In this document: one piece after another, positions 1 to 64,000 of the stretch
Layout: each line of letters begins with the position of its first letter
Position numbering within the stretch: position 1 is the first letter of the stretch
Source of the DNA: Burkholderiales bacterium
GTDB taxonomy: Bacteria; Pseudomonadota; Gammaproteobacteria; Burkholderiales; Casimicrobiaceae
Direction: 5' to 3'
Length of the DNA stretch: 64,000 nucleotides
Assembly: GCA_016790165.1 (NCBI GenBank)
Contig: JAEUPL010000020.1
Location: 1-64,000 of the forward strand
Made by a program: the position numbers and the translations under genes
The notes under the pieces: generated by a model
The model's database searches: none
What the model was told of the DNA's origin: nothing
The model's input: only the letters and a program-made list of their open reading frames with translations

Positions 1-137
1 TCAGCCTGCTAGCCGACAATTCGGAGATCAAGTGGGTGTTCGTGGGGAATCGATGCGCTGAATGCGGCACCCTTGGTTCAATGGTCGATTGGAAGATTGG
101 CTATGCGCCCTCACTACAGCTCCTCAGCGAGGCCTAA
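1..137 (+). CDS. 3' end of an uncharacterised protein (partial)
   Basis: A frame is open from the left edge to a TAA at 135-137 and gives 44 residues. It contains WVFVGNRCAECGTLG, a CxxC pair, and then VDWKIGY, and it ends LLSEA. The residue mix (W, C pair, G turns) looks like the C-terminal strand region of a small folded protein rather than random translation. The start lies outside the window. I do not recognise the family with certainty; small immunity-type or zinc-binding hypothetical proteins have similar tails. Function unassigned. Confidence 0.5.
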   Translation, partial: SLLADNSEIKWVFVGNRCAECGTLGSMVDWKIGYAPSLQLLSEA

Positions 138-601
138 CCCCCCGTATATGGACTCCCCCCAAAGGACAAGAGGCTGATCGATAGGTCTGGCGAACTGGAA
201 GTGCTTGCAGTCGCGCGGTGACGTAAATGCGCCGGCAACAGAGGTGGGCTCTGATGTGGCCCGTGCCATCATGGAATCTGCGTGAGCGCGGTGCCAATCG
301 TTACAAGCGGCAGACGACGAATCGTTGCCAGAAGGGTTATCGGCAAGTCGCGCTCTGGAGTGTTTCCGGTAAGCCATGAAGGGCGATCAATCTTTCGAAG
401 CAAAGCGGGCTCGCGGCGACAGTAAAGGGTTGCGGAGGACTGGATCAACCGCTCGAAGCAAAGCTGGGGTAGCGGCGACGCCGGGACAACAAATGGGCTA
501 TGGCGTCACAAGAGGGGGATGACGTCAGCAGGCGTGGTGTAACGGGATCGGTTACGCGATGTCGCGGAAAATGCGAAGCTTCTGTTCACACTGCCGGACG
601 C
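138..601. other. Gene-poor stretch with no supported gene
   Basis: No frame here has convincing coding character. The stretch holds a direct repeat of about 26 bp (395-420 and 453-479). Its 3' end must contain the promoter and leader of the deacetylase gene that starts at 602. No terminator hairpin, tRNA or IS end was seen. Confidence 0.5.
395..479 (+). repeat. Pair of imperfect 26-27 bp direct repeats
   Basis: Both units start TCGAAGCAAAGC and end GCGGCGAC (395-420 and 453-479). They differ only in the middle (GGGCTC versus TGGGGTA) and are separated by 32 bp. Function unknown; this may be a remnant of a larger repeat. Confidence 0.6.
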
Positions 602-1492
602 ATGAACGTCTTCTACGCTGACCACTTTGTGTTGCCGCTGCCGGACGGCCATCGCTTTCCCATGCAGAAATACCGTCTGTTGCGCGAGGCGGTGCAGGCG
701 TTTGCGCCCCATGCGTTGCACGAAGCGCCTGCCGCGCGCGATGACGAATTGCTGCTCGCACACGACGCAGACTATGTGGCCCGGATGTCGGGCGGAACGT
801 TGAGTTCGCTCGAAATCCGGCAAATCGGCTTTCCGTGGAGCCCGCAGATGGCGGAGCGGGCGCGGCGCTCGGCGGGCGCGACCATCGCCGCGGCGAAGGC
901 GTCGTTGCGTGACCGCTGCGGCATCAACCTCGCCGGTGGCACCCATCACGCGTTTGCCGATCATGGTGAGGGGTTTTGCTGCTACAACGACGCCGCCGTG
1001 GCCGCCCGCGTGCTGCAGCGCGACTGCCGGATCGGACGCGTGCTGATCTGCGACCTCGATGTGCACCAGGGCAATGGAACGGCGCGAATCTTTTCGGGGG
1101 ACGCCAGCATCTTCACCTTCTCCATGCACGGCGAGCGCAACTACCCGGTGCGCAAGGAGCAGAGCACGCTCGACGTCGAGCTGCCCGACGGCTGCAATGA
1201 CGCCGCTTACCTCGCCACACTGCGCGAGCACCTGCCGCGTATCGTGTGCAGCTTTGAACCAGAAGCGATGATCTATCTGGCCGGGGCCGATCCGTTCGAG
1301 GGCGATCGCCTCGGGCGACTCAAACTTAGCAAGGCCGGGCTGGCCGAGCGGGACCGCTACGTGCTGACCTTCGCGCGCGAGTGGGCCATCCCGGTCACGG
1401 TGACGATGGCGGGCGGCTATGCTCACGACGTTGCCGACATCGTCGACATCCATTTCAACACCGTCCGCACCGCTTTCGAGGTTTTTTCATGA
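602..1492 (+). CDS. Histone deacetylase-family zinc hydrolase
   Basis: A 296-residue member of the arginase/deacetylase superfamily (class IV HDAC/AcuC-like), expected to remove acetyl or acyl groups from amines using a catalytic zinc. Visible motifs are GGTHHAF (residues 112-118, active-site histidine pair), DLDVHQGNG (151-159, with the Asp and His zinc ligands), FSMHGERNYP, LAGADPFEGD (third zinc ligand) and AGGYAHD near the C-terminus. The frame extends upstream to 500, but ATG 602 is chosen because MNVFYADHF is the family's normal beginning. Its stop overlaps the next start (ATGA), so it is translationally coupled to the enoyl-CoA hydratase gene. The acylated substrate is unknown; acetylpolyamine or protein lysine are the usual options. 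Confidence 0.9.
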   Translation: MNVFYADHFVLPLPDGHRFPMQKYRLLREAVQAFAPHALHEAPAARDDELLLAHDADYVARMSGGTLSSLEIRQIGFPWSPQMAERARRSAGATIAAAKASLRDRCGINLAGGTHHAFADHGEGFCCYNDAAVAARVLQRDCRIGRVLICDLDVHQGNGTARIFSGDASIFTFSMHGERNYPVRKEQSTLDVELPDGCNDAAYLATLREHLPRIVCSFEPEAMIYLAGADPFEGDRLGRLKLSKAGLAERDRYVLTFAREWAIPVTVTMAGGYAHDVADIVDIHFNTVRTAFEVFS

Positions 1493-2295
1493 CCGCCGAT
1501 GCTCCGATCCTGATCGCGCCCCACCCCACCCTGCCCGGCGTCGCCACCTTCACACTGAATCGGCCGAAGGCCCTGAATTCACTGGATTTTGCGATGACGG
1601 AGGCACTGGTGCCTGCGATCCGGCAAGTGACGACCGATCCCGCCCTGCGCGTGGTCATTGTGCAGGGTGCCGGGGACCATTTCATGGCGGGTGGCGACAT
1701 CAAGAGCTTCGCCGAGACGCTGGGGGAACCCGGCAGCGAGCGCAAAAAGCACTTTATGGCGTTGATCGCTACCGTGCATGCTGGCGTTGAACTGCTGCAA
1801 CGATCCGACGTGATCACGATCGCAAAAGTGCGCGGCGCCTGCGCTGGGTTTGGACTGAGCCTTGCCATTGGCTGCGACCTCACCATCGCCAGCGACGACG
1901 CCTACTTCGCCAGCGCCTACAAGACCATTGGCCTGACGCCGGACGGCGGCCAGTCCTACTTTTTGCCGCGCATCGTCGGCGTCAAAAAGGCGCTGGAGCT
2001 GGTGCTGCTGTCAGAGCGCATCAAGGCGGACGAGGCGGCAAGGCTTGGCCTGGTGAACAAAGTGGTCGCACAGTGCGAGCTGGACGCGGCCGTAGACCGC
2101 ATCGCGGCGACGCTCGCCAGCAGTGCCAGAGGCTCAATGACCGGCGCCAAACGCCTGCTCACGACCTCGCTGTCGCATTCGCTCAGCGAACAACTGAACG
2201 CGGAACGCGAGAGCTTCTCGAACTGTGCCGCCAAGGACGATTTTGCGGAAGGCATTCGCGCGTTCGTCGAGAAGCGGCCGGCGAAATTCGGCTAA
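1489..2295 (+). CDS. Enoyl-CoA hydratase/isomerase family protein
   Basis: A 268-residue crotonase-fold enzyme. Oxyanion-hole segments are visible as GDHFMAGGDIKSF and GACAGFGLSLAIGCD. In the segment YKTIGLTPDGGQSYFLPR the Asp lies where PaaG-type isomerases carry their catalytic Asp, and the two Glu residues of classical hydratases are not evident at the expected places. A 2-(1,2-epoxyphenyl)acetyl-CoA or delta3,delta2-enoyl-CoA isomerase activity is therefore as likely as hydration. ATG 1489 overlaps the deacetylase stop by four bases, giving a two-gene operon. Exact substrate not determinable. Confidence 0.88.
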   Translation: MTADAPILIAPHPTLPGVATFTLNRPKALNSLDFAMTEALVPAIRQVTTDPALRVVIVQGAGDHFMAGGDIKSFAETLGEPGSERKKHFMALIATVHAGVELLQRSDVITIAKVRGACAGFGLSLAIGCDLTIASDDAYFASAYKTIGLTPDGGQSYFLPRIVGVKKALELVLLSERIKADEAARLGLVNKVVAQCELDAAVDRIAATLASSARGSMTGAKRLLTTSLSHSLSEQLNAERESFSNCAAKDDFAEGIRAFVEKRPAKFG

Positions 2296-2348
2296 AGAAG
2301 CACATTTCGACCACACGCTTTCAGCGACTACTGAAACGCTGACGGCGA

Positions 2349-5186
2349 CTATGGGAAGTTGGTGCCACAAAACTGATTCAACCGATCGCGCACTGGGTTC
2401 CATGCCGACACGCCGGTACCTGCGATGATCGCACTCGCGTCGAACCCAAGCATCGCCCGCACCAGGATCAGGCCCTCCAGCGTTGCCGAGAGCGCGTTGT
2501 CGCCGTTCATGTCGAGGTTGCAGGCGATGGTGGCGTTGCCTGTGGACGTGCGGAACGGATACGCCTGGCCGCTGATGATGAGCTTGGTTTCCGCCGTGCC
2601 GCTAGGATTGGCGCTGATGTGGCGCACGGCAATGTAGTCGCCCGACAGAAAATCCCACGGCCCCTCAAACCAGCCTGTCGAATAACACGGCGACGCGCAC
2701 CCGACATACGGCGTCACGCACACACCCGGCTGCGTGGCGATGCACAGTTCGCTGCCGCCCGCGCCGGTGACATACGCCGCTTGCTGATTGTTGGGCGGCG
2801 CGGGCGTGATCACCAGCCGCACTTCGTTTGATGTGCGAATCGTGTTCGGCGGCACGTTGCTTTGCGGGATAAAGCTAAACGGATTGGGAATGCGATTCAC
2901 CGCCGCCAAGTCGGTGGCGAATCGGCTGACGAAGGCGTCGCCTCCACCCGCATTCGTCCCCTGCTGCGGATTCACTGTCGGGAAGTTGGCGCTATCGGTG
3001 ACGCCCGCCACATACACGCTCCCGCCGGTGGGATCGATGGCCAACGCGACTGCGGGGTCAGCCGCGCTGCCGCCCAGATGGGTGCCACCGCGGATCTGGG
3101 TGAGTGCGGCGTTGAAGCGCAGGACGAACGCGTCTTCAGCGCCGCCGACGTAGGCCGCCTGATAGCCGTTGGCGACGAGCGCGGCGGGCAGCACCGCCGT
3201 GGTTGAGCCCGCCACCAGCACCTCACCACTTTGCGGATGGATCGCGACGGTGCAGTTAGCGGGGCACTCGATTCCCGCGCCACCGAAGTAGGTGGTTTGC
3301 CCGATTGCGGTGAGATCGGCAGAGAGGCGGCTGACGAAGCCGTCCTTCCCACCCCCGTTTGCGCTCTGCGCTCCACCGGCCACATTGGGCAGCGCGCCGG
3401 GGGCTGCGCTCTCAGACGAGCCCGCGACCACCACTTCGCCGGTCAGTGGATGCATCGCGAGGCTGCTTGCGAGGTCATTGCCCCCGCCGCCGAAGTACGT
3501 CGCTCGCACCACACTGGAGAGATCCTGTTTGAGCCGCGCGATGAACGCGTCTCCGGTGCCCACATAGACTGGCTGCGCCGCGCCAGCGAGCATTGCGATG
3601 GGCAGGCCGCCGCTGGTTTGACCGGCCACAAACACATCGCCCGATCGCGAATCAATGGCGAGCGCGCTGCCGGAATCGGTGTTAGTGCCGCCGATGAACG
3701 TGTAGCGCACGGCCGCTGGGCCTGCATCCAGCAGATCGGCGGGCAGCCGGGCGATGAAGGCGTCTCTGTCTCCCGCGCGCGTGGGTTGCGTGCCGACCGC
3801 CGTGCCCGGCAGCGTGCTGGAATTGGTCGTGCCCACGACGTGCACGAAACCGGTCATCGGGTGCACAGCGATGGCGTCAATCCGATCGTCGAAACCCGCC
3901 CCGCCGAAATAAGTGGCTTTGGTCAACGCGCGCAAATCGATGCTGAGGCGCGCAACGAAGCCGTCGAAACCTGAACCGGTTGCATTCGCATGCGCAGCCT
4001 GAATCGCGCCGCTCGTGCTGGGCAGCGTGGACGTGCTGTGCGCCGAACCCGCCACGTACACCGCGTCGCCACTCGGGTTGAACGCGAGGCTCGTGCAGCG
4101 TACATAGCCATTGCCAAAGTAACTGGATTGCACCAATCGCGACAAATCGGCGCTGTAGCGGCTAACAAAACAGGATGTCCCCGTCGCACTGGGCTGTGCG
4201 CCGCCGGTGGCGGCTGGGAACGACGCAGACTGCGTCCACCCCGCCACGTACACCTCACCTGAATGCGGATGGATGGCAATGGCGCTGATTTGCTCGTAGT
4301 CACTGCCGCCAAGATACGTGGACGCCAAAAGCGGGTCGATCACGAGCGGACGGGTTGGGTCGTAGCTTCCGAGCGCAAATCCGTAATGCTGAAACGGCGC
4401 ATCGAGCGCGTACGCGACTTGCACCGGCTCGCGTACGCCGTTTGCGGTCTCTTGAAACGCCACCGGCGCAGTAAAGGCGATGTCACCGTTGCCCGTCGTG
4501 GCGATCAAGCGGCCGTCGCTGCCAATAGACAAGCGCTCTGCGCCGTCCACCGCGATGCGAATGACGCCCGGGTCGCGTCCGGGCGCGACGGTAAATAGCT
4601 TCTCGACGTTGGCATTCGTGGCTTTGAGCGCCACTGCTACACCGGGGAAAACCTCGCCCAATTCAACTTGTCCGTAGCTCGGCACATTGCCTGCCTGCAC
4701 TGCGCGGTCGTGCGTCATGAAGCTCACTTGGCCGAGCTGCGGATCGCTGCCACGGGGTGCTTGCTTGATTGCGCCACCAACAAATCGCTCGGTGAGTACC
4801 CAGCCGGGGTTGCGTGGTTCGAGACGTTCACCACGAGCGGGCGATCCATCTCCACGAGCAGTGGTTGGTTTCGAGGACTCGGTGCGCTTCATGCCGTTGA
4901 ACTGATGCACCAGCGCACCGTCCTGCGTGACCCACACCGCCCCGGCAAAGCTCTGCGCGCGAAACGCGGCACGCGCGTCCCATTGACCGGCGTTGGCCAC
5001 CCAGGGGAGGCTGGTCGCGGCCAGGGATTGCGGCGCGGTGGCAGGCACCAGCCTCGCTGCGCCATATGCCTGGCTCTGCGCCGCTATTGCGGGAAGTGGC
5101 GCGGCGATCAAGACCGTCAGGCCGAGGCTCAGTGCGGTAGAAAGCGTGCAACACGCCTTGCGACGGACGACGGGGGTCAGGGCCAT
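2349..5186 (-). CDS. Secreted SBBP-repeat beta-propeller protein with C-terminal dockerin-like module
   Basis: A 945-residue exported protein. Residues 1-36 form a signal peptide (basic start, leucine-rich core, PAIAA cleavage region). Residues about 60-290 resemble the N-terminal domain usual in SBBP proteins (WVANAGQWD start). About nine repeats of 55-65 residues follow, with the pattern TYFGGxGxDxxxAxAxxPxTGxVYVAGxT, typical of SBBP beta-propeller blades. After a short cysteine-bearing domain, the tail holds a calcium-loop-like segment (NLDMNGDNALSATLEG then LILVRAMLG) that recurs in the subtilase at 54526. ATG 5186 is preceded by GGAGAA. It is a single gene facing the hydratase convergently. 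Probably a cell-surface or extracellular adhesive protein; the specific role is unknown. Confidence 0.85.
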   Translation of the reverse strand: MALTPVVRRKACCTLSTALSLGLTVLIAAPLPAIAAQSQAYGAARLVPATAPQSLAATSLPWVANAGQWDARAAFRAQSFAGAVWVTQDGALVHQFNGMKRTESSKPTTARGDGSPARGERLEPRNPGWVLTERFVGGAIKQAPRGSDPQLGQVSFMTHDRAVQAGNVPSYGQVELGEVFPGVAVALKATNANVEKLFTVAPGRDPGVIRIAVDGAERLSIGSDGRLIATTGNGDIAFTAPVAFQETANGVREPVQVAYALDAPFQHYGFALGSYDPTRPLVIDPLLASTYLGGSDYEQISAIAIHPHSGEVYVAGWTQSASFPAATGGAQPSATGTSCFVSRYSADLSRLVQSSYFGNGYVRCTSLAFNPSGDAVYVAGSAHSTSTLPSTSGAIQAAHANATGSGFDGFVARLSIDLRALTKATYFGGAGFDDRIDAIAVHPMTGFVHVVGTTNSSTLPGTAVGTQPTRAGDRDAFIARLPADLLDAGPAAVRYTFIGGTNTDSGSALAIDSRSGDVFVAGQTSGGLPIAMLAGAAQPVYVGTGDAFIARLKQDLSSVVRATYFGGGGNDLASSLAMHPLTGEVVVAGSSESAAPGALPNVAGGAQSANGGGKDGFVSRLSADLTAIGQTTYFGGAGIECPANCTVAIHPQSGEVLVAGSTTAVLPAALVANGYQAAYVGGAEDAFVLRFNAALTQIRGGTHLGGSAADPAVALAIDPTGGSVYVAGVTDSANFPTVNPQQGTNAGGGDAFVSRFATDLAAVNRIPNPFSFIPQSNVPPNTIRTSNEVRLVITPAPPNNQQAAYVTGAGGSELCIATQPGVCVTPYVGCASPCYSTGWFEGPWDFLSGDYIAVRHISANPSGTAETKLIISGQAYPFRTSTGNATIACNLDMNGDNALSATLEGLILVRAMLGFDASAIIAGTGVSAWNPVRDRLNQFCGTNFP

Positions 5187-5473
5187 AGAATTCTCCGGTA
5201 AGCAACAGGGCCAGTGGGGGCCTAGCGCGCGTTTGCAGCGACTTTAGCGTGAAATCCCCAACGCCTCGCGCGGGACGGTGAATTTTCTGCAACTTTGTTG
5301 CTTTTCGGGGCCTTTCCGGCAGAAAACGCACGGCGGACCGAGTCAAACTGCGGGGTCCAACCACTGTTCCGGCCAGAACAGTCACTCGGCGTGCACCTCG
5401 ATGCCCATCGGCGAGCGCCGATTCGTCACGCTCAACCTCGGACTGACTTGTCCAGCGCGTCCCAGGCCGACTG

Positions 5474-5845
5474 CTAGCGCGAAGCCAGGCCCGCCAACAC
5501 GATTTCCGCCGTCGCCAGGTTGGTCGCGACCGGCACATTGTGCACATCACACACGCGCAACAACGCGCTGATGTCGGGCTCATGCGGCTGCGCGGTCAAC
5601 ACGTCGCGAAGAAAGACGACGGCGGCGACATGGCCCTCGGCAATCTGGGCGCCAATTTGCAAGTCACCGCCTTCGGGCCCGGAGAGATAGCACTCGACTT
5701 CAAGCCCGAGCTCGCGCTCGAGGAGCGTACCGGTCGTGCGCGTGGCGATCAGTGCGCGACCGCGGAGCGCATGAGCGTGCACGCGCGCAAAGGCAATCAT
5801 GTCCTGCTTGCAACGGTCGTGCGCGATGAGGGCGATGGCTTTCAT
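5474..5845 (-). CDS. mgsA: Methylglyoxal synthase
   Basis: A 123-residue enzyme converting dihydroxyacetone phosphate to methylglyoxal and phosphate, a bypass of lower glycolysis under phosphate limitation. Family motifs in order are AHDRCKQDM (residues 8-16, substrate contact), TRTTGTLLE (phosphate-binding TTG), SGPEGGDLQIG (with the catalytic Asp) and FLRDVLTAQPHEPDI. Length is slightly below the about 150 residues of the E. coli protein but typical of compact versions. It is the last gene of a minus-strand run after the amidase and PfkB kinase, with a 17-nt gap, so probably co-transcribed. Confidence 0.93.
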   Translation of the reverse strand: MKAIALIAHDRCKQDMIAFARVHAHALRGRALIATRTTGTLLERELGLEVECYLSGPEGGDLQIGAQIAEGHVAAVVFLRDVLTAQPHEPDISALLRVCDVHNVPVATNLATAEIVLAGLASR

Positions 5846-5862
5846 GGTGTGCCCGGCTGTCG

Positions 5863-6789
5863 CTATACCTGTGCCGCGAGAAATGCCTTCACGCGATCGC
5901 GCGTGGGGATTGCCGTGATGGCACCGTAGGCCGTGGTGGTCAGCGCGGCCGCGGCATTGGCGTAGCGAATCGCGTCGAGCAACGCGTCACCCGCGACCAG
6001 CCGCGCAATCGCCGCACCGGCGAAGCAGTCGCCCGCGCCGGTGGCATCCACCGCGTCAACCGCGAACGAGGTCATTTGAATCACGTCAGCCCCCTCGCCC
6101 TGACTGATCTGCACGCCCTGCGCACCCAGCTTCAACAGCACCACTTGCGCGCCCAGGCTGTGCGCCCATTTCATGATCGTCTCGTGATCCTCGCTGCCGG
6201 AGAGATCGCGTGCGTCTTCGAATGAGGGAAAGAAATAGTCGGTCAGCGGCAGGATCTCGGCCAGTGCTTCGCGCGCTTTCGAGAGCGTCCAGAGGCGCGT
6301 CCGTACATTCGCGTCAAACGCGGTGCTCACGCCCGCGTTGCGCGCTTCGCGGAACAGCGAGCACGCCGCGGCGCGCGCAGACTCCGAAATGGCCTGCGTG
6401 ATACCACTCGCGTGAACAAAGGTCGCCGCCGCAACGGCATCAGGATCGATGTCCCCGGGTGCGAGCTTGGTGGCCGCCGAGCCCGCGCGTGCGTAGCTGA
6501 ACTGGTGCCCGGCAGGACCGTGATGAATGAAGTAGCCCCCCGTGCTGGCGCGGTCATCCACGGCCACTTCGGCGCAATCAATGCCCTCGTGTTCCAGCAG
6601 CACGCGGAGCTGCGCGCCAAACGGATCGTTGCCCACCCGCGTGATGTAGCCGACGCTGGCGCCTTGCCGGGCGGCGGCAATGCAAAAGTTCATCGAGTCG
6701 CCACCGTAACCCAGCGTGTACTTGCCGGGCTCGGCCGGAATGGCGCTCATTTCCCAAAGGGGTTCACCGAGCGAAAGAATGTCAGGCAT
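5863..6789 (-). CDS. PfkB-family sugar kinase, 2-keto-3-deoxygluconate kinase-like
   Basis: A 308-residue ribokinase-fold kinase. It begins DILSLGEPLWEM, shows GGDSMNFCIAAARQG (substrate-binding region), RVGNDPFG, and the ATP/anion-hole signature DATGAGDCFAGA near residue 250 with the catalytic Asp. The overall layout (GEPLWEM start, YARAGSAATKL) resembles KDG kinases, so 2-keto-3-deoxygluconate is the best guess and fits the sugar-acid genes elsewhere in the window. Other furanose substrates cannot be excluded. It lies 12 nt after the amidase stop and 17 nt before mgsA. Confidence 0.82.
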   Translation of the reverse strand: MPDILSLGEPLWEMSAIPAEPGKYTLGYGGDSMNFCIAAARQGASVGYITRVGNDPFGAQLRVLLEHEGIDCAEVAVDDRASTGGYFIHHGPAGHQFSYARAGSAATKLAPGDIDPDAVAAATFVHASGITQAISESARAAACSLFREARNAGVSTAFDANVRTRLWTLSKAREALAEILPLTDYFFPSFEDARDLSGSEDHETIMKWAHSLGAQVVLLKLGAQGVQISQGEGADVIQMTSFAVDAVDATGAGDCFAGAAIARLVAGDALLDAIRYANAAAALTTTAYGAITAIPTRDRVKAFLAAQV

Positions 6790-6801
6790 GGGTGTACCGG
6801 C

Positions 6802-8208
6802 TCACGAAAGTGTCGCCATTGTCGCCCACGGCTGCGCCGATTCCAATGCCCGCGCAGCGCGCAGCACCAACGCGTCGCCATGCATCGGTCCCACGATCTG
6901 CACCGCCAGCGGCAGGCCGTCGTCGTCGAAACCACACGGGCAGACGCAGGCGGGCTGCTGCGTGAGGTTGAAGGGATAGGAAAACGGCGTCCAATCAAGA
7001 AAGTGCTCGATGGGCGTGTCCCACTCCGTTGACGCGCGCGCCTTGAACGCCGGCACGGAGACGCCCGGGGTGAGCAGCAGGTCGTAGCGCTGGTGAAACT
7101 TGCGCATCAGAATGCCCAGCTCACCGCGTCGCTTGGTCAACGCCTGCAACTCGGGCACGCTCACACGGGCACCGGCCTCCGCCTGTGCCGCCAACGCCGG
7201 ATCCACCAGCGCCTGCTGCGCCGGGGTCATGCCGCCATAGAGGGTGGCTGAGCCGATGAACCAGAGCTTCATCGTGATTTCGAGCGGATTCTCGAATCCA
7301 GGGTCAACTTCTTCGACCTGCGCGCCCAGCTCCGCGAGCTTTTCTGCGGAACGACGCACCGCTGCGGCGATGGCGGGATGCACGTTGTTTACATAGCCGA
7401 GCGCCGGGCTGAACGCCACGCGCAGGCCACGAACGCCCTCGTTGAGCCCGACGGTGTAGTCGCGCGGATCGAAAGGCAGGGACGTCCAGTCGCGGGCGTC
7501 GGGCCGCGCGATCACGTTCATCAGCATCGCGGCGTCGGTCACGGTGCGCGTGTGCGGCCCGAGGTGCGCCACCGTGCCAAATGGCGACAACGGCCACGCC
7601 GGGACGCGACCGAATGAGGGTTTGAGCCCGAAGCCGCCACAGAAGGCGGCCGGAATGCGCACACTGCCGGCGCCATCGGTGCCAATCGACAGCGGCCCGA
7701 TGCCGGCGGCCACCGCGGCCGCGCTGCCGCCCGACGAACCGCCCGAGGTGCGCTCGAGGTGCCAAGGGTTCCGCGTCACACCGGTCAAGGTGTTGTCGGT
7801 GGTGCCCTTGATGCCGAATTCCGGCGTAGTCGTTTTGCCGATGATCACCAGCCCCGCCTCGCGGCACCGCGCCACACTCGGGGCGTCATCGTTCCACGGT
7901 TGCGCCGGATCGATCGTGCGCGAGCCCCGCCGCGTCGGCCAACCCGCCGTCAGGATCAAATCCTTGATCGAAATCGGCACGCCGTCGAGCGGCGACAGTG
8001 GCCTGCCCGCTTGCCAGCGTGCTTCGCTGGCGCGGGCATCGGCCAGCGTGCGCGCCCGATCCTCAAAGCAGAATGCGTTGATTTTCGGCTGCCACTGGTC
8101 GAGCCGTGCAAACACCGCATGCGCGACGTCGACGGGCGACGCTTCGTGCCGGCGGTACGCCCGGGACAGGGATTCAGCGGAATAGTCAGCGAGAGAACCG
8201 GTAGCCAA
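6802..8208 (-). CDS. Amidase-signature family hydrolase
   Basis: A 468-residue amidase-signature enzyme with all parts of the Ser-cisSer-Lys triad: Lys in PISIKD, the glycine/serine stretch TSGGSSGGSAAAVAAG, and the nucleophilic Ser in GTDGAGSVRIPAAFCG. It looks like a stand-alone catabolic amidase (GatA-like fold, no GatB/GatC neighbours). The start is TTG at 8208, supported by a GGAGG five bases upstream (8215-8219); no ATG fits better. It is the first gene of the amidase-kinase-mgsA run. Substrate unknown. Confidence 0.88.
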   Translation of the reverse strand: MATGSLADYSAESLSRAYRRHEASPVDVAHAVFARLDQWQPKINAFCFEDRARTLADARASEARWQAGRPLSPLDGVPISIKDLILTAGWPTRRGSRTIDPAQPWNDDAPSVARCREAGLVIIGKTTTPEFGIKGTTDNTLTGVTRNPWHLERTSGGSSGGSAAAVAAGIGPLSIGTDGAGSVRIPAAFCGGFGLKPSFGRVPAWPLSPFGTVAHLGPHTRTVTDAAMLMNVIARPDARDWTSLPFDPRDYTVGLNEGVRGLRVAFSPALGYVNNVHPAIAAAVRRSAEKLAELGAQVEEVDPGFENPLEITMKLWFIGSATLYGGMTPAQQALVDPALAAQAEAGARVSVPELQALTKRRGELGILMRKFHQRYDLLLTPGVSVPAFKARASTEWDTPIEHFLDWTPFSYPFNLTQQPACVCPCGFDDDGLPLAVQIVGPMHGDALVLRAARALESAQPWATMATLS

Positions 8209-8290
8209 GTCAACCTCCGAAACGGATAACCGACGCGAAGACTATCCGAGGCGTGTGACGCGGACGCACATGCCGTTCAATCGAGCGAAC

Positions 8291-8409
8291 AGCTTTTGGC
8301 ACTTAACGACCAGCCAGTGGTCATCGCAGACATATTTAATGAAAAGTCGACTTTGCACGAAAAGTGCCCCGAATCGGCACAGATTGGTCGTGGAGTACGA
8401 AAAGATGTA
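8291..8409 (+). repeat. Copy A of the 119-bp palindromic intergenic repeat
   Basis: Starts AGCTTTT at 8291, has TAACGACCA at 14-22, the central AGTCGACT at 55-62, and ends GAAAAGATGTA. It has the same length and internal spacing as the copies at 18747, 22028, 36762 and 50242. The two arms pair: CTTTT at the left end against AAAAG at the right, and ACGACCA against TGGTCGT. It lies between the amidase start and the 3' end of the lipoprotein gene. Confidence 0.85.
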
Positions 8410-8443
8410 ACCGATCCATTCGGATCGATTGACCAGGCCGCCC

Positions 8444-9151
8444 CTACCCTCGCGACACTTTGCCCACGCCGCTCACGCTGGTCTTCACATCGGTGGCCGT
8501 GCCGGTCCAGGTGAGGCTACCCACACCGCTGACGGACGCTTTGAGCGATTTGTCCGCGCGCACGGTGCCGCTGCCCACGCCCGAAAGCTCCGCGTCCACA
8601 CGGTCGGCGACGAGGTTTTCCGAATCCACGCTGCCAACGCCGGAAAGCTCGATCTTGAGCGTATCGACGCGACCGGCGAGCTTGGCGGTGCCCACACCGG
8701 AGGTGTCGAGCGTGAGCTTGCCGCCGCTGAATCCACCGGCGTCGATGGTGACGGCGCCAGAATTCTCGATGCGTTCGATGGACCGCGCGTTCACCTCAAA
8801 CACGATCGGCGTCTTCGGAACGTAACTGCCCTTGGTCGACAGCACCAGCACGCCGTTGCGCACCTCGCTCGAGATCAGGGGCAGCAGGTTGTCGTCGGCC
8901 GTCACCCGCAGCGACTCGGCCGGGCCAACCACCAGCTTGAGCTTGCCGCTCCCGGTCGCTTCAACCGCTGTGAACGCGGTGACGGCCCGCGTTTCGCTCG
9001 CGCTCACGCCACTGCCCTTCACGCCCTTGCTGTCGCCAATCGTGATGTTGATTTCTCCGCAACCGGAGAGCGGACCGGCACCGGCCACGGCCAATCCGAG
9101 CGCGAGCGCAGCCACTGCGCGGCGGCGCAGGCCGCCCCACATCGTATTCAT
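8444..9151 (-). CDS. Lipoprotein with GIN-domain (DUF2807) beta-structure
   Basis: A 235-residue lipoprotein. The signal region ends in the lipobox LSGC (Cys about residue 31). The mature part is the DUF2807 'putative autotransporter adhesin head' type, with regular strands carrying repeated SGVG/SGAV turns (for example DTSGVGTAKL, ELSGVGSVDS, ELSGVGSGTV, SVSGVGSLTW), suggesting a right-handed beta-helix. ATG 9151 is followed 32 bases upstream by the stop of the SPFH gene, so the gene may be the last of the nfeD-SPFH operon. Its molecular role is unknown; a cell-envelope location is expected. Confidence 0.82.
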   Translation of the reverse strand: MNTMWGGLRRRAVAALALGLAVAGAGPLSGCGEINITIGDSKGVKGSGVSASETRAVTAFTAVEATGSGKLKLVVGPAESLRVTADDNLLPLISSEVRNGVLVLSTKGSYVPKTPIVFEVNARSIERIENSGAVTIDAGGFSGGKLTLDTSGVGTAKLAGRVDTLKIELSGVGSVDSENLVADRVDAELSGVGSGTVRADKSLKASVSGVGSLTWTGTATDVKTSVSGVGKVSRG

Positions 9152-9183
9152 GGTGTGTCCTTTGCTGCTGGGTGAAAGGGCGC

Positions 9184-10428
9184 TCAGGCCGTCTTCGGCG
9201 AGGCCTTGAGCACACTGGTCGCCGTGGTGACCAGTCCGGCGATATCGGTCAGATTTTGTGGCACGACAATGGTGTTGCCGGTGCGTGCAATGTTCGAGAG
9301 TGCCGCCACGTACTGCTCGGCCACCTTGAGATTGACGGCCTGCAAACCGCCCTGCGACTCGATCGCGAGCGCGATCTTGCGAATGGCCTCGGCATTGGCT
9401 TCGGCCTTCGCCAGGATCGCCGCCGCCTCGCCCTGCGCCTGATTGATCTCGGAAATCTTGTCGCCTTCCGACTTCGCAATCGCCGCTTCTTTCTGCCCCA
9501 TCGCGATGTTGATCTGTTCCTGCTTGCGGCCTTCGGAGGCGGCAATCAGCGCGCGCTTTTCGCGCTCGGCCGTGATCTGCGCCTGCATCGCGTGCAGGAT
9601 TTCTTTCGGCGGCGTGAGGTCCTTGATCTCGTAGCGCAATACCTTGACGCCCCAGTTCATCGCCGCCTGATCGAGCGCCGACACCACGGCGTGGTTGATC
9701 ATGTCGCGCTCCTCAAACGTCTTGTCGAGTTCGAGTTTGCCCACCACGCTGCGCAGCGTGGTTTGCGCGAGCTGGGTGATGGCGAGAATGTAGCTTGACG
9801 AGCCATACGTCGCGAGCTTCGGATCGGTCACCTGAAAATACAGGATGCCGTCCACCTGCAGCTGCGTGTTGTCCTTGGTGATGCACACCTGGCTGGGCAC
9901 ATCGAGCGGCACCTCCCGCAGGTCGTGTCGCGCCGAGATGCGGTCAACAAACGGGATGGTGAAGCGCAAGCCTGGTTCGAGCACGCGGTCGAAACGCCCA
10001 AGGCGTTCCACCACGTAAGCCCGCTGCTGCGGCACCACCTGAATGGCCTTGATGACGAAGATGATGCCGACAATAAAGATCGCCAGCGGCACAATCGATC
10101 CGAACACACTGTTCATGATTTCAGTCCCCAGATAGCGGCCCGAGTGCGGGCCAGTTGCACTAAACCAGTTGGTAACGCCGAGCAGCTTCGCGAGCACGAT
10201 CGCGCCAATCACCCCCGCGGCCCACTGCTTGACGCGTTCGACGCTCCGCACGCCCGCCGGATGCGGCTGCAAGGGGTGCTCGCGTGTGTCCTCGGTCGGG
10301 GCGCGGGTCGTCTTTTCGTCGCGCGTCGCGTCTCGCGTGAGTCGCCTGAGCCGCTGTTCGACCTGCGCCCCCGCTTCACGGACCAAGCGCGCGAGCGGAT
10401 CGTCGGCCGGTGGTTTGTTCGAAGCCAT
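9184..10428 (-). CDS. SPFH/band-7 membrane protein (QmcA/paraslipin-like) with N-terminal extension
   Basis: A 414-residue protein. The canonical part starts near residue 105 (MNSVFGSIVPLAIFIVG, membrane anchor) and runs through the SPFH core (VVPQQRAYVVERLGRFDRVLEPGL, written here only as VVPQQRAYVVERLG), the KDNTQLQVDG strand and a long alanine/glutamate-rich coiled coil (about 300-375). Residues 1-104 form a charged leader with an extra hydrophobic stretch (AAGVIGAIVLAKLLG), unusual for the family (usually about 300 residues). ATG 10428 lies 27 nt after nfeD, which favours the long form, but no clear ribosome-binding site is visible and ATG 10116 remains possible. Pairing with NfeD is the family norm; the role is membrane microdomain or protease-associated quality control. 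Confidence 0.85.
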   Translation of the reverse strand: MASNKPPADDPLARLVREAGAQVEQRLRRLTRDATRDEKTTRAPTEDTREHPLQPHPAGVRSVERVKQWAAGVIGAIVLAKLLGVTNWFSATGPHSGRYLGTEIMNSVFGSIVPLAIFIVGIIFVIKAIQVVPQQRAYVVERLGRFDRVLEPGLRFTIPFVDRISARHDLREVPLDVPSQVCITKDNTQLQVDGILYFQVTDPKLATYGSSSYILAITQLAQTTLRSVVGKLELDKTFEERDMINHAVVSALDQAAMNWGVKVLRYEIKDLTPPKEILHAMQAQITAEREKRALIAASEGRKQEQINIAMGQKEAAIAKSEGDKISEINQAQGEAAAILAKAEANAEAIRKIALAIESQGGLQAVNLKVAEQYVAALSNIARTGNTIVVPQNLTDIAGLVTTATSVLKASPKTA

Positions 10429-10455
10429 AGGATTGAACGTCGCGCTAGCGCACCG

Positions 10456-10875
10456 TCACGCCGGCACCGGCCCGACCACGAGCTGCGCGCCTCGCATGCC
10501 AACAATCAGCATCTGCTCGCGCCGTGGCGTGGTTGGCGCGTCCAGCACGGCGTCCCAGTGCGTACCGCGGTAGGCGACGCGGGCGCTGCCATCATCGCGC
10601 CATTCGATCACGTTCACGCGCTGCCCGATGTCGAGATTGTTCGACAAATGCGGTTTCGACATGTGCGTCCGCTTCCAGCGGTTGACCACGATCGTGCCGA
10701 CCACTTCCACCACAGCGGCCACGCTCCATTGCCAGCCGATTTCCAAACCCGCGACCGCAGCGAAGCCACCCGCCACGCAGGCGATGGCAACGATCAGCAG
10801 GTAAAAGGTGCCGGTCATCATCTCTACCCCCACCAAAATGGCGGCGGCGATCCACCAGAGGTATTGCAGAGCCAT
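10456..10875 (-). CDS. NfeD-family membrane protein
   Basis: A 139-residue protein with two to three hydrophobic helices in residues 1-65 (LWWIAAAILVGVEM, FYLLIVAIACVAGG, WSVAAVVEVVGTIVV) and a C-terminal OB-fold-like beta domain (IGQRVNVIEW, ARVAYRGTHWDAVLD, MLIVGMRGAQLVV). This is the short NfeD type that works with an SPFH partner, encoded directly downstream with a 27-nt gap. It is the first gene of the nfeD-SPFH-(lipoprotein) minus-strand operon. Confidence 0.88.
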   Translation of the reverse strand: MALQYLWWIAAAILVGVEMMTGTFYLLIVAIACVAGGFAAVAGLEIGWQWSVAAVVEVVGTIVVNRWKRTHMSKPHLSNNLDIGQRVNVIEWRDDGSARVAYRGTHWDAVLDAPTTPRREQMLIVGMRGAQLVVGPVPA

Positions 10876-10976
10876 GAATGCGATCTCCGTAACTGGGTTG
10901 CAGTGAGTGCTGATTGCTTGTAGTGGATGTTACGGCGACGTGGCGGGCCCCGCTAGTGCTGCTTCCGCTGTTCACG

Positions 10977-10987
10977 CCCCCCCCCCC
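10977..10987 (+). repeat. Homopolymeric tract of 11 C
   Basis: Eleven consecutive C residues in the divergent region between nfeD and fmdB. Such tracts slip easily; here it is about 155 bp upstream of fmdB and outside any gene. It could equally be an assembly-length ambiguity. Confidence 0.6.
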
Positions 10988-11073
10988 GCGACTGGTCGCA
11001 TGCGGCGCCGTCGGGGCCAGAAAATCGTCGGAATCGGCGCATGCCGCAATGCACAAAACACCGCTAAACGCCC

Positions 11074-11079
11074 TATAAT
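11074..11079 (+). promoter_or_regulatory. Probable -10 box for the fmdB-DUF502-aspS unit
   Basis: A perfect TATAAT in the divergent region, 63 bases upstream of fmdB. The -35 region is not obvious at 17-bp spacing. Confidence 0.5.
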
Positions 11080-11142
11080 CAACGGTTTACCGTCAGCGCG
11101 GCGACCTCGCTTCGAGGCCGTCCTTTAACGTCCTTCACGACC

Positions 11143-11436
11143 ATGCCGATTTACGAATACGCCTGCCCTGACTGCGGTGCCCAGAACGAGCACATGCAAA
11201 AGCTCGCCGACGCGCCAATCGCGGCCTGTCCGACCTGCGGTAGTCAGAAATATTTCAAGAAGATCTCCGCGGCCGGCTTTGCCCTGAAAGGGACGGGCTG
11301 GTATGCCACTGACTTCAAGGGCGGTGGCAGCAAGCCAGCCGAGACCAAGAAGGAAGCCGACGCCAAACCGGCCGAATCGCCTGCCGCAGCGCCCGCCTGC
11401 GGTGCCGGCGCGTGCGCTGCGTGCACGACCGACTGA
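11143..11436 (+). CDS. FmdB-family zinc-ribbon protein
   Basis: A 97-residue small protein. The N-terminal zinc ribbon has CPDCG (residues 9-13) and CPTCG (about 29-33), preceded by the family start MPIYEYAC. The middle (FALKGTGWYATDF) is the conserved stretch seen in betaproteobacterial FmdB proteins. The tail is alanine/lysine-rich and ends with three more cysteines (ACGAGACAAC). It is annotated as a putative regulator in the family, with no biochemical role proved. It sits in the conserved order fmdB-DUF502-aspS. Confidence 0.9.
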   Translation: MPIYEYACPDCGAQNEHMQKLADAPIAACPTCGSQKYFKKISAAGFALKGTGWYATDFKGGGSKPAETKKEADAKPAESPAAAPACGAGACAACTTD

Positions 11437-11476
11437 CCGCGACCCACCAGCACCAGGAAGGCACGCGGCCCGCACC

Positions 11477-12175
11477 ATGATCAAGAAGTACCTGCTCGCG
11501 GGCCTGCTCGTCTGGGCGCCGATGGGGATCACCATCTGGGTGCTGCATTTCCTCGTCTCCACACTGGATGCGACGAGCCACCTGATTCCCGAGGCCTTTC
11601 GTCCGACGTGGAACGGCATGCAGATTCCGGGTTTCGGCGTGCTGCTCTCGTTTGTGCTGCTGTTTGTGACCGGCGCTGTCGCCAGCAATGTGTTTGGCAA
11701 ACAGATCACGCGGGTGTGGGACAGCATGATGCACCGCATCCCCGTGGTGGGCGGCATCTACAAAAGTGTCAAGCAACTCACCGATCCGGTGCTCTCCGAG
11801 AACGGCCAGGCGTTCAGCAAGGCGGTGCTTATCGAGTTTCCGCATCCGGGGCTGCATTCGGTTGCGTTTCTGACCAACACCGTCGACGGCGAGCTGCGCG
11901 CGCGGCTGAGCGAAGACCATGTTGCCGTGTACATCCCGACGACGCCGAACCCGACCGGCGGCTACATGCTGCTGGTGCCCAAGACCAAACTGGTCGAGCT
12001 CGACATGACGGTCGATCAGGCACTGAAGTACATCATCTCGATGGGCGTGGCGGCCCCCCCTGCGGCGCTCAATGGCGAGCTCGCGCGTTGGGCTGCCTCC
12101 GGGCAATCCACGCTGATGCCCGCGCCGCTCCCGCCCCCCACGCCTGGCCCCAATCCGGGGAATACCAACGCGTGA
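11477..12175 (+). CDS. DUF502 family membrane protein
   Basis: A 232-residue inner-membrane protein. Two transmembrane helices are visible ([19 protein letters not shown] near residues 4-22 and [19 protein letters not shown] near 54-72), followed by the family core [16 protein letters not shown] and [18 protein letters not shown]. The C-terminus is a proline-rich tail. ATG 11477 is chosen over the longer open frame from 11303 because MIKKYLLAG is the usual family start. It lies between fmdB and aspS, a conserved betaproteobacterial arrangement. Function unknown. Confidence 0.9.
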
Positions 12176-12359
12176 CCAGGCCGGGCGGCGCCTGCGTCAT
12201 CTGAGCCAGCCGCCCCGTGCCGATGGCAGCGGCCTTCGTATTGGCCGCGATGCTCTCAACGGCGCGTCACGGATTCCTCAGGGCCCCTCCGGCCGTGTTC
12301 TGTTTTTCCTGCCCTACCTGCGCGTAGCGGCCTTCCCCATTTTGCATTTGAGTTTGATC

Positions 12360-14150
12360 ATGCGTACCACTTACACCGGTCTTGTAGACCAGAAATACCT
12401 CGACCAAATCGTCACCCTCACCGGCTGGGTGCACCGTCGCCGCGACCACGGCGGCGTGATCTTCGTTGACCTGCGCGACCGCGAGGGCATCGCCCAGATC
12501 GTGATTGATCCGGACCGCCCCGACGCCTTCAAGCTGGCCGAAACGCTGCGCAACGAGTTCTGCATCCGCGTCACCGGCAAGGTGCGTGCGCGCCCGGCCG
12601 GCACCGAGAACAAGGACATGATCTCCGGCGCCATCGAGGTCTTCGCCCACGAGATCGAGATCTACAACGCTTCGCAGACGCCGCCATTCATGATGGACGA
12701 AGCCAACATTGGCGAAGAAGTGCGTTTGAAGTACCGCTACCTCGACCTGCGCCGTCCGCAGATGGCGAAGAACCTGCTGCTGCGCGCCCGCGTGTCGGCC
12801 GCGGCGCGCGAGTACCTCAACGAGCGCGGATTCGTCGATATCGAGACGCCGTTCCTCTACAAGAGCACGCCGGAAGGCGCGCGCGAATTCCTCGTGCCCT
12901 CGCGCATCCACGACGGCCAGTTCTACGCGCTGCCGCAATCGCCGCAGCTCTTCAAGCAGCTCCTGATGGTGGCGGGCTTCGATCGCTACTACCAGATCGT
13001 GAAGTGCTTCCGCGACGAAGACCTGCGCGCCGACCGCCAGCCCGAGTTCACGCAGATCGATATCGAGACCTCGTTCCTCGGCGAGCGTGAAGTGCAGGAC
13101 ATGATGGAAGGTCTCATCAAGCACCTGTGGAAAGCCGGTCTTGGGGTGGACCTGCCCGACTTCCCGCGCCTGCCCTACGCCGAGGCGATGGGCAAGTACG
13201 GCAGCGACAAGCCCGACCTGCGCGTGAAGCTCGAATTCACCGAGTTGACCGACGTGATGAAGACGGTGGACTTCAAGGTCTTCCGCGGTGCGGCCGACAT
13301 GAAGGACGGTCGCGTGGTCGCCCTGCGCGTGCCCGGCGGCGCCAAGCTCTCGCGCAAGGAAATCGACGACTACACCGCGTTCGTCGCGATCTACGGCGCC
13401 AAGGGCCTGGCGTGGATCAAGGTGAACGACGTCACCAAGCTCAACGACGAAGGCCTGCAGAGCCCCGTGGTGAAGTTCCTGACGCCCGATTCGCTCAAGG
13501 CCATCATCGAGCGCAGCGGCGCGCAAAACGGCGACATCATCTTCTTCGGCGCCGACCGCAAGAAAGTGGTCAACGATGCCATCGGCGCCCTGCGCGCGAA
13601 GATCGGCCATCAGCACGGCGCCGAGCTCGGCTTCTTTGAAAAAGGCTTCAAGCCTTGCTGGGTCGTCGACTTCCCGTGCTACGAGTACGACGAAGAGAAC
13701 AAGCGCTACGTCGCCGCGCACCACCCGTTCACGAGCCCGAAGGACGACCACTGGCCGCTGCTCGACACCGATCCGTCGCAGGTGCTCGCCAAGGCCTACG
13801 ACGTGGCGATGAACGGCTGGGAACTCGGCGGCGGCTCAGTGCGTATCCATCGCCCTGAACTGCAGGCCAAGCAATTCGCCACGCTCGGCATCAGCGAGGA
13901 AGACCAGCGCGCCAAGTTCGGCTTCCTGCTCGACGCGCTGCAGTTCGGCGCGCCGCCGCATGCGGGGATCGCCTTCGGCCTCGACCGCATCGTCACCATG
14001 ATGTGCGAAGCCGAATCGATTCGTGACGTGATTGCATTCCCGAAAACGCAGCGTGGGCAGGACTTGATGGTGGATGCGCCGACGCCGGTGACCGAGAAGC
14101 AACTGCGCGAGTTGCATGTGCGGTTGCGTAATCCGCAGGTGGCGGGGTAA
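12360..14150 (+). CDS. aspS: Aspartate-tRNA ligase, non-discriminating type signature
   Basis: A 596-residue class IIb aminoacyl-tRNA synthetase charging tRNA-Asp. Residues 1-110 are the anticodon-binding OB fold ([14 protein letters not shown]). The class II motifs ([27 protein letters not shown]; the C-terminal [14 protein letters not shown]) frame the bacterial GAD insertion at about 290-410. His30 followed by Gly-Gly matches Pseudomonas-type non-discriminating AspRS, which also charges tRNA-Asn for conversion by GatCAB. ATG 12360 is chosen over 12342 because MRTTYTG aligns with family starts. Confidence 0.96.
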
Positions 14151-14154
14151 CAGC

Positions 14155-14259
14155 GTAGGGCGGGACGCTTGCGGTTCCGCCGTGCGTGACCGCAGAAGGC
14201 CATTCAATCGAAATTCGCAGACCATCGCAGTCGGCGAAACCGCAAGCGTTTCGCCCTGC
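14155..14259. repeat. Inverted pair of 28-bp GC-rich repeats after aspS
   Basis: Unit 1 (14155-14182) contains GACGCTTGCGGTTCCGCC. Unit 2 (14232-14259) is its near reverse complement, with GGCGAAACCGCAAGCG. A third, related unit lies at 16095-16122. Each unit is itself partly palindromic (REP-like), and the pair could fold into a long stem downstream of aspS, perhaps ending or stabilising the transcript. Confidence 0.65.
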
Positions 14260-14285
14260 GATATCTACGAGATCTAGGGGAATAC

Positions 14286-14966
14286 GTGAAAAGTAGCAAG
14301 ATGCTGAGCCCCAACTCCACGCGGCAGCGGCGGGTCCCGGCCGCGTGCGTCGCGGCGACAGCTCTCGTTTTCAGTTTCGACGCCAGTGCCGGAACCACGT
14401 CGTGGTTTGCGTTTGCCGACGCTGCGTATCAGAGGGGCGGAGCACTTGATCGCGTGGACGTACTTCCGACAGGAATTCCACCGTTTGCGCGCGACGAACT
14501 AGCGCCGGAGCGACGCGCTTGGGCGGGCGATGCCGGTGTCGGTTACCGGATCAGCGATCGAGTCTACGTCGTTGCGAGCATGGGTACATCGACACGCCTC
14601 CGGACCCAATATGCGGCCAACACCAAGCCGATTGGGCTGCCGGCTACGACCACCATTCGCTCGCTCAATCAGCGTGACAACGCGACCCTGATGCTCGGCT
14701 ACAAATTCTTCAAGGCCCGTGGCCTGGAAGCGCACGTGGCCGCCGGCGTGGAATATTCGAAAAATAACATCAACAGCGAAATCCACAGCGTGTTCGTCCT
14801 GCCATCGCCAGTCCGTTACGAACGGACGAGCTCGACGAAGACGGGCGCGGTGGTTGAAGCGAGTGTCGGCCACCAAATCACGCCGTCACTGTCTCTCAGC
14901 CCGTACGTGCGTTTGTTCGAGCGCAACCGCAGCCAGATTGGTCTGCGTTTGGAAGTTAACTTTTGA
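14286..14966 (+). CDS. Small outer-membrane beta-barrel protein (putative)
   Basis: A 226-residue predicted exported protein. A basic N-terminus and hydrophobic core (VAATALVFSF) end at DASAG, a plausible cleavage site near residue 36. The mature part has alternating strands (VGYRISDRVYVVASMG, ATLMLGYKFF, LEAHVAAGVEYS, GAVVEASVGHQI, LSLSPYVRLFERN) and ends with the aromatic residue F (LRLEVNF), as outer-membrane barrels do. It is about the size of an eight-stranded barrel. The start is GTG 14286, with AGGGGA five bases upstream. No specific family is recognised; it stands alone. Confidence 0.6.
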   Translation: MKSSKMLSPNSTRQRRVPAACVAATALVFSFDASAGTTSWFAFADAAYQRGGALDRVDVLPTGIPPFARDELAPERRAWAGDAGVGYRISDRVYVVASMGTSTRLRTQYAANTKPIGLPATTTIRSLNQRDNATLMLGYKFFKARGLEAHVAAGVEYSKNNINSEIHSVFVLPSPVRYERTSSTKTGAVVEASVGHQITPSLSLSPYVRLFERNRSQIGLRLEVNF

Positions 14967-14980
14967 CCTCTCACTCTGGC

Positions 14981-15738
14981 GCCGTAGCGCGTACTACGCG
15001 CGCATCGGAACCGTCCGCGTGATCATGCCTGTGTCGCGCCCTGGCCGTAATCCGGGGATCGCGGCATACCTCTGACGTGACCTTGGGCGACCAAACTGCC
15101 TCGATTACGCTTGGCTAATCGCGGCTACGAATCGACACGATGAAAACTTCCGCTGCTTCATGGGTCATCCGACCCGCGCTGGATGCTTACGCCGACGGCA
15201 TGTGCGCGGTGCTCAATGACATCATCTGTATCGGTGGAACGACTGCGATAACGAGTGAGCTATCGCCCGACGAAATGCGCGAGTGGCTCATCTTGGGCGA
15301 CACGGTGGTGTCGTGTTTCGTAGCGGTTGATATGGATGAAATGATCCTTGGTTTTCAGTGCCGTAGCCCGGATTAGGCGCGCATCGAACCCGTCCGCGTA
15401 ACTACCGACGTCTCGCGCATCCGCCGTAATCCGGGGATCGTGGCGTTGCTCTTGCGCCACCCTGCGCGACCCAACGGCCTCGATTACGCTTCGCTAATCG
15501 CGGCTACGAATCGACACGATGAAAACTTCCGCTGATTCATGGGTCATCCGGCCCGCGCTGGATGCTGATGCCGACGGCATGCGCGCGCTACTCAACGAAA
15601 TCATCCGCGTGGGTGGAACAACGGCAATCACCAATGAGTTGTCAGTGGACGAAATCCGCGAGTGGTTCATCTTGGGCGACACGGTGGTGTCGTGTTTCGT
15701 GGCGGGTGATATGGATGAAATGATCCTTGGTTTTCAGT
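14981..15738 (+). repeat. 379-bp tandem duplication covering a GNAT gene start
   Basis: Unit 1 (14981-15359) and unit 2 (15360-15738) align in register: both begin GCCGTAGC, both carry CCGTAATCCGGGGATCG, both have the palindromic segment GATTACGCTT.GCTAATCG, and both contain the first 220 bp of a GNAT gene. Matching gene starts are 379 bp apart (15140 and 15519). The copies have diverged by scattered substitutions, so the event is not recent. Confidence 0.85.
15140..15376 (+). pseudogene. Truncated duplicate of the GNAT acetyltransferase gene
   Basis: Encodes 78 residues that match the first 73 of the intact gene at 15519 (both begin MKTS.A.SWVIRPALDA and share LGDTVVSCFVA). The frame then runs into the start of the second duplication unit and stops after CRSPD. 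It lacks the acetyl-CoA-binding motif and the C-terminal half of the fold, so it cannot be an active acetyltransferase. It is the relic of the 379-bp tandem duplication. Confidence 0.85.
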
Positions 15739-16034
15739 CCCTGAGCACCTATGGCAGCCTGCCCACCGGCTGGGTGGACATCGCCACCTTTGCCAGCCGC
15801 TCGCGGCAGCAGTCCGGCGTGGGCACCGCCCTCTTCGCCCATACCCGCAAGGCAGCGGCGCAGCGCGGTTTCACCACGATCAATGCGTCCATCCGGGTGG
15901 TCAACGAGGGCGGCCTGGCGTACTACAGCCGCATGGGCTTCGAAACCTACCTCGTCGAAGACGGCGACGCGCAGGCGCAGGGGCGTGCGTTCAACCGCGT
16001 GCACAAGCGCTTTGAGTTTCCGCAGTCGGCTTGA
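15519..16034 (+). CDS. GNAT-family N-acetyltransferase
   Basis: A 171-residue single-domain acetyltransferase resembling phosphinothricin/amino-acid acetylating GNATs. The acetyl-CoA-binding region is RQQSGVGTALFAHTRKAA (near residues 92-110, R/Q-x-x-G-x-G/A pattern), followed by INASIRVVNEGGLAYYSRMGF, given here in part as NEGGLAYYSRMGF, with the usual Asn and aromatic residues of motif B. It is the intact member of a tandem pair; the upstream copy (15140) is truncated. Substrate unknown. Confidence 0.85.
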   Translation: MKTSADSWVIRPALDADADGMRALLNEIIRVGGTTAITNELSVDEIREWFILGDTVVSCFVAGDMDEMILGFQSLSTYGSLPTGWVDIATFASRSRQQSGVGTALFAHTRKAAAQRGFTTINASIRVVNEGGLAYYSRMGFETYLVEDGDAQAQGRAFNRVHKRFEFPQSA

Positions 16035-16094
16035 ACAGCGCCGCCAGCGGGCACGCCCCATGGCAACAGGCGACTAACCCTCTGGCACACACCT

Positions 16095-16122
16095 CGGCGG
16101 AACCGCGAGCGTCGCGCCCTAC
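16095..16122 (-). repeat. Third copy of the 28-bp GC-rich repeat
   Basis: Contains GGCGGAACCGCGAGCGTC and ends CGCCCTAC. It matches, in inverted orientation, the unit at 14155-14182 (GTAGGGCG...GGTTCCGCC). It is intergenic, between the GNAT gene and the small membrane protein. Confidence 0.55.
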
Positions 16123-16222
16123 AACGGCTACGGCGTGCCCACCTACCGACGCTGTTCGTGTCCGACTTCCGCCGACGATTCCGTAACGCTTGACATCCAC
16201 ACACGCTTCAGGAGTCACCGTC

Positions 16223-16732
16223 ATGGCGCAAGACAAGCCGGTCGAGTTGCAGATCAAGAACAAAGGCGGCTTGCCGCTGCCAGGCATCGTTCAAGGCATC
16301 ATGTACGTGGTGTTTTCGTTTCCGTTGATCGTGATCCCGATGACGTGGAGCGAAGTGCCGAAGAATCCGAAAATCCTGCTGTTTTGGCCGCTGATGTGCA
16401 TCCCGCTCGCGGTGATGTATGTGTTGCGGCGCGCGTTTTCGCGCTTTGCGGTCACGCTCTATCAGGATGGTAGCGTCACCGTGACACAACCCTTCAATTC
16501 GCAGCAGATGTCGCGCGAACAGCTGCACACGATCGTGACCAAAGTCGCCAACGCGCATGTGGGCGGCAGCACCGCGCCGATCCGGGCACCGATTCCGTGG
16601 CTGTACTTTTTCGACCGCAACGACAACTTGCTGTCGAAGGTGTCCCCTTCTGGCTTTGACCACGGCGACATCGAGCGCATGCTCGAAGCAATTCACCGCG
16701 TGCGGCCTGACGTGCGTATCCAGCACCAGTAG
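16223..16732 (+). CDS. Small membrane protein of unknown function
   Basis: 169 residues. A soluble N-terminus (MAQDKPVELQIKNKGG) is followed by two hydrophobic helices (GIMYVVFSFPLIVIPMTW and ILLFWPLMCIPLAVMYVL) and a C-terminal soluble domain with predicted beta strands (RFAVTLYQDGSVTVTQP). The layout resembles bacterial PH-like membrane proteins, but I do not recognise the family. ATG 16223 is preferred over the longer frame because AGGAG lies nine bases upstream. It is convergent with the MarR gene. Confidence 0.65.
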   Translation: MAQDKPVELQIKNKGGLPLPGIVQGIMYVVFSFPLIVIPMTWSEVPKNPKILLFWPLMCIPLAVMYVLRRAFSRFAVTLYQDGSVTVTQPFNSQQMSREQLHTIVTKVANAHVGGSTAPIRAPIPWLYFFDRNDNLLSKVSPSGFDHGDIERMLEAIHRVRPDVRIQHQ

Positions 16733-16786
16733 GCGTCTGCGCGGCGCCGGCACGTGTGTTACCGGCCAGCCAGCGTCGCCGCTGCG

Positions 16787-17287
16787 TTACGGCATCCCCG
16801 CCTGCGTGGCCAGCGCACGCATCACACGTTGCCAGCCTTTGCTCGCCTCGGGGCCTGCCGCGGCGAAGGCCTCGGCGAACAGACGGTACTGCTCGCCGGT
16901 CAGCGTGGCTTCGAGCGCCGTGCCATCCGCGGTGAGGCGCAGTTCACGCACGCGGGCATCGTGATCGGCCTTGCTGAGATCAATCAGGCCCTGCGTTTGC
17001 AGCTGCCGCAGCGGCGCGTTGAGCGCCTGCTTGGTGACGTTCAGTGTGCCCTGCAACGCGCCCACGCTCATGCCCGGCGCTCTCGCGACGAAGAAGAGAA
17101 TGCGGTGGTGCATGCGAGTCAAGCCACGTGTGGCGAGAATTCGATCGGGCTCGGCGATCACGGCGCGGAGCGCGTAGTGCATGAGCCGCCAGGCCTCGCC
17201 CAGTGCGGCGGTGTCGGGCCCATCACTGGGGCGGCTGGGGCGGTTGGTACCGACGACCGTTGATTTTGCAAGGCCTCTAGCGGCCAT
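16787..17287 (-). CDS. MarR-family transcriptional regulator
   Basis: A 166-residue winged-helix repressor. The helix-turn-helix covers about residues 70-105 (MSVGALQGTLNVTKQALNAP, then the recognition helix region), with the wing at KADHDARVRELRLTADG. The dimerisation helices flank it (GEAWRLMHYALRAVIAE; EQYRLFAEAFAAAG). It lies divergent to ilvE. Two matching 15-bp inverted repeats sit immediately upstream of its start, the nearer ending two bases before the ATG, so autorepression is very likely. The effector is unknown. Confidence 0.88.
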   Translation of the reverse strand: MAARGLAKSTVVGTNRPSRPSDGPDTAALGEAWRLMHYALRAVIAEPDRILATRGLTRMHHRILFFVARAPGMSVGALQGTLNVTKQALNAPLRQLQTQGLIDLSKADHDARVRELRLTADGTALEATLTGEQYRLFAEAFAAAGPEASKGWQRVMRALATQAGMP

Positions 17288-17289
17288 AG

Positions 17290-17345
17290 GTCAACCTGCT
17301 TGACATTTATTTTGGACGGTCGCAAAATACGTCAACGTTGTTGAC
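17290..17345. promoter_or_regulatory. Twin MarR-type operators GTCAA-N5-TTGAC
   Basis: Two sites (17290-17304 and 17331-17345), both GTCAA-N5-TTGAC; the second extends to GTCAACGTTGTTGAC. Their centres are 41 bp apart, about four helical turns, on one face of the DNA. Site 1 abuts the marR start codon. Confidence 0.7.
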
Positions 17346-17518
17346 CTATCGCCCGCCGTCTCCATCCACTGCGACGTGGTGCCGCTTCAGCAACGCAAGG
17401 CGGAACACCCCAGCCCCGCCGAAGCCCGCGACACCCCTCGCCTAAAATCCGGTTCATTCTGTGCTGCGACGGCGCCCGTAGCAGGCGGCGTCCCAACCAC
17501 TCATTTTGGAGCATACCT

Positions 17519-18442
17519 ATGTCAATGGCAGATCGCGACGGAAAAATTTGGTTCGACGGCAAGATGGTGGACTGGCGTGATGCCAAGATCCACGTGCTGA
17601 CCCACACGCTGCACTACGGCTGCGGCGCATTCGAGGGCGTTCGCGCGTACAACACCGTCAACGGCCCGGCGATTTTCCGCCTGCAAGAACACACTCAGCG
17701 CCTGTTCAACAGCGCGAAGATTCTGCGCATGAAAATTGCCTTCACGCCGGAAGAACTCAACGCAGCGCAATGCGCAGTGATCCGCGAAAACAAGCTCGAG
17801 AGCGGCTACCTGCGTCCGCTGGTGTGGGTCGGCTCCGAGAAGCTCGGCGTTTCGGCCAAAGGCAACACGATTCACACGATGGTCGCGGCGTGGCCGTGGG
17901 GTGCGTACCTCGGCGAAGAAGGCATGAAGCGCGGCATCCGCGTGAAAGTCTCGAGCTACACGCGCCACCACGTGAACATCACGATGACGCAGGCGAAAGC
18001 GGTGTCGAACTACACCAACTCCATCCTCGCCAACCAGGAAGCCACCGACGACGGCTACGACGAAGCGATGCTGCTCGACGCCAACGGCTTCGTCTCCGAA
18101 GGCGCGGGCGAAAACGTCTTCGCGGTGAAAGACGGCAAGATTTACACACCGGACTTGTCCGCAGGCGCACTGAACGGCATCACGCGCAACACGGTGTTTC
18201 ACATTGCCGCCGACCTCGGCCTCGAAATCAAGGAAAAGCGCATTACGCGCGACGAGCTCTACATCTGCGACGAGCTGTTCTTCACGGGCACCGCCGCCGA
18301 AGTGACACCGATTCGCGAACTGGATCGCATCGAAATCGGCAAAGGCTCGCGCGGCCCGATCACCGAAAAGATTCAAAGCGCGTTCTTCGACATCGTCAAC
18401 GGCCGCAATCCGAAGTACGCGCACTGGTTGACCAAGGTCTGA
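17519..18442 (+). CDS. ilvE: Branched-chain-amino-acid aminotransferase
   Basis: A 307-residue class IV (fold type IV) PLP enzyme, catalysing the last step of leucine, isoleucine and valine synthesis and the first of their breakdown. The start MADRDGKIWFDGKMVDW, HTLHYGCGAFEGVRAY, the PLP-lysine region QAKAVSNYTNSILAN (lysine near residue 160), EGAGENVFAV and TGTAAEVTPI are all characteristic. Length matches E. coli IlvE (309). ATG 17519 is preceded by GGAG; ATG 17525 is an alternative. It is followed by a zinc-finger protein gene, a common betaproteobacterial neighbour. Confidence 0.95.
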   Translation: MSMADRDGKIWFDGKMVDWRDAKIHVLTHTLHYGCGAFEGVRAYNTVNGPAIFRLQEHTQRLFNSAKILRMKIAFTPEELNAAQCAVIRENKLESGYLRPLVWVGSEKLGVSAKGNTIHTMVAAWPWGAYLGEEGMKRGIRVKVSSYTRHHVNITMTQAKAVSNYTNSILANQEATDDGYDEAMLLDANGFVSEGAGENVFAVKDGKIYTPDLSAGALNGITRNTVFHIAADLGLEIKEKRITRDELYICDELFFTGTAAEVTPIRELDRIEIGKGSRGPITEKIQSAFFDIVNGRNPKYAHWLTKV

Positions 18443-18453
18443 TCGCCTGCGCG

Positions 18454-18481
18454 GGAGCGGCCCGTCGCGACAAGCCGCTCC
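18454..18481. repeat. REP-like hairpin after ilvE
   Basis: GGAGCGGC (18454-18461) pairs with GCCGCTCC (18474-18481) around a 12-base loop with CGTCGCGA. This closely resembles the REP sequences common in pseudomonads and related bacteria. There is no T-run, so it is a structural or mRNA-stabilising element rather than a classic terminator. Confidence 0.6.
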
Positions 18482-18515
18482 TACAATTGCCCCATCCACT
18501 GCCCGATTGCCAGCC

Positions 18516-18719
18516 ATGAGCACCACCACCGCCGAAGCCATTCATGTGACCGCCAAAGACCTCCACGGTCACGGCGTTGTGTTTTGCCCCAACCCGAAAA
18601 TGGAGCAATGGTCAACGCACCCCAAGGTCTATCTCGACGTCGCGTCGACCGGTGAGGCGACCTGCCCGTATTGCGGTACGAAGTACGTGCTCGACGGCGC
18701 CGCGCCGCACGGTCACTGA
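18516..18719 (+). CDS. Zinc-finger (zf-CHCC) domain protein
   Basis: A 67-residue protein. Residues 20-60 carry a zinc-binding set (VVFCPNPKMEQWSTHPKVYL with Cys and His, then CPYCGTKYVL with CxxC), as in the zf-CHCC family related to the NDUFS6/Complex I accessory subunit. The frame also opens at a TTG at 18507, but ATG 18516 (MSTTTAEA) is more plausible. It lies about 70 bases downstream of ilvE, in the same direction. Function in bacteria is unproven. Confidence 0.82.
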   Translation: MSTTTAEAIHVTAKDLHGHGVVFCPNPKMEQWSTHPKVYLDVASTGEATCPYCGTKYVLDGAAPHGH

Positions 18720-18746
18720 TCGCGCGTTCTCGTCCGCAGCGGTTTC

Positions 18747-18865
18747 AGCTTTTTACCGGTAACGACCAGTCCGTCGTCGATTGCGGCTGAAAACGGTGCT
18801 AGTCGACTTTCACTAAAATCGCGCTGTATCGACCAGCTGGCGGTCGATGGCCTAGAAAAGCCGTA
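18747..18865 (+). repeat. Copy B of the 119-bp palindromic intergenic repeat
   Basis: AGCTTTT at 1-7, TAACGACCA at 14-22, AGTCGACT at 55-62, GGTCGAT at 96-102 and AAAAGCC at 110-116, followed by GTA. The left-arm CGACC (17-21) mirrors the right-arm GGTCG. It sits between two convergent genes (zinc-finger protein and DUF2783 protein). Confidence 0.9.
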
Positions 18866-18934
18866 TTGAGCGGTATGGTAGCCCACGCGTCGCGCCGACA
18901 CGCACCTGCCTCGCACCCACGGCGGTGGGTGCAG

Positions 18935-19165
18935 CTACAGATCGCGCAACGCAGCGTCAATGTGCGCCGCAACCCGCGTTGCGTCGCCCAACGCGTTGGC
19001 GTTCAGCAGCGCGAGCTTCACCAGAAACAGTTCAGCTTTCTCGGGGCCGGCGCGGTCGATCGCCTCGGCGAGCCGGTCGTACACCGCCTCGAGGCCCTCA
19101 ATCGGCAGCGTGCCCGCCGTCGCACCGCGCTGCTGATCGCCGCTCATGTTCGTGCCCTGATTCAT
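18935..19165 (-). CDS. DUF2783 family small protein
   Basis: A 76-residue acidic helical protein. The pattern LEAVYDRLAEAIDRAG and ELFLVKLALLNANALGD is the DUF2783 core, whose members are typically encoded beside FAD-dependent aromatic monooxygenases. Here the start overlaps the stop of the monooxygenase gene (ATGA at 19162-19165), so the two are translationally coupled. Its role is unknown; a small accessory subunit is a reasonable inference. Confidence 0.85.
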   Translation of the reverse strand: MNQGTNMSGDQQRGATAGTLPIEGLEAVYDRLAEAIDRAGPEKAELFLVKLALLNANALGDATRVAAHIDAALRDL

Positions 19166-20910
19166 TCAGCCTCCTCCGCACTTCCTTTGCCAGTGCCTTG
19201 CGTTGCCGCGTTGAGCGCGGCGCGCAATCGCGTAGCGTCGAGCGTTACCCAGCGCGCGCAAATGTGCTGGTCCGGCCGCAACAGGTACGCCCCACCGCCA
19301 GCCTCGATGCCGTAGCGCTGTGCAAAGTGGCCGTCGCTGTCGACGAGCGTCTGGTCGGCGCCTGCCACGCTGCGCGCCGCGCCGTCGGGCGGCGTGACCG
19401 CCGTGACGGCGAGCGGTACGCCGCGCTGGCGGGCGCGGCTGACCTCCCGCACCAGAGCCGACGGCAGCGCCGCATCCCGCGTGAAATAGAGCAGATCAAA
19501 TCGTCCGCCGACGTGATCGAGCAAAAAGTCATCCGGCCCCAGCCGGATGTTCTGCGGTGGCGCGCCGTGCCCCGGCCCCTGTTTGAACAGCGCATTGTCG
19601 TCGCCCGCGCTATTGAGCGGCGACTGCGTGTATTCATGCGGGCGCGAGGTGCGCCAGTGGTAGAGCGGCCCGACGAAGGGCTCCGACAACGACAACGAGA
19701 GCACCGCGTCGCGCAACAGTCGAAAGCCGCGGCTCGGCGGTGCCATGAAGCGCGTGCTTTTGCCCGCCTCGGCGATGATTTCGCGCGCGGCACCCACCCG
19801 CTCGCTGCTGTAGCTCGCGAGCAGCGTCGCGGGCGCCGCGCCGTTAACCACCAGCGCAAGCCGCCAGGCCAGCGCCTGCGCGTCCTGGAAACCCGTGTTG
19901 GCCCCGCGCACGCCGAAAATCGGCAACAGGTGCGCCGCGTCGCCGACAAACATCACGCGGCCATGCACATACTCGGCCAGCGTCAACGCCCGTGCGGAGT
20001 ACACCGAGCTCCAGTCCATTTGCCACGGCGTGCCGCCATGGCCGATCATTGCGAGCTGGGCATCGATGCGGGCTTTCAGCGAGGCGGGGCGCAGCGCGTC
20101 CTCGGCGCTTTCGTTGGCCGGCAATTGGTAGTCGATGCGCCAGATGCCGCGCGGTTCGCGATGCATCAGCACGGTGTTTTCGGGGTTCCAGTCGGGGTCG
20201 AAATACGCACGGCGCTCGGTCGGGAACGGCAGGTCGATCCGGATGTCTGCAATCACGAATCGGCCTTCGTACGAATCGCCTTCAAGCTTGAGGTTCATCG
20301 CGGCGCGGATGCCCGAGCGCGCACCGTCGGCAGCCACCAGCCAATGCGTGTCGAGGCGGTACGGCCCCTCCGGCGTGTCCACCTCAATCTGCGCCATGCC
20401 GCCGGTTTGGCGGACTGCCGTGAGCTTGTTGCCCCAGCGCACCTCAATCAGCGGGTTGGCCAGCGCGGCCGCCATGAGGTATTCCTCGAGGTACTGCTGC
20501 TGCAGATTGATCATCGGCCAGAAGCGATCATCCGGATCGTGCAGGCCCTCCATGCGATACACGCGCTGCCCGCGAAAAAACGAATTGCCAAAGCGCCACG
20601 GCAAGCCGTTTTCGCTGACGCGCGTGGCCACGCCAACCTGCTGCAGAATCTCCATCGACCGCCGCGTGAACACAATCGCCCGGCTGCCCTCCGACACCTG
20701 CAGTTCCGATTCAAGCAGCACCGAGCGCACTCCGTAGCGCGCCAGCTCCAGAGCGGTCGTCAACCCCACCGGCCCGGCGCCCACGATCACCACGGCCGCG
20801 CGCTGCGCCGCAGGCGCGACCTCAGGCGAACGCGCCGAAGGCAACCACGGCGCATGCACCTGGTAGTCGTAGTAGATGGAGTGGCGGGGGGTGCGGGAGG
20901 GGGTGTGCAT
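19162..20910 (-). CDS. FAD-dependent aromatic-ring monooxygenase (MhpA-like)
   Basis: A 582-residue group A flavoprotein hydroxylase. It has the Rossmann FAD motif AAVVIVGAGPVGLTTALELA (residues about 38-57), DG around VAADGARSGIR (dual FAD/NADPH-binding DG motif) and the second FAD motif RVMFVGDAAHLLPIFGVRG, here given as FVGDAAHLLPIFG. The C-terminal third is thioredoxin-like, as in phenol or 3-(3-hydroxyphenyl)propionate hydroxylases. The frame opens at 21006, but ATG 20910 (MHTPSRTPRH) is preferred. Substrate unknown: no ring-cleavage dioxygenase is nearby. Confidence 0.87.
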   Translation of the reverse strand: MHTPSRTPRHSIYYDYQVHAPWLPSARSPEVAPAAQRAAVVIVGAGPVGLTTALELARYGVRSVLLESELQVSEGSRAIVFTRRSMEILQQVGVATRVSENGLPWRFGNSFFRGQRVYRMEGLHDPDDRFWPMINLQQQYLEEYLMAAALANPLIEVRWGNKLTAVRQTGGMAQIEVDTPEGPYRLDTHWLVAADGARSGIRAAMNLKLEGDSYEGRFVIADIRIDLPFPTERRAYFDPDWNPENTVLMHREPRGIWRIDYQLPANESAEDALRPASLKARIDAQLAMIGHGGTPWQMDWSSVYSARALTLAEYVHGRVMFVGDAAHLLPIFGVRGANTGFQDAQALAWRLALVVNGAAPATLLASYSSERVGAAREIIAEAGKSTRFMAPPSRGFRLLRDAVLSLSLSEPFVGPLYHWRTSRPHEYTQSPLNSAGDDNALFKQGPGHGAPPQNIRLGPDDFLLDHVGGRFDLLYFTRDAALPSALVREVSRARQRGVPLAVTAVTPPDGAARSVAGADQTLVDSDGHFAQRYGIEAGGGAYLLRPDQHICARWVTLDATRLRAALNAATQGTGKGSAEEAE

Positions 20911-21195
20911 GGGGCAGAAGTCGTGCGCCTGAGGCGTCCAAGCGCTCAGTGTAGGCCGCTCACGAGCGCGCCCGGCCGCACTGTGCGCCGATTGCCCAAC
21001 GGACAAATCCTAATATTTGTCGTCTGGCGCTCTGGGTGCGCGTGCAGTGCGCCGACACCGGTAGCATCACATTGTCATAGTGCGTCTTGTCCGGGATGCG
21101 CGTCGTGACGCATGCCGCGCTGACGCTTCCGATGGGTTCAATGCGAGACGTAGCGCCCGTAACTACTTTCACTCTCAACGTCCGAGCTACAACCC

Positions 21196-21903
21196 ATGAA
21201 ATCCATTCTTTTTGCCTTCGCATCGATCCTCATCCTCACCGCCTCAGGCTGTGCGACCTACACGCCCAGCATGGCAAAGATCGATCCCGTTGCCGCCGGC
21301 TCCGCAAAGGGTCAGAACAAGGGCGTCACCGTTCACATCAATGAGCACATCCGCAAGGCGAAGTCGGAGCGCGCGTTCGACACCGATCTCCGCGACGACG
21401 GCGTGGCAGCGCTATTGGTCGGCATCCAGAACGGGCACGGCAAACCGTTTTCGTTCACGGAAAACGACATCGTCTTGATGGACGGAGACAAGCCGCTGAC
21501 GCGCCTCTCGCCCGAGCAGGCCGCCGAGAAGGCAAAGAAGAGTGCCGCCGGTCGCGCCATTGGCTGGAGCCTGATCGTTCCGATCATCAGTATCCCGATC
21601 GCGGCCACTGCGTCGGTAATGCACACCAACAAGGTGAACCGTCAGATGCGCGAGGACTTCGTCAACAAGAACCTCGGCAACATGGTGCTTGCACCGGGCA
21701 AGGACGTGTCCGGATTCGCTTTCTTTGAAGTGGAAAAGACAAGATCGTCGTTTCCGAACCTCACACTCGTGCTGACTGGGGCGCTCGAGGGCGAAGCCGA
21801 GAAGGTGAAGATTTCCGTCGCGCTGGCGCCGATTGACACCGCCGTGCCGGACGCTGCGCCTGTCACCACGGCGACGCCCGAGCCCACCGCGCAACCCAAA
21901 TAG
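21196..21903 (+). CDS. Lipoprotein of unknown function
   Basis: A 235-residue lipoprotein. The signal peptide ends in the lipobox ASGC (Cys19). A middle hydrophobic stretch (IGWSLIVPIISIPIAATASV, near 117-136) may insert in the membrane or pack in the fold. The C-terminus is threonine/proline-rich (VTTATPEPTAQPK). Two beta-rich segments (GVAALLVGIQNG, FPNLTLVLTGAL) flank it. I do not recognise the family. It is convergent with gyrA across an intergenic region that holds repeat copy C. Confidence 0.65.
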   Translation: MKSILFAFASILILTASGCATYTPSMAKIDPVAAGSAKGQNKGVTVHINEHIRKAKSERAFDTDLRDDGVAALLVGIQNGHGKPFSFTENDIVLMDGDKPLTRLSPEQAAEKAKKSAAGRAIGWSLIVPIISIPIAATASVMHTNKVNRQMREDFVNKNLGNMVLAPGKDVSGFAFFEVEKTRSSFPNLTLVLTGALEGEAEKVKISVALAPIDTAVPDAAPVTTATPEPTAQPK

Positions 21904-22027
21904 TGAGCGGTCCGCCGCCGCGATCGCATCGTTGCTCCGCCGAATGGGTTCGCTCGCTGCGGCGGAGCCGTGAGTGGGGTCTCGTTCGCTCGGCGACGAG
22001 GCGCTCTAGCCAGACGCCCCGGAGATT

Positions 22028-22146
22028 GGCTTTTCTACGCTAACGACCATTCCACGGTCGATAGCGACCGATTACGACCGAAGTCGACTATCCATGAAAT
22101 CGACCGACAGAGGCCGTCCAGCCGTCGCTAGAGCAACAAAGCCGTA
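22028..22146 (+). repeat. Copy C of the 119-bp palindromic intergenic repeat
   Basis: GGCTTTT at 1-7, TAACGACCA at 14-22, AGTCGACT at 55-62 and CAAAGCC at 110-116, followed by GTA. The left end GGCTTT is the exact complement of the right end AAAGCC. It lies between the convergent lipoprotein and gyrA genes. Confidence 0.9.
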
Positions 22147-22192
22147 ACCACGCCCGCCCCGCTCATCGGAGTCTGGGCGTGGCTGGCCGCCG

Positions 22193-24769
22193 TCAGAGCA
22201 GCTCGCCCTGATCGCCCTCGCCCGGTTCCACTTCGGGCTCATCAATGCGTTCGATGCCGGAGAGCTTGACGCCGTCGTCGAGCTTGATCAGCGTCACGCC
22301 CTGCGTCGAACGGCCCGATTCGCGGATCGACTTCACCGTGGTGCGGATCAGCACCCCGCCGGTGGTGATCAGCATCACTTCGTCGCCTGGGTTCACAAGC
22401 GTCGCCGCTACCACTTTGCCGTTGCGCGCGCTCTGCTGGATCGCGATCATGCCCTTGGTGCCACGACCGTGCCGGGTGTACTCGACGATCGGCGTGCGCT
22501 TGCCGAAGCCGTTTTCGGTGGCCGTGAGTACCTGTTGCTCCTCGGTACCGGCCACCAGCATGGCGATGATGCGCTGGTCTTTCTCGAGCATCATGCCGCG
22601 CACACCGCGGGCGTTGCGGCCCATGCTGCGCACGTCGTTCTCGTCAAACCGCACCGCCTTGCCGCTGTCGGCGAACAGCATCACGTCGTGCTTGCCGTCG
22701 GTCAACGCCGCGCCCACGAGGTAGTCACCGTCATCCAGATCCACGGCGATGATGCCGGTTTTCTTCGGGCGGCTGAAGTCCTCAAGCGACGTCTTCTTCA
22801 CGGTGCCCATGCTGGTCGCCATGAAGATGTATTTGTCCGGCTCGAAACCCTTGGTGGCCACGATGGCCGTGATCTTCTCGCGATCCTGCAGCGGGAACAG
22901 GTTGACGATCGGTTTGCCGCGACTGTTGCGGCCGCCTTCCGGCACTTCGTAGACCTTGAGCCAGTACACGCGGCCACGGTTCGAGAAGCAGAGGATGTAG
23001 TCGTGCGTGTTGGCGATGAAGAGTTTCTCGACGAAGTCTTCTTCCTTGGTCGCCGTGGCCTGTTTGCCGCGCCCGCCGCGCTTCTGCGCGCGGTATTCCT
23101 CGACCGGCTGCGCCTTGAAGTAGCCGCCGTGCGTCAGCGTCACCACCATGTCCTGCGGCTTGATGAGATCTTCAATCGAGGTCTCTTCGGCGTTCAGCAC
23201 GATTTCGCTCTTGCGTGCATCGCCGAACTGCTTTTTGATGTCGGCCAGCTCGCCCGAGATGATCTTCGTCACGCGTTCCGGCTTGGCCAGGATGTCGAGC
23301 AGGTCGCGCACGGTTTCGATCACTTCCTTGTATTCGGTGATGACCTTGTCGGATTCCATCGCCGTCAGGCGCTGCAGGCGCATCTCAAGGATCGCCTTGG
23401 CCTGCACGTCCGTCAGGCGATACGCCTTCTCGCCTGGCTGCCAGCAGTACTCCGGGCCGACACCGTCCGGGCGCAGGAAGTCCACATCGGCACGTGCGAC
23501 CATTTCGGCGACCAGGTCGGACTTCCAGAGCTTGGTGGTCAGCGCGGTTTGTGCCTCGTCCGGCGTCGCGGAGGCCTTGATCAGTTCAATGATCGGGTCG
23601 ACGTTGGCCAGCGCCACGGCGAGACCTTCGAGAATGTGGGCGCGGGCCCGGGCCTGACGCAGCTCGAACTGCGTGCGCCGGGTGACCACCTCGCGGCGAT
23701 GCAGGATGAACTGTTCGAGGAAGTCCTTCAGGTTCAGCACGCGTGGACGCTGGTCCACCAGCGCCACCATGTTCATCCCGAAGCTGTCCTGCAGCTGGGT
23801 GTTCTTGTAGAGGTTGTTGAGGACGATGTCCGGGATTTCGCCGCGTTTCAGCTCAATGACGATGCGCATGCCCGACTTGTCGGACTCATCGCGCAGGTCA
23901 GAAATGCCTTCCAGCTTCTTGTCACGGACCAGCTCGCCGATTTTCTGCAGCAGGGTCGATTTGTTGACCTGATACGGGATCTCGTCAACGATGATGGCCT
24001 GGCGGTCGGTCTTGCCAATCGGCTCGAAATGCACCCGCGCGCGCATCACCACGCGGCCGCGGCCCGTGCGATAGCCGTTGTGAACGCCTTCGAGGCCGTA
24101 GATGAAGCCCCCGGTTGGGAAATCCGGCGCCGGGACCAGCTTGATCAGTTCTTCAATGTCGGTGTCCGGCTTTTTCAGCAGCACCTGAACCGCATCCACC
24201 ACCTCGGAGAGATTGTGCGGCGGAATGTTGGTGGCCATACCGACGGCAATACCGGCGGAACCATTAACCAGAAGATTCGGAAATTTCGCAGGCAGAACCG
24301 TCGGTTCCTGCTCCTTGCCGTCATAGTTGGGCTGGAAATCGACCGTTTCCTTTTCCAGATCACCCAACAACTCAGCCGAAATCTTCTGCAGACGGCACTC
24401 GGTGTAGCGCATCGCGGCGGCGTTGTCGCCGTCGACCGAGCCGAAGTTGCCTTGACCGTCGATCAGCGTGTAGCGCAGCGAAAAATTCTGCGCCATCCGC
24501 ACCAGGGTATCGTAAATCGCGCTGTCGCCGTGTGGATGGAACTTGCCCATCACGTCGCCCACGATGCGTGCGCACTTGACGTACGGCCGGTTGTGCACGT
24601 TGTTCGCCTCATGCATTCCGAACAGCACCCGGCGGTGCACCGGCTTGAGGCCGTCGCGCACGTCCGGCAGGGCGCGGCCCACGATCACGCTCATGGCGTA
24701 GTCGAGGTAGGACGAGCGCATCTCCTGCTCAAGGCTGATCGGTAGCGTTTCTTTGGCGAATTGATCCAT
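22193..24769 (-). CDS. gyrA: DNA gyrase subunit A
   Basis: An 858-residue type II topoisomerase subunit that cuts and rejoins DNA during negative supercoiling. It begins [37 protein letters not shown] and the catalytic tyrosine in AAAMRYTE are present, and the C-terminal beta-pinwheel includes the GyrA box region QKRGGRGK. The quinolone region reads [17 protein letters not shown], with wild-type Ser and Asp at the E. coli 83 and 87 positions, so no target resistance is evident. ATG 24769 is chosen over 24799 because it gives the family start. It is a single gene, convergent with the lipoprotein gene. Confidence 0.97.
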
Positions 24770-25054
24770 GTCGGCAGTCAGGCAGGCAGCGAACGTCATT
24801 CGCCGCGCGGAAAAAGGTCAACTGTCGATTTTAGAGGGAGCGGCCCCCTCGCCGACAGCCGTCCGTTGCTTATCCGCCACAACCGCCCGAATTGCCACGA
24901 AACGGGGCATCGCGCACCGTCCGGCGCGTTGCGCCCCGCAAAACGGCGGTGTTATATTGCACAGGGAGGGGCTTTGTGTGAACCGCTATTGTGTGTGGCG
25001 GGCTGCGTGAAGTCACCGTGACATCGTCTCAAGCCTTCAAGGGGTACAAAATCA

Positions 25055-25825
25055 ATGAAACTTCGCATCATCGCTAGCGCCGTTTCGGGTGCAGTGGTTG
25101 CGCTGTCTGCGGGCGTCGTGTTCGCACAGGCCACACCTGCCAACAGCGGCTACGTCATCTCCGCCACCGGCGCCGCCGACAACAACGTCGTGCGCAGCGG
25201 TCGTTATGGCACCAACAACGCCTCGTGCAACCTGTGCTGGCGCACCAGCTACTGGACGCCGGCGATGGCCATTGCCGAGTGCGATCCGGACCTCGTGAAG
25301 AAAGCCGCTCCGGCCCCCGCGCCGAAGCCTGCCCCCGTCGCCCCGGCGGCTCCGTCGGCTGCTACTGCGCCGGCAGCGCCTGCTAAGGCCCCGGAAGCGC
25401 CGAAGGCACCTGCTGCTCCGCCCGCACCGGCCGTGCAGAAGATCACCCTCGCGTCCAAAGCGCTGTTCGACTTCGACAAAGCCGTGTTGAAGCCGGAAGG
25501 CCAGGCAGTTCTTGACCGCGAAATCGTGTCGCGCATCAAAGAAGTGCAAAAACTGGAACTCGTGCTCGTGACCGGTCACACCGATCGTCTCGGCTCGCAG
25601 CAATACAACCAGAAGCTCTCTGAGCGCCGCGCTGCCGCTGTTGCCGCCTATCTGGCTGGCAAAGGCGTCGCCAAAGACAAGATCGAAACCCTCGGCATGG
25701 GCAAGACCCAACCGGTTCCGGGTGTCGTTTGCGAGCAGAAGAACCGCAAGCAATTGATCGCCTGCCTGCAACCGCATCGTCGCGTTGAGGTGGAAGTCAA
25801 AGGCGAAATCATCGTCAAGAAGTAA
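25055..25825 (+). CDS. OmpA-family peptidoglycan-binding envelope protein
   Basis: A 256-residue exported protein. Residues 1-24 are a signal peptide (ending VVFAQ). A short cysteine-containing N-terminal segment (SCNLCWRTSYWTP) and an alanine/proline-rich linker (about 80-125) replace the beta barrel, as in betaproteobacterial RmpM-like proteins. The C-terminal OmpA domain has FDFDKAVLKPEG, the peptidoglycan-contact segment GHTDRLGSQQYNQKLSERRA and RRVEVEV, with a Cys pair (VVCEQKNRKQLIAC). It anchors the outer membrane to the cell wall. It is followed by a strong terminator. Confidence 0.92.
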   Translation: MKLRIIASAVSGAVVALSAGVVFAQATPANSGYVISATGAADNNVVRSGRYGTNNASCNLCWRTSYWTPAMAIAECDPDLVKKAAPAPAPKPAPVAPAAPSAATAPAAPAKAPEAPKAPAAPPAPAVQKITLASKALFDFDKAVLKPEGQAVLDREIVSRIKEVQKLELVLVTGHTDRLGSQQYNQKLSERRAAAVAAYLAGKGVAKDKIETLGMGKTQPVPGVVCEQKNRKQLIACLQPHRRVEVEVKGEIIVKK

Positions 25826-25854
25826 TCTCGACGAAGCGAATTTCGCTTGAATAG

Positions 25855-25884
25855 AACCCCGCTTCGGCGGGGTTTTGTTTTTTT
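25855..25884 (+). terminator. Rho-independent terminator after the OmpA-family gene
   Basis: The stem AACCCCGC-TTCG-GCGGGGTT (25855-25874) is followed by TTGTTTTTTT. It lies 30 bases after the stop codon. Confidence 0.92.
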
Positions 25885-25907
25885 GCCGTCGCCAGGAGCA
25901 ACGCCCC

Positions 25908-27242
25908 GTGACCAACGATGAGACGCTGATATCTGCTGCGTGGCTGATCACGCCGACCGCGACCGGCGTTCGCACCATCCCCGACGGCGCCGTCCTGCTG
26001 CACGGTGACCGCATCGCCGCCGTGGGCAGCCGCGCCGAATTGGTGACGCAGGCGGCACCGGACCAGCACCTTGCCCTGCCCCACCACCTGCTCGCACCGG
26101 GCCTGATCAACGCTCACGCACACAGCGCCATGGCACTGCTGCGCGGCGCGGCGGACGATCTTCCGTTGGAACGCTGGCTTCGCGAGCGCATCTGGCCGAT
26201 GGAGGCTGAGCTACTGGACGAGCATTTCGTCGGTGTCGGCACCCGCCTCGCGGCCGCCGAAATGTTGCTTGGCGGTACCACCACCTGCGCCGACATGTAT
26301 TTCCATACCGCGGCCGGCGCGCAGGCTTACCTCGAAATGGGTCTCCGTGCGATGCTGGCGCCGGGTATCCTGGACTTTCCGACGCGCTACGCGCCGGACG
26401 CCGACGGCTACGTCGCTTTGGCGCTGGCCGCGCGCGACCAGTTTGCCGGCGAGCCGACACTGTCGTTTTGTCTGGCGCCGCACGCCCCGTACACCGTTGG
26501 CGACGCCACGTTTACCCGCGTCGTGGCCTTCGCGGACGAGCTTGGGATTCCGATCCACACGCACCTGCAGGAAACGGCGCAGGAGGTCGCAGATTCCGTC
26601 ACCCAGTTCGGCGAACGGCCAGCGGCGCGGCTTGCCCGCCTTGGCGTGCTCGGACCCTCGTTTTTCGCCGCCCACGGTGTCACGTTGAACGCGGAGGATA
26701 TCGCCTTGCTCGGCAAATACGGCGCCTCCGTTGTGCATTGTCCGTCGTCGAACTTGAAGCTGGCGAGCGGGATTGCGCCCATCACCGACATGCTGCGCGC
26801 CGGTGTGAACGTCGCGCTGGGCACCGACGGCGCGGCAAGCAACAACCGGCTCGACCTGTTCGAGGAGATGCGTCTGGCCGCCCTGCTCGCCAAGGTTCAA
26901 GCGTGTGATGCCTCAGCCCTCAATGCCCGTACCGCGTTCACGCTGGCGACACTCAATGGCGCCCGCGCGCTGGGTTTGTCAGACGTCACCGGCAGCCTCG
27001 AACCGGGTAAGTCCGCGGACGTCATTGCGCTTTCGCTTGACTCGCCGGGCCTCACGCCGCTGTTCGATCCGGTCTCACATTTTGTCTACGCGGCCAGCCG
27101 CACGGACGTGACCCACGTTTGGGTCAACGGTCGCGCGCGCGTCGTTGATGCTCAACTGGTCGACGATGCCGCTCGCGTCTTGGCAGAATTGGCACCTCAA
27201 ATCAACGCCCTGTCCGCGCGCGTCGCCGCGCTTCGTCACTGA
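25908..27242 (+). CDS. mtaD: TRZ/ATZ-family amidohydrolase, MTA/SAH deaminase-like
   Basis: A 444-residue metal-dependent amidohydrolase that probably deaminates 5'-methylthioadenosine and S-adenosylhomocysteine (or a related nucleoside). The metal ligands are visible in NAHAHSAMALLRG (HxH), the HTHLQET histidine segment, AAHGVTLNAED and the catalytic Asp in LGTDGAASNNRLDLF. GTG 25908 is chosen because AGGAG lies just upstream; the frame extends to a TTG at 25875 inside the terminator. The ubiG gene follows after 10 bases, a common betaproteobacterial pair. Confidence 0.88.
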   Translation: MTNDETLISAAWLITPTATGVRTIPDGAVLLHGDRIAAVGSRAELVTQAAPDQHLALPHHLLAPGLINAHAHSAMALLRGAADDLPLERWLRERIWPMEAELLDEHFVGVGTRLAAAEMLLGGTTTCADMYFHTAAGAQAYLEMGLRAMLAPGILDFPTRYAPDADGYVALALAARDQFAGEPTLSFCLAPHAPYTVGDATFTRVVAFADELGIPIHTHLQETAQEVADSVTQFGERPAARLARLGVLGPSFFAAHGVTLNAEDIALLGKYGASVVHCPSSNLKLASGIAPITDMLRAGVNVALGTDGAASNNRLDLFEEMRLAALLAKVQACDASALNARTAFTLATLNGARALGLSDVTGSLEPGKSADVIALSLDSPGLTPLFDPVSHFVYAASRTDVTHVWVNGRARVVDAQLVDDAARVLAELAPQINALSARVAALRH

Positions 27243-27252
27243 ACTTATCGCC

Positions 27253-27978
27253 ATGTCCGCCACCGCCGAAACCCGCCCCCCGCACAATGCTGACCCCGAT
27301 GAAGTCGCCAAGTTTTCGGCGCTGGCCAGCGAGTGGTGGGATGCGAATGGCAACTTTCGCCCGCTGCACGACATCAACCCACTGCGCCTCGCGCTGATCG
27401 ACGAAGTGGTCGGTGGCGTTCGGGGCAAGCGCTTGATCGACGTCGGCTGCGGTGGTGGCCTCGTTTCCGAGGGGCTCGCGCGCATGGGCGCGCAGGTCAC
27501 CGGCATCGATTTGTCCAGCAAGGCGCTGGCCGTGGCCAAGCTGCACGCCCTGGACGCCGAGGTGTCGGTCGACTATCGCGAGTGCACCGCAGAGACGATG
27601 GCGGACGAGCATCCCGCAACGTTCGATGCCGTCACCTGCCTTGAGATGCTGGAGCACGTCCCCGAGCCGGCATCGGTGGTCGCGGCCTGCGCCCGGCTTG
27701 CCAAACCGGGCGCACCGGTAATCTTCAGCACGCTCTCGCGCACGCCGAAAGCCTACGCGATGGCGGTACTCGGCGCGGAGTACGTGCTGCGTCTGCTGCC
27801 GAAAGGCACCCATGAATTCGCGCGCTTCATCAAACCCGCCGAGTTGGCGGCGCACGCCCGCAGCGCGGGGTTGCAATTGCTCGAGCTGCGTGGCATGGAC
27901 TACAACCCGCTCACCCGCGCCACGCGCTGGACGCAAGACGCTTCAGTCAACTACATCGCGGTGTTTCGCAAAGGCTAG
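27253..27978 (+). CDS. ubiG: Ubiquinone biosynthesis O-methyltransferase
   Basis: A 241-residue SAM-dependent methyltransferase that carries out both O-methylations in ubiquinone synthesis. It begins with the family segment DEVAKFSALASEWWD and NFRPLHDINPLRL, followed by the SAM-binding motif I LIDVGCGGGLVSEGLARMG, CLEMLEHVPEP and a C-terminal GMDYNPLT. ATG 27253 is preferred over the longer open frame, which overlaps mtaD. It is co-directional with mtaD, 10 nt apart. Confidence 0.94.
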   Translation: MSATAETRPPHNADPDEVAKFSALASEWWDANGNFRPLHDINPLRLALIDEVVGGVRGKRLIDVGCGGGLVSEGLARMGAQVTGIDLSSKALAVAKLHALDAEVSVDYRECTAETMADEHPATFDAVTCLEMLEHVPEPASVVAACARLAKPGAPVIFSTLSRTPKAYAMAVLGAEYVLRLLPKGTHEFARFIKPAELAAHARSAGLQLLELRGMDYNPLTRATRWTQDASVNYIAVFRKG

Positions 27979-28034
27979 GCGGCTGCGAGGAGCCCGCTAC
28001 GCGTCTTAGCGGCGGCACGCGCCGGTGGGCTTGC

Positions 28035-28040
28035 TACAAT
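28035..28040 (+). promoter_or_regulatory. Probable -10 box of the tRNA-Val promoter
   Basis: TACAAT 12 bases upstream of the mature tRNA. No good -35 is visible at 17 bp spacing. Confidence 0.5.
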
Positions 28041-28052
28041 ACAACGCTCATT

Positions 28053-28127
28053 GGGCGGTTAGCTCAGCGGTAGAGCACTGCCTTCACACGGCAGGGGTCA
28101 CTGGTTCGATCCCAGTACCGCCCACCA
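28053..28127 (+). tRNA. tRNA-Val, anticodon CAC
   Basis: A 75-nt cloverleaf with the CCA end encoded. The acceptor stem GGGCGGT pairs with ACCGCCC. The D arm contains AGCTCAGCGGTAGAGC. The anticodon arm CTGCC-TTCACAC-GGCAG gives anticodon CAC, reading GTG (Val). The T arm CTGGTTCGATCCCAG is complete. Confidence 0.97.
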
Positions 28128-28133
28128 ATGACC

Positions 28134-28160
28134 AAAAGCCACGCCCCGCGTGGCTTTTTT
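28134..28160 (+). terminator. Rho-independent terminator after tRNA-Val
   Basis: The stem AAAAGCCACG (28134-28143) pairs with CGTGGCTTTT (28149-28158) around a five-base loop and continues into a T-run. It is seven bases after the tRNA. Confidence 0.92.
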
Positions 28161-28190
28161 GTTCACCGTCGGCTGGCGAAGGGCATCGCG

Positions 28191-28979
28191 ATGAAACTCG
28201 GCATCGAAGGCAAATGGGCACTGGTCTGCGCTGCAAGCAAAGGCTTGGGCAAGGGATGTGCGAAGGCGTTGGTCGCCGAAGGCGTGAATGTGGTCATCAC
28301 GGCGCGCGGCGCCGAAGCGCTGCAAGCAACGGCCAGTGAGCTGCGCGCGCTCAACCCCGCCGTCCGTGTGGTGACGGTGGCGGGTGACATCACCACGCCG
28401 GAGGGACGCGCCGCCGCGCTTGCGGCAGCGCCGCAGGTGGACATCCTGATCAATAACGCGGGTGGCCCGCCGCCGGGCGATTTCCGCAACTGGACGCGCG
28501 ACGACTGGATCAAGGCAGTTGACGCCAACATGCTGACGCCAATAGAGCTCATGAAGGCCGTGATCGACGGCATGTGCGAGCGCGGCTTCGGGCGCATCGT
28601 CAACATCACCTCGGGCGCGGTGAAGGCGCCAATTGACACGCTCGGTTTGTCCAACGGAGCCCGCTCGGGGCTGACCGGTTTTGTCGCCGGATTGGCGCGA
28701 CAACCCAAAGTCGCCAGCCGCAACGTCACCATTAATGGCTTGCTACCGGGTCCCTTCGACACCGATCGCATGCAGACGATGCTCTCGAACTGGGCAAAAC
28801 GTGACGGCAAGTCTGTGGCCGAAACCGCCAGCGCTCGCCTTTCAAAAAACCCGACACAACGGATGGGCAACATCGACGAATTCGGTGCCACCTGCGCCTT
28901 CCTCTGCAGTCAGCACGCCAGCTTCATCACCGGGCAAAACATCCTGATGGATGGCGGTGAGTATCCGGGGACGTTTTAG
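28191..28979 (+). CDS. Short-chain dehydrogenase/reductase with a degenerate active site
   Basis: A 262-residue SDR-fold protein. The cofactor-binding segment CAASKGLGKG (residues 13-22), NNAGG (89-93) and the catalytic-Ser region NITSGAVKAP (138-147) are present. Where the YxxxK pair should be, the sequence reads LSNGARSGL, with Ser154 and Arg158 replacing Tyr and Lys. A subset of bacterial SDRs carries this LSNxxR form, and their chemistry is not settled. ATG 28191 follows the tRNA terminator; two Bug receptors and a sulfatase follow on the same strand, so it may be part of a catabolic unit. Confidence 0.85.
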   Translation: MKLGIEGKWALVCAASKGLGKGCAKALVAEGVNVVITARGAEALQATASELRALNPAVRVVTVAGDITTPEGRAAALAAAPQVDILINNAGGPPPGDFRNWTRDDWIKAVDANMLTPIELMKAVIDGMCERGFGRIVNITSGAVKAPIDTLGLSNGARSGLTGFVAGLARQPKVASRNVTINGLLPGPFDTDRMQTMLSNWAKRDGKSVAETASARLSKNPTQRMGNIDEFGATCAFLCSQHASFITGQNILMDGGEYPGTF

Positions 28980-29077
28980 GCCTCGGCTGGCTCATCGTTT
29001 CACATTTCCGCAGCTGACTTGAAGCATCCCGCGCGACGCGCGTACATTGCGCCAGATCACTTCAAGGAGGATTCGAA

Positions 29078-30046
29078 ATGCAACGCTTTGTTCGCAGCTT
29101 GCTTAGCGCGTTGATGGTCGGCACAGCGCTCACGCATGCCGCCGCAGCACACGCGCAAGACAAGCCGCCGCTGAAAATTCTGGTCGGCTTCCCGCCGGGA
29201 GGATCAGCCGACGTCATCGCGCGCCTGATCGCCGATGGCATCAAGGCGGACTTTGGCGCCGTCGTGGTCGAAAACAAACCGGGTGCGGGCGGGCGCATCG
29301 CGCTCGGCGCCGTCAAAGCGGCCAAGGCAGATGGGCAGACCGTGATCGTGCTGCCGAGCGGTCCGATGGTGCTCTTCCCGCACGTTTACAAAAAGCTCGA
29401 GTACGATGCTGTGCGCGACTTCACGCCGATCTCCCTGATCGGGCACTTCCAGTTCGGCGTCGTTGCCGGCCCGGCGTCGACCGCGAAGACAGTGCAGGAA
29501 ATGATCTCGCTCGCCCGTGCCAACCCCGGCAGCGCCAGCTACGGCACACCCGGCGCGGGCACCCTGCCCCACTTCATGGGTGTGCTGCTTGAACAATCAG
29601 GCGGCATCACCATGAACCATGTGCCGTTTCAGGGCGGTGGCCCCGCCAATACCGCGCTGCTCGGCGGGCACATCCAGTACAAGTTTGACGTCGTGTCCGA
29701 AACCGCCGAACTCCATCGTAGTGGCAAGGCGCGCATCCTCGCGGTTACCGGCGACAAGCGTGACCCGCAGGTGCCTGAGGTGCCCACGCTGACTGAAGCG
29801 GGCGTGCCGATGCGCGCCACGGCGTGGTTCGCGATGTACGGCCCGGCCAATCTGCCGGCCGACGTGTTGAAGCGTCTCGAAACGGCGGTCGCCAAGGCCG
29901 TGCGCGAGCCCAGCCTGCGCAAGAAACTGCTTGACCTCGGCTATGACCCGGTCGGTTCAACCTCCGCGGAGCTGGCCACCGCCCAGCGCACCGATCTCGC
30001 CCGCTGGGAGAAGCCGATCAAGGCGACCGGCGTGCAGCTGGACTGA
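29078..30046 (+). CDS. Bug-family periplasmic solute-binding protein
   Basis: A 322-residue protein of the tripartite tricarboxylate receptor (Bug/TctC) family. The signal peptide ends near residue 27 (AAAHAQ). Family segments are FPPGGSADVIARLIADGI (PxGGxxDxxAR) and VVENKPGAGGRIALGAVKAA, and further on HVPFQGGGPANTALLGG. An optimal AAGGAGGATT precedes the ATG. No TctA/TctB membrane partners are in the window, so it is an orphan receptor using a permease elsewhere. It lies directly upstream of a second Bug gene. Confidence 0.93.
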   Translation: MQRFVRSLLSALMVGTALTHAAAAHAQDKPPLKILVGFPPGGSADVIARLIADGIKADFGAVVVENKPGAGGRIALGAVKAAKADGQTVIVLPSGPMVLFPHVYKKLEYDAVRDFTPISLIGHFQFGVVAGPASTAKTVQEMISLARANPGSASYGTPGAGTLPHFMGVLLEQSGGITMNHVPFQGGGPANTALLGGHIQYKFDVVSETAELHRSGKARILAVTGDKRDPQVPEVPTLTEAGVPMRATAWFAMYGPANLPADVLKRLETAVAKAVREPSLRKKLLDLGYDPVGSTSAELATAQRTDLARWEKPIKATGVQLD

Positions 30047-30065
30047 GCGGCAGTCAGGACTCAGC

Positions 30066-31046
30066 ATGTTCGCACCTAACGTTCGCCGAGTCATCGTCGC
30101 TGCCATTTCGGTCGGCCTGATGACTGCGGTCACCGCAGCCTCAGCGTTTGCGCAAGCCTATCCAGCCAAACCGATCAAGCTGATCAACAATATCCCGGCC
30201 GGTGGGCCGTCCGACTTTCTGGCACGTACTGTCGGCGAGCACATCACCGCCACCAGCAAACAACCGGTCGTCACCGACAACCGGGCCGGCGCGGGCGGCA
30301 ATGTCGGCGCCGATGCCGTGGCGAAGAGCGCTGCCGACGGCTACACGGTACTGTTCGGCATCGATACGACGCTCACCGTCAATCCGCACCTCTATTCCGC
30401 CATGCCGTTCAAGGCGGACGACCTTGAGCCGGTGATCGTCATGGCATCGTCGGGTTTGCTGGTGGGCGTCCATCCGGGGACCGGATTCAAGACGCTGAAA
30501 GAGCTGGTTTCGGCGGCGCCCAAGCGACCGCTCAGTTTTTCCAGCGGCGGCAGCGGCAGCCCGGGACATCTTGCGGTGGCGCTACTGAATGACGCCATCG
30601 GCGCCTCCGTTCAGCATGTGCCGTACAAAGGCAACACGCCGGCGGTGACTGCTGTACTGTCGGGTGAAGTGGAAGGCGGCATCCTCGCCACACCGGGCAT
30701 GCTGCCCCACGTCAAGTCGGGCAAGATCACGCCGCTTGCGGTGACCAGCCGGCAGCGCTCACGCGGGGCGCCCGACGTACCGACCGTCAGCGAGCTCGGT
30801 TTCAACGATTTGCGCTTTGAGGTGCTCTACGTCGCGTCTGTGCCCAAGGGCACGCCGGCGGCGGTGGTGCAGTACCTGCAAAAGGCGATTGCCGAGGCGC
30901 TGAACCGCCCGCAGGCGCAGGCCCAGCTCGCCACGATGGAACTGTTCTACGAAGGCGCCACCGGGCCCGATGCGAGCAAGCGGCTCGCAGACAACTCAAC
31001 ACGCTACGCTCCGGTGATCAAGAAGACCGGCATGAAAGTGGATTGA
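30066..31046 (+). CDS. Bug-family periplasmic solute-binding protein
   Basis: A 326-residue TctC-family receptor. The signal peptide ends at SAFAQ (near residue 29). The binding segments IPAGGPSDFLARTVGEHI and VVTDNRAGAGGNVGADAVAK are typical, as is HVPYKGNTPAVTAVLSGEV. It follows the first Bug gene after 19 bases but is clearly divergent from it, suggesting two different ligands rather than a fresh duplication. A sulfatase gene starts nine bases after its stop. ATG 30066 is chosen over the longer overlapping frame. Confidence 0.93.
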   Translation: MFAPNVRRVIVAAISVGLMTAVTAASAFAQAYPAKPIKLINNIPAGGPSDFLARTVGEHITATSKQPVVTDNRAGAGGNVGADAVAKSAADGYTVLFGIDTTLTVNPHLYSAMPFKADDLEPVIVMASSGLLVGVHPGTGFKTLKELVSAAPKRPLSFSSGGSGSPGHLAVALLNDAIGASVQHVPYKGNTPAVTAVLSGEVEGGILATPGMLPHVKSGKITPLAVTSRQRSRGAPDVPTVSELGFNDLRFEVLYVASVPKGTPAAVVQYLQKAIAEALNRPQAQAQLATMELFYEGATGPDASKRLADNSTRYAPVIKKTGMKVD

Positions 31047-31055
31047 TCGAGTGCC

Positions 31056-32381
31056 ATGACGCGCCCCAACATCATCTTCATCGTCGCCGACGATCTCGGC
31101 TTTGCCGACTTGGGGTGCTACGGTGGCCGCGACGCCGCGTTCGGTCGCGTGTCGCCGGTGCTCGACCAGCTCGCAGCCGACGGCGTGCGGTTCACCGAGG
31201 GTTACAGCAATTCGCCCGTTTGTTCACCGACGCGCTTCGCGCTGATGACTGCCCGCTATCAGTACCGTCTGCGTGGCGGCGCCGACGAACCGATCAACAG
31301 CCGCAGCAAGAGCAGCACTGTGCTCGGGCTGCCGCCGGAGGTGCCCACGCTGCCCGGCATGCTGCGCGACGCGGGCTATCACACCGGGCTGATCGGCAAG
31401 TGGCATCTGGGCTACCCGCCACACTTCAGCCCGCTGCGCTCCGGTTACGACGAATTCTTCGGCCCGATGTCCGGCGGTGTGGACTACTTCACGCATTGCA
31501 GCACCACGGGCGCGCACGATCTTTACGTCGGCGAGAACGAAGCGCAGCACGAGGGTTACCTCACCGACCTCATCTCGCAGCGTTCGGTCGACTATGTGCG
31601 CCGCATGGCGGGTGATGCGCGCCAGGGCAAGCCGTTCTTCCTGAGCATGCATTACACGGCGCCGCACTGGCCGTGGGAGACGCGGCACGACGCCGCCATC
31701 GCCGCCGACGTACGCAGCAACCTCTTCCACCTGGACGGCGGCAATATCGACACCTATCGCCGCATGATTCATCACATGGACGAAGGCATCGGCTGGGTGC
31801 TGCGCGCACTGCGCGACGAGCAGCTGCTCGACGACACGCTGATCGTGTTCACCAGCGACAACGGCGGTGAGCGCTTCTCGGACAACTGGCCGCTGGTGGG
31901 TGGCAAGATGGACCTCACCGAGGGCGGCATCCGTGTGCCGTGGATCGCGCACTGGCCCGCCGTCATCGCCCCCGGTGGCGTGAGCGACCAGCACTGCATG
32001 ACGATGGATTGGTCAGCCACGATGCTCGCGCTCGGCGGCGCCACACCGCCCGCTGACCACACGCTGGACGGCGTCGCGCTGACCGACGTGTTGCGCGACG
32101 CCAAGCACCGCTTCCCGCGCCCGCTCTACTGGCGTATGAAGCACCGCGGCCAGCGCGCGCTACGCGTGGGCGACTGGAAATACCTCCGCGTCGACGGCCA
32201 CGACTACCTCTTCGACCTCAGCCGCGACGAACGCGAACGCGCGAACCGCGCCAAACGCGAGCCTGATCGCCTCGCCGCCATGCGTGCGCAGTGGGAAGCC
32301 TGGGACGCAACCGTGCCGGTGATCCCGGAGGATGCGACCGTGAGCCTTGGCTACGGGGCTACGGATATGCCGCAGCGGTAG
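31056..32381 (+). CDS. Type I sulfatase (arylsulfatase family)
   Basis: A 441-residue sulfatase. The signature CSPTR (Cys56-Arg60) is the formylglycine site, which needs a maturation enzyme. Metal-binding Asp pairs appear at VADDLGF (11-12) and FTSDNGG; other conserved parts are IGKWHLG and HYTAPHWPWE. No signal peptide is seen (it begins MTRPNIIFIVADD), so it appears cytoplasmic. It sits last in a Bug-Bug-sulfatase run, which suggests uptake of a sulfated organic acid or ester followed by intracellular desulfation; this is inference. Arylsulfatase versus phosphonate or choline-sulfate use cannot be decided. Confidence 0.9.
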   Translation: MTRPNIIFIVADDLGFADLGCYGGRDAAFGRVSPVLDQLAADGVRFTEGYSNSPVCSPTRFALMTARYQYRLRGGADEPINSRSKSSTVLGLPPEVPTLPGMLRDAGYHTGLIGKWHLGYPPHFSPLRSGYDEFFGPMSGGVDYFTHCSTTGAHDLYVGENEAQHEGYLTDLISQRSVDYVRRMAGDARQGKPFFLSMHYTAPHWPWETRHDAAIAADVRSNLFHLDGGNIDTYRRMIHHMDEGIGWVLRALRDEQLLDDTLIVFTSDNGGERFSDNWPLVGGKMDLTEGGIRVPWIAHWPAVIAPGGVSDQHCMTMDWSATMLALGGATPPADHTLDGVALTDVLRDAKHRFPRPLYWRMKHRGQRALRVGDWKYLRVDGHDYLFDLSRDERERANRAKREPDRLAAMRAQWEAWDATVPVIPEDATVSLGYGATDMPQR

Positions 32382-32408
32382 GCGGACCGTGGCAGCAGGC
32401 GACGAGTT

Positions 32409-32954
32409 CTAGATGCGCAGCAAGCCCCGAAAGCCACGCGCCGCGTAGTACGACTGCGCGCCGTTGTGATAGGTGAACACCTTGCCATATCGGCGGTCGC
32501 AGAACAGCGCGCCGTCCAGCTGGCGAATCTCGGCCGGTGTGGCGATCCAGCTTGATGTCTTGAGGTCGAACTCGCCGAGCGTTTGCAGGGCTCGATATTG
32601 CGCCTCATCGAGCAGTTCAATGCCCATCTCGCGTGCCGCCTCCACCGCGCCGCCTGCAGGCTTGTTCTCCTTGCGTGCGTCGAGCGCCGTGCGGTCGTAG
32701 CATAGGCTTCGACGACCCGCCGGACTTTCGGCAGCACAATCGCAAAAGGTGATCCGCCCAGTCACCTTGTCGTAGTCAATCACGTCCGGCTCGCCGCGAC
32801 TCGCCTCCATCGCCTGCAGCACCTTTAACGCGGCGGTGTTGCTCTGGATTCGTGCGAGCACAACATCCCAGGCAACGCCCGAATGGCGCCGGCTGTGCTT
32901 ATCGAAGCGGGCTTGCAACGTGGTCAGCAACTCGTCACGCTCTTTGGACTTCAT
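32409..32954 (-). CDS. DUF4256 family protein
   Basis: A 181-residue soluble protein. The family pattern is clear: GGEPDV-like RGEPDVIDYD, FCDCAAESPAGRRSLCYDR, then MGIELLDEAQYRALQ and the tail GALFCDRRYGKVFTYHNGAQ, followed by SYYAARGFRG. These are conserved across DUF4256 proteins of Firmicutes and Proteobacteria. ATG 32954 (MKSKERDELL) is chosen over 33047, whose extra 31 residues do not fit the family. Function unknown; convergent with the sulfatase. Confidence 0.9.
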   Translation of the reverse strand: MKSKERDELLTTLQARFDKHSRRHSGVAWDVVLARIQSNTAALKVLQAMEASRGEPDVIDYDKVTGRITFCDCAAESPAGRRSLCYDRTALDARKENKPAGGAVEAAREMGIELLDEAQYRALQTLGEFDLKTSSWIATPAEIRQLDGALFCDRRYGKVFTYHNGAQSYYAARGFRGLLRI

Positions 32955-33220
32955 GGCAATCACCGCCCGTAGTTGAAGAAGTCCAGCGATCTTATGCCGA
33001 ATGTGTCGGACTGCAACCGGCGTAGAGGCCAGATCGCCTGCATCCACGCTGGCACATCACTGGATCGAACCGCAAAACAAGCAGGGTGGCATGCTTGCGG
33101 AGCCGCCCATTGCGCTGGCGCTATCGGATAGTTCCCGCAAGCACCCAATAGCCCAAGCGCTGCCTAGTACGGCAGAGCCTCGGGCGTTCCGAACTACGGT
33201 ACTTTCACCCTACACCCGCA

Positions 33221-34417
33221 TCACGTGAAAAACGCGAGCTGATCCACGACAAGAATCGCTTGAAGCGCCCTGACCATCGTGTAGCTTTCGGCGGACGCTG
33301 CTCCGTGTCCGACTGCATGTCTTGAACTCGCCCTGCCCCGTTTTCCGGTAGGGTCGAAACTTTCAAAGGTATGCTGCCTCAAGTAGCGGCCAAACGCGCG
33401 CGTAAACAGCAACGTATCCGGCGCGCCAGCGTTTTGTTCACCGGAGGCTTCGGCAAATGTCAACAACTCCTTTATCGGTGCGCCCCGCCCTTCGTGCATG
33501 GCACGGTACGCGTCGTTCAAAATCCCCTCGATTTCCGTGAGCAATATCTTAATCACTGCTACTGGCCTTCGCGCCAGAAAAGCACATATTGCTTCGTCCA
33601 AAAGGGATATTCGCGCGGCAAAGTGCGCCTTCGCAACCCATCGCTCGCGCAAGAACTGCAACCGAGATGCATCGAAGTCTCGTAGGATTCGCTCTTCGAC
33701 GTCCGCAATATCCAATCCCACTTCACAGTGATGGATGAGTTCCTTGAATTCGGTAGCGATCAACTCTGCAAACGGAAACCAACCAGCACCAACAAGACGT
33801 GAAAACGTCGAACTATCCTGCATCGCATCGTACAGATGCCGATATCGCATCACACGGTAAAGTGAGCCAAGCGTTGACGAAAAGCCATCACGGTCGAATT
33901 GACCTTTGGGGTTCACGTCGAACGCAAAACCGAATCGCCAATCTAGGCGGAAAAGACAGAACACCTTGTCATCGTCAGCGAATTCAACACAGGGAAATGT
34001 CATCCCCGTAATGTCCGCGATGTCGCTCTCGAAGACGGCGGTGTGCGCCTTTATGGCACGTTTCGTTCTGACGAGCAAACTCACGGCCCCTGTGTCGATC
34101 CACAGTTCAGCAACATTCTGAGCCTTCATCACAAGCAAGACGGTGTTCGCGTGGCGCAAGGAAACGTATTCGCCACTCCGCTGTGCCATGCTGCGCACAG
34201 CGTCTACAAAGCTCTCGACAAAACGATGAAAGCGCGGCTCATCCGATGTCATGGACAGCCTTGTTATTACCTCGACACGCTCGCCCTTCTTCGCCGCTGA
34301 TGCCGTGAACCCCGCGAGTTGTTCAGCATTTTCGAATCGCAAAGGTTCGCCCAGGTTGCGAACGCTACCCACAGACTGTTCGCGGACGGTTCGATTGAGC
34401 GAGGAGCCATTAGTCAA
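33221..34417 (-). CDS. Uncharacterised protein with HEPN-like C-terminus
   Basis: A 398-residue soluble protein I do not recognise. Residues 1-190 look like a mixed alpha/beta domain (ELWIDTGAVSLLVRTKRAIK). Residues 200-398 are helical, and the tail contains RHAVGHG (Arg366-x4-His371) followed by a helix ending VVDQLAFF. That arrangement matches the R-x4-6-H motif of HEPN ribonuclease domains found in toxins and abortive-infection proteins. The codon use is visibly less GC-biased than in dnaB next door, hinting at horizontal acquisition. It lies 16 bases after dnaB on the same strand. Confidence 0.6.
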   Translation of the reverse strand: MTNGSSLNRTVREQSVGSVRNLGEPLRFENAEQLAGFTASAAKKGERVEVITRLSMTSDEPRFHRFVESFVDAVRSMAQRSGEYVSLRHANTVLLVMKAQNVAELWIDTGAVSLLVRTKRAIKAHTAVFESDIADITGMTFPCVEFADDDKVFCLFRLDWRFGFAFDVNPKGQFDRDGFSSTLGSLYRVMRYRHLYDAMQDSSTFSRLVGAGWFPFAELIATEFKELIHHCEVGLDIADVEERILRDFDASRLQFLRERWVAKAHFAARISLLDEAICAFLARRPVAVIKILLTEIEGILNDAYRAMHEGRGAPIKELLTFAEASGEQNAGAPDTLLFTRAFGRYLRQHTFESFDPTGKRGRASSRHAVGHGAASAESYTMVRALQAILVVDQLAFFT

Positions 34418-34433
34418 CGATCAGCCTTTGATA

Positions 34434-35867
34434 CTAAAACGGACTATCCCCACCAAACTTCGGCCCCGCCGCTTTCACCGACTGGATCGCGCCGCCCGGC
34501 ATGTAGGAATCGGTCGCGGCGTAGTTTTCGAAGCGGGTGAATTCGCCGCGGAAGGTGAGGTTCACCGTGCCGATCGGGCCGTTACGCTGCTTGCCAATGA
34601 TGATTTCGGCGATGCCCTTCTGCGCAGATTCCTGGTTGTAGACCTCGTCGCGGTAGATGAAGAGGATGACGTCGGCGTCCTGCTCGATGGCGCCGGATTC
34701 ACGCAAATCGCTCATCACCGGGCGTTTGTTCGGGCGCTGCTCCAGCGAGCGGTTCAGCTGCGACAGTGCGATCACCGGCACATGCAACTCTTTCGCCAGC
34801 GCCTTGAGCGAGCGCGAGATTTCGGAGATCTCGGTGGCGCGGTTCTCGCCACTGCTAGCACTCTGCATGAGCTGGATGTAGTCGATGATGATCAGGCCGA
34901 GCCCGCCCACCTGCCGCGCCAATCGGCGCGCGCGGGCGCGCAGCTCGAACGGGTTCAGCGCCGGCGTTTCGTCGATGTACATCGGGCTCGCGTCAAGCTG
35001 CGACAGCGCATCGGTGAAGCGCTGCCAGTCGCCCTCTGACAGGCGGCCGGTGCGCAGTACGTGCTGGTCCAGTTTGCCGACCGAGCCGATCAAGCGCATC
35101 GCCAGCTGCAGCGCGCCCATTTCCATCGAGAACACGGCGACCGGCTTCTTGAGCTTCACCGCGACGTGCTCGCCGATGTTGAGCGAGAACGCGGTCTTGC
35201 CCATCGACGGACGACCGGCAACGATGATGAGGTCACCGCCCTGCAGGCCGGCGGTCATGCGGTCGAGATCGGTGTAGCCGGTGGCGGTGCCGGTCACGTC
35301 GCTGGGGTTATCGCGACGGTAAAGCTCTTCCACGCGGTCAATCGCCTGTGCCGCGAGGTCGGAGAGAGAGAAGAAGTTCTGCTTGCTGCGGTCGCCCGAT
35401 TCGGCAATCTCGAACACCTTGCCCTCGGCTTCGTCGAGCAGTTGTTCGCTGGTCTTGCCCATCGGGTTGAACGCCGCCTCGGCGATCTCGGTGGCCACGC
35501 CCGCGAGGCGGCGCATGACGGAGCGGTCGCGCACGATCTCGGCGTACCGGCGGATGTTGGCCGCCGTCGGCACCGCATTGGCGATGGCGCCGATGTAGGC
35601 AAGCCCGCCGACGTAATCGAGCTTGCCGGCCGCACGCAGGCTTTCCGACACCGTCACCGCGTCCGCCGGGTTGTTGTCAGCGGCGAGTCGATTGATGTGC
35701 TCGTAAATGAGCCGGTGGCCTTCGTTGTAGAAATCCTCCGCCTTCAGCACGTCCGCCACCTTGTCGATGGCGTTGTTGTCAATGATCAGCGCGCCGAGCA
35801 CCGATTGCTCGGCTTCGATCGAGTGCGGTGGGGTGCGCAGGGCTTGTACGTCGGAATCGAGGGCCAT
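34434..35867 (-). CDS. dnaB: Replicative DNA helicase
   Basis: A 477-residue hexameric helicase that unwinds DNA at the replication fork. The N-terminal domain begins PPHSIEAEQSVLGALIIDN, followed by DFYNEGHRLIYEHI. The RecA-like C-terminal domain has Walker A GRPSMGKTAFSLNI, FSMEMGALQLAMR, Walker B LIIIDYIQLM, ALSQLNRSLEQRPNKRP and SDLRESGAIEQDADVILF. Full length. ATG 35867 gives the family start. The genes that often precede dnaB (rplI, rpsR) are not adjacent here. Confidence 0.96.
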   Translation of the reverse strand: MALDSDVQALRTPPHSIEAEQSVLGALIIDNNAIDKVADVLKAEDFYNEGHRLIYEHINRLAADNNPADAVTVSESLRAAGKLDYVGGLAYIGAIANAVPTAANIRRYAEIVRDRSVMRRLAGVATEIAEAAFNPMGKTSEQLLDEAEGKVFEIAESGDRSKQNFFSLSDLAAQAIDRVEELYRRDNPSDVTGTATGYTDLDRMTAGLQGGDLIIVAGRPSMGKTAFSLNIGEHVAVKLKKPVAVFSMEMGALQLAMRLIGSVGKLDQHVLRTGRLSEGDWQRFTDALSQLDASPMYIDETPALNPFELRARARRLARQVGGLGLIIIDYIQLMQSASSGENRATEISEISRSLKALAKELHVPVIALSQLNRSLEQRPNKRPVMSDLRESGAIEQDADVILFIYRDEVYNQESAQKGIAEIIIGKQRNGPIGTVNLTFRGEFTRFENYAATDSYMPGGAIQSVKAAGPKFGGDSPF

Positions 35868-35934
35868 TTGGCCGATTCTATCGGGCGAAAACGCCTCGGC
35901 CTGAGGCGTGGGAGTGAAGCGCGGCGGAGACCGG

Positions 35935-36663
35935 CTAGCTCAACCCGGTCACCGGCACCAGCGCCCCGTGCACCGCGCGCGCGGCGTCCGACGCAAGGAA
36001 GAGCACCACATCCGCCAGCGCTCCCGGCGCCACCCACTTGCCTGGATCCGCGTCCGGCATGTCGGCCCGATTCTGCGGGGTGTCGATGATCGTCGGCAAC
36101 ACCGCGTTGACGTTGATGCCCTGGTCGCGCAGTTCAGCGGCCATCGATTCGGTCAGGCGCATGACACCCGCCTTTGACGCAGCGTAGGCGCCCATGTTGG
36201 CACCGCCCTTTTGCGCGCCGAATGCACCGATGTTGACAACCTTGCCGCGGCAGCCGACGGCGTCTGGTGCCTGCGCCAGCATCTGCGGCACCACGGCACG
36301 GGCCGCGTGCAGCAACGTTCTAGTGTTGATGTCGAACAGGAAATTCCACGTGGCGTCCGACGTTTCGTGCACCGCTTCACCCATGCGAAAACCACCGGCG
36401 ATGTTGCACAGCACGTGCACGCCGCCGAACCTGGCCACCGCCGCCCGCACCATCGCACTCACCTGCGCTGGGTCGAGCAAATCCGTCGTGGAAAGCAGCG
36501 TCCGTGCGTCGTCGGCGAAACCCGCGCGTTGCAGCGCATCGAGGTGCCGATCCACCAGCACGAGGTTCGCGCCCTGGGCAGCGAACGCCCGCGCGACGGC
36601 CGCCCCGAGGTTGCCCGAGGCGCCGGTCACCACCACGGTCTTGCCCTGAAAATTTGCCTGCAT
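35935..36663 (-). CDS. Short-chain dehydrogenase/reductase
   Basis: A 242-residue classical SDR. It has the cofactor motif VVTGASGNLGAAVARAFA (TGxxxGxG, residues 11-28), an NIAGG segment, the catalytic Ser in VVNIGAFGAQ and an intact YAASK (Tyr and Lys). The C-terminal PxxxxT segment reads LPTIIDTPQNRADM. ATG 36663 (MQANFQGKTVVV) is used; the longer open frame to 36870 runs through repeat copy D. It is divergent from the DapA-like gene and could belong to the same regulated region. Substrate unknown. Confidence 0.88.
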   Translation of the reverse strand: MQANFQGKTVVVTGASGNLGAAVARAFAAQGANLVLVDRHLDALQRAGFADDARTLLSTTDLLDPAQVSAMVRAAVARFGGVHVLCNIAGGFRMGEAVHETSDATWNFLFDINTRTLLHAARAVVPQMLAQAPDAVGCRGKVVNIGAFGAQKGGANMGAYAASKAGVMRLTESMAAELRDQGINVNAVLPTIIDTPQNRADMPDADPGKWVAPGALADVVLFLASDAARAVHGALVPVTGLS

Positions 36664-36761
36664 GTTGGCTCTCACGTTGACGCTGTTGCTGTGCGGGCGA
36701 TGATAGTGAATCCATGCCGTCACACGTGTCACGGCCGTGCAGGCAACGTCCCCGCCGGAAT

Positions 36762-36880
36762 GACTTTTTGCGCCTATCGACGTCTGAATGCGGGCTGGCA
36801 GGCCGTTTTCTCTTATGTCGACTTCGGCATTTTTTGACAGGTATCGACCATTGGACGGTGGATACAGCAAAAAAGCTGTT
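36762..36880 (+). repeat. Copy D of the 119-bp palindromic intergenic repeat
   Basis: The most divergent copy but in exact register: GACTTTTT at 1-8, TATCGAC at 14-20, TGTCGACT at 55-62, TATCGACCA at 81-89, and AAAAAGC near the right end. It lies in the 311-bp divergent region 36664-36974 between the SDR and the DapA-like gene, 37 bases before the FadR-type operators. The rest of that region holds only those operators. Confidence 0.75.
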
Positions 36881-36916
36881 TATCCCAAATCCGGGTCGTT
36901 CGGTGTTGTTCGCCCA

Positions 36917-36956
36917 ACTTGTTTTACAAGTAAATTACAATTCGTCAACTTGTAAT
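36917..36956. promoter_or_regulatory. FadR/GntR-type operators upstream of the DapA-like gene
   Basis: Site 1 (36917-36931) is the perfect inverted repeat ACTTGT-TTT-ACAAGT, matching the TNGT-N3-ACNA consensus of FadR-subfamily GntR proteins. A wider repeat ATTACAA-N9-TTGTAAT lies at 36934-36956. A FadR-type gene is encoded at 38946, in the same transcription unit. Confidence 0.65.
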
Positions 36957-36974
36957 CCTCAAGCCCGAACCAAC

Positions 36975-37901
36975 ATGAAAACGACGCCCGTCACCAAAGC
37001 CGACCTGGAACGTTCCGTCATTGCCGTGCCCCCCCTCGCACGCAATGCCGATTTTTCGCTGAACAAGGCCGCCAACCTGCGCCTGATCAAGCACCTCGAA
37101 GGTGGTGGCGTCAAGAACATCATGTACGGCGGCAACGCCAACTTCTACCACGCGCCGTTGGCCGAATACGCCGGCCTGCTGGACTTCCTGGCCGGGAGCG
37201 TGGCTGCCGACACCTGGGTGCTGCCTTCGGTCGGCCCCGACTACGGCAAGGCGATGGAACAGGCCAAGGTGATCAAGGCCTCGAGCTACCCCACCGCGAT
37301 GCTGCTGCCGATGACCTTCCCGTACACCGACGACGGCATCGCCACCGGCGTGCGTCACCTGACCGACGCGATGGGCAAGAAGGCCGTGGTCTACATCAAA
37401 GCTGCAAACTACCTGAAGCCCGACACCGTCGCGAAGCTCTGTGACGAAGGCCGCGTCGCCTCGATCAAGTACGCCGCCGTGATGGCTGACCCGAAGGTCG
37501 ATCCGTACTTGAGCGAACTTGTCAAGGTGGTCAGTCGCGATCTGCTCGTCAGCGGCATCGGCGAGCGCCCGGCCATCGTCCATCTGCGCGATTTCGGCCT
37601 CACCGGTTTCACCTCTGGCTCAGTCTGCGTCGGTCCGCGTGGCTCGATGCAGCTGCTATCCGTGCTCAAGCAAAAGAAGTACGACGAAGCCGAAGCGGTG
37701 CGCGCCCGCTACATGCCGCTCGAGGACTGCCGCGATGGCATCAGCCCGATCCGGGTGCTGCACGACGCCGTGACGCTCGCGGGCATCGCCGACATGGGCC
37801 CGATGCTGCCGATGCTGTCAGGCCTCACAGCCGCCGATCGTGCCCGCGTGGAGCCAGTGGCGAAGGCACTGCTGGCCGTCGATGGCGGTTACGCGGGCTA
37901 A
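36975..37901 (+). CDS. DapA/NAL-family lyase or dehydratase (sugar-acid type)
   Basis: A 308-residue class I TIM-barrel enzyme of the dihydrodipicolinate synthase/N-acetylneuraminate lyase family. The Schiff-base lysine is in SIKYAAVMADP (Lys165) and a candidate proton-relay tyrosine is Tyr140 (VVYIKAANYL). The start GGVKNIMYGGNANFY replaces the GTTGE loop of true DapA, so it is not lysine biosynthetic. Position beside a Bug receptor, a FadR-type regulator and, further on, uronate genes suggests 5-dehydro-4-deoxyglucarate dehydratase or a 2-keto-3-deoxy acid aldolase. ATG 36975 is chosen over 36714. Confidence 0.78.
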   Translation: MKTTPVTKADLERSVIAVPPLARNADFSLNKAANLRLIKHLEGGGVKNIMYGGNANFYHAPLAEYAGLLDFLAGSVAADTWVLPSVGPDYGKAMEQAKVIKASSYPTAMLLPMTFPYTDDGIATGVRHLTDAMGKKAVVYIKAANYLKPDTVAKLCDEGRVASIKYAAVMADPKVDPYLSELVKVVSRDLLVSGIGERPAIVHLRDFGLTGFTSGSVCVGPRGSMQLLSVLKQKKYDEAEAVRARYMPLEDCRDGISPIRVLHDAVTLAGIADMGPMLPMLSGLTAADRARVEPVAKALLAVDGGYAG

Positions 37902-37934
37902 GGACGCACCGACATCACGCAAACGGAGGATCTC

Positions 37935-38921
37935 ATGCAATTCAACACACTTCGCCGCACCCTGCTCGCCACCCCCCTCGCCGCTGCCTGCACGCTGGTC
38001 GCCCCGGCCCTGGCACAGGACAAGTGGCCATCGAAACCCATCACTTATGTCGTGCCGTTCCCGGCCGGTGGCACCACCGATGTGCTGGCGCGGCTGATTG
38101 CGCAAAAGCTCGGCCCGGCGCTCGGCACGACCGTCGTCGTGGAGAACCGCGCCGGCGCGGGCGGCAACATCGGCGCGGACTTCGTCGCCAAAGCCGCGCC
38201 GGATGGCTACACCCTTCTCGGCGGCACCATCAGCTCGCACGCGATCAATGTGAGCCTGTACCCGAAGTTGCCGTACGACCCGATCAAGTCCTTCGCGCCC
38301 ATTGCGCTCATCGGCACCAATGCCAACGTGCTCGTCGTCGGCGCCAACAGCCCCTACAAATCGGTAAAGGACATCACCGATGCGGCCAAGGCGAAACCGG
38401 GGTCAATCTCGTTCGCCTCCGCCGGCAATGGCACGTCGCAGCATCTGAGCGGTGAGCTCTACAAGTTGAGTGCCGGGCTCGACCTCGTGCACGTGCCGTA
38501 CAAGGGCAGCGCGCCAGCGATTCAAGACGTGATTGGCGGTCAGGTGCCGATGATGTTCGATACCAGTGTCGTTGCCGGCCCGTTCATCGAGAGCGGCAAG
38601 GTGCGCGCACTGGCCGTGACCTCGGCAAAGCGCACGTCGCAGTTGCCGAGTGTGCCGACGATGGCTGAAAGCGGCGTCGCGGGCTATGACCTGCAGTCCT
38701 GGCAGGCGATCTTTGCGCCGGCCGGTGTGCCCGCGCCGATCCTCAGTCGTCTGCAGACAGAGGTGGCGAAGATCCTCAAGAGCCCGGAAATCGTGGAACG
38801 CCTCGGCAAACTGGGCATGGAAGCCTCAACCATGACGCCGGAGCAATTCGCTGCGTTCCAGGCCGCCGAGATTGCCAAGTGGGCCAAGGTGATCAAGGCC
38901 GGCAATATCAAGATCGATTGA
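37935..38921 (+). CDS. Bug-family periplasmic solute-binding protein
   Basis: A 328-residue TctC-family receptor. The signal peptide ends at PALAQ (near residue 28). Binding segments VPFPAGGTTDVLARLIAQ and VVENRAGAGGNIGADFVA are textbook, as is HVPYKGSAPAIQDVIGGQ. GGAGG precedes the ATG. It is 33 bases after the DapA-like gene and 24 before the FadR-type regulator, so the three form one unit. The ligand is probably a sugar acid or other carboxylate handled by the lyase. No membrane subunits nearby. Confidence 0.94.
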   Translation: MQFNTLRRTLLATPLAAACTLVAPALAQDKWPSKPITYVVPFPAGGTTDVLARLIAQKLGPALGTTVVVENRAGAGGNIGADFVAKAAPDGYTLLGGTISSHAINVSLYPKLPYDPIKSFAPIALIGTNANVLVVGANSPYKSVKDITDAAKAKPGSISFASAGNGTSQHLSGELYKLSAGLDLVHVPYKGSAPAIQDVIGGQVPMMFDTSVVAGPFIESGKVRALAVTSAKRTSQLPSVPTMAESGVAGYDLQSWQAIFAPAGVPAPILSRLQTEVAKILKSPEIVERLGKLGMEASTMTPEQFAAFQAAEIAKWAKVIKAGNIKID

Positions 38922-38945
38922 TCTACCGTCGGCGTGGGCAACGCG

Positions 38946-39665
38946 ATGTCGAGCGCTGAAAACCCGCCGGCCACGGGCAAACGCGCCCGGCTGTCAGACG
39001 ATATCTACGGGCTGATTTTCGGGCGCATCGTTGCCGGCGAGTTGAATGTCGGCGACAAATTGCCGTCCGAGAACGATCTGGCGGATCAATTCAACGTGTC
39101 GCGGCCGGTGGTGCGCGAGGCGCTGATGCGTCTGCGTGCGGACGGCCTCATCACTGCGCATCAGGGCCTGGGCTCGTTCGTCAGCGCGCAACCCGCATCG
39201 CGCCTGAAGTTGCTCGCGTCAGCGGACAACGTCGCGGAGTACCTGCGCTGCCAGGAAGTACGCATCGCGCTCGAGGGTGAGGCCGCGCGTCTCGCCGCGC
39301 TCCGCCGCACAGACGCGCAGATGGATGGCATCGACGCGACCCACCAGCGCTTTGCAGCCAGCGCCAACGAAGGACGCATCAACGCCGAGGAAGACCTCGC
39401 CTTCCACCGCGCCATTGCCGACGCTGCCAACAACGAGTTCTTTGTCAGCGTGCTCGACAGCACGCATGAGGCGATGTCCGGCTTTATGCGGCTCACCATC
39501 AGCCTCACCCGTTCAGGGTCTGCGCGTCGCGCGCAAAAGGTGCTCGAAGAACACACCGCCATCGTGGAGGCCATCCGCGCCCGCGACGGCGACCGCGCGC
39601 GTGTGGCGATGCAGTTTCACCTCGACCAGGCGCGGCAGCGATTGATCAATCGCGAGCGGGACTAG
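38946..39665 (+). CDS. FadR-subfamily GntR transcriptional regulator
   Basis: A 239-residue regulator. The winged helix-turn-helix covers about residues 15-75 (GDKLPSENDLADQFNVSRPV, VREALMRLRADGLI). The C-terminal FCD ligand-binding domain has the metal-binding pattern, with Asp/His residues in DLAFHRAIADAANN and EEHTAIVEAIRARD, and HLDQARQRL. Ligands of such proteins are usually carboxylates, fitting the neighbouring lyase and receptor. The likely operators are upstream of the DapA-like gene at 36917. ATG 38946 is preferred to GTG 38934. Confidence 0.9.
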   Translation: MSSAENPPATGKRARLSDDIYGLIFGRIVAGELNVGDKLPSENDLADQFNVSRPVVREALMRLRADGLITAHQGLGSFVSAQPASRLKLLASADNVAEYLRCQEVRIALEGEAARLAALRRTDAQMDGIDATHQRFAASANEGRINAEEDLAFHRAIADAANNEFFVSVLDSTHEAMSGFMRLTISLTRSGSARRAQKVLEEHTAIVEAIRARDGDRARVAMQFHLDQARQRLINRERD

Positions 39666-39703
39666 GACGCGCCGTGCATCAAGTCCGCGGGGCGATAAGC
39701 CGC

Positions 39704-40342
39704 TCAGGTGCCCCGCACGTAAGGGTTCATCTTTCGCTCGCGCCCGAACGTGCTCTCCGGGCCGTGGCCAGGAATGAACACGGTGTCATCCCCCATCGGC
39801 CACAGGCGCTGCTTGATGCTGCTGATCAGTGTTGCGTGATCACCCTGCGGAAAGTCGGTTCGGCCAATCGACCCCGCAAAAAGCACATCACCCACAAACG
39901 CCCGTTTCAATTCGGGTGAGTAAAAGACGACGTGACCCGGCGTGTGCCCGGGACAATGACGCACACTGAGAACGTGGCCGGACAGTTCCACCGTATCGCC
40001 ATCGGCGAGCCATCGCGTGGGCGTAAACGGGTCGACCCGCGGAAAACCAAACATCTGCCCCTGCTCCGCGAGTGCGTCGATCCAGAACTGGTCGCCCGGA
40101 TGCGGCCCAATGATGGGCAGCGCCAGCCGCTTCGCCAGTTCAGCGGTGCCGCCCGCGTGGTCGATGTGGGCGTGGGTCAACCAGATTTGCCGGAGGGTCA
40201 CGCCCAGCTTTTCAGCGTCGGCCAGCAGGCGGTCGATCTCGCCGCCCGGATCAATCACGGCGGCATCATGCGTCTCATCGCACCAGAGCAGGCTGCAGTT
40301 CTGCTGAAACGGTGTCACGGGGATGGTTTTGTAGTGCAGCAT
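39704..40342 (-). CDS. Metallo-beta-lactamase-fold hydrolase (glyoxalase II-like)
   Basis: A 212-residue hydrolase. The metal-binding motif THAHIDHAGG (near residue 56), HCPGHTPGH, GDVLFAGSIGRTDFPQGD and the final GHGPESTFGRE are all present. It matches the short YcbL-type glyoxalase II relatives that hydrolyse S-acyl-glutathione thioesters. A link to the methylglyoxal synthase at 5474 is possible but not shown by position. It is the last gene of a minus-strand series. Confidence 0.9.
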   Translation of the reverse strand: MLHYKTIPVTPFQQNCSLLWCDETHDAAVIDPGGEIDRLLADAEKLGVTLRQIWLTHAHIDHAGGTAELAKRLALPIIGPHPGDQFWIDALAEQGQMFGFPRVDPFTPTRWLADGDTVELSGHVLSVRHCPGHTPGHVVFYSPELKRAFVGDVLFAGSIGRTDFPQGDHATLISSIKQRLWPMGDDTVFIPGHGPESTFGRERKMNPYVRGT

Positions 40343-40452
40343 GCGCGATCAATGGTGAAGCCGGAGGGCGCAATCATATTTCGGGCAGCTTACGCTGGAG
40401 TGTGCGCACCAACGATCGATTCGCCGCCGGTGAGGCGGTAGCGCTTTCGCAG

Positions 40453-41163
40453 TCAAAGTCCTTTTTCTTTGCGCCACACCTCAAAGGCGGCTTTGGTTTC
40501 AGCGTTGGGCGGGTAGGTGCCCGGCAGTTTGGCGCCGTTCTGGATGCGCTCCAGAATGAAGCGCTCCATCACCTCCTGCGCAGCGGCGTCGAGCGCCACG
40601 TCGTCGGCAAGGTGGGCGGGAATCACCACCACGCCCTCTTCGTCACCCACGATGATGTCGCCGGGGTACACCGCGACGCCGCCGCAGCCGATGGGCACGT
40701 TGAGGTCAACGGTATGGTGGTGAATGAGATTGAGCGGCGCGCTGCCGCCCGCGCAGTACACCGGAAAGTCCATCTCGGCGATGCGCCCGCTGTCGCGGAC
40801 GGGGCCATCGGACACCAGTCCGGCGGCGCCACGCACCTTCAGGCGCGTGGTGAGAATTTCGCCACCGGACGCCACGCGTGTCTCGCGACGCGTGTCAACG
40901 ACCAGCACGTGGCCGGGAGGCACACTTTCAACGCCCTTGCGCTGCGGATGATCGGGATTGTCGAACGCACTGATCTGATCAAGATCTTCCCGCGCGGGGA
41001 TGTTGCGCATGGTGTAGGCCGGGCCGACGAGGTTGCCGCCGGAAGGCTCGGTCAGGCGACCAATATCCTGAATGAAAACGTTGCGAAAGCCGCGTTTGAA
41101 GAGCTGCGTGCACAACGTGGCAACGCTGACCGTTTTCAGATGTTCGTAGGTAGCAGGCTTCAT
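40453..41163 (-). CDS. RraA-family lyase (HMG/CHA aldolase-like)
   Basis: A 236-residue protein of the RraA/dimethylmenaquinone-methyltransferase-like family. It has the characteristic GGEILTTRLKVRGAAGLVSD followed by GPVRDSG; the Arg-Asp pair is the one that binds pyruvate and metal in 4-hydroxy-4-methyl-2-oxoglutarate aldolases. The C-terminal V.VYPGDIIVGDEEGVVVIP is also typical. It is encoded after a Bug receptor in the dehydratase-lactonase operon, so cleavage or decarboxylation of a 2-oxo sugar acid is more likely than RNase E control. Confidence 0.85.
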   Translation of the reverse strand: MKPATYEHLKTVSVATLCTQLFKRGFRNVFIQDIGRLTEPSGGNLVGPAYTMRNIPAREDLDQISAFDNPDHPQRKGVESVPPGHVLVVDTRRETRVASGGEILTTRLKVRGAAGLVSDGPVRDSGRIAEMDFPVYCAGGSAPLNLIHHHTVDLNVPIGCGGVAVYPGDIIVGDEEGVVVIPAHLADDVALDAAAQEVMERFILERIQNGAKLPGTYPPNAETKAAFEVWRKEKGL

Positions 41164-41214
41164 TTCTGCGGACTCGTTGTCAGTCGTTGGACGTGCGGGA
41201 CCATGCCTCGTTGG

Positions 41215-42198
41215 CTACTCGACTTTGATCTGGCGGTGCGCAATGACTTTGCCGTAGCGCACACGGTCACGGTCGATGATCGCCTTGAGCTCGGCGGGTG
41301 TTGTTGACCACGGCGTCGCGCCCTGACCGATCAACGTCTGTTTGGTGTCGGCCTGCGCTACGGCTTCCTTGATGTCCGCCGCGATCTTGTCGATGATCGC
41401 CTGCGGCGTTCCGCTTGGCGCAAACATGGCAATCCAAGAGCCGGACTCAGACCCCGATACACCGGCTTCGGCCAGCGTGGGCACCTCGGGTAGCGCGGGT
41501 GAGCGACTCGCGCTGCTGACGGCCAGCGCCTTGAGCTTGCCTGCCTTGATGTGGCCGGAGCCTTCGAGCACCGAGGCGAACAGGATGTCCACGTGGCCGG
41601 CCATGAGGTCGGTCATTGCCGGGCCGCCGCCTTTGTAGGGCACGTGGGTGAGCTTGATGCCTGCAGCCCCCTGAAATATTTCGGCGGTGAGATGTGGCGA
41701 GCCGCCCTGCCCGGAGCTGGCGTAGGTGCGCTTGCCCGCGTCTGCTTTGGCGAGCGCGACGAAGTCCTTGACCGTCTTGGCGCTCACACTCGGCCCTGCC
41801 ATCATCACGAACGGCAACTCGGCGATCATTGAGATCGGCGCGAAGGCCGTGTCGGCGTTGTACGGCATCTTGTAGAGCGATTGGTTAATCGCCTGCGTAC
41901 CGACGTTGCCCACGAGCAGCGTGTAGCCATCCGGCTTCGCCTTGGCAACCAGCTCTGCGCCAACCAGGCCGCCCGCTCCGGCGCGGTTTTCCACGATGAC
42001 CGACTGCCCCCATTTCGCGGTGAGCTTTTGCGCAATCAGTCGCGCGCCGATGTCAGTACCGCCGCCGGGCGAGAACGGAACGACGACCGTGACCGGTTTG
42101 CTCGGGTAAGGTTGAGCGAATAGCAGCGGCGCCGCCAGCAGCGCCGCTGCGCCGACGAGACCGCGAACGAGGAAAGCACGTGAGGTGAAGAATCTCAT
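41215..42198 (-). CDS. Bug-family periplasmic solute-binding protein
   Basis: A 327-residue TctC-family receptor. The signal peptide ends at PLLFAQ (near residue 29). Family segments VPFSPGGGTDIGARLIAQ and VIVENRAGAGGLVGAELV are clear, as is HVPYKGGGPAMTDLMAGH. It lies between the SMP-30 lactonase and the RraA-like lyase on the minus strand, and presumably imports or senses a related sugar acid. It is the fourth Bug gene in this window. Confidence 0.94.
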   Translation of the reverse strand: MRFFTSRAFLVRGLVGAAALLAAPLLFAQPYPSKPVTVVVPFSPGGGTDIGARLIAQKLTAKWGQSVIVENRAGAGGLVGAELVAKAKPDGYTLLVGNVGTQAINQSLYKMPYNADTAFAPISMIAELPFVMMAGPSVSAKTVKDFVALAKADAGKRTYASSGQGGSPHLTAEIFQGAAGIKLTHVPYKGGGPAMTDLMAGHVDILFASVLEGSGHIKAGKLKALAVSSASRSPALPEVPTLAEAGVSGSESGSWIAMFAPSGTPQAIIDKIAADIKEAVAQADTKQTLIGQGATPWSTTPAELKAIIDRDRVRYGKVIAHRQIKVE

Positions 42199-42328
42199 GG
42201 GGCGAACATCCAGGGAAAACGGAGCGACGATAGAAATGTGTCAGGATTGCATCGTGGGACAAGAAGGCGAGCCACACCGGCGCCACTGAACTGCGTTGCG
42301 CCGCGAACGCGCCTTCGGCCTGGCAGAC

Positions 42329-43324
42329 TCACACCGCGCCCACCCCCTCAACATACAAGGTGTAGAGCGAGTGGCTCGCTGCCATGAACAAGCGGTTGTT
42401 CTTCGGGCCGCCAAAGGTCACGTTGGCGCAGCGCTCGGGCAGGCGGATGAAGCCGATGGCTTTGCCGTCCGGGTTCCACACCATGACGCCATCGTGGTCC
42501 GCCGAATTAACGCCCGGCGCGCCGTTGCCTCCCCAGCCGCACCACAGGTTGCCGTCGGTGTCGACCCGGAAGCCGTCAATCGCGCCCGGCCCGCCGGCAT
42601 CCACCACGACCCGACGATTCGATAGCTGCCCGCCGGCAGCGACGTCATAGGCGACGATACGGCGATGCGGTGTGGCGCGTGACTCGGCGATGTACAACGT
42701 CTTTTCATCGGGCGAGAAGGCCAGACCGTTAGGCCCGGCGAGCGCGTCCGTCACCCGCGAGAGCTCGCCCGACGGCGCGATGCGGTACACCGATTGAGGC
42801 AGTTCAGGCGACGCCTTGTCGCCCTCCCAGTGGCCGCCGATGCCGAACACCGGATCGGTGAACCAGATCGATCCGTCGGACTGGCACACGATGTCGTTGG
42901 GCGAATTCAGGCGCTTGCCCTGATACTGATCTGCCAGCACCGTGATGTGACCGTTGTACTCGGTGCGCGTGACGCGACGCGTCAGGTGTTCGCAGGTCAA
43001 GAGTCGCCCTTGGCGGTCACGGCACATGCCATTGGCGAAGTTCGAGGGCTGACGAAACACGCCCCAGGCACCGCTCGCCTCGTCGTAGCGCATGATGCGG
43101 TTGTTCGGGATGTCGCTCACCAGCAGGTAACGCCCGTCGGCGAAGTAAACCGGACCTTCGGCCCAGCGCATGCCGCTTCCAAGTTGTTCTACGGAACTGC
43201 TGTAGATGCGGTACCGCGCAAACGACGGATCGAGCACTTCGATCCGTGGGTCGGGGTAGCGCTGGCTGGGCTGAAAGGCGAAGCCGGGACCGATGGCGGC
43301 GCCGGTATAGGACATCGCTGACAC
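42329..43324 (-). CDS. SMP-30/gluconolactonase-family lactonase
   Basis: A 331-residue six-bladed beta-propeller hydrolase. The divalent metal ligands are recognisable in MRWAEGPVYFADG (Glu), KRLNSPNDIVCQSDG (Asn) and GFRVDTDGNLW (Asp), with LAFSPDEKTLYIAES typical of the family. It opens aldono- or aldarolactones, which fits the uronate dehydrogenase product (an aldarolactone). It is 33 nt downstream of the IlvD-type dehydratase, in one operon. GTG 43324 has AAAGGA upstream; ATG 43315 is the alternative. Confidence 0.9.
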   Translation of the reverse strand: MSAMSYTGAAIGPGFAFQPSQRYPDPRIEVLDPSFARYRIYSSSVEQLGSGMRWAEGPVYFADGRYLLVSDIPNNRIMRYDEASGAWGVFRQPSNFANGMCRDRQGRLLTCEHLTRRVTRTEYNGHITVLADQYQGKRLNSPNDIVCQSDGSIWFTDPVFGIGGHWEGDKASPELPQSVYRIAPSGELSRVTDALAGPNGLAFSPDEKTLYIAESRATPHRRIVAYDVAAGGQLSNRRVVVDAGGPGAIDGFRVDTDGNLWCGWGGNGAPGVNSADHDGVMVWNPDGKAIGFIRLPERCANVTFGGPKNNRLFMAASHSLYTLYVEGVGAV

Positions 43325-43356
43325 GATCGTGTGATCCTTTGCCGTGACGACGGCGC

Positions 43357-45102
43357 TCAGTGAATCTCAGGCTCGCCGCCGGCGGCGTCGCACGCTTCGC
43401 CGTAGCCGGGCTCAAGAAAGTCGAAGTCGCAGCCCTTGTCGGCCTGCTGGATGTGCTTGAGGTACAGGGCACCGTAGCCACGGGTGAACTTCGGCATCGG
43501 CGGTTTCCAGGCGGCACGGCGGCGTGCCAGCTCTTCGTCACTTACCCGCATGTTGATGCTGCGCGCCTCGATGTCGATGGCAATGACGTCCCCCGTTTGC
43601 ACCAGCGCCAGCGGGCCGCCGACATGTGACTCGGGCGTGACGTGCAGCACGCAGGCGCCGTAGCTGGTACCACTCATGCGTGCGTCGGAGATACGCAGCA
43701 TGTCGCGCACGCCCTGCTTGAGCAGCTTCTGCGGAATTGGCAACTGCCCCCATTCCGGCATGCCCGGCGCGCCTTGCGGGCCGGCGCTTTGCAGCACGAT
43801 CACGCTGTCTTTGTCGACATCCAGGTCAGCCGAGTCGATGCGTGCCGACATGTCGTTATAGTCCTTGAACACTACGGCCTTGCCCTGATGCTTGCGCAAG
43901 TGCGGCTCCATTGCCGCAGGCTTGATCACCGCGCCGCCGGGTGCCAGATTGCCGCGAAGCACCGCCAGCCCGTCGTTGGCAAGCATCGGATTGCTGCGAG
44001 GACGAATCACGTCGTCGTTGTAAACCGCCGCGCCGGCGATGTTCTCGCCCAATGTGGTGCCCATGCAGGTCTTCTGCGAGCCGTCGATCAAATCGCCGAG
44101 CTGAACGAGGAACGCTCGCAGACCACCGGCGTAGTAGAAATCTTCCATCAGGTACTTGCCGCCGGGGCGCAGATTGGCCAGAACCGGGGTGTTGCGCGCG
44201 ATGGCGTCGAATTCATCGATGGTGAGGCTGATACCCGCGCGCTTCGCCATCGCGACCAGGTGGACGATGGAATTGGTGGAGCCGCCGAGCCCAACCACCG
44301 TGGCGACCGCGTTACGGAACGACTGCTTGGTGAGGATATCAAGCGGTTTCAGATCCTCCCAAACCATGTCGACGATGCGCTTGCCGGTTAGCGTGGCCAT
44401 CTGCGCGTGGCGCGAATCGGGCGCCGGAATGGACGCCGCCCCCGGGAGGGTCAGGCCCAGCGCTTCCACCGCACTGGTGAGCGTGGACGCGGTACCCATC
44501 GTCATGCAGTGGCCGGGGGAGCGCGCAATGCCGTCTTCAACGTCCTGCCAGTCCTGCTCGGTGATGTTGCCAGCGCGGAGCTCGGCCCAGTACTTCCACG
44601 TGTCCGAGCCGGAGCCCAGATATTGGCCTTTGTAGTCCCCGCGCAGCATCGGCCCGGCGGGCAAAAAGATCGTCGGCAGATTCATCGACACTGCGCCCAT
44701 GACCAGCGCCGGGGTGGTTTTATCGCAGCCGCCCATCAGCACGCAGCCGTCAGCCGGATAGGACTTGAGCAGTTCCTCGGTCTCCATCGCGAGCAGGTTG
44801 CGATAGAGCATGGTGGTGGGCTTTTGCATCGGCTCGGAGAGCGACAGCGCCGGCATTTCCACCGGAAACCCGCCGGCTTGCCAGATGCCGCGCTTGACCT
44901 CTTCCACCCGCTGCTTGAAATGCGTGTGACAGGGGTTGATGTCGCTCCAGGTGTTGATGATTGCGATGACCGGCTTGCCCGCGTAATCGCTGCGGTGATA
45001 GCCCATCTGCGCGCTGCGCGAGCGGTGGCCAAAGGAACGGAGGTCCTTGACGCCGTACCAGCGATGGCTGCGGAGTTCTTCGGGCTTCTTGCGTTGAGTC
45101 AT
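43357..45102 (-). CDS. IlvD/Edd-family sugar-acid dehydratase
   Basis: A 581-residue Fe-S dehydratase. The three cluster cysteines are visible in [24 protein letters not shown] and [13 protein letters not shown], and other family parts are [10 protein letters not shown] and [16 protein letters not shown]. The aldonate-type subfamily (arabonate, xylonate, fuconate dehydratases) is the best match, rather than biosynthetic IlvD. With the lactonase downstream and a uronate dehydrogenase across the LacI gene, an aldarate or aldonate substrate is likely. ATG 45102 ([10 protein letters not shown]) is chosen over 45210, whose extra residues lie over the operator. Confidence 0.9.
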
Positions 45103-45193
45103 GATCGCGCGGTTACTCAGGGGAGGATGACGGACGACTGAGGCAGCCTGCCACACGCCCGCCATACGAATGAACGAATCGGTAGAGCTACAA

Positions 45194-45211
45194 AATGATA
45201 GCGCTACCATT
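45194..45211. promoter_or_regulatory. LacI-family operator upstream of the dehydratase
   Basis: AATGATAGCGCTACCATT, an 18-bp near-perfect palindrome centred on AGCGCT, 92 bases upstream of the dehydratase start. It matches the site at 46359-46376 in architecture. Confidence 0.75.
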
Positions 45212-45252
45212 GTAGCGCAGCCTGTGACGATGCGCGGTCGCGTGTCGGCCGC

Positions 45253-46293
45253 TCAAACGCTATCGCGCACCACCAGCGAAAAGCCAATGTCGCGGATGCG
45301 TTCCGCTACGTCGCGCCCCTCGATGCGGTCGAAAATGAACTGGGCGGCCTGCTGGCCAATGGTTTTGCCGTCGATATGGACGGTCGTTAATGCCGGGTGG
45401 AGGAACGACGCGTAGGCCAAATCGCCAAAGCCCATCACGCCAATGTCATCCGGCACGCGCAGGCCGCGCGCCTGCGCCTCGGTCATGACGCCCTGCGCAA
45501 GCACGTCGGAGCTGCAAAACACCACGTCCACCGGTACGCCCTCCGCCAGCAGCGCGGCGTAGCCCTCGCGCCCATGTTGCAACGTGGTGGGCGCCGACAC
45601 CATGCGGATGTTGACGACGTCAACCCCGAGCGACCGCATACGCGCTTCGAAGCCACTGCGACGAAGGCCCGCCCGGTAGTCGTCTGCCGTCACCATGGCC
45701 GGGTGCCGGTAGCCACGACGATACAGAAAATCCGCTACCTCCGTGCCCACCCGTTCGTGCGAAAAGCCCACCAGCATGTCAATCGGCGTGGGCGTGAGGT
45801 CCCAAGTCTCAACCACCGGAATACCCGAGGCCAGCAGCTTGCGACGCCCTTCCGTCGAGTGCATGATCCCGGTGAGCACGATCCCATCTGGCCGCCGCCC
45901 GACGATGGCATTGATCAGCGCATCTTCGCGAAACCCCGTGTAGCCGCTCTGGCCGAGGATCAGTTGGCAGCCCGCCTCGTCGCAGGCGTCGGTGAGCGCC
46001 TGAACCGTATCGAGAAACACCGAACCGGCAACGGTCGGCACCAGCGCGGCGATCAGCCCACTACGATTTGAGGCGAGCCCGCCGGCCATCAAGTTTGGCA
46101 CATAGCCCGTGCGCGCGACGGCATCGTGAATGCGCGCCAGCGTGGCGGGCGCCACGACGGCCGGCCGCTTGAGCGCGCGCGACACGGTGATTGCCGACAC
46201 CCCTGCCAGACGTGCCACGTCAGTGAGTGTGGTGTTACCTGTGCCTCGTCGCGACGCACGCACCGGCGGGGGCTGGACAGTTTTTTTCTTCAC
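45253..46293 (-). CDS. LacI-family transcriptional regulator (GntR-type)
   Basis: A 346-residue repressor. The N-terminal helix-turn-helix is TTLTDVARLAGVSAITVSRA (residues 21-40), with the hinge region VPNLMAGGLASNRSG. The C-terminal periplasmic-binding-like domain recognises a sugar or sugar acid; GFREDALINAIVGRRPDGIV and VGFSHERVGTEV resemble gluconate repressors. It lies between the dehydratase operon and the divergent udh-TRAP operon, with a matching operator before each, so it most likely represses both until the sugar acid is present. Confidence 0.92.
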   Translation of the reverse strand: MKKKTVQPPPVRASRRGTGNTTLTDVARLAGVSAITVSRALKRPAVVAPATLARIHDAVARTGYVPNLMAGGLASNRSGLIAALVPTVAGSVFLDTVQALTDACDEAGCQLILGQSGYTGFREDALINAIVGRRPDGIVLTGIMHSTEGRRKLLASGIPVVETWDLTPTPIDMLVGFSHERVGTEVADFLYRRGYRHPAMVTADDYRAGLRRSGFEARMRSLGVDVVNIRMVSAPTTLQHGREGYAALLAEGVPVDVVFCSSDVLAQGVMTEAQARGLRVPDDIGVMGFGDLAYASFLHPALTTVHIDGKTIGQQAAQFIFDRIEGRDVAERIRDIGFSLVVRDSV

Positions 46294-46329
46294 GGGAACC
46301 GGTTCGGGGTGGCTGCGAGACGTTGCGAA

Positions 46330-46376
46330 TTGACGTCAGAACGGGAATATCATACAGTTATGTTAGCGCTGTCATC
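46330..46376 (+). promoter_or_regulatory. udh promoter with overlapping LacI-family operator
   Basis: The -35 TTGACG (46330-46335) and -10 TACAGT (46353-46358) are separated by exactly 17 bp. The operator TATGTTAGCGCTGTCATC (46359-46376) begins directly after the -10 and covers the start point. It lies in the lacI/udh divergent region, so the regulator may also control itself. Confidence 0.72.
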
Positions 46377-46406
46377 AAGACAGTAAAGTCCGAACCGTAG
46401 ATTGCA

Positions 46407-47213
46407 ATGACACAGAAATTGCCACGAATTCTGCTGACCGGCGCCGCCGGAGGCCTCGGCAAGGTGCTTCGCCCGCGTCTCGCGGCCATGTGCGAGCGCC
46501 TGCGCGTCTCGGACGTGGCGGCGATGGACGCCGCTGGCGCACAGGAAGAAGTAGTTCCTTGCGATCTCGGCCTGTGGTCGGCTGTTGAGGCCCTGCTACG
46601 CGATGTGTCCGCTGTTGTTCACCTGGGCGGCGTCTCGGTGGAAGGACCGTTCGAGCCGATTCTCAATGCCAACATCGTCGGCGTGCATCACCTCTACGAG
46701 GCAGCACGCATCCACGGCACGCGGCGTATTGTGTTTGCCAGCTCCAACCATGCGGTGGGCTTTTACCGGCAGTCGGATCGTATCGACGCCCGCGCCCCCA
46801 CACGCCCGGACGGCAATTACGGGCTGAGCAAAGTCTGGGGTGAACAGGTGTCGCGGTTTTACTTCGACCGCTACGGCATCGAAACGGTGTGCATCCGTAT
46901 CGGCTCGTCGTTCCCGAAGCCTGCAGACCGGCGCATGCTGGCCAGCTGGCTGAGCTACGACGACTTGACCGCGCTGATCCGTGCCAGCCTGTTCACGCCC
47001 GACGTCGGGCATACCATCGTATTTGGGGCGTCAGCCAATCGCGACACGTGGTGGGACAACCGGCTGGCCACGCAGCTCGGGTGGACCCCGAAGGACACCA
47101 GCGAACCCTGGCGAGCCGAAGTCGAAAGCGCGCCGCCGGTCGCCGCCGACGACCCAATGATGATTTATCAGGGCGGGCGGTTCACGGCGCACGGTCCTTT
47201 CGACAAGGCGTAG
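46407..47213 (+). CDS. udh: NAD-dependent uronate dehydrogenase
   Basis: A 268-residue extended SDR that oxidises D-glucuronate or D-galacturonate to the aldarolactone. It has LLTGAAGGLGKVLRPRL (NAD-binding GxxGxxG, residues about 10-26), HLGGVSVEGPFEPILNAN, FASSNHAVGFY with the catalytic Ser, and YGLSKVWGE (Tyr-x3-Lys). Length and motifs match characterised Udh enzymes of Pseudomonas and Agrobacterium. The TRAP genes follow after 50 bases, and the lactonase for its product is in the opposing operon. Confidence 0.93.
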   Translation: MTQKLPRILLTGAAGGLGKVLRPRLAAMCERLRVSDVAAMDAAGAQEEVVPCDLGLWSAVEALLRDVSAVVHLGGVSVEGPFEPILNANIVGVHHLYEAARIHGTRRIVFASSNHAVGFYRQSDRIDARAPTRPDGNYGLSKVWGEQVSRFYFDRYGIETVCIRIGSSFPKPADRRMLASWLSYDDLTALIRASLFTPDVGHTIVFGASANRDTWWDNRLATQLGWTPKDTSEPWRAEVESAPPVAADDPMMIYQGGRFTAHGPFDKA

Positions 47214-47263
47214 CGTCCCGACACTGCCCCGCCATTCCAGTCTCAACCCACAAGGAGGATCTC

Positions 47264-48241
47264 GTGAAATGTCAGATTAAAGCCATCGCTGCCGCCACGC
47301 TGTGTGGTGTCCTGTCGTTCGCAGCACACGCGCAGAACATCGTGATCAAGTCCCATGACACGCACCCGGCCGGTTACCCGACCGTGGCAGCGATCGAAAG
47401 CATGGGCAAGAAGCTTGAGGCGGCCACCAACGGACGCATCAGAATCCAGATGTTCCCGGGCGCCGTGCTCGGCCAGGAGAAAGAAGCCGTCGAACAGGTG
47501 CAGCTGGGCGCGATCCAGATGGCGCGCATTTCGTTGGGCGTGATCGGTCCGATCGTGCCCGAGGTCAATGTGTTCAACATGCCCTTCGTGTTCCGCGACG
47601 AAGCGCACATGCGCAAGGTGATTGACGGCCCGGTCGGCGACGAACTTCTCGCCAAGGTCACCAACAGCTCGGCGCGCCTCGTGGCGCTCGGGTGGATGGA
47701 CGGCGGTTCGCGCAGCCTCTACACCAAGAAGAAAGTCACCAGCCCGGCAGACCTCAAGGGCGTCAAGGTACGCATGATGGGCAACCCGCTGTTTGTGGAC
47801 ACCATGAACGCAATGGGCGGCAACGGTATCTCGATGGCCTACGGCGAAGTGTTTAGCGCACTGCAGACGGGCGTGATTGACGGCGCAGAGAACAATCCGC
47901 CCAGTTATTTCACATCGAATCACTACAGCACGGGCACCAAGTACTACGCCCAGACCAATCACCTGATCATCCCGGAGATTTTCGTGATGTCCAAGGTGAT
48001 CTGGGACAAGCTCTCCGATGCCGACAAGGCGCTGGTAAAAAAACTCTCGCGTGAAGCACAGATGGAGCAGCGCGCGCTGTGGGACAAGAGCGTTGCCGAA
48101 TACACGGGCAAGCTCAAAGCGTCGGGCATTGAGTTCGTTACGGTAGACCAGAAGCCGTTCTACGACGCCACGGCACCGGTGCGTGCCAAGTACGGCGCAC
48201 AGCTTGCCGATCTGATGAAACGCGTCGCCGACGTCAAATAG
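47264..48241 (+). CDS. TRAP transporter substrate-binding protein (DctP type)
   Basis: A 325-residue periplasmic receptor. The signal peptide ends at AAHAQ (near residue 24). The mature part has the DctP-family pattern FPGAVLGQEKEAVEQVQLGA, the conserved Arg in GVKVRMMGNPLFV (carboxylate clamp) and GEVFSALQTGVIDGAENN. The start is GTG 47264 with an excellent AAGGAGG. Placement behind udh and before the two membrane genes indicates a uronate importer. Confidence 0.93.
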   Translation: MKCQIKAIAAATLCGVLSFAAHAQNIVIKSHDTHPAGYPTVAAIESMGKKLEAATNGRIRIQMFPGAVLGQEKEAVEQVQLGAIQMARISLGVIGPIVPEVNVFNMPFVFRDEAHMRKVIDGPVGDELLAKVTNSSARLVALGWMDGGSRSLYTKKKVTSPADLKGVKVRMMGNPLFVDTMNAMGGNGISMAYGEVFSALQTGVIDGAENNPPSYFTSNHYSTGTKYYAQTNHLIIPEIFVMSKVIWDKLSDADKALVKKLSREAQMEQRALWDKSVAEYTGKLKASGIEFVTVDQKPFYDATAPVRAKYGAQLADLMKRVADVK

Positions 48242-48263
48242 GTCTGCCCGCACCTGGTCGTGA

Positions 48264-48279
48264 CCGCTGCGCGCAGCGG
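48264..48279. promoter_or_regulatory. Perfect 16-bp palindrome between dctP and dctQ
   Basis: CCGCTGCGCGCAGCGG in the 144-bp gap after dctP. As RNA it forms a strong hairpin and may reduce read-through or protect the dctP message, so the receptor is made in excess over the membrane subunits. Confidence 0.5.
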
Positions 48280-48385
48280 GCACCGGCCAGCGCGTCTTCG
48301 CATCATGCGACGGGCCGAGGACCCAGGGGCGATGCTGCCCCGCCACGACTCGAATTGAACGACTGACACCCGGGGGGAGCCGGCG

Positions 48386-48916
48386 GTGAAAGAACCCATC
48401 CTGCGCGCGATGGACGCGCTCTACAACGTCTGCATCTGGTCTGCTGGCGCGGCCATATTTTTCATGTCGCTGATCATTCCGTGGGGAATCTTCGCGCGTT
48501 ACGTGCTGGGCAGTGGATCGCAGTGGCCGGAGCCCGTATCGATCCTGCTGATGGTGGTATTCACCTTTGTTGGCGCCGCCGCCAGTTATCGCGCGGGGTC
48601 GCATATCGCTGTGGCCATGGTGACCGATCGTCTGCCGCCAGCGCTGCGACGCTTTGCCGCCACAGTCGTGCACGCCGTGATGTTGTTGCTGGCGCTGTTC
48701 ATGGTGGTGTACGGCGTCAAGCTTTGCCGCGAAACCTGGGGGCAAACGATTCCCGACCTGCCGTGGATGCCGGTGGGGTTCAGTTATCTGCCCGTGCCCA
48801 TCGGGGGCCTGTTCACGCTGCTCTTTGTGCTGGAGCACATGGGTTTTGGGCCGCAGAATCATCGCGCCATCGTGCGCTTTGATCACGACATCGACCACGG
48901 CGAAGGAGCGAACTGA
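48386..48916 (+). CDS. TRAP transporter small membrane subunit (DctQ type)
   Basis: A 176-residue protein with four hydrophobic helices (IWSAGAAIFFMSLIIPW, ILLMVVFTFVGAAASY, VHAVMLLLALFMVVYGV and IGGLFTLLFVLEHMGF) and the family EPVSILLMVV and YRAGSHIAVAM segments. The start is GTG 48386 with GGGGAG upstream. Its stop overlaps the DctM start (TGATG), so the two membrane subunits are coupled. Confidence 0.9.
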   Translation: MKEPILRAMDALYNVCIWSAGAAIFFMSLIIPWGIFARYVLGSGSQWPEPVSILLMVVFTFVGAAASYRAGSHIAVAMVTDRLPPALRRFAATVVHAVMLLLALFMVVYGVKLCRETWGQTIPDLPWMPVGFSYLPVPIGGLFTLLFVLEHMGFGPQNHRAIVRFDHDIDHGEGAN

Positions 48917-50202
48917 TGGATGCGCTGGTACTGCTCGGCAGCTTTGCCCTGCTGATGATTCTTGGCGTGCCGGTCGCGTACGCGCTGGGCGCTGCGGCAA
49001 TTGTCGGCGCGTGGTGGATCGACATTCCGATTGATGCCGTGATGATCCAGATCGCGGCGGGCGTAAACAAGTTTTCGCTGCTCGCGATCCCCTTCTTCGT
49101 GCTCGCCGGGGCCATCATGGCAGAGGGCGGCATGTCGCGGCGGCTGGTCAACTTCGCGAGCGTACTGGTCGGTTTCATCCGCGGCGGTCTGTCGCTGGTG
49201 AACATCCTGGCCTCCACCTTTTTCGGGGCGATCTCAGGCTCGTCGGTCGCAGACACGGCCTCGATTGGTTCGGTGCTGATCCCGGAGATGGAGAAAAAAG
49301 GCTATCCGCGTGACTTCTCCACCGCCGTCACGGTCAGCGGCTCGGTGCAAGCGATCCTGATTCCGCCGAGTCACAACGCGGTGATTTACTCGCTGGCTGC
49401 GGGGGGCTCGGTGTCAATCTCCGCACTGTTCATTGCGGGAGTATTGCCCGGACTGTTGCTCGGCCTGACGCTGGTCGTGCTGTGCCTCTACACGGCGCGC
49501 AAGCGCGACTTTCCGAAAGGTGAAGTCATTCCGTTCAAGCAAGCCATCAAGATCTGCGTTGATGCGCTGTGGGGTCTGATGACGATGGTCATCATTCTTG
49601 GCGGCATCCTCTCCGGCATCTTCACCGCCACGGAATCGGCCGCAATTGCGGTGCTTTGGGCGTTTTTTGTCACGATGTTCATCTATCGCGACTACAAATG
49701 GCGCGATCTGCCGAAACTGGTACACCGCACGGTGAAGACAGTCACCATCGTGATGATTCTGATCGGCTTCGCTGCCGCGTTTGGCTACATCATGACCTTG
49801 ATGCAATTGCCACAGCAGATCACGACGTTGTTCAGCACGTTGTCGACTGACCGTTACGTGCTGCTCCTGTGCATGAACATCATGATGCTGATTCTCGGCA
49901 CCATGATGGACATGGCGCCGTTGATTCTGATCCTCACGCCGATTCTGATGCCGGTGGTGAAGTCGATCGGCGTCGATCCCGTCCACTTTGGCATGATCAT
50001 GATGGTGAACCTGTCGATCGGGCTGTTAACTCCGCCGGTGGGCGGCTTGTTGTTCGTCGGCAGCGCTGTCGGCAAGGTGTCGATCGAGACGTTGGTAAAG
50101 GCATTGATGCCGTTCTTCGGCGCGCTGCTGCTTGTGCTGGCGGCGGTCACCTATGTGCCGGCGCTGTCGCTCTGGTTGCCGGGCGTACTGCTCGGCAAGT
50201 AG
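48916..50202 (+). CDS. TRAP transporter large membrane subunit (DctM type)
   Basis: A 428-residue protein with about twelve hydrophobic helices. Family segments are LGVPVAYALGAAAIVGAW, FFVLAGAIMAEGGMSRRLV, SGSSVADTASIGSVLIPEM and GLLTPPVGGLLFVGSAVGKV. It forms the sodium-driven channel together with the DctQ subunit and takes the substrate from DctP. It is the last gene of the udh-dctPQM operon. Repeat copy E follows 40 bases after the stop. Confidence 0.94.
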   Translation: MDALVLLGSFALLMILGVPVAYALGAAAIVGAWWIDIPIDAVMIQIAAGVNKFSLLAIPFFVLAGAIMAEGGMSRRLVNFASVLVGFIRGGLSLVNILASTFFGAISGSSVADTASIGSVLIPEMEKKGYPRDFSTAVTVSGSVQAILIPPSHNAVIYSLAAGGSVSISALFIAGVLPGLLLGLTLVVLCLYTARKRDFPKGEVIPFKQAIKICVDALWGLMTMVIILGGILSGIFTATESAAIAVLWAFFVTMFIYRDYKWRDLPKLVHRTVKTVTIVMILIGFAAAFGYIMTLMQLPQQITTLFSTLSTDRYVLLLCMNIMMLILGTMMDMAPLILILTPILMPVVKSIGVDPVHFGMIMMVNLSIGLLTPPVGGLLFVGSAVGKVSIETLVKALMPFFGALLLVLAAVTYVPALSLWLPGVLLGK

Positions 50203-50241
50203 TACGCCCGTGGCGAAGGCGACACCCGGCAACGTGCGTTC

Positions 50242-50360
50242 AGCTTTTCTGCACTAGCGGCTTCCAGACAATGGTTTTCGCACGTTTTTTGTCATTGTCG
50301 ACAATCGGGAAAATCGTGCTGCATTGACCGTCCGCCAGCCGTTGAATGCAAAAAGCCGTA
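50242..50360 (+). repeat. Copy E of the 119-bp palindromic intergenic repeat
   Basis: AGCTTTTCT at the left end, TGTCGACA at 55-62, and AAAAAGCC at the right end followed by GTA. Among the five copies this one is the best palindrome: both arms carry GCACG at equal distance from the centre, and CGGCT near the ends. It lies between the convergent dctM and marC genes. Confidence 0.88.
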
Positions 50361-50381
50361 CCTGTGCCTGCGCAGCCGCGT

Positions 50382-51032
50382 TTACGACTTCAAGCCCGGA
50401 AACAATCCGGTCAACCCGGATGCCAGAATTTCGACCGCGATGGCTGCGGTGATCAAGCCGCCGACACGCGTTGCGACGTTCATGCCCGTCACGCCCAACA
50501 CGTCCGCCACACGCTGCGCCGCGCGAAGCGTAAGCCAGGTGATCAGCGCGACGGCTGCGATCACCAGCAGCATTGAACCCAGATGCAACACTTGACCCAG
50601 CGTCTTGAGACCGGGGTGTGACTGGCCGAAGACGATGACCATTGAGATTGCGCCGGGACCAGCCAACAACGGCATCGCGATGGGCACCACTGCGACGGCA
50701 TGCCTGTTGTGCGCCTCCGCCTCCTCCTCCGGCGTTTGCCGTTGCCGCCCGGGCGCGGCGTTGAAACTATCCACCGCCGAGAGCAGCAGCAGCAGCGCCC
50801 CGGCGACCTTGAACGCCGAAAGCGAGATGCCAAAGAAATCGAGCACCGGCCCACCGCCGAGGAGCCCGACGGCCAGCACACAAAACACGGCGACCGCAGC
50901 GATGCGCGCGATGCGCAGCCGGTCCTGCGCCGTTGCGGCAGGCGTCAGCGCAAGAAACATCGGCACGGCGATGAACGGGTCAACGATAGCCAGCAGGCCG
51001 AGGAAAGACTTCAAGTAAGCAGCAAGTTCCAT
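50382..51032 (-). CDS. MarC-family integral membrane protein
   Basis: A 216-residue protein of the UPF0056/MarC family with six predicted helices. It begins LGLLAIVDPFIAVPMFLALT and has AFKVAGALLLLLSAVD and VVPIAMPLLAGPGAISMVIV, the family's signature regions, including the PLLAGPGAI motif. It was once linked to multiple antibiotic resistance, but no transport activity has been proved. A hydrophilic loop (RQRQTPEEEAEAHNRH) lies between helices 3 and 4. Single gene, convergent with dctM. Confidence 0.92.
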   Translation of the reverse strand: MELAAYLKSFLGLLAIVDPFIAVPMFLALTPAATAQDRLRIARIAAVAVFCVLAVGLLGGGPVLDFFGISLSAFKVAGALLLLLSAVDSFNAAPGRQRQTPEEEAEAHNRHAVAVVPIAMPLLAGPGAISMVIVFGQSHPGLKTLGQVLHLGSMLLVIAAVALITWLTLRAAQRVADVLGVTGMNVATRVGGLITAAIAVEILASGLTGLFPGLKS

Positions 51033-51095
51033 GTTGCCATTGTGTCACCGCCGCTAGGCCACGCGCGGGCCGGGACGTAGCCCCGGCGCGGGCGG

Positions 51096-51788
51096 CTATT
51101 CCAGCCCGAATTCACGCAGGAGCGCGGTAAAGCCGAGTTCAAACATCGTGTCAAAATGCGCCTGGTCCGAGTATCTGGCAATCGTCGCAACGCGGGGAAA
51201 ATGCGCAGCAACCTCTGCTGCCGGCAGTGGCCTCAGCGATGACGTTCCGTTCGCGTAACCGCTCCCCTCATCCAGCGCTGCGCCCTGCACGTAGTAGCCA
51301 AGCACTCGGAACCCGAGTGACGCGCGCTCGGGGGACAAGCCGGCATCGTAAAAGCAGGCGACGATTTCATCGTCCATACGGGTGCCGATTTCCGAATTCC
51401 GGCGATGCAGCGAGAGCCACGGAAAGATGCGTGGTCGCTCCACGGCCAGCGTGCGCCAGTTCTGCGCAAAACCGCGTAGTCGCATCGCCGGAGACAGACC
51501 CGGATCGGGAGTTGGCATGGCAGCGAGCAAGCGGTCAGCGAGCGCATCCATGATGTGTGCCTTGCTTGGAAAGTAGTGGTAGATGCTCATCGCCTCGCAG
51601 CCGAGCCGCTGGCCCAGCTTACGAGTACTGAACTCATCGATGCCGACCTCTTCGATCAGCGCGAGAGACTCCACTTCGATGCGGTCGCGACTCAGTGCCG
51701 TGCGGCGCGGTCGAGCATCGTTCGAGTCTCCGGTCCGCGTTCGCGTCGTGATCGTGGGCTTTTGCCTTATTGTCGTTTTGTTTGCCAT
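51096..51788 (-). CDS. TetR-family transcriptional regulator
   Basis: A 230-residue regulator. The helix-turn-helix is at about residues 35-80 (LALIEEVGIDEFSTRKLGQR, then LGCEAMSIYHYFPSKAHIMD). The C-terminal ligand-binding part has the TetR_C pattern LRGFAQNWRTLAVERPRIF. The extended charged N-terminus (about 30 residues, KTTIRQKPTITTRTRT) is unusual. It is divergent from a DoxX-type membrane protein gene, with two CTTAC-type palindromes in the 82-bp region between them, so it probably represses both. Confidence 0.88.
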   Translation of the reverse strand: MANKTTIRQKPTITTRTRTGDSNDARPRRTALSRDRIEVESLALIEEVGIDEFSTRKLGQRLGCEAMSIYHYFPSKAHIMDALADRLLAAMPTPDPGLSPAMRLRGFAQNWRTLAVERPRIFPWLSLHRRNSEIGTRMDDEIVACFYDAGLSPERASLGFRVLGYYVQGAALDEGSGYANGTSSLRPLPAAEVAAHFPRVATIARYSDQAHFDTMFELGFTALLREFGLE

Positions 51789-51817
51789 GGCGACCAGATT
51801 AGCTTATTGCCGCGATT

Positions 51818-51858
51818 CTTACGATGTATAAATCAGATCCCGCATCTTACATTGTAAG
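51818..51858. promoter_or_regulatory. Two TetR-type operators in the tetR-doxX divergent region
   Basis: Site 1 (51846-51858) is CTTACATTGTAAG, a 13-bp palindrome. Site 2 (51818-51830), CTTACGATGTATA, is a weaker version. The centres are 28 bp apart. Confidence 0.6.
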
Positions 51859-51870
51859 CCACGACACACG

Positions 51871-52296
51871 ATGCAGATCTTGCATACCCTACGACACGAA
51901 TTCCCGTACCTGTCCCTCCATACGGCCATGCAGACGTTGCGAGTCACGATCGCCCTCTTGTTCATGGCGCATGCTGGTGTACGTGTCGCCAATGGGAGTA
52001 TTGCGCAATTTGCGTCGTTCCTGGAGGCGCGCGGATGGCCCGGCAGTCTGTTGATCGTGCTTGCTGTCACGGTGTGGGAATTGGTGGCCGGTGTCCTGCT
52101 CATCCTGAACCGCTACCTCGGTCTGGCGTGCGGAGGACTCGCGCTCATTGCCTTCATGGGCATCGTAATCATCCACGCCCGCCAGGGTTGGTTCGTCGGC
52201 GAGCACGGCACCGGCGGTGTGGAATACAGCATCTCCCTACTTGCAGCCCTGCTGGTAGTCGCAGCCTATGATCGCAACACGGCTGCGTCGAAGTAG
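51871..52296 (+). CDS. DoxX-family membrane protein
   Basis: A 141-residue protein with four hydrophobic helices. It has RVTIALLFMAHAGVRVANGS, VLAVTVWELVAGVLLILNRY and ALIAFMGIVIIHARQGWFVG, matching DoxX/SURF4-type small membrane proteins, including the GxGGVEYS segment (GTGGVEYSISLLAALL). The family includes subunits of quinol oxidases and redox-stress proteins; the role here is unknown. It is divergent from a TetR gene that probably controls it. Confidence 0.8.
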   Translation: MQILHTLRHEFPYLSLHTAMQTLRVTIALLFMAHAGVRVANGSIAQFASFLEARGWPGSLLIVLAVTVWELVAGVLLILNRYLGLACGGLALIAFMGIVIIHARQGWFVGEHGTGGVEYSISLLAALLVVAAYDRNTAASK

Positions 52297-52385
52297 AGAC
52301 TGCTGGCACCTCGCCGCAGCACGTCCGCCGCATGGCAAACAACCACGCATGGTCGGCCAAGCTACTGGGCAAGCGCACGACAGCG

Positions 52386-54419
52386 TCAGCCTGCGCCGGC
52401 GTGCCCTACCCCAAACATCTCTTCCTTAAGCTTGGTAAGTTGGTCGCGTAGCTCGGCCGCCTTCTCGAATTCGAGATTCTTCGCGGCATCGAACATGGCT
52501 TTTTCGAGCTGCTTGAGCGTCTTCTCCCGGCCCTTTTCGTCGAGGGCAGCGAATGCCTGTTTGACCTTGGCGTCCTTGGCCGTGCGCTTTTCCTCCTCGG
52601 CGTCGTAAACACCGTCGATCAAGTCCTTGATCGCTTTTTCGACGCCCTTCGGCACGATGCCATGTGCCTCGTTGAACGCGATCTGCTTCTTGCGGCGACG
52701 CTCGGTCTCACCCATCGCCTTTTTCATTGAATCGGTGAAGCTGTCGGCGTAGAGGATGGCTGTCCCATTGATGTGACGCGCGGCACGACCGATGGTCTGG
52801 ATCAGGCTGCGTTCGGCGCGCAGGAAACCCTCTTTGTCGGCGTCGAGAATGGCCACCAGCGACACCTCCGGGATGTCCAGCCCTTCCCGCAGGAGGTTGA
52901 TGCCGACCAGAACGTCGAACTCGCCAAGCCGCAAATCGCGGATGATCTCGACGCGCTCCACGGTGTCGATGTCGCTATGCAGATAGCGCGCCTTGAGTCC
53001 GTTTTCGTTCAGGTAGTCGGTCAGGTCCTCGGCCATGCGCTTGGTCAGCGTGGTCACCAGCACGCGCTCGCCCTTGGCGGCGCGTGCATGTGCCTCAGCC
53101 AGCAAGTCATCCACCTGCGTAGCCACCGGGCGCACGTGCAGAACGGGATCAACCAGACCGGTGGGCCGCACGAGCTGCTCGGCGACCTGATCGGCGTGCT
53201 CCTGCTCGTACTTTTGCGGCGTGGCCGAAACGAAAATCGTCTGCGGCATCAGCTTCTCAAATTCCTCGAACTTGAGCGGCCGATTGTCCAGCGCGCTCGG
53301 TAGCCGGAAGCCGTAGTTCACGAGGTTTTCCTTGCGCGAGCGGTCACCGTGATACATGCCGCCCACCTGGCTCACCGTGACGTGCGACTCGTCGATGAAC
53401 ATGAGTGCGTTGCGCGGCAGGTAATCGATCAGGGTCGGCGGCGGCTCGCCCGCCTGGCGACCGCTCATGTGCCGGGAATAGTTCTCGATGCCCTTGCAAA
53501 ACCCGATCTCGGCCAGCATTTCCAGATCAAACCGCGTACGCTGCTCGATGCGCTGCGCCTCAATCAACTTCATCTGGTCGATGAAGAACTGCTTCTGCGT
53601 GCGCAATTCGTCCTTGATCTTGTCCACCGCCTTCAGCACATTTGACCGGGGCGACACGTAGTGTGACCCGGGGAAGACGGTGAAACGTCCAATCTTTTGC
53701 TTGATGTGGCCGGTGAGCGGATCAAACAGCTGCAACTGCTCAATCTCGTCGTCAAAGAACGTAACGCGCACCGCCGTTTCGGCATGCTCCGCCGGAAAGA
53801 TGTCGAGCACTTCGCCACGGAGGCGGAAGCGGCCACGCGCGAAGTCCATGTCGTTGCGGTCGTACTGCATCTCGGTCAAGCGGCGGATGGCCGCGCGCTG
53901 ATCCATGCGGTCGCCCTCGCGCAGGTGCAGGATCATCGAGTGGTAGTCGACCGGGTCACCGATACCGTAGATGCACGAGACGGACGCGACGATGATGCAG
54001 TCCGGCCGCTCCATGATGCTCTTGGTCGCCGAGAGCCGCATCTGCTCGATGTGCTCGTTGATCTGGCTGTCCTTCTCGATGAACAGATCGCGCGAAGGCA
54101 CATAGGCCTCGGGCTGGTAATAGTCGTAGTAGCTGACGAAGTACTCCACCGCGTTGTCGGGGAAGAATTCGCGGAACTCGCTGTAGAGCTGCGCCGCCAG
54201 CGTCTTGTTCGGTGCCATCACAATCGCAGGCCGCCCTGTGCGGGCGATGACGTTGGCCATCGTGTAGGTCTTGCCTGAACCCGTCACCCCCAACAGCGTT
54301 TGATACTGCAGACCCGAATCGATTCCATCCACGAGGGTGGCGATGGCAGTGGGCTGATCGCCCGCAGGCGGATAGGGCTGTTCGAGGGAGTACGGGGAAT
54401 TCGGAAAGGTCACACGCAT
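52386..54419 (-). CDS. uvrB: UvrABC excision nuclease subunit B
   Basis: A 677-residue helicase-like damage verifier in nucleotide excision repair. The N-terminal Walker [17 protein letters not shown], the beta-hairpin region [20 protein letters not shown] (listed within that span), [11 protein letters not shown] (Walker B region), QTIGRAARH (motif VI) and the C-terminal UVR motif [15 protein letters not shown] are all present. It is full length. A LexA-type box 30 bases upstream of the ATG indicates SOS induction. Divergent from the subtilase gene. Confidence 0.97.
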
Positions 54420-54448
54420 CGCGGGATTATCTCGCCCCGCGAAAATAA

Positions 54449-54464
54449 CTGCAAGTTTGTACAG
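54449..54464. promoter_or_regulatory. LexA (SOS) box upstream of uvrB
   Basis: CTGCAAGTTTGTACAG fits the CTG-N10-CAG frame of the proteobacterial SOS box (ideal CTGT-N8-ACAG), 30 bases before the uvrB start. It also lies 62 bases upstream of the divergent subtilase gene. Confidence 0.75.
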
Positions 54465-54525
54465 TATTTTCGTTGATTGGCGCGGTCGCGACGTGGTTGT
54501 TGACCGCTGCGTCTATTCTTGCGGC

Positions 54526-56472
54526 ATGATGAACCAATTTTCCAGGTACCAAGCTTGGTCGGGGGTGAGTCGCAGACTGCTCCGTGGCGCGATCTGGCTT
54601 CCCGCGTTCGCGGGAATGACACTGACGGCGCATGCGGCCACGATCCCCGTGCAGGACACACTCGCCACTGACACCACGCTCGTGCGCAAGGCCGACGCGT
54701 GGGTGCTTGATCAGTTGAAGTCCACCGCTCAGGCCGACACGCTGCTCATCGTCGATACGCCGCCCGATCTGTCCGGCGCCGCGGCAATTGCTGATCGCGT
54801 GGAGAAGATTCGTTTCGTCGTCGACACGCTCAAGCGTTCCGCCGCGGCGACGCAGGCGCCGCTGCGCGTCTGGCTCACGTCGCGCGGTGTTGCACACCAA
54901 CCATTCTGGATTGCCAATGTGGTGCAGGTGCGCGCCAATGCCGCAACGTTGCAGGCGCTCGCGGCGCGGCAAGACGTCAAGCGCATTGTGGCCAACCCGA
55001 CCGTCCGCTCGCGCCCGATGCCGCCTATCGGCCCGGCGGTCACGCCGAATGTCCAGAAATCGACGACGGCGGTGGAATGGGGTATCGCCCGCATCAAGGC
55101 TGACCAGCTGTGGGCGCTGGGCATCGACGGCACCGGCATCGTCATTGCCGGGCAGGACACCGGCTACGACTGGCAGCATCCGGCGATCAAGAGCAAATAT
55201 CGCGGCTGGAATGGCGTCACGGCCAACCACAGCTATCACTGGCACGACGCGATCCACGCCGGCAGCGTCCCAGGAGGGACCGGTGGAAGCTGCGGCTTCA
55301 ACGCCCTGGCACCTTGCGACGACGACCAACACGGCACGCACACCATGGGGACCATGGTCGGTGCAGACGGCGCCAATCAAATCGGCGTTGCGCCCGGAGC
55401 GCGATGGATTGGTTGTCGAAACATGGATGAAGGCAGCGGCACTCCGGCTACCTACGCCGAGTGCTTCCAGTGGTTTCTGGCCCCCACCGACCTCAACAAC
55501 CTCAATCCTGACTCCGCCCGGGCACCGCATGTCATCAACAACTCCTGGGGCTGTCCGCCAAGCGAAGGTTGTACTTCCGAGACGGCGAACCTCGTGCTTC
55601 GCAATGCGCTGGAGGCGGTCAATGCTGCAGGCATTCTGGTGGTCGCCTCTGCCGGCAATGCTGGCAGCGCGTGCAGCACCGTCAACGACCCACCGGCGAT
55701 GTACGCCGCGAGCTTTTCGGTTGGCGCAACGAATCCATCGACACCGGATACCATGGCCGGTTTTTCGAGCCGTGGTCCGGTCACTGTTGATGGTAGCGGG
55801 CGAGCCAAACCCGACGTGTCTGCGCCTGGCGTCAGCGTTCGCTCCAGCGTCCCAAACGGGGGCTACGCACTCCTGAGCGGCACCAGCATGGCTGGTCCGC
55901 ACGTTGCCGGTGCCGCGGCACTCCTCATGCAGGCGTATCCACAACTGCAGGGCAAACCGGACGCGGTGCGCACGCTGCTGATGCGTACCGCGCAACGCAT
56001 GACGACCACAGAAAGCTGCGGAAACCCCGCGACGACCGTGCCGAACAACAGCGCGGGCTGGGGCGGAATCGACGTACTTGCTGCGTACCATGGTGGCGCG
56101 GGTGCCAGTCTGAATGTCGACGGCAATACGACCGGCGCTCCGGCGAGCGCTACGACCGACGGCGTACTCCTGATGCGCTACCTGCTTGGCCTTCGCGGCA
56201 CCGCGCTGGTTGACGCTGCGACCGGTTCACCGGCGGTGCGAACCTCCGCGATTGATGTCGCGGCGTGGCTGGATACCATGCGCCTTGCTTTTGACGTCGA
56301 CGGCGACGGGCAGGTGCTCGCAATGACCGATGGACTCCTGGTGATGCGCTATTTGCTTGGCCTGCGCGGCAGCGCGCTCATCAGCGGCGCAACGACGAGC
56401 GGCGCGCCGCGGGCGACGGCGCCGGACATCGAAGCTTATCTGGGACTGCTCATGCCGCAGATCACGCTATGA
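54526..56472 (+). CDS. Secreted subtilisin-like (S8) serine protease with dockerin-like repeats
   Basis: A 648-residue exported protease. A signal peptide (residues 1-38, ending AHAAT) is followed by an inhibitor-like propeptide (about 40-160). The catalytic domain has Asp in IAGQDTGYDWQHP, His in DDDQHGTHTMGTM, the oxyanion Asn in VINNSWG, and Ser in LSGTSMAGPHVAG. The last 110 residues hold two copies of a calcium-loop-like module (LNVDGNTTG...TTDGVLLMRYLLGLRG and FDVDGDGQVLAMTDG then LLVMRYLLGLRG), related to the tail of the SBBP protein at 2349. Its stop overlaps the permease start (ATGA). Confidence 0.92.
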   Translation: MMNQFSRYQAWSGVSRRLLRGAIWLPAFAGMTLTAHAATIPVQDTLATDTTLVRKADAWVLDQLKSTAQADTLLIVDTPPDLSGAAAIADRVEKIRFVVDTLKRSAAATQAPLRVWLTSRGVAHQPFWIANVVQVRANAATLQALAARQDVKRIVANPTVRSRPMPPIGPAVTPNVQKSTTAVEWGIARIKADQLWALGIDGTGIVIAGQDTGYDWQHPAIKSKYRGWNGVTANHSYHWHDAIHAGSVPGGTGGSCGFNALAPCDDDQHGTHTMGTMVGADGANQIGVAPGARWIGCRNMDEGSGTPATYAECFQWFLAPTDLNNLNPDSARAPHVINNSWGCPPSEGCTSETANLVLRNALEAVNAAGILVVASAGNAGSACSTVNDPPAMYAASFSVGATNPSTPDTMAGFSSRGPVTVDGSGRAKPDVSAPGVSVRSSVPNGGYALLSGTSMAGPHVAGAAALLMQAYPQLQGKPDAVRTLLMRTAQRMTTTESCGNPATTVPNNSAGWGGIDVLAAYHGGAGASLNVDGNTTGAPASATTDGVLLMRYLLGLRGTALVDAATGSPAVRTSAIDVAAWLDTMRLAFDVDGDGQVLAMTDGLLVMRYLLGLRGSALISGATTSGAPRATAPDIEAYLGLLMPQITL

Positions 56473-57767
56473 CCACCCACCCCGTCAACGCCGCCGAGGC
56501 GGCGCCACGCAGCGTGTGGTGGTGGATTCCCACGCTCTATTTCGGGCAGGGGTTACCGTACGTCGCCGTCATGACACTCTCGGTGGTGATGTACAAAAAC
56601 CTGGGCGTCAGCAACACCGATATCGCCCTGTACACCAGTTGGCTGTATCTGCCGTTCGTGATCAAGCCGTTGTGGTCACCGCTGGTCGATATGCTGCGCA
56701 CCAAACGCTGGTGGATCGTGACGCTGGAGCTGGTGATCGGCGCCGCGTTCGCGATGGTGGCGATGACGCTGCCGCTCTCCGACTTTTTCCGCTGGTCGCT
56801 GGCGGTGTTTTGGCTGCTGGCATTCAGCGCGGCCACGCACGACATCGCCTCCGACGGGTTCTACATGCTTGGTCTGGATCAGCACCGGCAGGCGGCGTAC
56901 GTGGGGATCCGCAGCACGTTTTTCCGGTTGTCGATGATTACCGGTCAAGGCGGGCTGGTTTACCTGGCCGGCAAATTCGGCGAGTGGAGCGGCGACGCAG
57001 CGCGCGGCTGGATCATCGTTTTCTTTGCGCTCAGCGTGCTGTTCACTACGCTCTTCGTCTGGCACGGACTGATGCTGCCGCGTCCCGCCAATGATCGCGG
57101 CAACGTGGAGGAAGGCGGCATCGGCCCGACGTTCGTGCGCGTGTTCGCGGCTTTTCTGCAAAAGCGCGAGATCTGGACGATCCTGGCCTTCCTGCTGCTG
57201 TACCGCTTCGCCGAGTCGCAACTGGTCAAGATCGCACCGGTGTTTTTGCTCGACAAGGTCGACAAGGGCGGCCTCGGACTCTCGACCGCATCGGTCGGGG
57301 TGGTCTACGGCACAGTCGGCGTGATCGCGCTCACCGTTGGCGGGCTCTTGTCGTCCTGGTTCGTCGCGCGGCATGGCATGAAACGCTGGTTGTGGCCAAT
57401 GGCACTGGCGATCAACGTACCCAACGCCGTCTACGTCTACCTCGCGATGGCCCAGCCCGACAACATCTGGCTCATCGGCACCCTGGTTGCCATCGAGCAG
57501 TTCGGTTATGGCTTCGGCTTTACCGGCTACGTACTGTTCATGATCATGACCGCCACCGGCAAGCACCAGACGGCGCACTATGCGCTGTGCACTGGTTTCA
57601 TGGCGCTCGGCATGATGCTGCCGGGTATGCCCAGCGGCTGGCTGCAAACGCAGATCGGTTACAGCAACTTCTTCATCTGGGTCTGCATCGCCACGCTGCC
57701 CAGTTTTCTGGTCACCGCGTTGATTCGCGTCGATCCGTCATTCGGGGTCAAGAAGGCAGATCGCTGA
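56469..57767 (+). CDS. AmpG-like MFS permease
   Basis: A 432-residue major facilitator with about twelve helices. The family start WWWIPTLYFGQGLPYVAVMT and the segment YTSWLYLPFVIKPLWSPLVD, ATHDIASDGFYML and FGYGFGFTGYVLFM match AmpG/PAT-type permeases, which import muropeptides (GlcNAc-anhydroMurNAc peptides) for cell-wall recycling. It overlaps the subtilase stop by four bases, an unusual partner for an AmpG-type permease. Muropeptide specificity is inferred from the family; no AmpC or AmpR gene is nearby. Confidence 0.83.
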   Translation: MTTHPVNAAEAAPRSVWWWIPTLYFGQGLPYVAVMTLSVVMYKNLGVSNTDIALYTSWLYLPFVIKPLWSPLVDMLRTKRWWIVTLELVIGAAFAMVAMTLPLSDFFRWSLAVFWLLAFSAATHDIASDGFYMLGLDQHRQAAYVGIRSTFFRLSMITGQGGLVYLAGKFGEWSGDAARGWIIVFFALSVLFTTLFVWHGLMLPRPANDRGNVEEGGIGPTFVRVFAAFLQKREIWTILAFLLLYRFAESQLVKIAPVFLLDKVDKGGLGLSTASVGVVYGTVGVIALTVGGLLSSWFVARHGMKRWLWPMALAINVPNAVYVYLAMAQPDNIWLIGTLVAIEQFGYGFGFTGYVLFMIMTATGKHQTAHYALCTGFMALGMMLPGMPSGWLQTQIGYSNFFIWVCIATLPSFLVTALIRVDPSFGVKKADR

Positions 57768-57889
57768 CCCACGGGACCGCTCTGCCTCCAGGTCGATACG
57801 ACTACCTGCACGCCGCCATTAGGGTCATTGACGTCTCGCCACCCCTCGCCCTATGAAGCGTTGCCCGGTGCTGGGCATAACATACCCGG

Positions 57890-59323
<1,434 letters not shown>

Positions 59324-59419
59324 AGCACCCGCGGTTGATTCGATGCAGCAACGCGTAGTCCTACTGAGCGACGACCACGCGATTCGTCGCTGGCGCCGGT
59401 GCGCTGCGCACCACCCGCG

Positions 59420-60154
59420 TCAGTACGCCGCACTCCACACGCCATCACGCAGGTGCTCGTTGGGCCGAAAGTTGGCCTTGTAGTGCATCTTCGAACTTTC
59501 TTCGATCCAGTAGCCGAGATAAAGGTACGCCAGCCGCATCTGGCGCGCACGGCTGATCTGCCACATGACGCCGAAGGTACCGAGGCTACCCTCGTGATCG
59601 GGGTCGTAGAACGTGTACACCGCGGAGAGTCCGTCGTCCAGCACGTCTACCAGACTCACCATGACGAGTCGCCGTTCTGCGTCACGAAACTCTACCAGCG
59701 CGGTGTCGACGTGGCTCTGCAACAAAAAGTGCTGATACTGCTCACGGCTGTCGCGATCCATCCCGCCCCCGTGGTGGCGCAAGCGCTGGTACTTCAGATA
59801 CAGCTCGTAGTGCTCATGCCGGTACTCCAGCGGCACCGCCTTTGCAGTCAACTGGTTGACGTGTCGTGCCCATGCACGACGCTGGCTGCGACTGGCACGA
59901 AAGCGATCGACCGGCACGCGTATCGGAGTGCACGCGTGGCAACCGTCGCAATACGGGCGGTAGACGAACGTACCGCTGCGGCGAAAGCCGGCACGCAGCA
60001 GGTCGGCGTAGACCGATGCGCGAATCAGATGGCTGGGTGTGGCGACCTGCGAACGTGCAACGCGCTCGGGCACATAGCTGCAAGCATAAGGCGCAGTTGA
60101 ATAGAACTGTAGCGCCTGCCATGGAATCCGGGAAAGATCGTTGAGGTTACTCAC
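59420..60154 (-). CDS. bpt: Aspartate/glutamate leucyltransferase
   Basis: A 244-residue leucyl-tRNA-protein transferase of the ATE1-like family that adds Leu to proteins starting with Asp or Glu, marking them for ClpS/ClpAP. The N-terminal cysteine-bearing segment ([34 protein letters not shown]) and [36 protein letters not shown] (within that span) are characteristic. It overlaps the aat gene by eight bases, so the two N-degron transferases are in one operon. Confidence 0.93.
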
Positions 60155-60893
60155 GCCGCGCCACGCCTGCTTCCGGGTTCAAGAGGTCGGTCACCACATC
60201 GTCATCGAATCGCCAGCGCCCTCCGGTGGGTGCGCCGCTCGCTGAGTGTAGCAACCGACCGAGCTGCTCCAGAAAATCAGCACGGCTGATCGGCGCGGCA
60301 CCAAGCGATCCGAGGTGCTCCGTCTGCTGCTGACAATCGATCAATTCGAAGCGCCAGCGGCGCAATTGCGCGAGGAGATGTGCAAACGCGATCTTGGACG
60401 CATCGGTGCGACGCATGAACATGCTTTCGCCAAAGAAGACACGTCCGATTGCCAAGCCGTAGAGCCCGCCGGCCAGCTCACCGTCAATCCATGTTTCGAC
60501 GGAGTGCGCAATACCACGTTGATGTAATTCGCTGTAGGCTGCGATGATCGCGTCACTGATCCACGTGCCGTGCTGGTCAGGGCGCAACTCCGCGCAAGCG
60601 TGCATCACCTCGCTGAACACCGTGTCGCATCGCACCTCGTAACGCCTGTTGCGAAGCACCTTTTTCAAGCTGCGATGCAGACGAAAATCGGTCGGGGTGA
60701 GCACCATTCGGGGGTCCGGGCTCCACCAGAGAACCGGCTGCCCGTCGCTGTACCAGGGAAAAATGCCATGGTGGTAGGCGTCCAACACGCGCTCAGCCGT
60801 CAGTTCCAGCCCAGCGCAGAGCAAGCCGTCCGGGTCCGCCAGCGCCCGCTCGGCGGGTGGAAACGGATCGCCGGGGTTCAACCAGTCAACCAC
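60147..60893 (-). CDS. aat: Leucyl/phenylalanyl-tRNA-protein transferase
   Basis: A 248-residue transferase that adds Leu or Phe to N-terminal Lys or Arg, creating degradation signals for ClpS/ClpAP. Family segments are [60 protein letters not shown] and [18 protein letters not shown]. The start is GTG 60893, which shares one base with the upstream stop (TAGTG), suggesting coupling with the preceding short gene. Overlaps bpt downstream. Confidence 0.95.
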
Positions 60894-61342
60894 TACACAC
60901 GCTCGCTGAGCGTAGCGCCATGGCTGTTCCCGGGCTCGGTCAGCTTGAGAGGCTGCGGAAATCTCTCACGCAGCGAAGTGATCGCAAGCGGCGCGAACAA
61001 CGACCACCGGGCACCGCCGCGGCCCACTCCCAGCACGCGGTCGGGCAGCACGCGCTCGACCATCATGACCGAGCAGGCAAACAAATCGCTGGTCAAGGGC
61101 GGCGTTTCGGAAACTTTCAGCGGCCTGCCCAGGTCATCCGCTACTATGCCGTTCGCATATCGCTTGTTCGCCGTCGCGTGATCGAAGAATCGTACGCCGC
61201 TCGGTGGCAAACCGGCCCGCGCCGCGCTGCGCAATCGCGGCACGCCACTGCCGCACCGCTGGCGGCGCAAGCGATTGACCCGCGACGCGTCTCGCGACGC
61301 GTCGGCGTCCTCGCCATTCAGAAAGTCTCTTCGTGTCCCCAT
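60893..61342 (-). CDS. Hypothetical protein upstream of aat
   Basis: A 149-residue frame I do not recognise. The C-terminal half (VERVLPDRVLGVGRGGARWS, FAPLAITSLRERFPQPLKLT) has strong G/C bias in third positions, as the real genes here do. The stop shares a base with the aat start (TAGTG). The N-terminal third is arginine-rich and overlaps the divergent MoxR start by 10 bases, so the true start may be internal (for example the MM at 61063-61068 or another downstream codon). It may be real but short; no known domain. Confidence 0.4.
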   Translation of the reverse strand: MGTRRDFLNGEDADASRDASRVNRLRRQRCGSGVPRLRSAARAGLPPSGVRFFDHATANKRYANGIVADDLGRPLKVSETPPLTSDLFACSVMMVERVLPDRVLGVGRGGARWSLFAPLAITSLRERFPQPLKLTEPGNSHGATLSERV

Positions 61343-62268
61343 CGCCGCACATCGCCACCGCGCAAAAGCTGCTCAACGAAATCCACGCCCAACTCGATTC
61401 GATTGTACTGGGCAAATCCGGCGTCACCCGGCTCGCCGTGACCTGTCTGCTGGCACGCGGGCACCTGCTGATTGAGGACGCGCCTGGCCTCGGCAAGTCG
61501 ACGCTCGCGCTCGCGCTGGCGAAAACGTTTGGTCTCGGGTTCAACAAAGTGCCCTGTACCAACGACCTGCTGCCGTCGGACTTGCTGGGCCTGTCGGTGT
61601 GGGATGCCAATACGCGCGAAATGCGCTTCACGCCGGGGCCCATCTTCACCCAGTTGCTGCTCGCGGATGAACTGAATCGGGCGCCGTCGAAAACACAAAG
61701 TGCACTGCTGGAGGCGATGGAAGAGCATCAGGTCTCGGTCGACGGACAGACGCGCGCCCTGCCCGACCCGTTCTTCGTGATTGCGACGCAGAATCCGCTC
61801 GACCAGGTGGGCGTATCGCCGCTACCCGAGTCGCAGCTCGACCGCTTCATGATGCGCCTTACGCTGGGCTTTCCTGACGCAAGCGCCGAGATTGCCTTGT
61901 TGCGTAGCGGCGACCGCCGAGGCACTGCCATTGAGCTGCAACCCGTGGTCGCCGCCGAGGCGCTGCTGCGTTTGCAAGCCGTGATCGAGCGAATCCACGT
62001 GGCCGACGCGGTGCTGATCTACGTGCAGCAACTGCTCGCAGCGAGCCGTACCGGTGCGACGCGGCCGCTCTCGCCACGGGCGGGCCTCGCGTTGCTTCGT
62101 GCCGCGCGCGCCGAAGCCTTGCAAAGCGGCCGCGATCACGTGCTGCCCGACGACGTCCAGCAGGTGTGGGCTGCAGTGGTCGGTCACCGGCTCGGGCAAA
62201 GCCATGATTCGCTCGGCAAAGGCGCACAGTTGGCGCAAGCAGTGCTGACCACCGTGACGGCGCCTTAG
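61333..62268 (+). CDS. MoxR-family AAA+ ATPase
   Basis: A 311-residue chaperone-like ATPase. Walker A is EDAPGLGKSTLALAL (near residue 50), Walker B LLLADELNRAPSKTQSALLE (DExN type), sensor 1 FFVIATQNPLDQVG and PLPESQLDRFMMRL are the MoxR signature. The C-terminal lid has LSPRAGLALLRAARAEAL. The start is GTG 61333. It is the first gene of the MoxR-DUF58-transglutaminase operon, a widespread set thought to assemble metal-containing or envelope complexes. Confidence 0.93.
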   Translation: MSPSPHIATAQKLLNEIHAQLDSIVLGKSGVTRLAVTCLLARGHLLIEDAPGLGKSTLALALAKTFGLGFNKVPCTNDLLPSDLLGLSVWDANTREMRFTPGPIFTQLLLADELNRAPSKTQSALLEAMEEHQVSVDGQTRALPDPFFVIATQNPLDQVGVSPLPESQLDRFMMRLTLGFPDASAEIALLRSGDRRGTAIELQPVVAAEALLRLQAVIERIHVADAVLIYVQQLLAASRTGATRPLSPRAGLALLRAARAEALQSGRDHVLPDDVQQVWAAVVGHRLGQSHDSLGKGAQLAQAVLTTVTAP

Positions 62269-62294
62269 CCTCCGTCTGCGGCAACGCAACTACC

Positions 62295-63353
62295 GTGCGC
62301 ACGCAATCAGCATCGGCAAGATTGGAGCCTCCGTCCGCGCGCGGCCTCCGCTCGCGCTGGCTGGCGTGGCGTCGTCGCGCGTTCGGCCTGGATGCGACCA
62401 AGGCGGATCAGGTGGAGCTGGTGCAGCGACGAATCTACCTGTTGCCGACCGCGCGCGGCCTGTTTGTAATTCTCACTGCGGTGCTGTTGCTGTTGGTCGG
62501 TGTGAACTATCAACTGTCGCTGGCGTACGTGGTTTCGTTTCTCCTCGCCGGGTTGATGCAGGCCGCGCTGCTGGCGAGCTATCGCAACCTTCAAGGACTC
62601 GTCGTGCGCGCGGGGCGGTCGCCGCTGGTACGGCAAGGCGATCCGCTGACGTTCGTGTTGAGCGTGTCATCGCCGGAACGCGTGCGCTGCGGGCTGCGCT
62701 TCGACGCCACGGTGACGGCGCCGACGCTGGGTAGTTCGCTCTCGCGTCACACGTCACCGCGCATCGCTGCCGGCGCAGATGCAGTCGCTGCCGTGCCGCT
62801 GGAATTTGGCGGCCTGCGCCGTGGCATCGTTGCGCTCGGCCGCATCGCGGTCGAGAGCCGCGCACCGTATGGGCTCGTGCGTGCCTGGAGCTACGTGCAT
62901 TTCGAATGGATTGGGCTCGTCGCACCGGTGCCCGAATCGCCGTCACCCGCGCTACCGTTGACTGCCAGCGACGACGATGTACACAGTGCGCCGGACCGTC
63001 ACGCCGCGCATGATCCGGACAGCTTGCGCGATTTTGTGGCCGGTGACTCGCTGAAGCGCGTCGCCTGGAAGCAGGTGGCGAAGTCCGGGCGCTGGTTCAC
63101 GCGCACGGGCGAGAGCGGTGCGGCACAGAATGTTGAGCTGAACTGGCAGGACACGACGATGTCGGACACCGATGCGCGGCTATCGCGCCTTGCCGCCTGG
63201 GTCGCGCGGGCTGACAACGAAGGATGCGCATTCTCGCTCTGGCTACCGAACGGCCAACTGGCAATGGCGGGTGGTGCCCAACAGGTGGCCGATGCGACGC
63301 GGTTGCTGGCCATGTACCCCACGTCGCCCGACGAGGCACGAGGGCTGCGATGA
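62295..63353 (+). CDS. DUF58 family membrane-anchored protein
   Basis: A 352-residue protein. Two adjacent hydrophobic helices (GLFVILTAVLLLLVGVNY and YVVSFLLAGLMQAALLAS, about 55-95) are followed by a beta-sandwich-like region (RQGDPLTFVLSVSS; GGLRRGIVALGRIAVESRAP). The DUF58 core DSLRDFVAGDSLKRVAWKQV, AKSGRWFTR leads to a degenerate von Willebrand A-like end. The start is GTG 62295, 26 bases after the MoxR gene. The stop overlaps the next ATG (ATGA). Confidence 0.9.
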   Translation: MRTQSASARLEPPSARGLRSRWLAWRRRAFGLDATKADQVELVQRRIYLLPTARGLFVILTAVLLLLVGVNYQLSLAYVVSFLLAGLMQAALLASYRNLQGLVVRAGRSPLVRQGDPLTFVLSVSSPERVRCGLRFDATVTAPTLGSSLSRHTSPRIAAGADAVAAVPLEFGGLRRGIVALGRIAVESRAPYGLVRAWSYVHFEWIGLVAPVPESPSPALPLTASDDDVHSAPDRHAAHDPDSLRDFVAGDSLKRVAWKQVAKSGRWFTRTGESGAAQNVELNWQDTTMSDTDARLSRLAAWVARADNEGCAFSLWLPNGQLAMAGGAQQVADATRLLAMYPTSPDEARGLR

Positions 63354-64000
63354 ACGCCGCGCCCAACTCGACCGGCAAGCGAGCCATCGCAACGTGGATG
63401 ACCCGGGGGCGCGCGAGGCCGACGCGCACGGTGCCCGTGCCGATGGCCGAGCAGCCCGATGTGCGCGCCCGACGCTGGCTCACTTTCGCGCTGCTGCTAG
63501 CGCAGTTGGCGCATGTCGGCACACTCGACACGCGAATCACCGTGGTCGGCGGTGCGGCCTTGCTGCTTGCGACGTGCCTGCGGGCACCTCCGCGAGCCTT
63601 TCTCTGGCGCGCAATGCTGCTGGTGGCCACCGTGGGCGCGGGTGTGCTGGTTTTTGCGACGCACGGCAAACTGTTTTCGCGCGATGCCGGGATGGCCCTG
63701 CTCTTTCTGTTCGGGCCACTAAAACTCATGGAAGCCCGAACGACGCGCGACTTCATGGTCGTGTGGGCACTCGGGCTGATGCTGTACGTGACGAGCTTCT
63801 TCGACAACCTCGGCCTGCTGGCAGCGCTCTCGGTACCCGTAGTGATCATCGTGTACATCACCGCGATGCGGCTGTTCGAGGCACGCGCCGACGACCGCAC
63901 GCTCGACGTGCGCAGCAACACGCTGCTCGCGCATCTGCGTGGCGCGGCGGCGCACATCGTGCTCGGCATTCCGCTGGCAGCCATGCTCTTCATCCTGTTC
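63350..64000 (+). CDS. TgpA-type transglutaminase-like membrane protein (5' part only)
   Basis: The frame opens with ATG 63350, overlapping the DUF58 stop by four bases, and runs off the right edge, so 217 residues are visible. After a charged leader there are several hydrophobic helices (LTFALLLAQLAHVG, VVGGAALLLATCL, MLLVATVGAGVLVFA, VVWALGLMLYVTSFF, GLLAALSVPVVIIVYITAM). The segment ALLFLFGPLKLMEARTTRDF is typical of DUF3488/TgpA proteins, whose transglutaminase domain lies further C-terminal and outside this window. Identity is based on N-terminal pattern and operon context. Confidence 0.85.
   Translation, partial: MNAAPNSTGKRAIATWMTRGRARPTRTVPVPMAEQPDVRARRWLTFALLLAQLAHVGTLDTRITVVGGAALLLATCLRAPPRAFLWRAMLLVATVGAGVLVFATHGKLFSRDAGMALLFLFGPLKLMEARTTRDFMVVWALGLMLYVTSFFDNLGLLAALSVPVVIIVYITAMRLFEARADDRTLDVRSNTLLAHLRGAAAHIVLGIPLAAMLFILF

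Follow-up and report, generated by a model that had tools for sequence, protein, structure and literature searches.

What is the dyad-symmetric repeat that lies beside gyrA and recurs in five places within a 64,000-nucleotide stretch of DNA (the window) from a Burkholderiales bacterium, and what keeps it at one length? The initial annotation had described five copies with conserved blocks at fixed positions, GTCGAC in the middle, similar ends followed by GTA or GTT, and no indel between copies. Direct reading of the letters confirmed all of this, with the copies at the same coordinates and the blocks placed as described. The copies start with AGCTTTT (three of five), GGCTTTT or GACTTTT (one each), and element positions 14-22 read TAACGACCA in three of them and have diverged forms in the other two. 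GTCGAC at positions 56-61 and an AAAAGCC-like block at positions 110-116 are found in all five, and the end of the element is followed by GTA in four copies and by GTT in one. The copies are equal in length, as had been claimed, but the length is not 119 bp: the core is 116 bp, with WW[CA/TG] loosely conserved at its edges. As listed for copy 3 in Table 1, the core is made of terminal blocks (1-7 and 110-116), two arms (14-37 and 80-103) and the centre (56-61), and its symmetry axis is at 58.5. In the source genome (G000) each arm has the consensus TAACGACC N8 GGTCGTTA.

Table 1. Element copies in the window, the parts of copy 3 and the adjoining gyrA gene (window coordinates).
Feature	Position	Strand	Context or basis
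Copy 1, 116-bp core	8291..8406	.	between amidase gene (6802-8208, -) and DUF2807 gene (8444-9151, -); matrix scan
Copy 2, 116-bp core	18747..18862	.	matrix scan
Copy 3, 116-bp core	22028..22143	.	49 bp from gyrA stop; matrix scan
Copy 3, left terminal block RGCTTTT (element 1-7)	22028..22034	+	positions 3-7 invariant in 28/28 aligned copies
Copy 3, left arm (element 14-37)	22041..22064	+	consensus TAACGACC N8 GGTCGTTA, imperfect in copy 3
Copy 3, dyad centre GTCGAC (element 56-61)	22083..22088	.	each position kept in 27-28/28 copies
Copy 3, right arm (element 80-103)	22107..22130	-	mirrors left arm in consensus
Copy 3, right terminal block (element 110-116)	22137..22143	-	28-copy alignment
gyrA, DNA gyrase subunit A	22193..24799	-	Pfam PF00521 and PF03989; adjoins copy 3; orthologous-site marker
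Copy 4, 116-bp core	36762..36877	.	between divergent called genes; matrix scan
Copy 5, 116-bp core	50242..50357	.	between convergent DctM-family and MarC-family genes

We aligned 28 copies, and zero gaps were required. The alignment held 26 of the 30 pattern-search loci and the two window copies that the pattern search had missed, and it was selected with the fixed length in mind; it omits L013 and L014, with a rearranged right part and a right end displaced by one, respectively, the spurious match L018, and L029, which duplicates L028. Information reached 2 bits per position within the blocks and fell almost to 0 in the stretches that separate them. Each G000 copy carries ~82 bits, with blocks of 1-2 bits alternating with near-uninformative positions. 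Mean pairwise identity of the copies was only 61 of 116 bases in G000, where the most alike pair was identical at 80 of 116 and near-identical copies were absent. Together, the ~82 bits and the low pairwise identity argue for a constraint that would act on contacts at fixed distances. Symmetry of each copy about 58.5 had also been proposed. It holds for the consensus, but single copies are partly palindromic, with 22-39 of 60 mirror pairs matching (background mean 16), and dyad symmetry thus characterises the consensus rather more than any individual copy.

A matrix scan of 452 kb of G000 (contigs C23, which is the window's contig, and C15) gave 37 copies with scores of 43-119, the maximum for reversed sequence being -15. 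Five of them lie in the window, exactly at the coordinates in Table 1. Hundreds of copies per genome had been predicted, and the scan bears this out: a density of one per 12.2 kb extrapolates to ~300 copies per genome. An alternative weighting added one weak G000 match at a score of 21, after which came noise (bimodal scores). A 21-base pattern with one mismatch allowed matched 94 times in the genome and 0 times in the reversed control, counted on both strands, where one element may count twice.

The search of the relatives, done with matrices and with models R1 and R2, found the family in 16 of the 17 genomes of the genus. Model R1 detected 12 of the 17, matrices together with R2 added G002 and G003, and R2 added G004 and G005. 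G010 was the sole genome without detectable copies by models R1 and R2, so not every member of the genus needs the element. The family may postdate the split of G010 or have been lost there. At 84%, the identity of the G010 GyrA match to G000 is lower than that of any other genus member. An order-wide search with R2 under strict filters gave matches in six of 250 genomes drawn (224 non-matching genomes are unlisted), all six in the source genus, one of 120 genera; a model built on one species, such as this, would overlook a strongly deviating dialect. For five genomes (80 kb each) from four further genera of the same taxonomic family, the best scores were at most 8 above the reversed control. 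A stringent pattern matched 45 stretches in the GTDB collection, all in two metagenome-assembled genomes, and had no match in viral contigs; copy 3 as query had no match in plasmids and phages. No account in the open-access literature was recognised as describing the element, which is a weak negative.

The ends persist across the genus, as does the centre in most species, and the arm sequences change by species. The arm dialect is AAACGAC...GGGGCTA in G013, ...GGGCTT in G001 and CGCCCA...TGGGCG in G006; G002 has TGCC...AAATAAGGG with a TTTCGAAA-like centre, and the core of G013 is ~2 bp shorter than that of G000. These copies were found with iterated matrices. A de novo palindrome scan was also tried for the relatives and was too weak, because single copies are only partly symmetric. 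The G003 and G006 lists were noisy (matches 66-67 bp apart), and neither entered the counts of spacing, gene context and half-elements; the GC profile used the 19 better G006 matches. Despite the differing letters, AT/GC content plotted against distance from the dyad is correlated from one species to another (r 0.44-0.95). All blocks were in register in 34 of 37 copies in G000, 31 of 34 in G013, 17 of 26 in G001 and 10 of 12 in G002, the rest being off by 1-2 bp. Length is therefore kept strictly in G000 and G013 and less so in G001. A few copies score nearer the G000 dialect than their own, 1 of 26 in G001 (G001:C1:25071) and 2 of 14 in G014 (G014:C53:122507 and 160166), and they may be remnants or newcomers of a second type.

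The elements are spaced more evenly than chance. For random intergenic sites on six contigs of four genomes, pooled, 20.9 ± 3.7 gaps shorter than 3 kb and 34.5 ± 3.9 shorter than 5 kb were expected, and 1 and 9 were observed; matches with scores up to 40 had been removed for these counts and for those of gene context and half-elements, and 2 gaps below 3 kb rather than 1 are found if they are kept. The coefficient of variation (CV) of the gaps was ~0.5 in both G000 contigs and 0.6 in G013 and G002; the spacing of G002 by itself was not significant (P 0.09). G001 was not regular, with a gap CV of 1.36, because of one 105-kb gap. Across the whole G001 genome, 150 scored strand matches, a list cut by score, yield 96 elements, and among these there were 0 gaps below 3 kb against 6.0 expected under uniform placement. 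These 96 lie to 45% in the third nearest the origin and to 22% in the third nearest the terminus (dnaA is at 1150), and since they were chosen by score the origin-side bias is only a hint. These dyad-symmetric DNA sites thus form a genuine family, strongly maintained and spread at even distances, with matches in one genus only in the searches made.

The element-free 105 kb of G001 (C1, ~110370-215376, L151-L156) holds conjugation genes. Eight proteins of this stretch were scanned against Pfam; one had no match, and the matches comprised a topoisomerase, TraG/TraD-like and TraC proteins, a Tn3 transposase and HerA-like and SNF2-like helicases. Its gene content makes an acquired conjugative island likely, one that may carry defence genes. 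Even coverage, species dialects and an empty stretch with conjugation genes would also suit self-identity tags that follow the logic of DNA uptake sequences, that is, a species mark in nearly every resident stretch that is absent from acquired DNA. We give this analogy hardly any credence, as the elements are mostly intergenic and, at 116 bp with ~82 bits, far longer than known uptake tags.

Gene context was taken from a home-made gene caller. An overlap of more than 30 bp with a called gene occurs in three of 107 copies. The neighbouring genes are convergent at 32 copies, tandem at 59 and divergent at 16, and convergent spaces are enriched relative to intergenic spaces of at least 116 bp (32 of 107 against 85 of 592, odds ratio 3.5), where the 592 spaces include two contigs without counted copies and an element lengthens its own space. 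The median distance to a gene 3' end is 30 bp, and in tandem pairs 43 of the 59 copies are nearer the end of the upstream gene. With the matrix scan and the block register, this context upholds the earlier description of a dispersed, mostly intergenic family of conserved length.

Positions near gene 3' ends and between convergent genes are where positive supercoils are expected. By analogy, the elements might be strong sites for DNA gyrase or topoisomerase IV, an enzyme that would wrap the dyad, cut its centre and relieve positive supercoils downstream of genes. The length, the dyad and the phased AT/GC pattern recall the E. coli gyrase motif, which one study describes as 130 bp long and symmetrical, with a GC periodicity of 10.75 bp (PMC6379681). 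Over k=1-58 the best AT/GC period of the element was 9.75-10 bp in five of six species and 7.0 in G002, and the 10-bp signal made up 15-17% of the profile power in five species, a share given without significance control. In the flanks (k=17-58), symmetrical and phased as they are, the best period was 7.25-9.75 bp in the six species (7.25-7.5 in five of them), and the 10.75-bp flank period of the gyrase motif was not found. Moreover, GyrA is 96% identical between G000 and G001, yet their arms differ strongly, and gyrase sites would leave the restriction to a single genus unexplained. We regard this explanation as quite improbable; the element does not belong to the gyrase motif, and it could work in a similar way.

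The initial annotation had pointed to filled and empty orthologous sites as a check. Ten syntenic G000/G013 element intervals of at most 3.5 kb were compared; six hold an element in both species and four in one only. In three of these four, other DNA amounting to more than 2 kb also differs; the fourth, beside a methyltransferase-like gene and a tRNA gene, plainly lacks the element. The G013 interval syntenic to that of copy 1 also has an element, and copies 2 and 3 share a 3.5-kb interval whose G013 counterpart has one. At the tRNA gene in the window (28053-28124), an element lies in G013 between the tRNA and the preceding methyltransferase-like gene, and none lies there in G000. Over all genomes, 18 of 31 interval rows had an element in both, in a list that counts some pairs twice and includes the noisy G003 and G006 lists. 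At G008/G015 loci four of seven rows were shared, one of them on a weak match. The site 3' of gyrA, read by eye except in G012 and with G005, G009 and G015 left out, is filled in 7 of 14 genus genomes (G000, G001, G007, G011, G013, G014 and, by model, G012) and looks degenerate in G002, G003 and G006; no element was seen there in G004, G008, G010 and G016, nor at any of the 17 loci from other genera.

Between G000 and G013, orthologous copies are no more alike than random cross-species pairs, so descent there rests on position. Between G008 and G015 one orthologous copy is identical at 96 of 116 bases without a gap, with flanks 91% identical over 620 bp. In two locus pairs of these genomes (L103/L084 and L095/L094) the copies are 83-84% and the flanks 90-91% identical, the second pair over 165 bp only. 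To judge from these sequences, the elements may evolve faster than their surroundings.

The main rival explanation is a mobile repeat, MITE- or REPIN-like and long resident, whose transposase is encoded elsewhere; target immunity would then produce the spacing, and transposase recognition sites the blocks. The mirror-image arms resemble the two inverted REP-like units of a REPIN, and the copies nearer the G000 dialect in G001 and G014 and the sites filled in one species and empty in another are in its favour. So are the genes with a Y1_Tnp domain, present in 15 of the 17 genus genomes, and the existence of some weak and partial copies. Weak whole copies, with scores of 40 or less but above the control, numbered 1 of 38 in G000, 2 of 28 in G001 and 5 of 39 in G013. 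A half-element matrix scan of 1.33 Mb in four species gave 234 matches, and 231 of them were inside whole elements. The three lone halves (two in G001, one in G002) scored 2-11 above the control maximum, with no pair around a gene. No lone half was above the threshold in G000 or in G013, where the half-element control was high and weaker halves would escape.

With few weak copies and lone halves at 3 of 234, the broad spectrum of truncated or decayed copies was not seen. Neither a parent element with the same terminal inverted repeats nor a longer element with the same ends was found in the 1.33 Mb of the four species. One filled and empty pair (G013 C79:31278 against G000) was too diverged for any target-site duplication to show. 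An element was present at 2 of 20 Y1_Tnp loci (59 kb), one of them weak, which falls short of the flanking repeats typical of a RAYT gene; ~5 would be expected at one per 12 kb, in a set in which several genomes were scanned without a matrix of their own. The G000 Y1_Tnp gene (L039:556-1511) has its own upstream repeats, GGGGTCAGGTCTTGCAA and inverted copies, unrelated to the element. A REPIN driven by RAYT was rejected: no link was found at the 20 loci, and the one in G000 carries a GGGGTCAGG-type repeat of its own. Sites common to different species and the lack of near-identical G000 copies also speak against a mobile repeat, which we consider unlikely. The ERIC/MITE design favoured at first did not hold up, given the missing parent element, the few weak copies, the near absence of lone halves and the regular spacing.

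The symmetry might instead serve pairing, in an RNA or cruciform hairpin such as a bidirectional terminator or an mRNA 3' stabiliser. Copies do fold better than shuffles (mean z -1.7 to -2.9 in four species) and, in three of four species, better than column-permuted copies (z -4.2 to -6.7; G002 -1.1). The excess of stability remains when the permutation keeps the strong/weak pattern (0/60 in three species), and for single halves an advantage over permuted ones is seen in G000 and G001 but is missing in G013. However, swapping right halves between copies left the folding energy unchanged in three species, so pairing across the dyad is not the source of the extra stability. Variable mirror pairs matched slightly more often than expected, at 0.439 against 0.419 in G000 (p 0.016), 0.419 against 0.398 in G001 (p 0.027) and 0.431 against 0.422 in G013 (p 0.19). 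This excess over independence, ~2 points in G000 and G001 and 1 point in G013, does not bear out the compensatory changes looked for across a long stem. The mirror-pair test (44% against 42% in G000) and the half-swap control, which costs nothing, led us to reject one long imperfect hairpin as the selected feature, which the initial annotation had suggested.

Within the arms, the best axis differs by set (54, 50, 47 and 43, with scores of 1.4, 4.3, 2.9 and 3.8). The sole Rfam match at gathering score in the window was a tRNA, and no intrinsic terminator (G+C-rich stem and T run) was found in 21800-22350, around copy 3, the one copy scanned. The 16 of 107 copies between divergent genes also fit poorly with a hairpin element, and we take this explanation to be very improbable. 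On balance, a symmetric protein that reads double-stranded DNA seems more probable than a single long hairpin. No explanation emerged for the added stability inside halves, and it counts against a symmetric site.

The reading that we tentatively favour, with a confidence that falls a little short of even, is that the elements are putative binding sites with dyad symmetry, recognised by a chromosome-organising complex that wraps or bridges DNA. Each ~116-bp element would bind a putative protein complex with two-fold symmetry, and the complex would wrap or bridge DNA over several turns, touching both ends, both mirror-image arms and the centre. The ~300 sites, about one per 12 kb, would act jointly as loop anchors, in control of supercoil domains or in a similar architectural task. 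The arms would change in step over the genome because the recognising protein changes. Also in favour are the blocks kept in register, the bimodal G000 scores, the element-free conjugative stretch of G001, the AT/GC pattern common to species, the positions near gene 3' ends and between convergent genes, and a symmetry that does not depend on pairing across the dyad. Fixed geometry, a dyad consensus, copies that are nearly always whole and over-dispersed, mostly intergenic positions were observed directly, as were positions common to species, species-specific arms and matches in only one genus; the protein reader, its symmetry, the wrapping or bridging and the architectural task we infer. More doubtful is the wider proposal of chromosome-wide units of ~12 kb, with a code that would be rewritten between species while positions persist, and a fast-changing organiser protein that would coevolve with its sites.

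Several observations count against binding sites of an architectural complex. The ~82 bits are far beyond the need for locating a site in a genome, and a joint change of arms at hundreds of sites is hard for any site system. The weak copies and the three lone halves, and the four of ten G000/G013 intervals without an element in one species, weigh in the same direction, as do G010 without copies, the irregular gaps of G001, the small share of the 10-bp signal and the 7.25-7.5-bp best period in the flanks of five species. The even spacing could also be explained by target immunity of a mobile element. An extra HU/IHF paralogue was considered as the binding factor and rejected, as the genus genomes have 2-4 matches and genomes elsewhere 1-4 (one has 6), which is no difference.

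ERIC is an enterobacterial 127-bp intergenic repeat, an imperfect palindrome present in many copies. Compared by description and not by sequence, the element is like ERIC in its similar length, imperfect palindrome, intergenic position and many copies. Unlike ERIC, its copies are strongly diverged, rarely fragmented and over-dispersed, with partly shared sites and a sequence that changes by species. REP units, according to one source, are small palindromes tagged GTAG or CGTC, and GTAG units are often clustered and tied to RAYT genes (PMC3733652). Like REP, BIME and REPIN sequences, the element has two mirror-image arms with short inverted repeats, a species-specific sequence and a position near gene 3' ends. 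It differs from them in that hardly any single units occur, no linked Y1_Tnp gene was found and no invariant GTAG or CGTC tetranucleotide was seen by eye in the columns of the 28 copies; it also has even spacing and no abundant identical core. With gyrase sites (the Mu SGS, BIME-2 and the E. coli motif) it shares a long dyad-symmetric site of similar length with phased AT/GC, but its period is not 10.75 bp, its letters are strongly conserved within species and its matches are in only one genus.

Should the element be a mobile repeat instead, its scant debris and its tendency to space itself out would likewise be unusual. Like the Noc, SlmA and MatP systems, the architectural reading has many chromosome-wide sites read by one protein, here putative. 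Sites for Noc, SlmA and MatP are ~20 bp or less and not evenly spaced at ~12 kb, whereas the elements are 116 bp and evenly spaced at that distance. The dialects of the species would reveal how DNA sites can be rewritten together as an entire set. To our knowledge, bacterial supercoil domains or loops of ~10 kb are usually thought to be without fixed sequence boundaries, and long, evenly spaced and strictly kept sites would offer a genetically tractable candidate for such boundaries.
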